From the NCBI GenBank assembly GCA_026388515.1, contig JAPLJO010000028.1, positions 1-46,043 on the forward strand: a stretch of DNA of 46,043 bases. Direction: 5' to 3'. Positions 1 to 46,043 of this stretch are shown here, in pieces. The notes below the pieces were generated by a model, which saw nothing but the letters and a program-made list of their open reading frames with translations, did not search any database and was not told the origin of the DNA. Origin of the DNA: Deltaproteobacteria bacterium. GTDB lineage: Bacteria > Desulfobacterota > Syntrophia > Syntrophales > UBA2210. Made by a program: the position numbers and the translations under genes. Numbering within the stretch: position 1 is the stretch's first letter; every line of letters begins with the position of its first letter.

Positions 1-1
1 A

Positions 2-1576
2 TCAAAAACCTTCAGTCCCTTTCTTCTCCACGGAGTAACGGGAAGCGGAAAAACGGAGGTCTATCTCAAGGCAATCGAGGAGGTGCTTGCGCACGGAGGA
101 AGCGCCCTCATGCTCGTTCCTGAAATCGGGCTCACCCCGCAGCTTCTCTCCCGCGTGACGGAACGGTTCGACGAACACCTCATCGCCGTCATCCACAGCG
201 GCATCGGCCGCGGCGCCCGGTACGACGAATGGCGGCGCACCCGGAAGGGGGATGCCCGCATCATCATCGGCGCGCGTTCCGCCGTATTCGCACCGGCAAG
301 AAACCTGCGGCTTATCATTGTGGATGAAGAACACGATCATTCCTACAAACAGGAAGAGCGCCTTGTCTACAATGCCCGCGATCTCGCCGTTGTCCGGGGG
401 GAAAAGTCCGGCGCCACGGTGATTCTCGGCTCTGCCACACCTGGAATACAAACCTACTTCCACACCACGACGGGGCAGTATGCCTACCTTCCCCTCACGA
501 AGCGCGTGGAGGACCGGCCGCTGCCCCGCATCGAAATCATCGACATGAAGGACCAGCGAACCGCACGCGGGCAGGTGCCCGTCATTTCCGCACGGCTCCA
601 GCGGGCAATCAAAGAAACACTCGAAGCGGGCAGGCAGACACTTCTCTTTCTCAACAGAAGGGGGTTCAATACCTTTCTTTACTGCGCCGACTGCGGGTAT
701 GTTTTCAGGTGCCTCAACTGCTCCGTCTCAATGACCCACCACCGTGAGGACGGCACGCTCAGGTGTCACTACTGCGATTATTCGGTGAAGGCGCCCTCCC
801 GGTGTGCTACCTGCGGTGGAAACAAAGTGCGTTTTTACGGGACGGGGACGGAAAAGCTGAAGGAAGAAATCACCACTCTCTTTCCCGCGGCGCGGGTGGA
901 ACGGATGGACAGCGACTCCACGGTCAGGCAGGGCTCCCACGAGCGGATTCTGCGCGCACTCGACCGTGGAGAGATTGATATTCTCATCGGCACCCAGATG
1001 ATCACCAAGGGCCATGACTATCCCAACGTAACGCTTGTCGGCGTCGTCTCCGCCGATATCTCCCTCAATATCCCCGATTTCAGGGCCGCAGAGCGCACGT
1101 TCCAGCTTCTCACGCAGGTATCCGGGAGGGGAGGAAGGGGAGACCATCCGGGCAGGGTGGTGATACAGACACTCAATCCCGGGCATTACGCCGTCACGAG
1201 GGCGCGGGAGCATGACTACCGGGGCTTTTACGATGACGAAATCATCCTCAGGAAGGAACTCGGGTATCCCCCTTTCAGCAGGATCGTCGGCTTCAGGATA
1301 TCCGGGACCGGCAGGGATGCGGTGGAGCGCACCGCCAGAGAACTGGGCGAGATCGCCCGCGAGTGCTGCCGGAATGAGCACGATCCTCCCAGGATTGACG
1401 TCATGGGCCCGTCGGAGGCACCCATCGCAAAGATCAAGGGGCGGTACCGCTGGCACATGCTTCTCAAGGGAAAAGAACTGAAACCGCTCCACGGAGTCAC
1501 CAGGACCATCATGTCCCGGACGAAAAGAGACGGCGTTGAAATCAAGGTAGATGTCGATCCCGTGAGCTTCATGTAA
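2..1576 (+). CDS. priA: Primosomal protein N' (replication restart helicase PriA), 3' part
   Basis: PriA is the 3'-5' superfamily 2 helicase that recognises stalled forks and reloads the replisome. The reading frame is open from base 2, so the 5' part of the gene (DNA-binding domain) lies outside the window. The visible 524 residues begin just before the Walker A motif (GVTGSGKTEVY), followed by the DEEHD box (Walker B, about residues 106-110). The paired zinc-binding cysteines, CADC...CLNC and CHYC...CATC, lie in the middle and are specific to PriA. The helicase motif with QVSGRGGRG and the C-terminal domain complete the protein. The stop at 1574-1576 is followed closely by a promoter for the next gene. 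Identification is very secure; only the missing N-terminus limits the annotation. Confidence 0.97.
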   Translation, partial: SKTFSPFLLHGVTGSGKTEVYLKAIEEVLAHGGSALMLVPEIGLTPQLLSRVTERFDEHLIAVIHSGIGRGARYDEWRRTRKGDARIIIGARSAVFAPARNLRLIIVDEEHDHSYKQEERLVYNARDLAVVRGEKSGATVILGSATPGIQTYFHTTTGQYAYLPLTKRVEDRPLPRIEIIDMKDQRTARGQVPVISARLQRAIKETLEAGRQTLLFLNRRGFNTFLYCADCGYVFRCLNCSVSMTHHREDGTLRCHYCDYSVKAPSRCATCGGNKVRFYGTGTEKLKEEITTLFPAARVERMDSDSTVRQGSHERILRALDRGEIDILIGTQMITKGHDYPNVTLVGVVSADISLNIPDFRAAERTFQLLTQVSGRGGRGDHPGRVVIQTLNPGHYAVTRAREHDYRGFYDDEIILRKELGYPPFSRIVGFRISGTGRDAVERTARELGEIARECCRNEHDPPRIDVMGPSEAPIAKIKGRYRWHMLLKGKELKPLHGVTRTIMSRTKRDGVEIKVDVDPVSFM

Positions 1577-1611
1577 TGCCGGGGTCTCGTCGACCTTCGG
1601 CATTTTCTCCG

Positions 1612-1640
1612 TTGACACCCCCCGGCCATTCCCCTATACT
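1612..1640 (+). promoter_or_regulatory. Near-consensus sigma-70 promoter
   Basis: TTGACA at 1612-1617 is separated by 17 bases from TATACT at 1635-1640. This predicts a transcript start near 1647, only a few bases before the first in-frame ATG (1651) of the next gene, so the mRNA would have almost no leader. It also rules out the longer upstream reading that starts inside the end of priA. Confidence 0.75.
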
Positions 1641-1650
1641 CGCCCGAAAA

Positions 1651-2625
1651 ATGCGTGCTGCCGTAATGGAAACACAATCAACCGACACGAATACCAGCGA
1701 GCTTACCTACATCCACGAACTTGTCTATGAGCTTCGCGTGGGTGACGTGATGGCAGTGAACGTCGTCACCGTTTCGCCTGCGGTGACCATGGCCGAACTC
1801 AAGGAGATCCTTCGCGAGAAGCGCATTTCCGGGGCGCCCGTCGTTGACAACGGCGCTCTTGTGGGCATCATCAGCCTCGAAGACCTCATCAAGGCCATGG
1901 CAGCCCATCGGCAGGGCGACACCGTGGGGAGCCTGATGAGCAGATCCGTAGTCACCGTCCGCGCCGATGAGCCGGCGGTCCAGGCGGTGAATCTCTTTGC
2001 GCAGCACGGGTTCCGCCGCATCCCCGTGGTGAACCAGGACGGCGCCCTCGTGGGCATTCTCACAGGCGGCGACATCACGCGGGGTCTGCTGAAGAGCCTG
2101 AGCCAGCGATACAAGGTAGAAGAGCTGCGCCATTACCGTGCCAGCCATATCTTTGAAGATATCGAATCCGACAAAACAAGCCTCATCCTGCGTTACCAGG
2201 TGGCCGTGAACGACTTTGACAGGGGGGGGCGGGCATCGAGCAAGCTCAAGCGTGCCCTGGAGCGCCTTGGCGCCGATCCGGGCATTCTGCGCCGCATCGC
2301 CATCGCGGCCTACGAGGCTGAAATGAACCTGGTGATTCACACGACTCACGGGGGGGAACTCCGCGCCGAGATAAGTCCCCGGCGAATCGTCATCATTACG
2401 CGAGACGAGGGTCCTGGAATCGAAGATACCGAGGCTGCATTCAAGCCCGGGTTCAGTACGGCCGCGGACTGGGTGCGCGAACTGGGATTCGGCGCCGGCA
2501 TGGGCCTCGCCAACATCAAAAACTACAGCGATCGTGTGCATCTTGTTTCACAGCCGGGGAAGGGAACAATCCTCGCCGCCGTGTTCGAACTGCAGAAGGG
2601 TACACCGGAAGAGAAGAACCCGTAA
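1651..2625 (+). CDS. CBS-domain protein fused to an anti-sigma-factor-type ATPase (HATPase) domain
   Basis: About 324 residues. Two CBS motifs occupy the N-terminal half (DVMAVNVVTVSPAVTM and SLMSRSVVTVRADEP, each followed by a G-[IL]-[IL]-[ST] strand). They form a Bateman module that normally binds adenine nucleotides. The C-terminal third is a GHKL ATPase of the SpoIIAB/RsbW type: N-box EAEMNLVIH, G1 box DEGPGIED, G2 box GFGAGMGLANIKNYSD. Such proteins usually phosphorylate a partner anti-anti-sigma (STAS) protein or act as switch kinases, and here an energy-sensing input is inferred from the CBS pair. No STAS partner is visible in the window. The start is uncertain: ATG 1651 is nearly leaderless relative to the promoter, ATG 1666 leaves a short leader, and neither has a Shine-Dalgarno sequence. 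Confidence 0.85.
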   Translation: MRAAVMETQSTDTNTSELTYIHELVYELRVGDVMAVNVVTVSPAVTMAELKEILREKRISGAPVVDNGALVGIISLEDLIKAMAAHRQGDTVGSLMSRSVVTVRADEPAVQAVNLFAQHGFRRIPVVNQDGALVGILTGGDITRGLLKSLSQRYKVEELRHYRASHIFEDIESDKTSLILRYQVAVNDFDRGGRASSKLKRALERLGADPGILRRIAIAAYEAEMNLVIHTTHGGELRAEISPRRIVIITRDEGPGIEDTEAAFKPGFSTAADWVRELGFGAGMGLANIKNYSDRVHLVSQPGKGTILAAVFELQKGTPEEKNP

Positions 2626-2690
2626 CGGTCCCTGTATGCATATGAACCGGCGAGTTTATGAGCCTGAGTCTTAACCTGCTCCGTCAGCCT

Positions 2691-2723
2691 GTTCCCCGCC
2701 ATGAACAGTGCATGGCGGGGAAC
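2691..2723. terminator. Perfect 13-bp inverted repeat between convergent genes
   Basis: GTTCCCCGCCATG (2691-2703) and its exact reverse complement (2711-2723) flank a 7-base loop. It sits between the ends of two convergent genes and would form a very stable hairpin in either transcript. No U-tract follows on either side, so it is an atypical intrinsic terminator. A 3'-end stabilising hairpin or a protein-binding palindrome are alternatives. Confidence 0.55.
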
Positions 2724-2743
2724 GCACAAACGGGTGTGGCGGA

Positions 2744-3001
2744 TTACGATGAGGTAATCACGCCATTCGCATCAATCGTATAAGTCAGGGTACCTTTCGA
2801 ATGGGCGGCTGATAAGTTGAGCGCACCTATGGAGCCGTCGGCGATCGTCAGCGTCACATTATCCGTCGGCCTGAATCCGCTTACTGTCAGCAGCGCCTCC
2901 GTCACCGTTCCTTCGGGACTTTCCGCAAAGTAGGCCTGTGCGGCACTGTAGGCATTCTTAATGTCTGCATTGGCCGACTTCCCGAATGGAATGTCAGCCA
3001 C
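2744..3001 (-). CDS. Type IV pilin-like fragment lacking the N-terminal helix
   Basis: This 85-residue product resembles the C-terminal globular part of a PilA-type pilin: the ADIKNAYSAAQAYF stretch is typical of the region just after the N-terminal helix, followed by a short beta-rich tail. The prepilin leader and hydrophobic assembly helix (FTLIELMIVVAIIG-like) are absent. The preceding stop codon belongs to the deacetylase gene only two bases upstream, so there is no room for them. The start would be GTG at 3001 with no convincing ribosome site, so translation would depend on coupling to the upstream gene. It is either a pilin remnant joined here by recombination or a soluble pilin-domain protein; a remnant is more likely. 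Confidence 0.55.
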   Translation of the reverse strand: MADIPFGKSANADIKNAYSAAQAYFAESPEGTVTEALLTVSGFRPTDNVTLTIADGSIGALNLSAAHSKGTLTYTIDANGVITSS

Positions 3002-3003
3002 GC

Positions 3004-3711
3004 TTATTTTGCGAGGGCGTGTGTGAGATTCACGAAGGTGAAGTGCTTTTTTCTAAGGGCATCAACGATGCCGGGAAGTGCCCTGCCGGTGGCATATCCC
3101 CTGCCGTTGATATGAAATATGAGAATGCTCCCCGGTTTTGTCTTTGAGAGCACCCACAAGGTGAGCTCCTCCGGTGTGAGATCCCTGTTGTCGTCGCCTG
3201 CCGCGAAGCTCCAGTGCACCACTTCATATCCGAGGTCCTCAACGACCCTGAGCGATCTCGCGTCGAAGTTGCCCCCGGGAAACCTGAAATAATGCGGTGT
3301 CCGTTTGATAATATCCTGAATCAGCCCTTCATTGTCCTTCACTTCCCGCATAATCTCCGTATCGTTCAGACGTTCCATATGCAGTTCATGGTTCATGGAA
3401 TGATTCTCGATTTCGACAAAGTCATATCCCGCGAGTTCCGCCAGACGCACTTTGTTTCGCCGGGCGAATTTCCCCCCGACAAAGACCGTGAAGGGTATTT
3501 TTTCCCTCAACAGGTATGAGAGGATTGACTCGTCGAAATACGAGGGGGTTTTCGTCTCGCATGCATCAAAGGTAAGTGCCACGATTCTTCCAGGCAAGGC
3601 AAGACGGGTGACGACCTCTGCTGAGACCGGCGGCGAAGAGACAATGATACACGCAAGGAGGATGAGCACCGGCATTACGAATACCCGCCGCCCACACTTC
3701 CGGATCATCAC
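3004..3711 (-). CDS. Secreted polysaccharide deacetylase family protein
   Basis: A NodB-homology metal-dependent deacetylase of 235 residues, acting on N- or O-acetyl groups of cell-wall or exopolysaccharide sugars outside the cytoplasm. A hydrophobic signal segment runs from about residue 10 to 31 (FVMPVLILLACIIVSSPPVSA). The motifs are present in order: TFDACET (motif 1, catalytic-base Asp; the usual second metal-binding Asp is replaced by Ala), HSMNH (motif 2, metal histidines), RFPGGNFD (motif 3), VVHWSFAAGD (motif 4) and ILIFHI (motif 5, catalytic His). The start is GTG at 3711 with GGGAGG ten bases upstream; the ATG immediately after it is an alternative. It sits 29 bases after the TRL-like lipoprotein gene and probably shares its transcript. 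The Asp-to-Ala change in motif 1 occurs in known subfamilies and does not by itself imply inactivity. Confidence 0.88.
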   Translation of the reverse strand: MMIRKCGRRVFVMPVLILLACIIVSSPPVSAEVVTRLALPGRIVALTFDACETKTPSYFDESILSYLLREKIPFTVFVGGKFARRNKVRLAELAGYDFVEIENHSMNHELHMERLNDTEIMREVKDNEGLIQDIIKRTPHYFRFPGGNFDARSLRVVEDLGYEVVHWSFAAGDDNRDLTPEELTLWVLSKTKPGSILIFHINGRGYATGRALPGIVDALRKKHFTFVNLTHALAK

Positions 3712-3740
3712 AGGTCACGAACCTCCCGGCGCGGTTACAA

Positions 3741-4058
3741 TCATTCCCCGTACACCACCGTGGTGAATTTTCCGTACACACCGAAAAGCACGCTTTGTAC
3801 TTCCGTATCGACGTGGTGAATTCTGGTGATACCGCCATTCGTCATAGCGGTTGAGAGGCTGCAGTCGCCCACCACGACAAGCCACACAAACATCTCCGCG
3901 GATGCCTTACCCACCTTTGCCTGTCCGTCGGCGTTCACCTGCATATCCAGTGTTGGCATGGGAGTTTTTACATTCATGTACACGCCGCCGCACCCGGACA
4001 TCAGCACGAGGACTGCCGCACCCAGCAATAGAACACTCTTCAACGTACCCGTTTTCAT
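3741..4058 (-). CDS. TRL-like family lipoprotein
   Basis: A small lipoprotein of 105 residues. A hydrophobic signal ends in a lipobox (LMSGC, lipidated Cys 23). The remainder has the hallmarks of the TRL-like family: a KVGKASAE stretch, the GDCSLSTAMTNGGITRIHHVD segment and the C-terminal GVYGKFTTVVYGE. Family function is unknown; the proteins are predicted to sit in the outer membrane or periplasm. The start at 4058 is chosen because GGAGGTGAT lies just upstream and because the signal peptide begins there; an in-frame extension to 4145 would overlap the PilZ gene and spoil the signal peptide. The gene is 25 bases downstream of the PilZ gene and likely co-transcribed. Confidence 0.85.
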   Translation of the reverse strand: MKTGTLKSVLLLGAAVLVLMSGCGGVYMNVKTPMPTLDMQVNADGQAKVGKASAEMFVWLVVVGDCSLSTAMTNGGITRIHHVDTEVQSVLFGVYGKFTTVVYGE

Positions 4059-4083
4059 TGTATCACCTCCCGTCGGCGCACGC

Positions 4084-4593
4084 TCATGACATGTAAAACG
4101 CGAGATCGGGATCCCGTTCGTCGATGTGCTTGGTAAATTCCACACCGACGATATCGTTGAATACCCGTCTCACGATGGCGTTCTTTTCGACGGAACTTCT
4201 CTTGGCGTTATCCAGCCTGAAGTTCAGCTTGAGGACATCCCCCACCATGAGTCTCGCAGGACCATTCGTCTTGAATCCGAGGCCTGATTTCGACATATCT
4301 TGTATGGTTATTCTTGCCATGCCGCCGGCAATCCCGATGCCGCCCGCCTTTTCAACTATGTTGTATGTCCCCTGAAGGGAGATCCCTTTTCTATAGTGTC
4401 TCCGCAGGTTGACGAGGACGCTATACCGGCGCTGGCACTTCTGACATTCAATGAGGATGCGTTTCATGTCCCCCAACCGGTAGAGCGACTCGTCGATCTT
4501 ATGGAACATGCCGCACTTGTCGCAGACGAGGATCGCCTCATTATTCTTGTTCAGAAGAACCGTTTTTTCAATCAGGCCGCCGTTTTCTACCAT
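4084..4593 (-). CDS. PilZ-domain protein with an N-terminal zinc-ribbon-like segment
   Basis: 169 residues. The C-terminal half is a PilZ domain, the common receptor for cyclic di-GMP: an arginine cluster RRHYRKG (about residues 64-70) followed by DMSKSGLGF (the D-x-S-x-x-G motif), which together form the ligand site. The N-terminal half carries two CxxC pairs (CDKC and CQKC, about 26 residues apart), which suggests a bound zinc. A role in c-di-GMP-controlled surface or motility functions is inferred from the family. Neighbours on both sides encode exported lipoproteins and a polysaccharide deacetylase, compatible with control of envelope or exopolysaccharide functions, but no partner is proven. 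Confidence 0.88.
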   Translation of the reverse strand: MVENGGLIEKTVLLNKNNEAILVCDKCGMFHKIDESLYRLGDMKRILIECQKCQRRYSVLVNLRRHYRKGISLQGTYNIVEKAGGIGIAGGMARITIQDMSKSGLGFKTNGPARLMVGDVLKLNFRLDNAKRSSVEKNAIVRRVFNDIVGVEFTKHIDERDPDLAFYMS

Positions 4594-4676
4594 TGTCGCA
4601 TCTTTCCGTATTCATCACACGTCGCGGGCCGGGATATCAGAGCCGACCGCTCGTTATGACGCCCGCGCGCGGGACA

Positions 4677-5783
4677 TTATTCGAACCCCATCACTTCATA
4701 GAGGCATTCGCCGGAAATGTCGTCGGTGATGCCGTCGTACTCGATGGTCCCCTCATAGTCGGCGATCACGCGGAAGTAGGTGGGTTTGAATACAAAGGTG
4801 CGGGCCGCCCACTGGGCAACAGGGTTGAGGTCGGACATGGTGAGAAGGTCCACGTTTTCAACGACTGCCTTCAGTGTGATGTCAATGTGGGCCTTCGTGC
4901 CGCCGTTCTCAAAATCAACGGTGATTTTGGAGGGATAGTGCCGCCCGAGTACGGGGTCGGTCACGAAATTCTCCTGCCGGATGGTGGGGCTTCCGGTCCC
5001 GACAATCATCGTATCACCCTTCGCGATGTAGAGAGGGCGCGATTCAATCGAAGAATTATAGTAATCGACGTCGGCATAGACAATCGTGTAGTCGCCGGCG
5101 ATGATCCTTCCCCACACCCACCGCCGCGTGATTTCATAGAGCGGTCTGCGACCCCAGTTGTGATCGGCGTACCCCGTGCCGGTGACCTCCCGGGACACAC
5201 CGTCCCGCGTGATGGTTCCCGTGATTCTGTTCTTCGCCTGGTGAATGGTCCAGAAGAAATCCAGCGCGGACTCATTGACTCCGTCATCCCCCTTCGGCAT
5301 CCAGCCCGGGGCAAGGGTGCTGAGAGTGAGATCGGCTTCCAGGCCGTCGATTTTCCAGTAGACACGGTATGTGGTGTCGTTCAATCTGCGGAGGAAACCG
5401 GCGGAACTTCTTATGCCGGCATCATCAAGGGATGATGTTATCTCCTCCGCCTCCAGGGTGACAAGACGTGTTTCTTTCGACCAGTCCGGTCCATAGAGAG
5501 AAAGCATGGCGCCCGGTTTCCCGGTGGTGAAGCTCGGGTCGAGGAAGACGCCCACGAAGGTATCGCCGTTATCGAGATGACCGTCGAAATACCACCACTC
5601 GAAAGGCCGGGGGCCCTCAATGACATGGCGTGCACGGTCCTGCGCCGGCGGCGGACTGGTTCCCCAGTCGAGGTAACGATCCGTGGTGCCCACTATTTCC
5701 GTGGGGCGTTCGAGGTGCGTGCAGGCCGCCATTACAAGTACCGCACACAGCAACCACGCATATTTCCCGAGTGCATTTTTCAT
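4677..5783 (-). CDS. CrtC/AttH-like lipocalin-fold lipoprotein
   Basis: 368 residues with a lipoprotein signal (VLVMAAC, Cys 21). The mature part matches the double-lipocalin family that includes hydroxyneurosporene synthase CrtC, AttH and fungal Diels-Alderase-like proteins. Diagnostic are EWWYFDGHLDNGD near the N-terminus and GTGYADHNWG in the middle. CrtC proteins hydrate carotenoids, but most bacterial relatives have no assigned substrate and no carotenoid gene lies nearby, so only a small-hydrophobic-ligand binding or hydratase role can be suggested. The ATG at 5783 is preceded by a purine-rich site (GGGACGGGA). It follows the cobalamin adenosyltransferase by 63 bases; whether it belongs to the same transcript is unclear. 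Confidence 0.83.
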   Translation of the reverse strand: MKNALGKYAWLLCAVLVMAACTHLERPTEIVGTTDRYLDWGTSPPPAQDRARHVIEGPRPFEWWYFDGHLDNGDTFVGVFLDPSFTTGKPGAMLSLYGPDWSKETRLVTLEAEEITSSLDDAGIRSSAGFLRRLNDTTYRVYWKIDGLEADLTLSTLAPGWMPKGDDGVNESALDFFWTIHQAKNRITGTITRDGVSREVTGTGYADHNWGRRPLYEITRRWVWGRIIAGDYTIVYADVDYYNSSIESRPLYIAKGDTMIVGTGSPTIRQENFVTDPVLGRHYPSKITVDFENGGTKAHIDITLKAVVENVDLLTMSDLNPVAQWAARTFVFKPTYFRVIADYEGTIEYDGITDDISGECLYEVMGFE

Positions 5784-5846
5784 CGTTCCCGTCCCCCTTT
5801 GAAAGCCTTCTCAGTATCAGACCGTCCCCTGCTCCGTACGACCCCG

Positions 5847-6401
5847 TCAGTATTCGATCCCCGCCCTGTCCTTGATACCCGCCGCATAGTGGTGCTTGAC
5901 CTCTCCGACTTCGCTCACCGTATCGGCAAGGGCGCATATCTCCTCCGGTGCATACCGCCCGGTGAGAATGAGGTGAAGGGCCGGCGGTTTTCCCCTGATC
6001 ATGTCCGCCACGTCCTTCGGGTCAACAAGTTCGAAATCGCAGGCCACGTTGATTTCATCGAGTATCACCATATCATATTCGCCGGATGCAATCACTTCTT
6101 TCGCAAAGGCGAGCCCCCTCCGGGCAAGTTCGATATCAACCGGTGCGGGATTGTCTCTCATGACGAAACTGTCGAGACCGAAAAGGTGCGCGGCAAACCC
6201 CGGAAGGTATTTCTCGGCCGCCATGACTTCCCCGTATTTTCTTCCCTTCATGAATTGTATCATGCACACCCGCAGCCCGTGACCGATGGCCCTGAGGGCC
6301 TGCCCGAGGGCGGCCGTGGTTTTCCCCTTGCCGTTTCCGGTAAGGACAATCACCAGCCCTTTTTCATATTTTCCGGCAATTTCATCAGTTTGTGTGGTCA
6401 T
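5847..6401 (-). CDS. cobO: Cob(I)alamin / cob(I)yrinic acid a,c-diamide adenosyltransferase
   Basis: This cytoplasmic enzyme (CobA/CobO/BtuR family, 184 residues) transfers the 5'-deoxyadenosyl group of ATP to Co(I) of corrinoids, making adenosylcobalamin. The P-loop GNGKGKTTAA lies at about residues 23-32, and MIQFMKG and the VILDEIN segment follow as in the family. The start at 6401 is supported by AAGGAG eight bases upstream, better than the slightly longer in-frame start at 6422. It is the last gene of the mutase cluster, so it likely supplies or repairs the cofactor of the adenosylcobalamin-dependent mutase encoded just upstream. Confidence 0.93.
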   Translation of the reverse strand: MTTQTDEIAGKYEKGLVIVLTGNGKGKTTAALGQALRAIGHGLRVCMIQFMKGRKYGEVMAAEKYLPGFAAHLFGLDSFVMRDNPAPVDIELARRGLAFAKEVIASGEYDMVILDEINVACDFELVDPKDVADMIRGKPPALHLILTGRYAPEEICALADTVSEVGEVKHHYAAGIKDRAGIEY

Positions 6402-6537
6402 TGGCGGGGCTCCTTCCCTCATTGCCGCGGACGCCTTTCCCGCTGCAACTCCTGTCCATGTCCCCGGGGATGCCGCCCCGAAAATCCACGTGCCGCCGGC
6501 AGGGCATACGCCTCATGCCTTTTCAGAGACCGGGCGG

Positions 6538-7530
6538 CTACCGCAAGTACTTATTCGCTATTTCCTCGGCGCAGGTGTAGGGATCGGATTCTTTCTTGAG
6601 CAGTTTGTCCACCATTCTCTCGATCTCGCCTTCTTTCACCAGCTTTTCCAGAATAGGCGCGAGAATGCACGACCGGAGGGCTTCATTCAATTCAACTAAG
6701 GTCTGGCGTCGTATGCGGTCGCCAAGGAGGTCATTCTTCACGAGATGTTCGTAATGCCCGTCTATCGCCTGTGAGAGTTGTTCCACGTGTTCCCTGAAAA
6801 GGGCTGGCTGGAAGACACTTCCCACGTTCACTATGGGCGGTCGCCACCCGCCGGGGAAGGCTTGCACCATGTCGAGCATGTTCGAAATCTCGGTGTAGAG
6901 TTTCCCAGTGCCGTCACGGTCGGCCTTGTTGATCACGAAAATATCGGCTATCTCGAGTATTCCCGCCTTCAGTGCCTGCACATCGTCGCCCATGCCCGGC
7001 ACCAGCACAACGAGCACCGTGTGGACATGGTTCATGACCTCCACTTCCTGCTGGCCTGTGCCCACCGTCTCGACGAACACAATATCCTTCCCCATGGCGT
7101 CGAGGACATGGATGGCGTCTCCCGCAGCCTTGGAAAGGCCTCCCAGGGCCCCCCGGGTGGCAAGGCTCCGTATGAACACATCGGGGTCTTCGGCATGGCG
7201 CTGCAGTCGTATGCGATCGCCAAGAATGGCGCCGCCCGTAAAGGGACTCGTGGGATCAACAAGAAGCGCCCCTATTGTCTTCTCCCCCGCCCGGTAACGT
7301 GAGATAAGCGCATCAATGAGCGTGCTCTTCCCCGCGCCCGGCGCCCCCGTGAGTCCCAGGACACGCGCTTTCCCGGTGAAGGGGAACAGGTGCTTCATCG
7401 TCGACTTCGCTCCGGGGACATTGTCCTCGATGTCGCGGATGAGCCGCGTGGCGCTCCTGATATCGCCTTTTCTGATTTTATCGGCTTTTTTCATATCACG
7501 TGACATGAAACAGGATAACACCCGTTGCAC
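6538..7530 (-). CDS. meaB: Mutase-associated G3E GTPase MeaB/ArgK
   Basis: A P-loop GTPase of 330 residues that loads adenosylcobalamin into, and protects, B12-dependent acyl-CoA mutases. Visible are the Walker A motif GAPGAGKST (residues 62-70), VDPTSPFTGGAILGDRIR (a MeaB signature), the switch-region segment FVETVGTGQQEVEV and the base-recognition motif NKAD. Start: GTG at 7530 has AGGGGAG about ten bases upstream inside the end of the preceding gene; ATG at 7506 or 7494 are alternatives without a good ribosome site. The gene begins six bases after the B12-binding subunit gene, so the two are translationally linked. Confidence 0.94.
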   Translation of the reverse strand: MQRVLSCFMSRDMKKADKIRKGDIRSATRLIRDIEDNVPGAKSTMKHLFPFTGKARVLGLTGAPGAGKSTLIDALISRYRAGEKTIGALLVDPTSPFTGGAILGDRIRLQRHAEDPDVFIRSLATRGALGGLSKAAGDAIHVLDAMGKDIVFVETVGTGQQEVEVMNHVHTVLVVLVPGMGDDVQALKAGILEIADIFVINKADRDGTGKLYTEISNMLDMVQAFPGGWRPPIVNVGSVFQPALFREHVEQLSQAIDGHYEHLVKNDLLGDRIRRQTLVELNEALRSCILAPILEKLVKEGEIERMVDKLLKKESDPYTCAEEIANKYLR

Positions 7531-7536
7531 GCGGGT

Positions 7537-7941
7537 TCAGCTCCCCTGCGTGACATTCTCCCGTACCCACCGGGCGATCGCTTCAAGCGTCGACCCGGGG
7601 GTGAAGATAGCCTTGATGCCCGCATCATAAAGCATCTGGAAATCCTGCTCGGGAATTATACCCCCGCCGATTACCGTAATGTCATCGGCACCTTTCTCCT
7701 TCAAGAGTTCAACCACCTTCGGGAAAAGATAGCGATGTGCTCCCGAGAGGCAGCTCAATCCAACTACATCGACGTCTTCCTGTATCGCCGAGGCGGCGAT
7801 CTGCTCCGGTGTCTGGTGACATCCCGTGTAAATTACTTCGAACCCCGAATCGCGGAAGTGGCGGGCGAGTATTCTGGCGCCCCGGTCGTGGCCGTCGAGG
7901 CCGGGTTTTGCCACCATGATTCTCAGTTTTCGTTCAGCCAT
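7537..7941 (-). CDS. Acyl-CoA mutase small subunit (B12-binding)
   Basis: A 134-residue stand-alone cobalamin-binding domain. The signature D-x-H-x-x-G is present as DGHDRG (residues 16-21; His 18 is the lower axial ligand of cobalt), followed by GLSCLSGAH and the GGGIIP loop that cradle the nucleotide tail. It pairs with the separately encoded large subunit to form an archaeal/ICM-type two-component mutase. Start ATG 7941 has GGGAGG nine bases upstream; an ATG at 7950 would sit directly against that site. It lies 20 bases downstream of the large-subunit gene. Confidence 0.94.
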
Positions 7942-7961
7942 GCCGCACATCCTCCCGCTCG

Positions 7962-9644
7962 TTAAAATATCGCCGGGTCAGCGTACTCACCGTATACGTC
8001 GCGGTATACGTTGCACACTTCCTGAACCGTCGCCATGTTTTTCACCGCCTCAATGCAGAACGGCATGACGTTATCGCCCTTCCTGCAGGCCTGGCGCAGT
8101 TCCTCAAGGCTCTTTTTCACCGCCCTGCCGTTGCGCGTGCGTCGCACCTTATTCAACCGGGCGATCTGCTCCTGCTCCACACGCTCGTCTATTTCAAGGA
8201 TAGGTATCTTTTCTTCTTCACCGGTCAAATACTTGTTCACACCCACCATTACCCTGTCACCCGCTTCGAGCTGCTTCTGGAACTTGAATGCCGCATCGGC
8301 GATTTCCATCTGGGGATATCCCCTTTCAATAGCGGCGGTCATGCCTCCCATGGCGTCGATTTTTTCGATGTACTCCCAGGCCTTCTCTTCCATTTCATTG
8401 GTGAGGGCTTCCACAAAATATGAACCGGCGAGCGGGTCAATGGTGCTTCCCACTCCCGTCTCCTCGGCGATTATCTGCTGGGTTCTGAGGGCGATTTCAA
8501 CGGAATTCTCCGTGGGAAGGCACCAGACTTCGTCAAGTGAATTGGTATGGAGCGACTGGGTGCCGCCAAGCACGGCGGCGAGCGCTTCTATCGCGGTGCG
8601 TACCACGTTGTTGTAGGGCTGCTGGGCCGTCAGTGAACAGCCCGCCGTCTGGGTATGAAACCGCATCCAGCAGGAACGCGGGTCCTTTGCCTTGAAGCGG
8701 TCCCGCATGATGGTGGCCCACATCCGGCGCGCCGCCCTCATCTTGCAGATTTCCTCGAAGAAATCGATATGGGAATTGAAGAAGAATGAAAGCCGCGAGG
8801 CGAAGGAATCCACATCGAGCCCTTTTCTCCGCACCACGTCCTCCACATATTCAACGCCGTCCCGGAGGGTGAAGGCAAGCTCCTGGACCGCCGTGGAACC
8901 GGCTTCCCTGATATGATAGCCGCTTATACTGATGGTATTCCACCGGGGGACATAACGGGCGCCGAATTCAACGGTGTCGCTGATGAGCTTCACCGAGGGC
9001 TCAGGAGGACACATGAAAGTCTTCTGGGCGATGAATTCCTTCAGCATGTCGTTCTGAATTGTGCCGCCTATCTCGGTGAGAGGCACTCCCTGAAGTTCCG
9101 CTGCCGCGCAGTAGAGGGCCCAGAGGACCGACGCGGGCGGATTGATGGTCATCGAGGTGGTGATCCTGTCGAGGGGGATATCCTTGACGAGCTGAAGAAA
9201 ATCTTCCAGCGTATCGATGGCGACGCCGCATCGTCCGCACTCGCCGCGCGCCCGGGGGTTATCTGAATCATATCCCATGAGGGTGGGATAATCGAAGGCC
9301 GTGCTGAGGCCTGTCGTTCCCTGCTCGAGAAGCATATGCCATCGACGGTTCGTATCAGCGGCAGTCCCCATGCCGGCGAACATCCGGAACGTCCAGAATC
9401 GGCCCCGGTAGCCCGTCACCTGATTGCCCCGGAGAAAGGGGAACTGCCCCGGGTAGCCGATATCGCGGGCAAAATCGATGTCACTGATGTCCTCGGGACC
9501 ATAGAGACGCTTGATTTCGAGATCCGAAACCGTGGACCATCGTTCCTTCTGATCAGGCCACTCGGCAACAGCCTTGCGCACCTCATCCTCCCACTTTTTC
9601 CTGAGAAGCGCAGACTCATCGAGTACCTTTTTCGTGAAATACAA
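7962..9644 (-). CDS. Adenosylcobalamin-dependent acyl-CoA mutase, large (catalytic) subunit
   Basis: 560 residues forming the TIM-barrel subunit of the methylmalonyl-CoA/isobutyryl-CoA mutase family, which interconverts branched and linear acyl-CoA by a radical 1,2-shift. Conserved catalytic features are GTIQND (Gln 197), [10 protein letters not shown] (Tyr 243, His 244), FHTQTAG, QQPYNN and [10 protein letters not shown]. Numbered from the TTG proposed here, the residues coincide with the Propionibacterium enzyme. The substrate-discriminating pair is Phe 89 and Gln 207 ([14 protein letters not shown]), as in isobutyryl-CoA mutase, not Tyr/Arg as in methylmalonyl-CoA mutase; position 75 is Gln instead of Tyr. 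The start is TTG 9644 because GGGAGGG lies six bases upstream; a GTG at 9737 lacks a ribosome site and adds a non-conserved tail. The exact substrate is unknown. Confidence 0.92.
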
Positions 9645-10024
9645 GTGTCTCCCTCCCTTCTTTATCACAGGCGCCGCTTCAGGCTTTATCGGCTTCTCTG
9701 CAATCTGTGTGCTGGTGTCTATCGTCCCGGTAACCACCCGTGGTGTATAGGGGAATGAGCGGTGTCCCTTGCCGGGGATGCCTCACGGTTGGCATGAAAA
9801 AGTGGCGGGTCCCGCGACGCATCACTCCATAGCAATTTTTTCAGGCACAGGCAAGGCGAGATTTCTCTGAAGACAACGGGAATGATTCCCCGCAGGTATC
9901 GCCCTGCAAATAAGTCCTTTCTGATTGACACGGACGTGTTCATACTATAGAAAGTGAAACTTTCCGGCGTGCATCCCGAGGGTGCCGCCATTCATCACGA
10001 CTCAACGAACAGGGAGGAATTGTC
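9645..10024. other. Divergent intergenic region between mutase and thiolase genes
   Basis: About 380 bases without a convincing gene if the mutase starts at the TTG. The mutase ribosome site (GGGAGGG) lies at the left edge and the thiolase ribosome site GGGAGG at the right edge (10012-10017). A promoter-like and operator-like cluster is at 9926-9965. The remaining middle part shows no further recognisable element. Confidence 0.5.
9926..9965 (+). promoter_or_regulatory. Putative thiolase promoter with overlapping palindromes
   Basis: TTGACA at 9926-9931 is followed by TATAGA at 9947-9952, with a short 15-base spacer. ACACGGACGTGT (9929-9940, a palindrome around central GA) overlaps the -35 end and spacer. 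GAAAGT/ACTTTC (9951-9965) forms a second inverted repeat over the start region. Palindromes here are typical of repressor operators, for example TetR- or GntR-type fatty-acid regulators, but no regulator gene is in the window. Confidence 0.4.
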
Positions 10025-11215
10025 ATGAAACACGATAACGATGTCATAATCGCAGTCGCCTGCCGGACGCCGCTGGGTACATTCCAGGGAGGGCTCTCAG
10101 GGATTCCCGCCACGGAACTGGGGGCTCACGTTATTCGTGAAGCCGTCCGGAGAGCGGGGATCGAAGCGGTCAATGTGGACGAAGTTATCATGGGCATGGT
10201 GCTTCCCTGCGGATACGGACAGAATCCCGCCCGTCAGGCATCCATCAAGGCGAGGATTCCCCTCGACAAGGGGGCCTTAACGGTGAACAAGGTCTGCGGT
10301 TCCGGCCTCATGGCGGTGATGATCGCCGACCAGTACGTAAGGACGGGATTCGCCGATATTGTAGTGGCGGGCGGCATGGAAAATATGAGCGCGACGCCGC
10401 ACTTTCTTCCCAACTCCCGGCTCGGCATCAGGATGGGGTCGGGAACTCTCGTGGATCACATGGTACATGACGGCCTCTGGGATGTGGTCAGCGATGTTCA
10501 CATGGGCGTCAGCAACGATCTCATCTCGGAGAAATGGAACATTTCAAGGCAGGATCAGGACGCCTATGCGCTTGAGTCCTACACCCGGGCACTGAAGGCG
10601 ATGGAGGCGGGAAGGTTCGATGAGGAAATCATCGCTGTCGACATCAAAGACAGGAAGAGGGGCGCCATCACTATTGCAAAGGACGAGGGTCCTCGTCCCA
10701 CCACGCTGGAAGCGCTCTCGAAAATGAAGCCCGCCTTCCGCGAGAACGGCTTCGCCACGGCGGGGAACTCCTCCATCATCAGCGACGGGGCATCGGCGGT
10801 GGTGGTGACGACGAGAAAAACGGCCCGGGCACACCACATGCCCGTCCTGGCGAAGATTATCGCCTATGGCTCCGCCGGCATCGAACTCATGCACGTCCTC
10901 ATGGCGCCCATTCACTCAATCCCGAAAACCCTTACAAAAGCGGGGCTCACTCTCGGCGACATCGCGCTCCATGAAGTCAACGAGGCTTTCGCGGGTTCAA
11001 CGGTGGGCGTCATGCGCGTCCTCGGCATTGACCACGCAATCCTCAATGTGAACGGCGGCGGCGTGGCGCTGGGACATCCAATCGGCGCTTCTGGTACACG
11101 GGTACTTACCACGCTCATCCATGAAATGAAACGCCGCTCCTGTGTCCTCGGCCAGGCATCGCTCTGCCTCGGTGGCGGTGAGGCGGTAACGATGATAGTG
11201 GAATTGGATGGTTGA
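10025..11215 (+). CDS. Thiolase (acetyl-CoA acetyltransferase family)
   Basis: 396 residues. It catalyses reversible Claisen condensation or thiolysis of 3-ketoacyl-CoA. Active-site residues are intact: nucleophile Cys 91 in VNKVCGSGLMA, HEVNEAFA, the histidine of GGGVALGHPIGASG, and the second cysteine in LCLGGGEAV. The ATG at 10025 has GGGAGG eight bases upstream. It is transcribed alone, divergent from the mutase cassette, so a shared regulatory region could tie both to one acyl-CoA pathway (butyrate/acetoacetate or branched-chain acyl-CoA); that link is inferred. Chain-length preference cannot be read from the sequence. Confidence 0.93.
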   Translation: MKHDNDVIIAVACRTPLGTFQGGLSGIPATELGAHVIREAVRRAGIEAVNVDEVIMGMVLPCGYGQNPARQASIKARIPLDKGALTVNKVCGSGLMAVMIADQYVRTGFADIVVAGGMENMSATPHFLPNSRLGIRMGSGTLVDHMVHDGLWDVVSDVHMGVSNDLISEKWNISRQDQDAYALESYTRALKAMEAGRFDEEIIAVDIKDRKRGAITIAKDEGPRPTTLEALSKMKPAFRENGFATAGNSSIISDGASAVVVTTRKTARAHHMPVLAKIIAYGSAGIELMHVLMAPIHSIPKTLTKAGLTLGDIALHEVNEAFAGSTVGVMRVLGIDHAILNVNGGGVALGHPIGASGTRVLTTLIHEMKRRSCVLGQASLCLGGGEAVTMIVELDG

Positions 11216-11301
11216 TGGCTTCGTGGTACACATCGAATCCGGCAAATGACCAGGCGCGGGAATGACCTGAAGGGGTATGGGGGCCGAGAGTCGCCTCACC
11301 T

Positions 11302-12264
11302 TCAGCGGGAAAGCAGGCCGGTCACGATATTCCGCAGTTCATCAACCGTGTGGGTGGAAAGTAAAAAGAAATTGTTACTTCCGGAGGACGTCGCGGGGTA
11401 TTCCTTTGCCCCTTCATCCTTCCCGGGAAACAGGGTAAGCACCTGTGTCTGTGTGCCTTCCATTTCGATACGGAAGAGGGGTTCGGTGGAACCCTCTTTT
11501 TCTCCCTCGATGAAGACGCTGCACCTCATATCCGCACACATGGTAAGAAGCCGCAGCACCATCTTCTCATCCACCGTAGCACCGTTCGCATCATTCCACC
11601 GTATTGCTTTCACCGGCCCTCCAGGAGATTCCCGTTTCCCCTGTGGTCCCGGTTTCTCCTCACCTTTCACTATTTCCTGTCTCACAAGCTCCCGTGCGGC
11701 CCTGCCGGCGGTGATACGGATGCGCCGGATATCGGATTGTGAAAAAGAAAGCACCCTTTTGTCCCTGAGGTCGTCCCGGCTTTTTTCAAAAAGGTTTTTT
11801 AAATTACCGCGGGCATGATACACATTCCCATCCCCGGGTAGTTTTACAAACGTGTGCTGGCGTGTGGACACCGTATCGCCGATGTCGACGCTGCGTACGA
11901 GGTTGTTCCCTGCCCAGGCTTTCGCCGTGATTTTCCCGACATCATCGAGACCATACCGTCCAAAACTTCCCGACTCGGACACGAGCGTGGTGAGCGTAAA
12001 TCCCCTGAATGCTTCCAGCATGGCGTTCACCCTGTCTTTATCCGCGGGATAGCCGCCGGGCTCGATATACCATCTGTTTCCCTTCTTCTCGAGGCGGAGC
12101 GTCGTGTCGCCCCTTGTGATTGCAACCGCCGAAAGGGCATCCTTTTCAATGGGCGGTGGTGACGGCAGTGTATAGCGGGTCCTGTCCTTATTATACAGCG
12201 TGAGATATGCCATACAGGCGATAATCACGATCCCGAGGATAATATATTCTTTCCTTACCTTCAT
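11302..12264 (-). CDS. DUF4340-domain membrane-anchored protein
   Basis: 320 residues: one N-terminal membrane helix (YIILGIVIIACMAYLTLY) followed by an extracytoplasmic domain of the DUF4340 family, which typically repeats a small beta-rich unit (RLEKKGNRWYIEPGGYPADK is characteristic). The family is nearly always encoded next to GldG-like proteins and an ABC transporter, as here, and is thought to work with that exporter; its biochemical role is unknown. Two starts are possible. ATG 12273 overlaps the upstream stop as ATGA but has its purine-rich site directly abutting. ATG 12264 has GAGAGG nine bases upstream and is preferred. Confidence 0.85.
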   Translation of the reverse strand: MKVRKEYIILGIVIIACMAYLTLYNKDRTRYTLPSPPPIEKDALSAVAITRGDTTLRLEKKGNRWYIEPGGYPADKDRVNAMLEAFRGFTLTTLVSESGSFGRYGLDDVGKITAKAWAGNNLVRSVDIGDTVSTRQHTFVKLPGDGNVYHARGNLKNLFEKSRDDLRDKRVLSFSQSDIRRIRITAGRAARELVRQEIVKGEEKPGPQGKRESPGGPVKAIRWNDANGATVDEKMVLRLLTMCADMRCSVFIEGEKEGSTEPLFRIEMEGTQTQVLTLFPGKDEGAKEYPATSSGSNNFFLLSTHTVDELRNIVTGLLSR

Positions 12265-12269
12265 TCCCT

Positions 12270-14474
12270 TCATCCTCTCTTTTCGGGAAACATCATCTGC
12301 AGTTCCTTCCTGCGTGCGATCCTCCGCAGCCACACCACGAGTCCGCACAGCACCACCAGGAGGGGAAGTACGACGATGTTGAATGCCTTGATACCGGTTT
12401 TCAGGAGAGGGCCCGTTTCGAAAAGTGGATTGAACCGCTGTTCCCTACTTCTCAGCGCCACGATATCATCGCGGTCGGAGAGGTAGTCAATGACGTTCAT
12501 GACAAACATGGCGTTCGTGCTTCTCCCTTCATCGTCAAGCACATTGTTCCCGAGCATTTCCGATGAGGCCATGACGAATATCTTTGCCGGCCGGCTTTTC
12601 GTAAGCGGCTCCCTTTTCCCTTCGACCGGCGCGAGGGGTGCGGCTTCGCGCGGCGGTACCGTAGCGCCCATACCTTCCTTCTCTTCCCCCGCCGCTTCGT
12701 TCACGGGAACGGGCCGGCCGGCGAAGTAGCTTTCGAACTCACCTTCAAGCACACAGGCAATGGGCATGCTCTTGAACGCCGATTCCTCAAGTGGCGGTGA
12801 AATGAACAGGGGATTGAACGTGATGTGCTCCTTCATCTCCCAGGACCGGTTCGATGAGGCAAGCACCTGCCCGGCGCGAACACCCTTTTCCTTCAACCTG
12901 CGTTCGTCAAGTTCAAGAGGCGATACCCGTGGAACCACGATACCTTTGATGTTGCTCGTGAAACTGAACTCTTTCGAGATGAATTCCTGCTGGATGATGG
13001 GCGCAAAGTAAATGGGGCGCTCACCGCCGCCAAGCTGCTCCGGCATTTCCTGCCGGTAGCAGTGCTCGTCCATCACGTAGGATTTTTTCACAGTCACCCC
13101 GTAGTGAGCGAGGAGCTTTTCCAGTCCCGTATCGATGGGAAGGTAGGTGGGAGTTCCGCCGTCCCCGAAGGGGTTCTGCGGGGAAGGATTCATCTCTTTG
13201 AAGGCTTCGAGAAATACGGCGAGGTTCGTTCCCCTCATGAGCATCTGGTCAATCTGATAGAGCTCGTAGTCGGTGAACGACTCCGTCGGCCGGGTAATCA
13301 CGAGGCACCTGACCTGCGGAGGCACGGGCTCATCGGAAAGACGAACCTCTTCCAGGGAATACACCTGCGATACCAGCGCGCCGAATTTTGAGAGATCGTC
13401 GTCGCCCCTGCCGCCGAAGGACCCCATGGGCGGACGCCCCGACATATCAAGCGTCCCGTGACCCGAAAGGTACCCCAGCTTTTCATTGATGCCGATGAGA
13501 GATTCCACGCCGGCTTTCACCGCCTCTTCGAGCCGCCCCTTCTCGACAAGTTCGTACCGCGTGCCCAGAATGGGGATGCGCGTGACGTTGAGGAGCGGGA
13601 TATCCTGAGCCTTTCCCCCGTACTCCAGCACACAACCGATGACCCCCTGGCCCTTCGCAAGCGTTCCGTCGGGAAGGCCGGGCCACTGGAGGAGCATGAG
13701 TTTGTACCTGTCCGCCACCTCACGTTCACGTTCGCTCCCCTCTTTCGAGGGATCGATGAGCTGGTACGAAAGTTTTCCATAATGGGTTTTGTTGAGGGTT
13801 GCAACGATCTCTGCAATGGTTGTTGAAACGTTCGGCAGCTCCTTCACGCCGATGTAGGGGGCGACTTGCGTCAGGGAGGAGGAAAGATATACCTTCACCT
13901 GGATCGGCGCCGGAAGCGAAAGAAGCGTGCTGATTTTATTGTTCAGTTTCTGTATGGTGGTGGTGAGCCTGTATTCGAGCCCATCAGTGGACGTGATGGT
14001 GGGAATCTCTGCAACTGCATCCCCATGGATTATCGCGAGCCCCATATAGGCGTTCTTAAACTTCATCTCATCGTTTTCCACATGCTGTATCTGGACGGGA
14101 TAAATGCCGTAACTGCGCGCCTCTTCCTGATTATCCTTCTGCCCGGCGCCGGCCTCGCCCGCCTCGGGGCTAACATCGTAGAACGTATAATTGAAATAAC
14201 GGTTTGCATGAAGGGAGTATTCCCCGAGAAGGTCGCGGAGGTAACGCTCCGTGCCATTGTACGGCGCGGGAAGATTACGGGTGAAGAAGACCTTCACCGT
14301 GAGCGGTTCCGAAATGGCGGCGATGACTTTTTTGCTTGCCTCCGAGAGCGAATATACCCTGCCGGCGGTGAGGTCGAACCTGAAAAAGAGCGTGACGGCT
14401 GCCAGATTGACCAGCACCACGACCACGAGATACAGGGCAAACGTTACATAGCGGCTTGCTCGCAGCGTTTTCAT
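12270..14474 (-). CDS. GldG-like auxiliary protein of an ABC exporter
   Basis: 734 residues of the family annotated as ABC-type uncharacterised transport auxiliary component / gliding-motility protein GldG. An N-terminal membrane helix (about residues 12-32) is followed by a long extracytoplasmic region with the family's opening FDLTAGRVYSLSEASKKV and VKVFFTRNLPAPYN. A C-terminal helix (FNIVVLPLLVVLCGLVVWL) and a short positively charged tail end the protein. Outside Bacteroidetes these proteins do not imply gliding; the usual view is a membrane complex with the GldF-type permease. It lies between the permease gene (9-base gap) and the DUF4340 gene, in one operon. Confidence 0.87.
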   Translation of the reverse strand: MKTLRASRYVTFALYLVVVVLVNLAAVTLFFRFDLTAGRVYSLSEASKKVIAAISEPLTVKVFFTRNLPAPYNGTERYLRDLLGEYSLHANRYFNYTFYDVSPEAGEAGAGQKDNQEEARSYGIYPVQIQHVENDEMKFKNAYMGLAIIHGDAVAEIPTITSTDGLEYRLTTTIQKLNNKISTLLSLPAPIQVKVYLSSSLTQVAPYIGVKELPNVSTTIAEIVATLNKTHYGKLSYQLIDPSKEGSEREREVADRYKLMLLQWPGLPDGTLAKGQGVIGCVLEYGGKAQDIPLLNVTRIPILGTRYELVEKGRLEEAVKAGVESLIGINEKLGYLSGHGTLDMSGRPPMGSFGGRGDDDLSKFGALVSQVYSLEEVRLSDEPVPPQVRCLVITRPTESFTDYELYQIDQMLMRGTNLAVFLEAFKEMNPSPQNPFGDGGTPTYLPIDTGLEKLLAHYGVTVKKSYVMDEHCYRQEMPEQLGGGERPIYFAPIIQQEFISKEFSFTSNIKGIVVPRVSPLELDERRLKEKGVRAGQVLASSNRSWEMKEHITFNPLFISPPLEESAFKSMPIACVLEGEFESYFAGRPVPVNEAAGEEKEGMGATVPPREAAPLAPVEGKREPLTKSRPAKIFVMASSEMLGNNVLDDEGRSTNAMFVMNVIDYLSDRDDIVALRSREQRFNPLFETGPLLKTGIKAFNIVVLPLLVVLCGLVVWLRRIARRKELQMMFPEKRG

Positions 14475-14483
14475 GTCGGGCTC

Positions 14484-15185
14484 CTATCTCTTTTCCTCAA
14501 GAATCATGTCCGTGCCAGCAAGACCGATAAAGATAACGCCGGCAAAGTAGATGATGTCCCGTGAATCAATGATGCCCCTGGCGACATTCTGAAAGTGATA
14601 GTCCGCACCGAGATACTCGATGACCCCGAGAATTGCCGGAGGGAAGAAAAAGAGCAGTTTGTCTATCAGTGCGAGAGTGAAACAGATGACGGTGGCCACG
14701 ATGAAGGCGATAATCTGGTTGCGGGTGAGCGACGAGGCGCACATGCCGATGGCGGCATAGGCGCCGCCGAGAAGTAGTGCACCACCGTACCCGCCGATTA
14801 CCGGTCCCCAGTCGAGGTCGCCGATGAGCGCCACCGTTGCAGGATAGGCAAGCGTCGGAATGAGCATGGCCGACACAAACGCACAGGCGGCGAGAAACTT
14901 GCCGAGAATGACATCGCGGGAGGACACCGGCATGGTGAGAAGAATTTCATAGGAACCGACGCTCAGTTCCTCGGAAAAAAGGCGCATGGTGACGGCGGGC
15001 ACGATGAAGGAAAAAACAATGGGAAGCAGGGAGAAAAAGCTGCGAAGCGTCGCCTGCCCGTAAAGAAAAAAGGGGGCGAAGAAAAACCATCCCATCACGA
15101 GAAGAAATAGGGAAATGACGATGTAGGCAATGGGTGATACGAAATAATCCCTGAACTCCTTTTTGAATATGCGAATGGCCTGCAT
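14484..15185 (-). CDS. ABC transporter permease, GldF/ABC-2 type
   Basis: 233 residues with about six membrane helices. The N-terminal IFKKEFRDYFVSPIAYIV is the typical GldF/NosY opening, and the segment around RLFSEELSVGSYEILLTMPVSSRDVILGKF is the signature of ABC-2 exporters of this group. Start ATG 15185 has GGGAGG upstream, inside the last codons of the ATPase gene. A longer reading to 15383 runs through that gene in another frame and is not credible. It partners with the ATPase encoded immediately upstream; the substrate is unknown. Confidence 0.9.
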   Translation of the reverse strand: MQAIRIFKKEFRDYFVSPIAYIVISLFLLVMGWFFFAPFFLYGQATLRSFFSLLPIVFSFIVPAVTMRLFSEELSVGSYEILLTMPVSSRDVILGKFLAACAFVSAMLIPTLAYPATVALIGDLDWGPVIGGYGGALLLGGAYAAIGMCASSLTRNQIIAFIVATVICFTLALIDKLLFFFPPAILGVIEYLGADYHFQNVARGIIDSRDIIYFAGVIFIGLAGTDMILEEKR

Positions 15186-15186
15186 C

Positions 15187-16122
15187 TCACGCCTCCCTGG
15201 TAAGCTCCCTGAATATTGACTCGAGCGGTTTGGATTCCTGGTGCATCTCCACGAGCACCCAGTCCGTCGTCCTGATCCCCCGGTAAATCCTCTCACGAAT
15301 GTCATCCGACGAGCGGGCGGAGACGGTGAAGACAAGAAGATCATCGCCGGAGTCCCCCTCGTCCACCTGATGGACGCCTTCAAGAGACTGCAGAAGTTCG
15401 ATTACCTCCCGCGCGCAGGCGTTTCTGAGGGCGAGACTGACGCGCTGGCCGCCGCCAAGGGATTTTTTCAGCGTCTCCGTCCTGTCGTCGGCGACGATGC
15501 TTCCCCGGTGAATAATGACGATACGGTCACAGGTAGCCTCCGCCTCGCTGAGAATGTGTGTCGAAAGCACTACCGTTTTTTCTCTCCCGATCCTGCGTAT
15601 GATTTCCCTGATTTCAACTATCTGGTTCGGATCGAGCCCCGCGGTGGGTTCATCGAGCACCAATATTTCGGGATTGCTCATCATGGCGTGGGCGAGTCCC
15701 ACGCGCTGTTTCAATCCCCGGGAAAGCTCGCCGATCGTCTTATGCATGATGCCATGGAGCCCGCACAGGTCTGCGAGTTCCCTCAGCCGGGGCATTCGTT
15801 CCTCTTTTCTCTTTCCCCGCAGTGATGCCACATAGTCGAGATAGTCGTAGACGAGCATATTGTGGTAGAGGGGGGCCGCCTCGGGGAGGTATCCAATGAC
15901 ATTTTTCCCCGCACACGTTTCCGTATCCATGGAGTATTCCTTGATACGGATCGTCCCGGAGGTGGGCAGGAGGTATCCCGTCATCATCCGCAGCGTGGTG
16001 GTTTTCCCCGCCCCGTTGGGGCCGAGAAGGCCCACGATTTCACCCCGCGCAATATCGAGGCTGATATTATTGACGGCACAGACCTCCCCGAAATGCTTCG
16101 ACAGATTTTCAATCCGGATCAT
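15187..16122 (-). CDS. ABC transporter ATP-binding protein (GldA-like)
   Basis: 311 residues. The ABC ATPase core is complete: Walker A GPNGAGKTT (residues 34-42), Q-loop region VIGYLPEAAPLY, signature LSRGLKQRVGLAHAM (Gly-Gly replaced by Arg-Gly), Walker B ILVLDEPTAGLDP and the switch histidine in LSTHILSE. A C-terminal accessory domain of about 90 residues follows, common in exporters of drug/lipid/Gld type. ATG 16122 has an AAGGATGGGG ribosome site. It is the first gene of the ABC-GldF-GldG-DUF4340 operon and lies just downstream of the groEL terminator. Confidence 0.92.
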   Translation of the reverse strand: MIRIENLSKHFGEVCAVNNISLDIARGEIVGLLGPNGAGKTTTLRMMTGYLLPTSGTIRIKEYSMDTETCAGKNVIGYLPEAAPLYHNMLVYDYLDYVASLRGKRKEERMPRLRELADLCGLHGIMHKTIGELSRGLKQRVGLAHAMMSNPEILVLDEPTAGLDPNQIVEIREIIRRIGREKTVVLSTHILSEAEATCDRIVIIHRGSIVADDRTETLKKSLGGGQRVSLALRNACAREVIELLQSLEGVHQVDEGDSGDDLLVFTVSARSSDDIRERIYRGIRTTDWVLVEMHQESKPLESIFRELTREA

Positions 16123-16185
16123 ATCCCCATCCTTGCACGAGCGGCGTGCCACCTGCGGGCGATGAATACGAGTGCGGGATTTAAA

Positions 16186-16227
16186 AAGACGCCGGCGCAT
16201 CCCGTTCACTTTCGGGGATGGGCCGGC
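16186..16227 (-). terminator. Intrinsic terminator of the groESL operon
   Basis: On the minus strand a 13-bp stem with one mismatch (GCCGGC(C/G)CATCCC pairing across an 11-base loop, plus-strand arms 16191-16203 and 16215-16227) is followed immediately by CTTTTT. It lies about 30 bases past the groEL stop, a classic Rho-independent terminator that insulates the ABC operon. Confidence 0.85.
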
Positions 16228-16257
16228 GTGTGAGTTGTCCCGGTAAGGGGATCCCGT

Positions 16258-18209
<1,952 letters not shown>

Positions 18210-18218
18210 ATAATTCAC

Positions 18219-18627
18219 TACCTCCTTTGTTGGTGTTCATTTTTGTATGGAAACCGGCACACCCTGTTCGGCGGAATGGTGCACCGTCTTTTCACACTAC
18301 ACATCATAAATCAAGCTCAATTGAGGATTTTCACGATTATAAAGGTATGAAAATAAAAGAAGCATTGCAGCCCCTCGTTCAATTCTTTTATTTTCAACTT
18401 GACGTAATCAATCTAATCACTGGATTTGACATGTCAAGGATTGATGGCTTCGAAAAAATCCATCTTTTGCACTCCTCTCTCTTCCTCGTCATTGCGGCGT
18501 ATGAGTAAGTGACTAAGATTCCTCGGAATTTACACGCCTTGAAGCTGAAGCGTTCGACTTTGAGATCCTCATCTTGACTTTTTTTAGAAACCGTCAAGAA
18601 TTCTTATCAAGAATAACGCCTCGGTGA
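18219..18627. other. groES upstream region, about 400 bases without a gene
   Basis: No CIRCE operator (TTAGCACTC-N9-GAGTGCTAA) or clear sigma-32 promoter was found. A minus-strand TATAAT (plus-strand 18336-18341) lies in an AT-rich stretch about 125 bases before groES and could be a housekeeping -10, with a poor -35. Two further inverted elements are present: the 12-bp palindrome TTGACATGTCAA at 18426-18437, and CTTGAC/GTCAAG at 18573-18578 and 18593-18598. Short open frames here look accidental. Confidence 0.45.
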
Positions 18628-19200
18628 CTACCCGATGATGACTTCCTCGAGAGAGCGCTTTGGAACGTGGTGAACCCCTTCGAAGTCCCGCCAGTATATG
18701 ATACCATGGGCCGGCTCGATCGCTTCGATCACTACCTTTTCCTTCGGCGCACCCAGGGCAATCACAACGAGTATTTCGTGGTCATCCGGAATGCTGAATA
18801 CCGTTTTCATCTCAGCGCGGCGGACCGAGGCGATGATGCATCCTCCCAGCCCTTTCTCGGATGCCGCAAGAAGAATGCTCTGCGCGGCGATACCGCAGTC
18901 ATATTCAAGAAATCCCGAAAGTTTTCTGTTCCCGAGAATCACTATATACGCCGACGGTCTCTCGCCCGCGGACGGACCGGGCCAGTCCCTGAGATAGCCT
19001 GCCCAGGCCAGATTCGGAAATATCCTGGCGTTTGTCTCCGGTGTGGAGGAAATGATGTACTTCAACGGCTGGAGATTGGCCGCCGACGCGCTCAGGCGGG
19101 CACAATCAACACACTCACGGAGTGTTTCCCCTGCCACCGGTATATCCTCGTGAAAACGCCGATAACTCCTGTTTCGAATGATGAGTTCCCGCAGGATCAT
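18628..19200 (-). CDS. Nitroreductase family protein
   Basis: 190 residues of the flavin-dependent nitroreductase fold: RNRSYRRFHED (FMN phosphate contact), SASAANLQPLKYIIS, the central FLEYDCGIAAQSILLAASEKGLGGCIIAS and a C-terminal VVIALGAPKEK. Such enzymes are homodimers that use FMN and NAD(P)H for reductions of nitro, quinone or other substrates; the physiological substrate is not predictable. Start ATG 19200 is preceded by a GGGGGTG ribosome site. A longer reading to 19338 crosses the promoter and is rejected. Confidence 0.9.
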   Translation of the reverse strand: MILRELIIRNRSYRRFHEDIPVAGETLRECVDCARLSASAANLQPLKYIISSTPETNARIFPNLAWAGYLRDWPGPSAGERPSAYIVILGNRKLSGFLEYDCGIAAQSILLAASEKGLGGCIIASVRRAEMKTVFSIPDDHEILVVIALGAPKEKVVIEAIEPAHGIIYWRDFEGVHHVPKRSLEEVIIG

Positions 19201-19214
19201 TTCACACCCCCGGT

Positions 19215-19240
19215 CCTTATAATGAACGCATATTATAAGG
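19215..19240 (-). promoter_or_regulatory. Perfect 9-bp inverted repeat over a TATAAT box
   Basis: CCTTATAAT (19215-19223) and ATTATAAGG (19232-19240) are exact inverted copies separated by 8 bases. The distal copy contains the TATAAT (-10, 19232-19237) of a minus-strand promoter serving the nitroreductase gene, with a weak -35 (TTTGCT) 16 bases upstream. An operator or a 5' hairpin in the mRNA are both possible. Confidence 0.55.
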
Positions 19241-19367
19241 AGATTCGCCGGGGAGCAAAGAAAAAATACTATAAAGATACCATTTGAAATGAATCCCCTA
19301 ATCTGATAGAGGCGTAAGCCGCAGGAACACGAACACAACCTGACACCACTTCATCAAGAAAGCTGTT

Positions 19368-20183
19368 ATGCGATATCCTCTCTCCGGTATAATTGCATTT
19401 TTCCTTATGCTCATTATTGTATGTCCTTCACATGCGATTGATATAGCTCCTGGAAACGCTGCGTCTGTCGGAGCGCAGTCGCAGAATGCTGCCCCGGATA
19501 TCAAAAAACTGCTCGATGAAGGGAACCGGCTCTATGGCGAAGGCAACTACCGGCAGGCAATCGTGAACTACACTATCGTTGAACGGTCCCTTGAAAAAAC
19601 CACGGACCCGAATCTTCTCAACGCCATTTACAACCGGGGTCTTTCCTATCACAAAACGGGTGACTACCCCATGGCAATCGAGGATTTCAGCCGGGTCATC
19701 ACACTCTCGCCTGCCGATATTCCCGCCCATTTGCACCGGGGCAATGCCTATGCATTGAACAAACAGAGGGCGAATGCCATTGATGACTACACAAAGGCCA
19801 TTACCCTTGATCCCGCAAATGCAGCACTTTATTACGCGCGGGGAATCACCTTTCAGGAAGTACCCGAAACGATTGACAGGGGAATAGAGGATTTTAAAAA
19901 AGCGGTCACCCTTAATCCCGCTGACAAAAAATCCCTGTGTTTTCTAGGAATTGCTTACTATAAAAAAAGGGATTACCGGACTTCCGCCCGCTACTTCGAT
20001 GAAGCCGTCAACGTTGACCCCCGCTTCAAAGAGGCGTACACTGGTCGCGGCCAGGCAAATTTCAAGAGGGACCGTGCGACGGAGGCCCTCGCTGATTTTA
20101 TCAGGGCCTGCGAGATGGGCGACAAGCTGGGATGCACCATGCATGAACTCCTTTCAAAGAAAGACAGAAGCGGCATCCCTTGA
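19368..20183 (+). CDS. Exported TPR-repeat protein
   Basis: 271 residues. The N-terminal signal peptide (IIAFFLMLIIVCPSHA) is followed by a tandem array of about six tetratricopeptide units (for example AIYNRGLSYHKTGDYPMAIE, AHLHRGNAYALNKQRANAID and ALYYARGITFQ). TPR arrays are protein-protein interaction scaffolds, here expected in the periplasm. The last unit ends in a ACEMGDKLGC motif reminiscent of Sel1/TPR hybrids. The ATG at 19368 has only a weak purine-rich site (AAGAAAG). A 7-bp hairpin follows the gene. The function is not assignable. Confidence 0.85.
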   Translation: MRYPLSGIIAFFLMLIIVCPSHAIDIAPGNAASVGAQSQNAAPDIKKLLDEGNRLYGEGNYRQAIVNYTIVERSLEKTTDPNLLNAIYNRGLSYHKTGDYPMAIEDFSRVITLSPADIPAHLHRGNAYALNKQRANAIDDYTKAITLDPANAALYYARGITFQEVPETIDRGIEDFKKAVTLNPADKKSLCFLGIAYYKKRDYRTSARYFDEAVNVDPRFKEAYTGRGQANFKRDRATEALADFIRACEMGDKLGCTMHELLSKKDRSGIP

Positions 20184-20217
20184 ATATCAAACTTCAATAA
20201 AGGAAATAATCATAGAA

Positions 20218-20235
20218 CATCCTGAACTCAGGATG
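20218..20235 (+). terminator. Short hairpin after the TPR gene
   Basis: CATCCTG (20218-20224) and CAGGATG (20229-20235) pair perfectly with a 4-base loop. No T-run follows, so it may be a weak terminator or attenuating hairpin in the 78-base gap before the transglutaminase-like gene. Confidence 0.35.
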
Positions 20236-20260
20236 CATACCTGACCGCAAGGACCCTCGC

Positions 20261-20917
20261 ATGAGTGAAACATCGGAGACTCTGAGAAAATATCTCTCCC
20301 CCACTTCGTATATTGACAGTGATTCTCTCGAAATCATTGAGTTTTCTACAAAACATGCAAAAGGCGCCTCTTCTGAAATCGAGATAGCAATCTGCCTCTT
20401 CTATGCGGTGCGCGACGGCATAAAATACGATCCCTACCAGGTCAGTCTCTCTCCGGAACACGTCAGTGCAGGCAAAGTACTCATGAAAGGGTCGGGATGG
20501 TGCGTTGAAAAGGCCCTTGTACTCGCCGCCTCGTGCAGGGTTCAGGACATTCCCTGCCGTCTCCGCTTTGCGAATGTCCGCAATCACCTTGCCTCGGAAC
20601 GCCTCATTCGCCTTATGAAAACGGATCTTTTCGTCTTTCACGGCTATAATGAGATATATCTCGATGACAACTGGGTCAAGGCAACCCCTGCCTTCGATAT
20701 AGATCTCTGCAGACGCCATGGGGTCAACCCCCTTGAATTCGACGGCATTCACGATTCAATCTTTCACGAGCATGACGGGCAGGGGAACAGATACATGGAA
20801 TATATCCATGATTACGGGCATTTTGATGATCTTCCCCTTGAAAAAATTATTGAAGAGTTTAAAAAATATTACCCCCATTTTTTTACGGAAAAGGAGGTTG
20901 ATTCGCTTCAGCAATAA
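20261..20917 (+). CDS. Transglutaminase-like (papain-fold) protein
   Basis: 218 residues with a transglutaminase-like cysteine-protease fold. The triad is visible: Cys 81 in GSGWCVEKA, His 127 in FHGYNEIYLDDNW and Asp 146 in ATPAFDIDLC. Without a signal peptide it should be cytoplasmic. Members are mostly peptidases or amidohydrolases of unknown substrate rather than true cross-linking enzymes. Start ATG 20261 has AAGGA eight bases upstream. It is a single gene between the TPR gene and a convergent orphan gene, so context gives no hint of the target. Confidence 0.85.
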   Translation: MSETSETLRKYLSPTSYIDSDSLEIIEFSTKHAKGASSEIEIAICLFYAVRDGIKYDPYQVSLSPEHVSAGKVLMKGSGWCVEKALVLAASCRVQDIPCRLRFANVRNHLASERLIRLMKTDLFVFHGYNEIYLDDNWVKATPAFDIDLCRRHGVNPLEFDGIHDSIFHEHDGQGNRYMEYIHDYGHFDDLPLEKIIEEFKKYYPHFFTEKEVDSLQQ

Positions 20918-21003
20918 CGATAACATCATGGAGAAACTATCGTCTTTATACATTGAAAGCGTCATGGAAGGAAGCGCCGATGAAGATGATAATTTAAACA
21001 ATA

Positions 21004-21738
21004 TCAGAGATCTATCTTCCCACCCCATTTCCACTCGAAACGCAGAAATCCCGCTTCGGGACTTATCCAGCCTGCCTTACCTTTCCCGACAATTGAGGGA
21101 AAATGCAAGTCTCCGCCACCCAGCGTTTTGATATCGTCGGCAATCCTGAAATAATCGACTGCGAGCCCTATTGAGACGGCATCGGGGATCAGGAACGATC
21201 CTTTATCTTCCGTCGGGGATACCGGCAGGGAGAAAGGCACAATCCATGAACGTCCAGTCACCCTTTCAAGCCTGTGACGGGGGGAAATGACAACACCATT
21301 AGCATCAGGATTCATAACCATATCTTCATATGCCGGGTATGATTGATCAGCGATGACAAAGTGCCTGCTGTCTTTTTCCTCAAAGGCGAGCTTGTTTCCC
21401 GGCATATGTTCTGCGGAAATGAGATCATCGGCGTCCTGACGGGGTACCCCATATCCATTTGGACTGATTGCGGTACCGTAGAATAGTCCTTCCCCATAAT
21501 ATTCTTTGAATTCAGTCTGTTTCATGTCCGGAACTCGATAAGTCTCAAATGGCTTTTCGTAGAATACCGGAAAGATTGAAATATCAAGATCGGATTTTAT
21601 CGTAAAAGGTGAAATTATTTCATACATGAAGGCACTCCACCTCTCATCATAAGACCCGGTCCCGTATGCAACCTGACCCGTCATTATGATAACGAGGGGG
21701 AAAACAACGGCCACGATTATATCTCTACATTTTCTCAT
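21004..21738 (-). CDS. Exported protein of unknown function
   Basis: About 244 residues from ATG 21738. A hydrophobic signal segment (IIVAVVFPLVIIMTGQVAYG) is followed by a mature domain rich in aromatic and acidic residues. The C-terminus (GFLRFEWKWGGKIDL) ends in an amphipathic strand reminiscent of outer-membrane or beta-barrel-associated proteins, but no family is recognised. The ribosome site is weak, and a TTG further upstream (21786) would give a longer leader. It is monocistronic and convergent with the transglutaminase-like gene. Confidence 0.7.
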   Translation of the reverse strand: MRKCRDIIVAVVFPLVIIMTGQVAYGTGSYDERWSAFMYEIISPFTIKSDLDISIFPVFYEKPFETYRVPDMKQTEFKEYYGEGLFYGTAISPNGYGVPRQDADDLISAEHMPGNKLAFEEKDSRHFVIADQSYPAYEDMVMNPDANGVVISPRHRLERVTGRSWIVPFSLPVSPTEDKGSFLIPDAVSIGLAVDYFRIADDIKTLGGGDLHFPSIVGKGKAGWISPEAGFLRFEWKWGGKIDL

Positions 21739-22005
21739 ATCTTTGATGGGAAACTGTTGCGGAACAATAATTGTTATACATCTCAACAGGTCTCATTATA
21801 AGTACCTTCGCCGGAAGTGCAAAGATTTTTTTGGGAGCAGCGGAAAAATCATGAGAAAAATCTTTTGAGACGTTGAAAAATAATGTACTATCCGAGAGCT
21901 CTATGAATTCGTGTCGTATCATCGGGCGGAAGTGTTCCATATCAGGATTCACACTATAAATGATGCAGTGCTTTTCTGCATCTCACGGAACAGAGGGTGT
22001 CGTTC

Positions 22006-23037
22006 ATGAATCACATAATAATTCAAAAATCTGACGGTTCTGCCGAAAGTCATCTCGACAATCTCCGGGTGCTCTTCGAAAAACTCGAAATTCCTTTCAA
22101 AAAAGGGAATTCAGTGGGTGTGAAAATTCACTGGGGCGAACTCGGCAATCATTCATACCTCTCGCCCATGTACACAGCTGCAATTGTTTCATGGCTTCGC
22201 ACCAGGGATATCTCTCCCCTCGTGTTCGATACCACAGTGCTTTATTCGGGGGGGCGGCGCACCGGTGAAGATGCCCTGAAAACTGCACATGACCATGGAT
22301 TCACTGAAAAATTCCTCGGCTGTCCTGTTATCATTGCGGACGGGATGGATGGACGAAGTGTCATCGATATAGAGGCGCGTTATAAACATTTTGAGCATGT
22401 GCAGGTCGCCGATATTGTCCGGAAATGCGATGGTTTCATCATTTTTTCCCACTTTAAGGGACATCTGGGAGCGGGATTTGGAGGGTGCATTAAAAATATA
22501 TCCATGGGTTTTGCATCACGGGCGCAAAAACAGCGCATGCATGCTGATGCACATCCTGTTCTTCAAAAGAAGCTGTGCACCCGCTGCGGGACCTGTGCCG
22601 ACATATGTCCTGCCGGCGCCATTACGATAACCCCGCCCGATTTCCCTGAATTTAATCTTGCTGCCTGCCTGGGTTGCGCCCAGTGCATAGCCCTGTGTCC
22701 CGAAGTGGCCCTCAAAATTTTCTGGAATGCCGATAACCGTGTATTCCTCGAAAGGCTCGTTGAAACGGCAGCTGCGGTATGGAAGCATATTCATGATAAA
22801 ACAATCTGTATCAACGCCCTTATAAAGGTTACGACCGATTGCGATTGCCTTCCGGGAGACCATTCAATAATTGCTCCTGATACCGGATTCATAGGAGGCA
22901 CCCACCCGATCGCTGTGGATAAAGAATCGGTCCGACAGGTGGGAGGAGCGATAATAACCCAGGCACATCCTTCAATCCCGTGGGATCACCAATTTTCATA
23001 CGCCCACGAAATTGGATTCGACGATGACCACAAGTAA
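22006..23037 (+). CDS. DUF362-family protein with two [4Fe-4S] ferredoxin motifs
   Basis: 343 residues. The N-terminal DUF362 domain (VGVKIHWGELGNHSYLSP; FSHFKGHLGAGFGGCIKNISMG) is followed by a bacterial ferredoxin module with Cys 191/194/197/201 and Cys 221/224/227/231 (CTRCGTCADICPAGA and CLGCAQCIALCPEVA). DUF362 proteins are common in strict anaerobes and are thought to be Fe-S electron carriers or oxidoreductases; the reaction is unknown. ATG 22006 is chosen because AGAGGG lies nine bases upstream, in preference to a GTG three codons earlier that has no room for one. The YjbQ gene follows after 28 bases, probably in the same transcript. Confidence 0.9.
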   Translation: MNHIIIQKSDGSAESHLDNLRVLFEKLEIPFKKGNSVGVKIHWGELGNHSYLSPMYTAAIVSWLRTRDISPLVFDTTVLYSGGRRTGEDALKTAHDHGFTEKFLGCPVIIADGMDGRSVIDIEARYKHFEHVQVADIVRKCDGFIIFSHFKGHLGAGFGGCIKNISMGFASRAQKQRMHADAHPVLQKKLCTRCGTCADICPAGAITITPPDFPEFNLAACLGCAQCIALCPEVALKIFWNADNRVFLERLVETAAAVWKHIHDKTICINALIKVTTDCDCLPGDHSIIAPDTGFIGGTHPIAVDKESVRQVGGAIITQAHPSIPWDHQFSYAHEIGFDDDHK

Positions 23038-23065
23038 TTGAAAAATCTGTAACATTGGACCGCTC

Positions 23066-23464
23066 ATGAGAATCATCATTACAATCCGCACCATCGAACG
23101 TGAGCAACTCGTCGATATCACCCGTGATGTTGCAGAAATCGTCGCCCGGCATGGGAAAAAGTGCAGTGCATGTTTTCTTTACGCACTTGGCGCCACCGCA
23201 GCCATCATGATTCAGGAAAACTGGGACCCCAACATACAAACCGATGTTCTTGCATGCCTCCGAACCCTTGTACCACAAGGCCGCTGGATACACGACAAAA
23301 TAGACGGAAACGGTGATGCCCATATAAAGGCAGGCATTATAGGACCCTCGGAGGTAATCCCCATAGAAGATGGAAAATTGCTCCTCAGCACATGGCAGAA
23401 CGTTTTTTTCTGTGAATTTGACGGACCCCGCGATGAGCGACGGATCATCGTCACCCTTTTATAG
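23066..23464 (+). CDS. YjbQ/UPF0047 family protein
   Basis: 132 residues, the usual length. The C-terminal family signature is well conserved: IDGNGDAHIKAGIIGPS, a long GKLLLSTWQ strand and CEFDGPR. Members can show weak thiamine-phosphate synthase activity, but the true role is unknown. The N-terminal active-site region, normally an HTT or HAT motif, reads ALGATAAIMIQEN, so the conserved histidine is missing. It is 28 bases downstream of the DUF362 gene. Confidence 0.87.
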   Translation: MRIIITIRTIEREQLVDITRDVAEIVARHGKKCSACFLYALGATAAIMIQENWDPNIQTDVLACLRTLVPQGRWIHDKIDGNGDAHIKAGIIGPSEVIPIEDGKLLLSTWQNVFFCEFDGPRDERRIIVTLL

Positions 23465-23468
23465 CTTT

Positions 23469-24514
23469 CTACCTCACATAGATTGGATTCGAGAATATCC
23501 AGGGTCTTAACATGCCGAATCGCTTCAAAAAAACCTCTACCCTGTAGACGCCTTTCTCTCTCACAGGGCAGTTATATATATCACTATCAAATTCACTCCA
23601 TAATTCTCCATCCTTGATTATCTTGATTTTCCCCTGTCCGGCTGCCGTTACATGCAGAACCGCTTCATTCGCCAGACTGAAATCGTCACCCATGAAGGCA
23701 TGCTTCTCACCATCGCCAATCATAAAAGAAAAACCTTCCGCCTTCTTGAAATAGTCCATTGCGATGTAAGCCCTGCCCCGCTCAAGCAGCCGGAGGATCG
23801 CGGCCTCATCACGCTGCCCATCGCCGGTCAGCATCTCGTCCGACATGACATGGGTCCGGATATAACGGAATATCCTTTCAAAAGGAAATACTCTGAAATG
23901 TACTGTCCCGAGTGATCGCGGAACGGCATGATTATCAATCTCCCCGATACCGGCTACCCTTCGTGTCCGGGTGAGTGCATCCCACCTCCTGAGCGTCCTC
24001 TCTTCGGGCCCCTTCAGCATGAGCACTGGAAAAAAAAGCTCATTAAGGCCTTCATTCGGCCTGTAAGCGATGATTGCCAGTCGGTCATGAAATCCCATAT
24101 TCCCATGCCGGTAAATCCCGAAACCGACCAGTCGAGCCATGGGTAATGTTTCACGTGAAACATGGGGGCGCCCCGGTGATCCGGATGAGAGATAAATCCT
24201 ATACCTCCCTGCCGTTTCACCTCATCAATATATGATTGCGGCAACAATCCGGCGTCTTCTTCAACAAAAACAGGCCGGGATGTACCAAAGGCAATATAAT
24301 GGTTGAAACGCGGGGATATTTCCTGTCCGACAATAAGAAGTGTGTTTCCGTACCATCCTTCCATCGGCTTCGCGCCAAGACTAGAATGGTCGGTAAGCAT
24401 TATGAAGTCCAGGGCATTCTTTCTTGCCGCCCTGATAATATCGGATACCGGAATAAATCCGTCAAAGGAATGGTCGGAATGAAAATGAATGCAGCCGGCA
24501 TAGTCATAAAGCAT
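23469..24514 (-). CDS. PHP-domain metal-dependent hydrolase, interrupted by a frameshift
   Basis: Two frames together encode one PHP-domain protein of about 348 residues. The 5' frame (24514 to about 24030) has the metal motifs IHFHSDHS, MLTDHSS and FISHPDH plus IWDFMTDWQ. The 3' frame continues with LKGPEERTLRRWD and GIGEIDNH (last metal motif) and runs to 23469. They meet at an 8-base A tract (24030-24037, T on the coding strand); a ninth base would restore LMSFFFPVLMLKGP. PHP proteins are phosphoesterases or nucleases with a trinuclear metal site. Start ATG 24514 overlaps the upstream stop as TAATG. A parS site lies inside the coding sequence. It could be a true pseudogene, a slippage-decoded gene, or a sequencing error. 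Confidence 0.8.
24147..24162. other. parS: parS centromere site
   Basis: TGTTTCACGTGAAACA matches the 16-bp bacterial consensus exactly and is a perfect palindrome. ParB binds such sites near the origin and spreads to form the partition complex. It lies inside the PHP-domain gene, where it encodes part of MFHVKH, about 10 kb from parA-parB. No second copy was seen in the window. Confidence 0.95.
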
Positions 24515-25161
24515 TACGCTCTGGCCAGCACATTGAGAGGACAATACGTACACAGCGGCTCCTTCCTGCAATATATTTTCCCTGTGTGTACGAAGAGTGC
24601 ATGATACTGGTTATAAAGCGATGCCTTGCGGGGAAGGCTCTCCATGAAAAGTTTCCGTATTTCGCCATACCCGTTTTCTTCATTAATAATAGTATGCCGT
24701 AACAGAATTCTTCGCGCATAGGCATCAACCACAAATACCGGCTTGCCTCCTGCATAGAGGAGGATGCTGTCGGCCGTTTCCTCGCCGATACCCTTCACCG
24801 AGAGAAGCTTTCTCCGGAGAGTCCGGAGATTTTCATGGAACATCTCCTCCATGATGCCCCCGTATTCACGATGGAGAAAATCGAGAAACGACTTGATTCT
24901 CTTGGTTTTCAGATTATAAAATCCTGCCGGTCGTATCAACGCTCCAAGTTTTTTGTCAGAAAGGGCGGCCAGCAGGTGCGGATCCAGCGCTCCATGGGCT
25001 TTAAGGGTGCCAATCGCTTTTTCCACGTTTTTCCAACTTGTATTCTGGGTGAGTATGGCACCGATGGCAACTTCAAACGGGGTGTCCCCCGGCCACCAGT
25101 GAAGGTCCCCGAAATGCATATCGAGGAGTTCGTAGACTTCCTTTAAGCGAACATCGGGCAT
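24514..25161 (-). CDS. Endonuclease III/MagIII-like HhH-GPD DNA glycosylase
   Basis: 215 residues of the helix-hairpin-helix GPD superfamily of base-excision repair glycosylases. ILTQNTSWKNVEKA and the HhH LLSVKGIGEETADSILL are typical, and the catalytic aspartate is in VVDAYARR. The lysine that makes endonuclease III a lyase is replaced by Glu (GIGEET), so a monofunctional glycosylase resembling 3-methyladenine glycosylase MagIII is likely. The C-terminal iron-sulphur motif reads C-x5-C-x2-C-x5-A, so the fourth cysteine is missing. It overlaps the PHP gene by one base and precedes it in a two-gene operon. Confidence 0.87.
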   Translation of the reverse strand: MPDVRLKEVYELLDMHFGDLHWWPGDTPFEVAIGAILTQNTSWKNVEKAIGTLKAHGALDPHLLAALSDKKLGALIRPAGFYNLKTKRIKSFLDFLHREYGGIMEEMFHENLRTLRRKLLSVKGIGEETADSILLYAGGKPVFVVDAYARRILLRHTIINEENGYGEIRKLFMESLPRKASLYNQYHALFVHTGKIYCRKEPLCTYCPLNVLARA

Positions 25162-25234
25162 TCATCATACCTGTGAAGCGATGCAGGATATACTCCTTCG
25201 TGCTCACAATGCGCTATGAAATACCTGTGTCGAA

Positions 25235-25260
25235 AAGGGGAGGGGGTAATTCCTCCCCTT
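25235..25260 (-). terminator. Intrinsic terminator of htrA
   Basis: AAGGGGAGG and CCTCCCCTT form a perfect 9-bp stem with an 8-base loop. On the minus strand it is followed by TTTT and lies a few bases past the htrA stop, so it should end the FAH-htrA transcript. Confidence 0.75.
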
Positions 25261-25267
25261 ATGTTCA

Positions 25268-26746
25268 TTATTTCCTGATTACCACAAAGAATTTCGAATC
25301 GCCTCTCTTGATCAGAAAGAGCACACTTTCCTTTGCCGCAGCCCTCGTCATCGCCTTGTGATAATCTTTCATATCTGTAATCTTCATGCGGTCTATCTGA
25401 ATGATGATGTCCTTCTCCTGAATCCCGGCATTCTCAGCCGGACTGCCACCATCCACTGCTGTCACAATAATTCCGGAAGTATCGGAGAGACCCAGATGTT
25501 CGGCTATATCCGGCGTCAGTTCCTGTACGGTCATTCCCAGGTATTCCTTGCTCTCGCTTTTGGCAGCCACCTGCTTTTCCTCGGCGCGCTCCGAAATCTC
25601 CACTTCGAAAATCTTTTTCTTATCATTTCTCATGACGACGATATTAAGCTGTCTACCCACAGGAAGGCTCGCGACAATTAAAAGCAAATCATGGGTGTTG
25701 GAAATCTTTTTCCCGTCGATCTCAACAATGACGTCCCCTGTCTTGATGCCTGATCTATCGGCGGGATCGCCCTTGAAGACATCCGTGACGAGGGCTCCTT
25801 CATGGGTTTTGAGATTCATGCTCAGTGCGATATCATCGGTAATATCCTGTACCGATATCCCCAGCCAGCCGCGCACCACCTTGCCTTTGGTTTTAAGCTG
25901 CGGCAATATTTCTTTTGCAATATCAATAGGGATGGCAAACCCAATTCCCTGTCCCTGAGCCACAATGGCGGTATTTATGCCCACCACATCACCTGCAAGA
26001 TTAAAAAGAGGACCGCCGCTGTTTCCCGGATTGATTGAGGCATCCGTCTGAATGAAATCATCATAGGGTCCGGCGCCTATCACACGGCCCTTCGCACTTA
26101 CGATGCCCGCTGTGACGGTCTGGGAAAGACCGAAGGGATTACCTATCGCAATCACCCAATCGCCGACGCGAAGATCATTTGAATTGCCCAGCTTTGCGAC
26201 AGGAAGTACTTGTTTTGACTCTATTTTTAGGAGTGCAAGGTCGGTATTCTTGTCTTTTCCCTTGACGGTTGCCTTATACTCCTCGCCATTCGACAGTTTA
26301 ACCAGAATTTCATCAGCTTTTTCAACAACATGGTAATTCGTAAAGATGTAACCGTCCTCACTTATGATAAACCCCGAACCGAGACTTCTCTGTTTGAACT
26401 GCCGTTGCGGGGAATTCTCTAAAAAACGGTCAAAAAAATCGTCGCCGAAATACCGGTCAAATGGTGATCCCCTGAACGGCGATAGGAAGGGATTCAATCC
26501 CCCGGATACCGTCTTTGTAGTGCTGATATTGACTACTGACGGTTTGAGCTTTTCGGCCAGGTCCGCAAAGGAAAGCGGGGGGGAAGAATTATAAATGGAA
26601 GCCGCCGATGCATCATTGACCGCTATTGTCGATTTTGTGGTGCTCACGCTCACTGCACCCACAAAAGTAATGATGAATGCTGCGATGAAAAGTATCGTCA
26701 GCCAGGATAGAAATGTTTTTTGCCTTCTCAATTCCCTTGCACTCAT
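25268..26746 (-). CDS. degQ: Do-like periplasmic serine protease/chaperone (HtrA/DegQ family)
   Basis: 492 residues. An N-terminal membrane anchor or uncleaved signal (about 11-34) precedes the trypsin-like domain with catalytic His 139 (TNYHVV), Asp 169 (NTDLALL) and Ser 243 (GNSGGPLF), followed by two PDZ domains (WLGISVQD... and YLGMTVQELT...). Such enzymes degrade or refold misfolded envelope proteins. Start ATG 26746 has GGAGGAGG upstream; a longer frame to 26785 lacks a site. It lies 48 bases after the fumarylacetoacetate-hydrolase-family gene and ends in an intrinsic terminator, so the two probably share the strong promoter at 27637-27665. Confidence 0.95.
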   Translation of the reverse strand: MSARELRRQKTFLSWLTILFIAAFIITFVGAVSVSTTKSTIAVNDASAASIYNSSPPLSFADLAEKLKPSVVNISTTKTVSGGLNPFLSPFRGSPFDRYFGDDFFDRFLENSPQRQFKQRSLGSGFIISEDGYIFTNYHVVEKADEILVKLSNGEEYKATVKGKDKNTDLALLKIESKQVLPVAKLGNSNDLRVGDWVIAIGNPFGLSQTVTAGIVSAKGRVIGAGPYDDFIQTDASINPGNSGGPLFNLAGDVVGINTAIVAQGQGIGFAIPIDIAKEILPQLKTKGKVVRGWLGISVQDITDDIALSMNLKTHEGALVTDVFKGDPADRSGIKTGDVIVEIDGKKISNTHDLLLIVASLPVGRQLNIVVMRNDKKKIFEVEISERAEEKQVAAKSESKEYLGMTVQELTPDIAEHLGLSDTSGIIVTAVDGGSPAENAGIQEKDIIIQIDRMKITDMKDYHKAMTRAAAKESVLFLIKRGDSKFFVVIRK

Positions 26747-26794
26747 GTAAATCCTCCTCCTGTCTTCCTCTAATGAGCGATTCAACGTGACTAA

Positions 26795-27601
26795 TCACGT
26801 TTCCTTTTGAACGGGGGTCGTCAACTCGCCTACTCCCTCGATACTTACCGTAATGATATCGCCTTCCCTCAGGTACACGGGGGGTTGACGGGTAAATCCC
26901 ACTCCTTCCGGCGTGCCTGTCAAAATTACCGTACCGGGAAGCAGGGTTGTTGATGCGCTGAGCTCGCTTATAATCGAATACACGTCAAATATCATCTGCG
27001 ACGTATTCGAATCCTGCATGACACGGCCGTTTAACACCGCACGAATTCGCAGGTTCCGGGGGTCGCGGATTTCGTCTTTCGTAACAAGGTACGGTCCCAG
27101 CGGGCAAAAGGTATCAAAGCTCTTGCCGCGGGCCCACTGTTTCATCTGTTTAAAAATCTGCCAGTCCCGTGCGCTTACATCATTCGCGCATGTATATCCG
27201 AAAATATAGTCATTCGCCTCATGAACGGAAACATTCTTGCACTCACTTCCGATCACGACGGCAAGTTCCGCTTCGAAATCCACTTCTCCCGGCCCGGCGA
27301 GCGGAAGCAGAATGGGTGAGCCATGACCCGTCACGCTGTTGGTGGATTTTATAAAAAATACGGGGTGTTCAGGGCGGACAGCCCCTGTCTCGCTGGCGTG
27401 CGCGCCGTAATTGAGTCCGAGGCAGAAAATATTCACCGGGGTTACAGGCGAAAGCATCCTTTCTATTCGCGTTCTTTTGCCGGTGATGGATATGCGTTTA
27501 AAAAACGGTTCCTCGATAATGGTTGCCACGTCAGGATTTCCCAGATATACGAGGCCGTATACTATGTCTCCATCCTCTGAAACAAAACGGGCTATTTTCA
27601 C
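26795..27601 (-). CDS. Fumarylacetoacetate hydrolase family protein
   Basis: About 268 residues. The C-terminal domain carries the metal triad of the family in VDFEAELAVVIG (two Glu) and the downstream Asp (ANDVSARDWQ), plus the FCPLGPYLV and TGTPEGVG motifs. Members hydrolyse or decarboxylate 2-oxo acids such as acylpyruvates, oxaloacetate and homoprotocatechuate intermediates, or isomerise related substrates; substrate not predictable. The start is taken as GTG 27601, giving the typical (M)KIARF opening; an upstream TTG (27619) has no ribosome site. It precedes htrA. Confidence 0.9.
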   Translation of the reverse strand: MKIARFVSEDGDIVYGLVYLGNPDVATIIEEPFFKRISITGKRTRIERMLSPVTPVNIFCLGLNYGAHASETGAVRPEHPVFFIKSTNSVTGHGSPILLPLAGPGEVDFEAELAVVIGSECKNVSVHEANDYIFGYTCANDVSARDWQIFKQMKQWARGKSFDTFCPLGPYLVTKDEIRDPRNLRIRAVLNGRVMQDSNTSQMIFDVYSIISELSASTTLLPGTVILTGTPEGVGFTRQPPVYLREGDIITVSIEGVGELTTPVQKET

Positions 27602-27636
27602 AATCCAGAATCCGGCCAATAATTTGTAGGGGCGCG

Positions 27637-27665
27637 ATTATATTCCTTTGATACTAATTATTCAA
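27637..27665 (-). promoter_or_regulatory. Strong promoter for the FAH-htrA operon
   Basis: On the minus strand TTGAAT (plus-strand 27660-27665) and TATAAT (27637-27642) are separated by exactly 17 bases, giving a start near 27630, about 30 bases before the GTG start codon. Confidence 0.75.
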
Positions 27666-27737
27666 TGAGTAATTACAAATTATACGAAGAAGCGCACTTT
27701 TCAGAACAACGGCCTTTGATAAAGCCGATAAAATGGG

Positions 27738-27766
27738 TTGACATCAGCCCTGAATAAATTCATATT
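27738..27766 (+). promoter_or_regulatory. Promoter for the MCE operon
   Basis: TTGACA (27738-27743), a 17-base spacer and CATATT (27761-27766). About 100 bases of leader follow, holding a GC-rich imperfect inverted repeat (27794-27803 against 27821-27829) that may fold in the mRNA before the first gene. Confidence 0.55.
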
Positions 27767-27870
27767 TCCCCATCATCGTACAAAAGGCTTCCGCCCGCCG
27801 CGGTGCCGAGCGAAGAGATGCCGCGCGGGAGTGCCTGATCGAAAATGCGTGATGCGCATGCTGGACTCTC

Positions 27871-28656
27871 ATGACTGATCATACGAACCGCCGTGACACA
27901 GCATTGCTTGACGCACCGGAAGGTGTCGTCGAAACCCTTCTCTATGCCGTTACCATACTCCTCAGGATTTTTTCGCGAAAAACCTATAACAGCGCCACCA
28001 GGGCGGTGCTGACAAATCAGATTTATTTTACCTCCGTCCAGATTCTTCCGCTCTTTCTTATTGTGTCGGTGCTTCTGGGAACTCTTTTTATCGGGATGAT
28101 TTTTCAGACCATAAAAAATCTGGGACTGGATGAGTACCTCGGGACCATCCTCATTGGATTTGTCGTCACCGAATTATCCCCCTTCGTATTCGTGCTGCTC
28201 ATTGCACTCCGTTCCGGATCGGCAATCAACACGGAAATCGCCGTTATGAAGGTCAACAGGGAACTCTTCACGCTCTCCGTATTTGGTATCGACGTTATCG
28301 ATTATCTTTTCGTGCCGAGAATATTGAACGGCGTTATTTCGCTGGTACTGCTGAGCGTTCTTTTTTCCATCATCCTCGTGATAAGCGGGTTTCTGTTTTC
28401 CCATATCATTTTCGATATGGAATTTTCCATGTATTCAAGCCTCGTGGCGCATTCGGTTCTCTTTTCCGATATGGCAATCCTGCTGCTTAAATGCACCGCC
28501 TTCGGTTTCTGTGTGACATTCATCCCCATACTGTACGGAATGAAAACATCATACATGCTCACAAGCATCCCCGTGTCGGTACTGCAGGGCATGATGCGCG
28601 TGTTCGCCGCCATAATCACAGTGGAGGTGCTGTCATTAATCGCCCGATTCATCTGA
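27871..28656 (+). CDS. mlaE: MlaE-family ABC transporter permease
   Basis: 261 residues with about five or six membrane helices. The family signature ELSPFVFVLLIALRSGSAINTEIAVMKVNREL...GIDVIDYLFVPRI is clear. MlaE permeases form the inner-membrane core of MCE transporters that move phospholipids or other lipids between inner and outer membranes. It starts an operon of four overlapping genes: permease, degenerate ATPase, MCE protein, lipoprotein. The usual order places the ATPase first; here it follows. Confidence 0.93.
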   Translation: MTDHTNRRDTALLDAPEGVVETLLYAVTILLRIFSRKTYNSATRAVLTNQIYFTSVQILPLFLIVSVLLGTLFIGMIFQTIKNLGLDEYLGTILIGFVVTELSPFVFVLLIALRSGSAINTEIAVMKVNRELFTLSVFGIDVIDYLFVPRILNGVISLVLLSVLFSIILVISGFLFSHIIFDMEFSMYSSLVAHSVLFSDMAILLLKCTAFGFCVTFIPILYGMKTSYMLTSIPVSVLQGMMRVFAAIITVEVLSLIARFI

Positions 28657-29123
28657 GCTTCTTCGACCGCGGAGAGGTCCTCACACGTGCGAGGGATGAG
28701 TGTCTTGCGCTTCATCCCCGAAGGGGCTTCGTGTCTCCCGATGCCCCGCTCATATCGAATCTCTCCGTATGGGAAAATGTGGCGCTTATACAACAGTATC
28801 ATCAGGGGTATTCCGGAACAACGGCGCACGCACTGACGCTCCAGCACCTCGGTATGCTCCGCTGTGAATCCGTCGCGATGAAGCGCAATCCCGAATTGAG
28901 GGATGAAGAGCGGTTCCGCGTCATGCTTCTGCGAGCCGCCATGATGAATGATGTGCTTGTGATTGATCGGCCGTTTCTCATCATTCCGAACATGGCAGAT
29001 GCCGGTTTCATGTTTGAAAATCTCGAGGTGCTTGAAAATCTGTTTACAGAATGCTTTATTTTTGATTATGAATCACACAGGAGCAAGTATACGACCTATG
29101 ATACAGAAACGCATCGAACTTAA
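28635..29123 (+). CDS. Degenerate MlaF-like ABC ATPase lacking the P-loop
   Basis: About 162 residues that align with an MlaF ATPase from just after the Walker A motif onward: RRGFVSPDAPLISNLSVWENVAL corresponds to the Q-loop and following helix, NPELRDEERFRVMLLRAA to the signature region, and VLVIDRP to Walker B. No P-loop is encoded in the frame. The Q-loop Gln, the LSGGQ signature and the catalytic Glu are also lost, so it cannot hydrolyse ATP. No ATG or GTG lies at a suitable place. An ATT at 28635 sits six bases after GGAGGT and is the best start candidate, overlapping the mlaE stop. The reading frame is intact to the MCE gene, which suggests retention rather than decay. Confidence 0.65.
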   Translation: MNRPIHLSFFDRGEVLTRARDECLALHPRRGFVSPDAPLISNLSVWENVALIQQYHQGYSGTTAHALTLQHLGMLRCESVAMKRNPELRDEERFRVMLLRAAMMNDVLVIDRPFLIIPNMADAGFMFENLEVLENLFTECFIFDYESHRSKYTTYDTETHRT

Positions 29124-29991
29124 AGTCTGGATATTCATTATCACCGCCCTGGTTCTCATCTCCGCGTTCTTCGTCTTCATCGCCTATAAAAAGGACATGT
29201 TCTCCAGGGTATACACCTACACACTCCTTTCCAAATCGGGCGAGGGCTTCAGCGTGGGCATGCCCCTCAAATTCTCGGGGTTCATCATCGGCACGGTAAA
29301 AAGCCTGGAGCTGAACGAAAGCGGCATGGTGATCGCGAAAGTCAGGGTGCCCGAGCGGCATATCAAATGGCTCCGGCAGGACAGCATCCTCATACTCGAC
29401 AGGCCCCTCATCGGCGCCCCCAAGATAACGGTCTTCACCGAGAATCTGCAGAGCCCCGTGCTTTCCACCGACAGCCTTAAGGAAATATATCCCGTGGACA
29501 GCATCAACGACGCCGTTCAGAAAATCGAGCCGCTTCTCGAAAAAATCGATGTCATTCTCGACAATACCGCCCGCATCACCGGCTCTCTGGCGGGGAAAGA
29601 GACTCTCCTCGAAATGGCGGTCGGCGACAAGGATGCCGTACAGTCCATCATCAACACGCTGAAGAAATCGGAAGAAATGGGCAGACACGTCGTCAATATC
29701 ATCGAAAAGATCGATACGACATCTTCGAAGCTCGACCAGAATCTCTTCGGGTCCGGCGGCACCTTTACGCTGGTTCATGCAATACTGAAGGATGTCCTCG
29801 CCAAACTCGAAAAGCTCGATACGGTAGTGCAGAACGTTTCCCAGACAAGCACCGACGTCACGCACTCGACGAGGGACCTTGAAAAATTGAGAAACGACAT
29901 CGACACCGCCATGGATTCGGTGAACGAACTGCTCCTTAAAATAGAAAGAACACTCCCCTCACAGAAAAAGAAGGATGTGGAACTGCCATGA
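29098..29991 (+). CDS. MCE-domain (MlaD-like) substrate-binding protein
   Basis: 297 residues. One N-terminal membrane helix (VWIFIITALVLISAFFVFIAY) is followed by a single MCE domain (about 40-110: GEGFSVGMPLKFSGFIIGTVKSLEL is typical) and a long C-terminal region rich in heptads, predicted coiled coil. MCE proteins form hexameric rings or tubes in the periplasm that carry lipids between membranes. The ATG at 29098 overlaps the ATPase-like gene by 26 bases; AGGAG is about 14 bases upstream. The stop overlaps the following lipoprotein start as ATGA. Confidence 0.9.
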   Translation: MIQKRIELKVWIFIITALVLISAFFVFIAYKKDMFSRVYTYTLLSKSGEGFSVGMPLKFSGFIIGTVKSLELNESGMVIAKVRVPERHIKWLRQDSILILDRPLIGAPKITVFTENLQSPVLSTDSLKEIYPVDSINDAVQKIEPLLEKIDVILDNTARITGSLAGKETLLEMAVGDKDAVQSIINTLKKSEEMGRHVVNIIEKIDTTSSKLDQNLFGSGGTFTLVHAILKDVLAKLEKLDTVVQNVSQTSTDVTHSTRDLEKLRNDIDTAMDSVNELLLKIERTLPSQKKKDVELP

Positions 29992-30650
29992 AGCGTGTAA
30001 TCATCGCCGCACTGATTGTCTCCTTCATTGCCGGATGCGCCGCAAAACACATTCCCGAATGGAAATCGGCAGCATTCAGACACATGGAAGCCTACAAGAA
30101 AGACGCGCTCACCGGTGATGACCGGATGGCAGATATTTATTTTTCGCGGGCGCTTGCGGAGATTAAAAAAAGCGGTGACCTGGAGGTGCTCGCCAGGGCG
30201 CACCTCCTGAAATACGCACTCAGGGCCGCCATGCTTGATCCCCCCGGCGATGACGCATTCACCGCCATTCACGACATCGAGGACAGCCGGGAAAATGCCG
30301 CCTATTTTGCCTTTCTCACCGGGGGTCCGGAAAAAGCGGATGGGGCGCTTCTCCCCCCGCAGTACGGTCCTTTCATCGCCGCCTTTCAGCGGGGTGCGAA
30401 AGGCGAGATGAATGCCGCGCTTGCGGGCATGGATGACCCCCTTTCACGGCTCATCGCCGCCGGCATTGCCGTCACGCACCAGCGCTTCAACGAAGACACC
30501 CTTACACTGGCAGCGGATACGGCATCGGGCGAAGGCTGGAAAAAAGCACTCCTTGTATATCTTTCGCGGCTCGAGTTATTGTATAAGGAAAAGGGGGACG
30601 AGGCACGGGCACTCCTCATGGGGAAGAGAATTGCCCTCATTAAGGACTGA
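29988..30650 (+). CDS. Lipoprotein of the MCE operon
   Basis: 220 residues with a lipobox (FIAGC, lipidated Cys 17). The mature part is mostly helical and TPR-like in composition but shows no family I recognise. By position it may be the outer-membrane-side component of the transporter, filling the slot of MlaA or an ABC-associated lipoprotein in other MCE operons. It overlaps the MCE gene by four bases (ATGA), ends the operon and is convergent with hldD. Confidence 0.75.
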   Translation: MKRVIIAALIVSFIAGCAAKHIPEWKSAAFRHMEAYKKDALTGDDRMADIYFSRALAEIKKSGDLEVLARAHLLKYALRAAMLDPPGDDAFTAIHDIEDSRENAAYFAFLTGGPEKADGALLPPQYGPFIAAFQRGAKGEMNAALAGMDDPLSRLIAAGIAVTHQRFNEDTLTLAADTASGEGWKKALLVYLSRLELLYKEKGDEARALLMGKRIALIKD

Positions 30651-30658
30651 CGGGGGGA

Positions 30659-31648
30659 TTATTCCGGCAGGGCGAGTGTTTGTTCTCCGTTAAGAAGATA
30701 CCCTTCGACATAATCAGCGATGCCCTCCTCCAGCGATGAGAACCGTATGTCGCAGCCGGCCGTCTTTAGCTTCTCCATGCGGGCTTCCGTGAAGTACTGG
30801 TAATGGGCCTGTATTGATTCGGGCATGGCTATATATTCAATCTCCGGTGTGCGGTGCATCGCATTGAAGACCGCGCCCGCGAGATCGTTCCACGTGCGGG
30901 ACCGGCCGGTTCCGAGATTGAAGATTCCCATAACGGCCCGGTGTTCCAGAAGCCACCGCATCACCTCGACACAATCTTTGACGTACACGAAATCGCGCTG
31001 CTGCCCACCGTCTTCGAACTCGGGCCGGTGGGATTTAAAGAGGCGCACCCTACCTCTCTCGACAATCTGCCCGAATGATTTGTGCACTACGCTTCTCATC
31101 TCCCTCTTGTGATGCTCGTTCGGGCCATACACGTTAAAGAATTTGAGACCCGCGACATGCTTCTCAAACCCTCCCTGGAGGACCCAGAGGTCAAAGCGCT
31201 GCTTGGAATAGCCATACATATTGACAGGTCTCAGCGCCATGCTCGTTCCGTCATCATCTGAAAAACCACGCGCGCCGTCGCCATAGGTGGCGGCGCTGCT
31301 CGCATAGATAAAGCGGATTCCTTTTGTAATGGCCCATTCAGCCAGCCGCCGGCTGTAACGGTAGTTATTTTCCATCAGATAATCGGCATCCCGCTCCGTC
31401 GTCGAGGAACAGGCGCCCATGTGAATGACGGCATCAACGGAGAAGGGAAGCGAATCATCCATCACCATGGAAAGAAAGGTATCCTTATGGAAATAATCTG
31501 CATACCGCAGGGGGACGAGGTTCTTCCATTTTTCAGTGCTGCCGAGGCGGTCAACCACCACGATATCCTCTATCCCTTCACGGTTCAGTCTCCATATGAA
31601 GGCACTTCCTATGAATCCCGCTCCCCCGGTAACGACTATCACGTCCAT
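30659..31648 (-). CDS. hldD: ADP-glyceromanno-heptose 6-epimerase
   Basis: 329 residues, an extended short-chain dehydrogenase that epimerises ADP-D-glycero- to ADP-L-glycero-beta-D-manno-heptose, the precursor of the LPS inner core. The NAD(P) motif GGAGFIGS is at residues 8-15, the SSAATYGDG region and YGYSK active-site motif follow, and FFNVYGPNEHHK and DFVYVKD are typical of HldD. The enzyme implies a heptose-containing LPS and therefore a Gram-negative envelope. No other heptose genes are in the window. Confidence 0.95.
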   Translation of the reverse strand: MDVIVVTGGAGFIGSAFIWRLNREGIEDIVVVDRLGSTEKWKNLVPLRYADYFHKDTFLSMVMDDSLPFSVDAVIHMGACSSTTERDADYLMENNYRYSRRLAEWAITKGIRFIYASSAATYGDGARGFSDDDGTSMALRPVNMYGYSKQRFDLWVLQGGFEKHVAGLKFFNVYGPNEHHKREMRSVVHKSFGQIVERGRVRLFKSHRPEFEDGGQQRDFVYVKDCVEVMRWLLEHRAVMGIFNLGTGRSRTWNDLAGAVFNAMHRTPEIEYIAMPESIQAHYQYFTEARMEKLKTAGCDIRFSSLEEGIADYVEGYLLNGEQTLALPE

Positions 31649-31733
31649 CCCTCCCTTGTATGATCCGTTGACGGGTAACCCCGTCTTGCCTTACGGCACC
31701 CTTGTGGCCATGAGATGCGTGGCCGGATGCTCA

Positions 31734-32840
31734 CTACACCCGGTGATGGGCCCTCACTATTTCATTCCTGTCTGCGGGATGAATCGAATTGACAATCCAC
31801 TCCCGCACCGCTTCACTCTCGGGCGAGGCACCGTATGTCATAAACTCCAGCCGTATGCCCAGCGACGCGGCGACGCGGCCCGCCAGCACGGACCATATGA
31901 TACCGGAATCGCCTCTGATTGTCATGTCGCGGGGAAGAGGCGCTGCTTCACCGGCACCAGGAACTGCGGCTGGTGCGGTATCTTCTTCAATGAGGATCAT
32001 GGTTCTCTCCGCCAGCGACCAGGTCCATTTCCCCTGCCATCCCGTCCATATCCCGCACCCCCGGTGCACTTCACAGGGATCCTGCTCACTCTCGGCGAAA
32101 CACGGGGCTGACTGCAGGACCACCTTGGCCGTGCCCATCATCTTTGAAACGCGAAGCGCCCGCTCCGAGACGGGAATCGAATCACCGATCGAGAGGCCTA
32201 CTCCGCCGCTCCCGACGAGCTGTGATACCGCCACGATCACCGGAATGCCAAGGCGGGCACCGGCACCGATCATGGTCATCGGGTCCGCACCGTATCCCGC
32301 CATCTGCTCGAAAGGGATGCGGCGCTCTGCAGCGAGCGCGAGGATTTCCTTCGACAGCATCTCCGTTCGCAGCCCGCTGGGATAGGCGCCGTTCCCCGCC
32401 GCGCGGGTCACCATATCCCCCGGCGCCCCGAGAAGCGACCGGTAAAAACTGATATCCACATCGATCTCCTGCTGGAACTGTTCCAGGACGTCCGGAGAAA
32501 GAAGCGCCACGTCAAAGTATTCCCCTTCGTGAAGCAGCGAACTCCGGATTCCCTCCTTTGTCCCGTTAATGCGCTTCACCTTTTCCAGCACACCCGCCAG
32601 TTCATGACCGACAACCGCCGCAGTGGTGCACACACCGTCCACTATGCCGCGGTGCATGAGTTCGGCGATAAGCGTGGTGACGCCGCGGTACACATGATCC
32701 GCACCGCCGATGCACGCCACGACAGTGTGCCCTTCCCGCTTGGCCGTAACGATGGCATCGACGACGCAGTCCATTTTTGACCGCAGGGCGGGGCTGAATT
32801 TTTCGTAGGCGCTCTCGACGGCATGCGCTCGAATTACCAT
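31734..32840 (-). CDS. Conserved protein of unknown function
   Basis: 368 residues without a signal peptide or membrane helix. A Rossmann-like N-terminal segment (VVACIGGADHVYRGVTTLIAE) precedes a histidine-bearing TTAAVVGHEL stretch and, in the middle, two glycine-rich loops (GYGADPMTMIGAGARLG and VGSGGVGLSIGDSIP) and a cysteine pair (CEVHRGC). The N-terminal pattern loosely resembles deoxyhypusine-synthase-like bacterial proteins, but this is a weak impression. It is 80 bases downstream of the SpoU-type methyltransferase gene and 85 bases before hldD, and may belong to a loose operon. Confidence 0.6.
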   Translation of the reverse strand: MVIRAHAVESAYEKFSPALRSKMDCVVDAIVTAKREGHTVVACIGGADHVYRGVTTLIAELMHRGIVDGVCTTAAVVGHELAGVLEKVKRINGTKEGIRSSLLHEGEYFDVALLSPDVLEQFQQEIDVDISFYRSLLGAPGDMVTRAAGNGAYPSGLRTEMLSKEILALAAERRIPFEQMAGYGADPMTMIGAGARLGIPVIVAVSQLVGSGGVGLSIGDSIPVSERALRVSKMMGTAKVVLQSAPCFAESEQDPCEVHRGCGIWTGWQGKWTWSLAERTMILIEEDTAPAAVPGAGEAAPLPRDMTIRGDSGIIWSVLAGRVAASLGIRLEFMTYGASPESEAVREWIVNSIHPADRNEIVRAHHRV

Positions 32841-32920
32841 GCAGATCGACCTCGATACATCCCCGGCGGAGGGCGGGGTGTCTTTCGACGGATTTAAATA
32901 ATACGTGGCATACTGAGGGC

Positions 32921-33694
32921 TTACTTACGGTCGCCCCCGGTGGATGTCAAGTCTTTTGTAGCTTTCTCCATGCAGTTTTCAACCTGGCGGCAGATGCCCC
33001 GCACAATTTTTACATCCTTGGCGGTAAACTGCACCCGCGAGAAAAATCGACGCACCCCGATCATTGAATGTGCCGGGTTCTGGGTATTGATGAAATCAAT
33101 TTTCAGGAGCACTTCCTCCAGGTGCCGATACATTTTTTCCATTTCTCCACGTGCGGCAAGGCGCGGCGTGAATGACGTGGGCCGAACGCCCGAGGCCATC
33201 AGCAATTCATAGCAAATAATCATGACCGCGTGGGAGAGGTTTATCGACCGCATCCGGTCCGCCGTGGGGATGGTGACCACGAGGTCGCAGTACCTGAGGT
33301 CGTGATTTGTGAGACCTCTGTCCTCGGGTCCGAACACGATCGCCACTTCATTTGTCTTCGATACATCGATAAGAGCTTCCGCCATGCGGCGCGGATCAAC
33401 CACCGACTGCCGCAGTTGCGACCTTCCCGCCCGCGCCGTTGTCCCCACCACATACCGGGCGCCTGCGAGGGCTTCGTCAATCGTATCAAAATACCGTATG
33501 CCGTCAACCACATCGGCAGCACAGTGCGTCGCCATCTGTTTCATCTGAGCTTCATCGTAGTGCTCTTCCCCCGCGACGACAACACGTTCGATCCCCATGT
33601 TTTTTGCACACCGCGCCGCGGATCCGATATTGCCGACGTATTTCGGCTGCTTCAGGACGATGGTGATGTGCCGGAGCGATATTCCATTCGTCAT
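32921..33694 (-). CDS. SpoU/TrmJ-type RNA 2'-O-methyltransferase
   Basis: 257 residues of the SPOUT (trefoil-knot) family. Motif 1 region KYVGNIGSAARCAKNMG, motif 2 IVFGPEDRGLTN and motif 3 SINLSHAVMIICYE form the AdoMet-binding knot; a C-terminal helical extension follows, as in TrmJ (tRNA Cm32/Um32). The family assignment is secure; tRNA position 32 is likely but not proven. It diverges from rsmG, sharing a short promoter region. Confidence 0.9.
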   Translation of the reverse strand: MTNGISLRHITIVLKQPKYVGNIGSAARCAKNMGIERVVVAGEEHYDEAQMKQMATHCAADVVDGIRYFDTIDEALAGARYVVGTTARAGRSQLRQSVVDPRRMAEALIDVSKTNEVAIVFGPEDRGLTNHDLRYCDLVVTIPTADRMRSINLSHAVMIICYELLMASGVRPTSFTPRLAARGEMEKMYRHLEEVLLKIDFINTQNPAHSMIGVRRFFSRVQFTAKDVKIVRGICRQVENCMEKATKDLTSTGGDRK

Positions 33695-33721
33695 TGTGCT
33701 TCTACATCCTCCTCATAGTGG

Positions 33722-33751
33722 TTGCGGCTTCGTATTTTTTTGGCATAGAAT
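33722..33751 (+). promoter_or_regulatory. Putative promoter of rsmG-parAB
   Basis: TTGCGG (33722-33727), an 18-base spacer and TAGAAT (33746-33751), about 30 bases before the rsmG start, in the short divergent gap with the methyltransferase gene. Confidence 0.5.
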
Positions 33752-33783
33752 ACATACACCGCCCTTTCACACGTGGTGAGGCC

Positions 33784-34461
33784 ATGTCGGAGATTAAAGA
33801 TATTCTCAGCACCGCGACACGGGAACTGCATATCCCGTTACGAGCCCATGCACTTACCATATTTGAACGCTATTATCACGAACTTCTCTTCTGGAACGCC
33901 CGCATGGCGCTGGTTTCCGCATCATCGCCGCGCGATGTCGCGGTAAAACACTTCTGTGATTCCCTTACCATCGCCCCGTTGATCGCATCTGCCCGGGGTC
34001 GCCTCCTCGACATCGGCGCGGGAGCCGGTTTCCCCGGCATACCGTTAAAAATCGCCATGGACACCCTTTCCATCACCCTGGTCGAATCGTCGCGAAAAAA
34101 AAGTTCCTTCCTGAAACACGTCGTGCGAACACTCGGCCTCGCCGGCGTCACCGTGGAGAACGGACGGATTGAGGGTCTCACCGGGGCGGCGGCCACGAGA
34201 AACCGCTTTGATACCATCACCTCGCGGGCCACGCTCACCCTCACGGTATTCCTCGAAACCGGCAGCCACTTTCTCGCGCCCGGCGGTGTCCTTATCGCGA
34301 TGAAAGGCAGGGAGGTCGGACGGGAGATCGAGGAAGCCGCACCGGCCGCCGTCAAGACCGGGCTCACCCTCAGGGAACACCACCGGCTGCGACTCCCCGT
34401 CACGGGAGATCACCGTACGATTCTTGTCTATTCAGAGCTGCCATCCGCCGTAAAAAAATAA
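33784..34461 (+). CDS. rsmG: 16S rRNA (guanine-527-N7)-methyltransferase RsmG (GidB)
   Basis: 225 residues, Rossmann-fold AdoMet methyltransferase. Diagnostic are LLDIGAGAGFPGIPLKI (AdoMet motif I), VESSRKKSSFLKHV, and a C-terminal AMKGRE segment. It methylates G527 in the 530 loop of 16S rRNA. The ATG at 33784 has GGTG six bases upstream; the frame is open to 33694 but lacks a ribosome site there. It lies upstream of parA in the classic origin-proximal rsmG-parAB arrangement. Confidence 0.94.
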   Translation: MSEIKDILSTATRELHIPLRAHALTIFERYYHELLFWNARMALVSASSPRDVAVKHFCDSLTIAPLIASARGRLLDIGAGAGFPGIPLKIAMDTLSITLVESSRKKSSFLKHVVRTLGLAGVTVENGRIEGLTGAAATRNRFDTITSRATLTLTVFLETGSHFLAPGGVLIAMKGREVGREIEEAAPAAVKTGLTLREHHRLRLPVTGDHRTILVYSELPSAVKK

Positions 34462-34547
34462 ATTCTCCTTCTCAAAGATGCTTTTCTGTGATAGCATGCC
34501 GCCAGTATTTTTCTCTTTCCATATCCCACTTGCAGAATCGCGAAATA

Positions 34548-35318
34548 GTGAGTAAATCCATTTGCATAGCTAACCAGAAGGGTGGCGTTGGAAAGACTAC
34601 CACGGCGATTAATCTTGCGGCGTGCCTGGCCGTTGCCGAGAAGAGGACTCTCCTGATCGACTGCGATCCCCAGGGGAACGCCACCAACGGCGTGGGAATT
34701 GACAAATCAATGGTCAGGGCGGACAATCTGTACCGTGTATTGACCGGCGAAGTGCCGGCAGGGAATGCCGTCCGAAAAACCGAGATACCCACGCTCGACA
34801 TCATTCCATCCCACCAGGATCTCATCGGCGTGGAGGTTGAATTCATCGCCCTCGAGGACAGGGAAAAGAAATTAAAAGATCTTCTCAAGGCAATTGACAC
34901 GAACTATGACTTTATTATAATTGACTGCCCTCCGTCGCTCGGCTTCTTGACGGTCAATTCTCTTGTGGCGTCCGATTATTTACTCATACCTCTGCAATGT
35001 GAGTATTTCGCCCTTGAGGGACTCAGTCAGCTTCTCAACACGGTCAAGCTGGTGCAGGTGCGGCTGAATCCGGCGCTCACTCTGGCCGGCATTTTACTCA
35101 CCATGTTTGACACGAGAAACAGACTTTCTCATCGAGTTGCCGAGGAAGTGAAAAAATACTTCGGTGCGAGGGTATTCAACACCATCATACCGAGAAATGT
35201 CCGGCTCTCTGAAAGCCCGAGTCACGGGCTGCCCGTCGTACTCTACGACATCGGCTCGAAGGGGGCGGTTGCATATATGGACCTTGCAAAGGAAATTCTC
35301 GCCAACGGAAGGTTGTGA
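34548..35318 (+). CDS. parA: Chromosome partitioning ATPase ParA (Soj)
   Basis: 256 residues. The deviant Walker A KGGVGKTT lies at residues 11-18, preceded by the usual SKSICIANQ opening, and CDPQGNAT and IIIDCPPSLG (Walker B) follow. ParA forms ATP-dependent DNA-bound gradients that separate sister origins with ParB and parS. The start is GTG 34548, which gives the family-standard N-terminus; a ribosome site is not obvious. It ends in TGATG overlapping parB. Confidence 0.96.
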   Translation: MSKSICIANQKGGVGKTTTAINLAACLAVAEKRTLLIDCDPQGNATNGVGIDKSMVRADNLYRVLTGEVPAGNAVRKTEIPTLDIIPSHQDLIGVEVEFIALEDREKKLKDLLKAIDTNYDFIIIDCPPSLGFLTVNSLVASDYLLIPLQCEYFALEGLSQLLNTVKLVQVRLNPALTLAGILLTMFDTRNRLSHRVAEEVKKYFGARVFNTIIPRNVRLSESPSHGLPVVLYDIGSKGAVAYMDLAKEILANGRL

Positions 35319-36169
35319 TGAAGAAAAACTCCCTGGGAAAAGGATTAGGGGCCATATTTACCGATCTCGGAAGCACGGCTTCGAGGCCTTCATTTGTCAT
35401 GTGCGGCATCGAAGAGCTCACTCCCAACAGATTCCAGCCCCGGAAAGCGTTCGAGGGAGGAGAAATCAGAAACCTTGTGGCATCAATCAGAAAAAACGGC
35501 ATCATTCAACCTATAATCGCGAGGAGGACCGGTGCCGGGAGATTCGAAATCATCGCCGGCGAGCGGCGGTGGAGAGCCGCCCAGGCGGCGGGGCTGAAGG
35601 ATGTTCCCGTCATCATCCGCGAGGCCGAGGACATTGATGTCGCAGAGCTCTCACTGATCGAGAACCTTCAGCGGGAAGAACTCAATCCGGTCGAAGAGGC
35701 GGAAGCGTACCACACGCTTTCAGCGACGTTTCACCTTTCCCAGGAGGAGATTTCATCTCGCGTCGGCAAGGACCGCTCGACAATAACCAACGCCCTCCGG
35801 CTTCTCAAGCTTCCCGACGATGTAAGGGGAGCGCTCATTGAAAAAAGTATCACCGCCGGCCACGCGCGGGCACTTCTCGCGCTCGACTCAAGGGCGGAGC
35901 AGTCGCGGCTTCTGAAGCATATCATGGATAAAAAGTTGAGTGTCCGCGACACGGAACGCCTGGTGAAAAAAACAACGAATCCAAAAACGGGCGTCACCAG
36001 GGCCAAGGGTGGCATTATCGTTGATATAGAGGAGCAGCTCACCAGGCGGCTCATGGCAAAGACTACAATCCGCGAGAGGACTCGAGGGGGCACTATAGAA
36101 ATCACCTATACCTCGGGAGATGACCTGGACCGGCTTATCAATCTGCTGCTCGAGAGAAACAGCAGGTAA
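35318..36169 (+). CDS. parB: Chromosome partitioning protein ParB (Spo0J)
   Basis: 283 residues. The N-terminal CTPase/ParB-box region (GERRWRAAQAAG; ENLQREELNPVEEAEAY) is followed by the helix-turn-helix that reads parS (LSQEEISSRVGKDRSTITNALRLL) and a C-terminal dimerisation domain. It binds parS, then clamps and slides using CTP. ATG 35318 overlaps the parA stop by one base with GGAAGG just upstream. Confidence 0.96.
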   Translation: MKKNSLGKGLGAIFTDLGSTASRPSFVMCGIEELTPNRFQPRKAFEGGEIRNLVASIRKNGIIQPIIARRTGAGRFEIIAGERRWRAAQAAGLKDVPVIIREAEDIDVAELSLIENLQREELNPVEEAEAYHTLSATFHLSQEEISSRVGKDRSTITNALRLLKLPDDVRGALIEKSITAGHARALLALDSRAEQSRLLKHIMDKKLSVRDTERLVKKTTNPKTGVTRAKGGIIVDIEEQLTRRLMAKTTIRERTRGGTIEITYTSGDDLDRLINLLLERNSR

Positions 36170-36188
36170 GTTTCCGCGCGGTGACGCG

Positions 36189-36208
36189 TTATCAACATCT
36201 GTTAATAA
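36189..36208. promoter_or_regulatory. Inverted pair of DnaA-box-like 9-mers upstream of dnaA
   Basis: TTATCAACA (36189-36197) and, on the other strand, TTATTAACA (plus-strand TGTTAATAA, 36200-36208) are separated by two bases. Each differs from the Escherichia coli consensus TTATCCACA by one or two bases. They lie in the 63-base parB-dnaA gap and could mediate DnaA autoregulation or origin function. Confidence 0.6.
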
Positions 36209-36232
36209 CCCTGTGTATAGAGGGATCGGTCA

Positions 36233-37573
36233 GTGGAATTATATTGGATGGAATGTGCTAAAATTATTAAAGAAAAGGTGTCACAGCAAAACTTTGAGAC
36301 GTGGATAAGGCCCATAAAAATACACGCCGTCGAGGAGAATAACATCTACCTTGCGGTGCCGAACAAATTTTTCAAGGACTGGCTGGTTGAGAACTATATT
36401 TCCGTCATCAGCGACTCTTTGTCACAGACCATGGGAACCATCGTGAACGTGAACTTCGTGGTGGAAAAGGAGGATGCCCGCGGTCCCGAAGCGCCCGTCC
36501 GGACCGGCAAGAAACACGCAAAAAAGGCGGTCATCCCGCGTCTTCATCCATCGCTCAACCCGAGCTACAGTTTCGAGCGGTTCGTGGTGGGGCCGTCAAA
36601 CCAGTTTGCTCACGCAGCCGCGCTTTCGGTGGCCGAGCAGCCGGCCTCCAACTACAACCCCCTCTTCATCTACGGCGGTGTCGGGCTCGGCAAGACCCAT
36701 CTCATTAACTCCATCGGGCTTCAGACCCTCTCGCTCTTCCCCGAGAGAAGCGTCCTCTACATATCGGCGGAACAGTTCATGAATGAGCTCATCAACTCCA
36801 TTCGATACGATAAGATGCAGAACTTCAGGGAAAAATTCAGAAAAATCGATTCCCTCCTCATCGACGATATCCAGTTTATCGCCGGCAAGGAGCGCACCCA
36901 GGAGGAATTTTTTCATACCTTCAATGCGCTCCATGATTCGGGAAAACAGATTGTCGTGACGAGCGATAAATTTCCCAAGGACATTCCGAACCTTGAGAGC
37001 CGCCTGCGTTCAAGGTTCGAATGGGGACTTATCGCCGATATTCAAAGTCCCGACATGGAAACACGAATCGCCATCATTGAAAAAAAGGCCCACGAAAACA
37101 ACATCACTCTTTCCAACGAGGTGACCCGCTATATCGCCACCGTGGCGGATTCAAATATACGAGAACTCGAGGGTGTGCTCACAAGAATCGCCGCCTATTC
37201 GTCGCTGACGGGAAAAGAAATAGAAATAGGCATGGTAAAGGAGGCGATTAAAAACCTTCTTAAAAATGTCAAGGAAAAATTGATTTCCATCGACGAAATC
37301 ACCAAGACCGTCGCGGCAAAATTCAACATCAAGCTTTCCGACCTGAAATCGGAAAAGAAATATAAAAACCTCATACTGCCCCGGCAGATTGCAATGTATC
37401 TTTCTCGAAAAATGACGAACCGGTCATTTCCTGACATAGGTGCGAAAGTCGGCGGGAGAGATCACTCAACGGTAATCTACTCAATGAATAAAGTAAAGAA
37501 ACTAATGGAGAAGGACCCCGCCGTTAAAAAGATGGTGGGAGAAATTGAGGAGATACTGCAAAGCATTACCTAA
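36233..37573 (+). CDS. dnaA: Chromosomal replication initiator protein DnaA
   Basis: 446 residues. Domain I (about 1-80) is followed by a short linker, the AAA+ core with Walker A GGVGLGKTHL (148-157), Walker B LLIDDIQFIAGKERTQEEFF and the sensor regions, and domain IV ending with the DnaA signature GRDHSTVIYSMNKV, which reads DnaA boxes. GTG at 36233 is preceded by GAGGGA. DnaA opens the origin and recruits the helicase. It is followed by the AT-rich gap to dnaN, the probable origin. Confidence 0.98.
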   Translation: MELYWMECAKIIKEKVSQQNFETWIRPIKIHAVEENNIYLAVPNKFFKDWLVENYISVISDSLSQTMGTIVNVNFVVEKEDARGPEAPVRTGKKHAKKAVIPRLHPSLNPSYSFERFVVGPSNQFAHAAALSVAEQPASNYNPLFIYGGVGLGKTHLINSIGLQTLSLFPERSVLYISAEQFMNELINSIRYDKMQNFREKFRKIDSLLIDDIQFIAGKERTQEEFFHTFNALHDSGKQIVVTSDKFPKDIPNLESRLRSRFEWGLIADIQSPDMETRIAIIEKKAHENNITLSNEVTRYIATVADSNIRELEGVLTRIAAYSSLTGKEIEIGMVKEAIKNLLKNVKEKLISIDEITKTVAAKFNIKLSDLKSEKKYKNLILPRQIAMYLSRKMTNRSFPDIGAKVGGRDHSTVIYSMNKVKKLMEKDPAVKKMVGEIEEILQSIT

Positions 37574-37715
37574 CACCTTACTCACAGTGCAGGAGAGGTT
37601 GTTTATAGTTTAAAATTAATACCTTATGAGTATAATATCAACATATCAACAATACCTATTACTACGACTATTTATTTTAATTACTATAAAAACTATTTAG
37701 AAAAAGGGTGATGCT
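37574..37715. other. oriC: Probable origin of replication (oriC) unwinding region between dnaA and dnaN
   Basis: This 142-base gap is strikingly AT-rich. It contains two DnaA-box-like repeats sharing TATCAACA (37635-37643 and 37643-37651), then five triplets CTA-TTA-CTA-CGA-CTA (37656-37670), which read on the other strand as the DnaA-trio pattern, then further A/T-rich DNA. This order (boxes, short spacer, trios, AT-rich DNA) is that of the basal unwinding element known from Bacillus and many other bacteria. A possible dnaN promoter overlaps it: TTTAAA, 16 bases, TATAAT at 37631-37636. A ribosome site AGGGTGATG precedes dnaN. Confidence 0.65.
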
Positions 37716-41190
<3,475 letters not shown>

Positions 41191-41307
41191 CGCAGTACGA
41201 ACTGCCCCATCCCCACGGTCACAGAAGACATTTCATTCCCGGCATACATGATGTCCTGATGCTCGTGAGGGGTGGAGGAGCACAGGAGTAAGGAGACGAT
41301 ACAGCCA

Positions 41308-43794
41308 ATGGATCAGATTCACGAGCGAAGCGTACCGGTCACTATAGAAGGCGAAATGAAGCGGTCCTACACGGGCTACGCGATGAGCGTCATCGTGGGC
41401 AGGGCGATACCCGACGTGCGGGACGGCCTCAAGCCGGTGCACCGGCGGGCGCTTTTCGCCATGGTGGAACTGGGGAACCGGTGGAACCGTCCGTACAAGA
41501 AATCGGCCAGAATCGTGGGAGACATTATCGGTAAGTACCATCCCCACGGCGATACAGCGGCGTACGAAACCGTTGTCAGGATGGCCCAGGATTTTTCCAT
41601 GCGGTATCCCCTTGTCGACGGCCAGGGGAACTTCGGTTCCATTGACGGTGATCCTCCGGCGGCAATGAGGTACACCGAGGTCAGGATGGCGCGCATTACC
41701 GAGGAGATGCTCGCCGACCTGGATAAGGATACCGTCGATTTTATACCCAACTATGACGGCTCACTCACGGAACCCGTGGTACTTCCCGCGACGATTCCCG
41801 CCCTGCTTCTGAACGGTTCCTCGGGTATCGCCGTGGGAGTCGCCACGAATATTCCGCCCCACAACCTGAATGAAATTGCCGACGGCATCATCGCGCTCAT
41901 CAAAAATCCCGAACTCCCGGTGGATGAAATCATGAAATACATAAAGGGGCCGGATTTCCCCACGGGCGGTTTTATCAACGGGCGTGAAGGCATCGTCGAG
42001 GCCTACCGGACGGGGAGAGGCATCATACGGGTGCGCGCACGGGCACTCATCGAAAAAAATGCCCGGAGCGACCGGGAAAGCATCGTGATCACCGAAATTC
42101 CCTACATGGTGAACAAGGCGAATCTGATTGAAAAAATTGCCGAACTGGTCCGGGAGAAGAAAATCGATGGCATCACCGACATCAGGGACGAATCCGACCG
42201 GGACGGCATGCGGGTCGTCATTGATCTCAAGCGCGACGAAGTCGCGTACGTGGTGCTGAACCAGCTTTTCAAGCATACCCAGATGGAATCCACCTTCGGC
42301 ATCATCATGCTCGCCATTGAGCAGGGGCAGCCCAAGGTGTTTGCCCTCAAGGAAATTCTCCAGAGCTTCATCAATTTCCGGAAACAGGTCATCACGCGAC
42401 GGACCGCCTTCGAACTCGCGGTGGCGAAAGACAGGCTCCACATACTGGAAGGGCTCATCATCGCCCTCGATCATATCGATGCCATCATCGCGACCATTAA
42501 AAAGTCCGCGAGTCCCGCCGAGGCGATGGAACGGCTGATGAAGGACTTTGGACTTACGGAAGTACAGGCAAAAGCGATTCTCGACATGAGGCTCCAGCGA
42601 CTCACCGGCCTGGAGCGTGACAAGATACGGGACGAACACAAGGACGTGACGGCGCTCGTGAAAAAACTCGAGGGTATTCTTGCCGATCCCCGCAAGGTCC
42701 TCAACCTGATTGTGGGTGAGCAGGAGTCCCTGAAAGAACGGTACGGCGACGAACGGAGAACGGAAATCGTCCTGGCCAGCGAGGAAATCGACATTGAAGA
42801 CATGATTGTCGAGGAGAATATGGTCGTTACCGTCTCCCACCAGGGGTATATCAAGCGCAATCCCGTGAGCCTGTACAGGAGCCAGCACCGGGGCGGCCGC
42901 GGCAAAGTGGGCATGGGGACCAAGGAAGACGATTTCGTCGAGCGGCTTTTCATCGCCTCCACGCACAGCCACATTCTCTTTTTTACGAACACGGGACGTG
43001 TCCACTGGCAGAAGATTTATCAGATTCCCCAGGCGGGAAGGGCGGCGAAGGGAAAGGCGATCGTCAATCTCATCGGCATTTCCAGCGAAGAGAAGGTGAC
43101 GGCGGTGCTGCCGGTCCCCGAATTCGTGCCCGACAAATATGTGGTCATGGGGACCTGCCAGGGAATCATCAAAAAAACCGACCTCATGGCGTATGCAAAT
43201 CCCCGCGCGGGGGGCATCATCGCGCTCACCCTCGACGAGGGAGATGAACTCATTGAGGCGCGGCTCACCGACGGCAATCAGCAGATACTCATCGGCACGC
43301 GCAAAGGGAAGGCGGTGCGGTTTGCGGAGAAAAACGTGCGCTCCATGGGGCGGACTGCCCGGGGCGTGACCGCGGTCAGGATGGAAAAAGGAGACCAGGT
43401 CATCGGCATGGAAATCGTGGGCGAAAATAATTCGATACTCACGGTCTCGGAACACGGCTACGGCAAGCGCTCGCCCGCGGGTGAATACCGCCTGCAGTCC
43501 CGCGGCGGCAAGGGCATCATCAACATCAGGACCACGCCAAAGATAGGTCTTGTGGCAGGCATCAGGCAGGTGGTGGGCAATGAGGACATCATGCTGATAA
43601 GCAATGCCGGCAAAGTCATCAGGATGCGGGTTGATGAAATTCCCCTCATGCACCGGAGTACCCAGGGGGTTCGTCTCATCGGTCTCGACGAGGGAGAAAA
43701 GGTCGTGGGCATTGCGAGGGCCGAACGGGAAGAAGAGCGTGAGGAAAACGGCACCGGAGAACTCCCGGAGAAAGAGGGAGAACCCGAAGTATAG
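41308..43794 (+). CDS. gyrA: DNA gyrase subunit A
   Basis: 828 residues. From ATG 41308 the catalytic tyrosine is Tyr 122 (AMRYTEVRM), the same number as in Escherichia coli, which supports this start over an upstream GTG at 41272. The quinolone-resistance region reads [15 protein letters not shown] with Thr 83 and Glu 87, substitutions common as natural variants. The C-terminal beta-pinwheel repeats are complete with a GyrA-box-like QSRGGKG, so it is gyrase rather than topoisomerase IV. The acidic tail follows. It is 117 bases after gyrB. Confidence 0.98.
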
Positions 43795-43919
43795 CGCCGG
43801 GAACGCCCGCCGTCCGGGATGATATCCGGCGCGCGCTTCGCCGAAAGGCCGCTCCTGCGCAGCCTCAACCGCCGGGAGGTCCCTGAGGGCAGTGAGTTCA
43901 CAGTCCGGGAGCATACGCG

Positions 43920-44363
43920 ATGGGTGGTGTGGTCAGAAACCGGGGACACCGCATCTACAGGGTGTTTGATCATACGGCGGACCTCGGTCTGGAAATTTAC
44001 GGGAGTGATGTGGGGGATCTGTTTGCCCATGCCGCCCGTGCGCTTTTTGATAACATTGCGGACCTCGATACCGTCGAAGGCGTCATTATGCGGGACATCT
44101 CCGTCTCGGGCGCCGATCTGCAGGATCTCTTTATCAATTATCTGCGGGCACTGTTAGGCTGGTTCCACGACGAGGATTTTATTGTCAGGGACGTCACCAT
44201 TCACGCGATCACGGGTACTCATGTCGCCGGGACGGCGACGGGAGAACGGTTCGATCCCCGCACACACACCATCCGCCACGAAATCAAGGCGGTAACCTAC
44301 CATATGGCCGAGGTTGCCGAAGTCCCCAGCGGGTGGCGAGGAAGGGTCATCCTTGATGTCTGA
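43920..44363 (+). CDS. Archease
   Basis: 147 residues. The N-terminal FDHTADLGLEIYG motif and the C-terminal IKAVTYHMAEV motif with conserved Asp and His are diagnostic. Archease is a small metal-dependent protein that activates the RNA ligase RtcB by promoting its guanylylation. Its gene overlaps rtcB by 8 bases. ATG 43920 has GGGAG about nine bases upstream. The 125-base gap after gyrA shows no clear promoter. Confidence 0.93.
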   Translation: MGGVVRNRGHRIYRVFDHTADLGLEIYGSDVGDLFAHAARALFDNIADLDTVEGVIMRDISVSGADLQDLFINYLRALLGWFHDEDFIVRDVTIHAITGTHVAGTATGERFDPRTHTIRHEIKAVTYHMAEVAEVPSGWRGRVILDV

Positions 44364-45798
44364 GATAAAGATTGAGAAACTCGATGAGTGTCGCTGGATC
44401 ATACCGCCCGTGGGCGGGATGCGGGTCCCGGGACTCATCTATTCATCACGGGAATTGATGGGGGATATCGGCACCGATGAAAGCCCCCGACAGGTGGCGA
44501 ACGTGGCCCACCTTCCGGGAATTCTCGGCTACTCGATGGCGATGCCCAACATGCACTGGGGATATGGATTTCCCATCGGGGGAGTGGCCGCCTTCGACAT
44601 GGCGGAGGGCATCATTTCACCGGGCGGCGTCGGCTACGACATCAACTGCGGCGTGCGCCTTATGACGACGAAGCTTGATTACCAGGAAATCAAGAGTGAG
44701 GTGGCAGATCTCGTGGGGGCGCTCTTTCGGCATATTCCCACCGGCGTCGGCTCGAAAGGGTCGCTCAGGCTTTCGGCCGGCGAAGAGAAGAAGGTGCTTT
44801 GTTCCGGTGCCGGGTGGGCCGTGGAACACGGCTATGGCACTCCTCAGGACCTGGAGGCCACCGAGGACGGCGGCGTCATGGAGGGTGCCGACCCGGCCTG
44901 TGTGAGCGAGCGGGCGGTGGAGCGCGGGAGGGAGCAGCTCGGCACCCTCGGTTCGGGAAACCATTTTCTCGAAATAGAAGTGGTGGAAGAAATCTTTGAC
45001 GACGACGCCGCAGCCGCCTTCGGCCTTGCCCTGAACCAGGTGTGCGTGGTTATTCACTCCGGTTCCCGCGGTCTTGGGTATCAGGTCTGCGACGATTACC
45101 TTGCGAGGATGGTGAAGCACATTCATGACATAGGAGTTCCGATTCCGGATCGACAGCTTGCCTGTGCCTACCTTGCCTCGAACGAGGGCAGGGAATACCT
45201 GTCCGCAATGGCCTGCGCCGCGAACTATGCCTGGGCAAACCGGCAGATGCTTATGCACTGGACGAGGGAAACCTTCGAAAAGGCACTGAAGCGGTCGCCG
45301 CGCGATATCGGCATGAGACTGCTCTACGATGTCTGTCATAATATTGCGAAGATAGAGCACTTTATCATCGATGGCCGGAATAAAACCGTCTGCGTGCACC
45401 GCAAAGGCGCCACACGGGCATTCCCTCCGGGGCATGCGGCGCTCCCCGAACGGTATCGCCCCGTGGGACAGCCCGTACTGATTCCCGGTGATATGGGGTC
45501 CGGCTCCTATGTCCTCGCAGGAACCGAAAAGGCCTTTTCGGAGACCTTCGGCAGCACCTGCCACGGCGCCGGCCGGGTGATGAGCCGGAGCCAGGCCCTG
45601 AAGATAAGCAGGAAACGATCCGTAGGGCGTGAAATGGCCGCGCGCGGGGTCATCGTGATGGCGAAGGGGAAGGGCACCCTCAACGAAGAAATCCCCGAGG
45701 CGTATAAAAATATCGATCAGGTAGTAGACGTGGTACACCGGGCGGGTATTTCGAAAAAAGTGGCCCGGCTGCGGTCGGTGGGGTGCATAAAAGGCTGA
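44356..45798 (+). CDS. rtcB: RNA-splicing ligase RtcB
   Basis: 480 residues. RtcB joins RNA 2',3'-cyclic phosphate or 3'-phosphate ends to 5'-OH ends using GTP and Mn2+. The metal cysteine (GYDINCGVRL), histidines (GSGNHFLE; VVIHSGSRGLG; VCHNIAKIEH) and the guanylylated histidine in STCHGAGRVMSR are all present, as is the PGDMGSGSYVL segment. In bacteria it serves RNA repair, for example after toxin or ribonuclease damage. ATG 44356 has AGGAAGG ten bases upstream and overlaps archease. Confidence 0.96.
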   Translation: MSEIKIEKLDECRWIIPPVGGMRVPGLIYSSRELMGDIGTDESPRQVANVAHLPGILGYSMAMPNMHWGYGFPIGGVAAFDMAEGIISPGGVGYDINCGVRLMTTKLDYQEIKSEVADLVGALFRHIPTGVGSKGSLRLSAGEEKKVLCSGAGWAVEHGYGTPQDLEATEDGGVMEGADPACVSERAVERGREQLGTLGSGNHFLEIEVVEEIFDDDAAAAFGLALNQVCVVIHSGSRGLGYQVCDDYLARMVKHIHDIGVPIPDRQLACAYLASNEGREYLSAMACAANYAWANRQMLMHWTRETFEKALKRSPRDIGMRLLYDVCHNIAKIEHFIIDGRNKTVCVHRKGATRAFPPGHAALPERYRPVGQPVLIPGDMGSGSYVLAGTEKAFSETFGSTCHGAGRVMSRSQALKISRKRSVGREMAARGVIVMAKGKGTLNEEIPEAYKNIDQVVDVVHRAGISKKVARLRSVGCIKG

Positions 45799-45938
45799 AA
45801 GGAAAGGGCGCCGGTGCCCGCGCATGAGACGCAAGGAAGCACCGCACCGGAACGTGTGCCGCCGCCGGCCTTTACGCTTGAATTGTTGTGCTCTTTGGTG
45901 CAAATAGAAAATGTAATGGATGAGATGAAAGGAACGTC

Positions 45939-46043
45939 ATGGCTGAGCGAGGAATTCCAGCAGGTACGCATGATGTGGTAATTGTGGGAGGCGGTCCGGC
46001 GGGATTGACGACGGGTCTCTATGCCGCCCGTGCGAATCTCAAC
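45939..46043 (+). CDS. trxB: Thioredoxin-disulfide reductase, 5' part
   Basis: The first 35 residues of a FAD-dependent oxidoreductase: HDVVIVGGGPAGLTTGLYAARANL contains the FAD-binding GxGxxG and the TGLYAARA sequence typical of TrxB, which reduces thioredoxin with NADPH. ATG 45939 has AAAGGA six bases upstream. The rest of the gene lies beyond the window. A 140-base gap from rtcB precedes it. Confidence 0.85.
   Translation, partial: MAERGIPAGTHDVVIVGGGPAGLTTGLYAARANLN

Follow-up and report, generated by a model that had tools for sequence, protein, structure and literature searches.

A P-loop-less MlaF-like protein with a conserved AUU/AUC start codon in MCE operons of Syntrophales and Campylobacterota

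RESULTS

Four overlapping or adjoining genes at the locus

The window, that is the whole stretch of DNA analysed here, comprises 46,043 nucleotides of contig JAPLJO010000028.1 from a bacterium of the Syntrophales, whose assembly amounts to 2.68 Mb in 175 contigs. On its forward strand we found genes for an MlaE-type permease, a short MlaF-like protein (pseudo-MlaF), an MCE protein and a lipoprotein, with the following features:

27871..28656, + strand: MlaE-family permease of a distinct subfamily (PF02405, E 3.9e-42); its C-terminus (...VEVLSLIARFI) overlaps the pseudo-MlaF gene
28623..28629, + strand: Shine-Dalgarno sequence GGAGGTG of the pseudo-ATPase gene, within mlaE (from sequence)
28635..28637, + strand: ATT (AUU), start codon of pseudo-MlaF (ATT/ATC in 99 loci)
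28635..29123, + strand: P-loop-less pseudo-MlaF, 162 aa (homologs, AlphaFold2 model, NBD fold, dN/dS)
28746..28763, + strand: PLISNL motif after the degenerate Q-loop, permease-docking region (residue conservation in 101 loci)
28962..28976, + strand: degenerate Walker B IDRPF, catalytic Glu replaced by Arg (Glu in 0/101 loci)
29098..29991, + strand: MCE (MlaD-like) protein with one MCE domain (PF02470, E 9.8e-6; TIGR00996, E 1.4e-8)
29988..30650, + strand: lipoprotein with lipobox IAGC, all-helical, without a Pfam family (lipobox Cys invariant)

The permease scores 144.7 bits against PF02405 (cut-off 22.5) and the MCE protein 26.2 bits against PF02470 (cut-off 25.1). The MCE gene is kept in 13 of 13 operons compared, and the long C-terminal region of its product appears coiled-coil-like by weak matches only. 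In the lipoprotein the lipobox Cys is invariant among 25 aligned orthologs; its AlphaFold2 model (pLDDT 92.4) is all helix, and a fold search of the PDB gave no matches at E<=0.001. An earlier note, made from the DNA letters, had described the frame between permease and MCE gene as uninterrupted, overlapping both neighbours and preceded by a ribosome site before an ATT codon. This description is accurate: the frame at 28635-29123 is open over 162 codons, its first 22 nt are shared with the MlaE frame (stop at 28654-28656) and its last 26 nt with the MCE gene (ATG at 29098), and GGAGGTG at 28623-28629 lies ahead of the ATT at 28635.

Catalytic motifs are lost and docking residues are kept

In sequence, pseudo-MlaF resembles ABC ATPases over a segment that begins shortly ahead of the Q-loop and ends shortly past Walker B. 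Pfam ABC_tran gives no match for the window protein and matches seven of 26 homologs (best 9.7e-5), the NCBIfam MlaF model reaches 11.5 bits where its cut-off is 441, and the family passes the cut-off of none of the Pfam or NCBIfam models. Across 101 pseudo-MlaF loci we found neither a Walker A P-loop (GxxGxGK[S/T] or GxxxxGK[ST]) nor the LSGG signature nor the sequence DEP, and the catalytic Walker-B Glu was never present. At its position the Syntrophales have Arg in 68, Gln in 12, Lys in five and Asp in two of 87 loci, and the Campylobacterota have Thr, Lys, Arg or Leu. The replacement of Q-loop Gln, signature motif and Walker-B Glu that the note had reported is thus true of the window protein, where all three are substituted, and for the latter two it extends to the whole set of loci. 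Other residues are strongly conserved. The Pro of the PLISNL motif is found in 101/101 and its Asn in 97/101 loci, the Asn of ENVAL just downstream in 101/101, and two further residues are invariant as well, an Arg in the LLRAA helix and the Pro behind the dead Walker B. The invariant residues lie around the former Q-loop and the helical subdomain, which form the permease-docking side of ABC NBDs. In MlaFEDB a coupling helix of MlaE makes contact with MlaF (PMC7790496). By sequence, the motifs for ATP binding and hydrolysis have been lost while permease-facing residues have been retained.

The predicted fold is that of an ABC nucleotide-binding domain

AlphaFold2, supplied with 29 natural sequences, predicted pseudo-MlaF at pLDDT 90.8 and pTM 0.87. 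In searches with Foldseek and VIA-align the model matched ABC ATPases throughout (Foldseek TMq 0.70), and against E. coli MlaF (6xbd_I) it gave Z 14.8 and rmsd 2.8 over 158 residues with 17% identity. Model residues 1-162 superpose on MlaF 32-218. Alignment to MlaF only downstream of Walker A, as the note had put it, is therefore correct for the sequence but not for the fold. In the predicted structure the strand that leads into the P-loop and the helix that follows it are retained, and the P-loop itself is a two-residue turn; the antiparallel N-terminal beta subdomain and the C-terminal tail of MlaF are missing. The model thus has the NBD fold of ABC proteins without the motifs of a functional ATPase.

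A short family in two phyla

Pseudo-MlaF belongs to a family of about 160 aa encoded in the order MlaE, pseudo-MlaF, MCE, lipoprotein. Of 60 relatives, about half encode a homolog that covers the whole window protein (E 1e-25 to 1e-41), and close homologs lie on contigs labelled Syntrophaceae, Smithellaceae, Syntrophales and Syntrophus and on one Campylobacterales contig. In the named genome contigs a single-protein query gave no matches and a profile built from a tighter alignment did. Profile search detected the short form in roughly 88 of the 155 Syntrophales genomes, and a search of the order to which the Campylobacterales contig belongs recovered it in 14 of 200 Campylobacterota genomes. 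In a draw of 297 genomes of the phylum, those outside Syntrophales contained no short form; the next matches there were full-length ATPases at E >= 2e-13. The four-gene order, for which the note had proposed a search in related genomes, is conserved in 13 of the 13 operons compared and also in the Campylobacterales contig. Two loci call for separate mention. One assembly (G025) has two different pseudo-MlaF copies on two contigs (L012, L163), by duplication or contamination. A contig labelled as a Methanosarcina sp. MAG (L083, JADGNM010000222.1) is most likely mis-binned: it bears this bacterial operon, with 74% identity to that of a member of the Syntrophales.

Purifying selection speaks against local decay

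Over 229 pairs the median dN/dS of pseudo-MlaF was 0.25 (Nei-Gojobori, first codons excluded), and among the rows listed, pairs with dS <0.7 gave 0.08 to 0.38. By these ratios the frame is under purifying selection; the neutral evolution which, according to the note, would speak against a retained scaffold was not seen. We also looked for an orthologous operon with a full-length functional ATPase and found none beside this MlaE subfamily, so that the recent local deletion which the note had considered finds no sign in the orthologs either. A pseudogene, arising by recent local truncation of a normal mlaF with its decay still to come, would account for the missing catalytic motifs and for the lack of a canonical start codon in the window. 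We regard it as hardly conceivable, because the same length, motifs and operon recur in more than 100 loci of two phyla, the MlaE subfamily never stands beside a full-length functional ATPase, dN/dS is well below 1 and the fold is predicted with confidence. Local decay was accordingly rejected on the carriers in both groups (~88/155 and 14/200) and on dN/dS values mostly between 0.08 and 0.4. The gene looks like a conserved structural part and not like a broken gene. Of the note's phrase, a catalytically dead MlaF remnant, the first half stands and the word remnant does not: it undersells a family with invariant architecture and a conserved AUU/AUC start.

In one locus (L110, ~4990-5160) the middle of the pseudo-ATPase gene has been removed by an in-frame deletion which leaves the start region and the last ~45 residues; the MlaE and MCE frames stay open, and an assembly error is possible. 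A further genome (G149:C164) probably shares this type of loss. If the middle has been lost in the L110 lineage, the gene is not indispensable everywhere, which suggests that the pseudo-ATPase part can be lost.

A conserved AUU/AUC start codon

Among 99 loci with readable starts the start codon is ATT in 88 and ATC in 11 (one family), and ATG, GTG or TTG in none; these loci are related, so that their counts are not independent events, and come from around 40 genera in two phyla. All 99 have a GAGG-type Shine-Dalgarno sequence at fixed spacing before AT[T/C]. The overlapping MlaE codons reflect this arrangement. The codon that supplies the A of ATT has A as its third base in 97/97 loci, against a mean of 15% A at the four-fold degenerate third positions of these genes, and the Glu codon within the Shine-Dalgarno sequence is GAG in 97/97 loci vs a background of 32%. 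Judged by Shine-Dalgarno spacing and codon conservation, ATT is the start codon of pseudo-MlaF. In the ATC clade (11 loci) MlaE has Ser (TCG) in place of Leu (TTA) and ATC is still the start, hence it is the start that is kept and not the MlaE residue. That ATT is kept merely for the MlaE Leu was rejected on this exchange and on the invariant third-base A. An overlooked canonical start was likewise rejected: in 97 of the 99 loci the 60 nt upstream contain no canonical start in frame, a TGA three codons upstream of ATT shuts the frame in many loci, and the first in-frame NTG is not shared, being scattered from codon 6 to codon 80.

It might be argued that pseudo-MlaF is made by a frameshift from mlaE as an MlaE-pseudo-NBD fusion, with ATT as part of the shift site, since the frames overlap by at least 22 nt and the DNA around ATT is conserved. 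However, a slippery heptamer is lacking, a -1 shift at TCA-TTA would not allow sensible re-pairing, the upstream TGA leaves a tiny window in many loci, and what is conserved is instead a Shine-Dalgarno sequence at ideal spacing. We consider this explanation highly improbable.

A distinct MlaE subfamily and degenerate full-length relatives

The MlaE proteins that accompany the short form score at least 343 bits with a subfamily HMM, and other MlaE proteins in a 247-genome draw of the phylum score at most 155 bits. Their best-conserved 20-residue stretch, LLIALRSGSAINTEIAVMKV, extends into the region of the coupling helix. No conclusion depends on the E. coli MlaE row of this conservation analysis or on one outgroup row of the tree below, both of which were entered by hand. 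In the genome of the window, MlaE of this subfamily and canonical MlaE are 26% identical.

The nearest operons with other MlaE genes in Desulfobacterota (L208-L230, L118-L124, L028, L029) encode full-length MlaF-like proteins. From the operons of the next-closest MlaE genes and from earlier distant matches we assembled a degenerate MlaF-like set. Among 27 aligned full-length members neither LSGG (0/27) nor the H-loop His (0/27) is present, the P-loop is intact in some (GASGSGKS) and eroded to varying extent in others, up to erasure (DPTGLSGA, ADSPDDAH), the Walker-B Glu is lost in most, and loss of the Q-loop Gln is graded. All retain a motif of the LISN/LIAN type. They resemble pseudo-MlaF in having this motif after the Q-loop and in having lost LSGG and H-loop, but differ in their length of 225-280 aa, in the whole NBD outline and in the other MlaE subfamilies that stand alongside. 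The pseudo-MlaF family profile matched a set of four degenerate proteins at E 2.3e-12, compared with E 1.6e-8 for canonical MlaF. In a tree of short, degenerate and canonical MlaF the short form is one clade (100/100), and its placement among the degenerate groups is supported by just 26/76. Because of the shared LISN motif and the closer profile match, the short form looks like the extreme of a wider trend towards inactive ATPases among MCE operons. The alignments suggest that degenerate forms run from full-length proteins with eroded motifs to the minimal P-loop-less form, and dead or impaired MCE ATPases apparently make up a broad undescribed class.

DISCUSSION

In this study we describe an MlaE-MCE operon, for a predicted inner-membrane lipid transporter, in which the place of the ATPase is taken by a protein that by prediction has kept the fold of an NBD and that has lost its catalytic motifs. 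To the known MCE transporters it adds a form with a pseudo-ATPase as probable subunit, read from a conserved AUU-class codon. A literature search found no description of the pseudo-MlaF family, although subscription journals were thinly covered and this absence is not proof. Conservation in two phyla, purifying selection, a confident NBD fold and the docking motif together strongly support the central idea of the earlier note, a dead and scaffold-like pseudo-ATPase that has been retained. We think that the pseudo-NBD probably serves as a structural part on the coupling helices of MlaE, and that MCE transport here proceeds without ATP hydrolysis by a subunit of its own. In such a machine the AUU, 6 nt after a strong Shine-Dalgarno sequence inside the end of mlaE, would initiate the 162-residue pseudo-NBD, which would act as a fixed cap or clamp, seated on the coupling helices of the MlaE dimer and holding MlaE and MCE protein together. 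Lipid transfer from one membrane to another would then need no hydrolysis of ATP by this subunit, and the system would be functionally like PqiAB and LetAB. That transport is free of ATP altogether is a further step, towards which our analysis leans only slightly.

The strongest competitor to a hydrolysis-free operon is energy supplied in trans, with the pseudo-NBD on one protomer or as a stabiliser and a complete MlaF of the canonical mla operon binding the MlaE dimer. The search for a complete MlaF elsewhere, which the note had advised, was positive: the genome of the window has a full MlaE-MlaF-MlaD set (G000:C126). A second MlaE is present in 48 of 48 carrier genomes tested, and a complete MlaF follows it in those inspected. 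There is also a precedent, as mycobacterial Mce1 and Mce4 share one ATPase, MceG, which is encoded elsewhere (PMC9947336). However, the co-occurrence of MlaE genes is weak evidence, since these bacteria commonly have the canonical operon in any case. Moreover, the operon keeps a subunit of its own at the NBD place, and its MlaE is strongly diverged from the canonical one. Energy in trans therefore appears rather unlikely to us. Less probable still, and in our opinion improbable, is a soluble regulator that is no part of the transporter, for example a dominant-negative partner of canonical MlaF. A small soluble domain that keeps much of the NBD outline as a fold would suit such a role, but in the loci compared the gene always lies between MlaE and MCE and never beside the canonical operon, and its permease-facing residues are the most conserved.

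MlaF of MlaFEDB (6XBD, 6XGY, 7D06) has the same operon place beside MlaE and MCE and shares the NBD fold over residues 32-218. Pseudo-MlaF differs from it in lacking the P-loop, Q-loop Gln, LSGG, catalytic Glu and H-loop His, the N-terminal beta subdomain and the C-terminal tail, and in its AUU/AUC start. To our knowledge the Mce1 and Mce4 operons contain no pseudo-NBD, and MceG is a complete ATPase, unlike pseudo-MlaF. PqiAB and LetAB (YebST) are MCE lipid systems whose membrane proteins, PqiA and LetA, have no ATPase (PMC12436622). PqiABC also includes a lipoprotein; the one described here is all-helical and has no counterpart in the PDB at the threshold given above. However, PqiA and LetA are not MlaE permeases, and their MCE proteins have several MCE domains and come without a pseudo-NBD. 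Energy use by MCE systems and the direction of lipid movement are debated. Here evolution has retained an MlaE-MCE machine whose NBD is dead, so that what an NBD contributes to structure can be told apart from its hydrolysis of ATP. It might even be that many MCE transporters of Desulfobacterota and Campylobacterota have swapped their ATPase for a pseudo-ATPase and act as ATP-free lipid conduits that the dead NBD keeps assembled, with the minimal form made from an obligatory, IF3-sensitive AUU/AUC start; on this broader proposal we lean neither way.

The start codon itself is a second point of general interest, as an AUU/AUC start that is evolutionarily fixed across phyla besides infC. A plausible reason for the avoidance of NTG is the overlap: NTG followed by A would create TGA in the mlaE frame, and AUU would let the tail of MlaE read through. 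The AUU start would also make translation weak and sensitive to IF3. IF3 is known to repress AUU-class starts, and annotation misses such starts (PMC5472188). It is plausible that pseudo-MlaF has no family model because its AUU/AUC start hides the gene from ordinary gene callers. Conserved, IF3-discriminated non-NTG starts have been noted in infC (AUU/AUC/AUA) and in sigR of Streptomyces (GTC) (PMC5472188), and in this respect they are like pseudo-MlaF. In infC the non-NTG start serves autoregulation, whereas the start of pseudo-MlaF lies in the overlap with the upstream gene of a transporter operon and is found in two phyla. As a control we examined infC in seven Syntrophales genomes (L191-L197), all of which have a non-NTG start (ATA in six, ATC in one) after a strong Shine-Dalgarno sequence; in the genome of the window infC lies at G000:C105:5950. 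Three infC genes of Campylobacterota appear to start at TTG.
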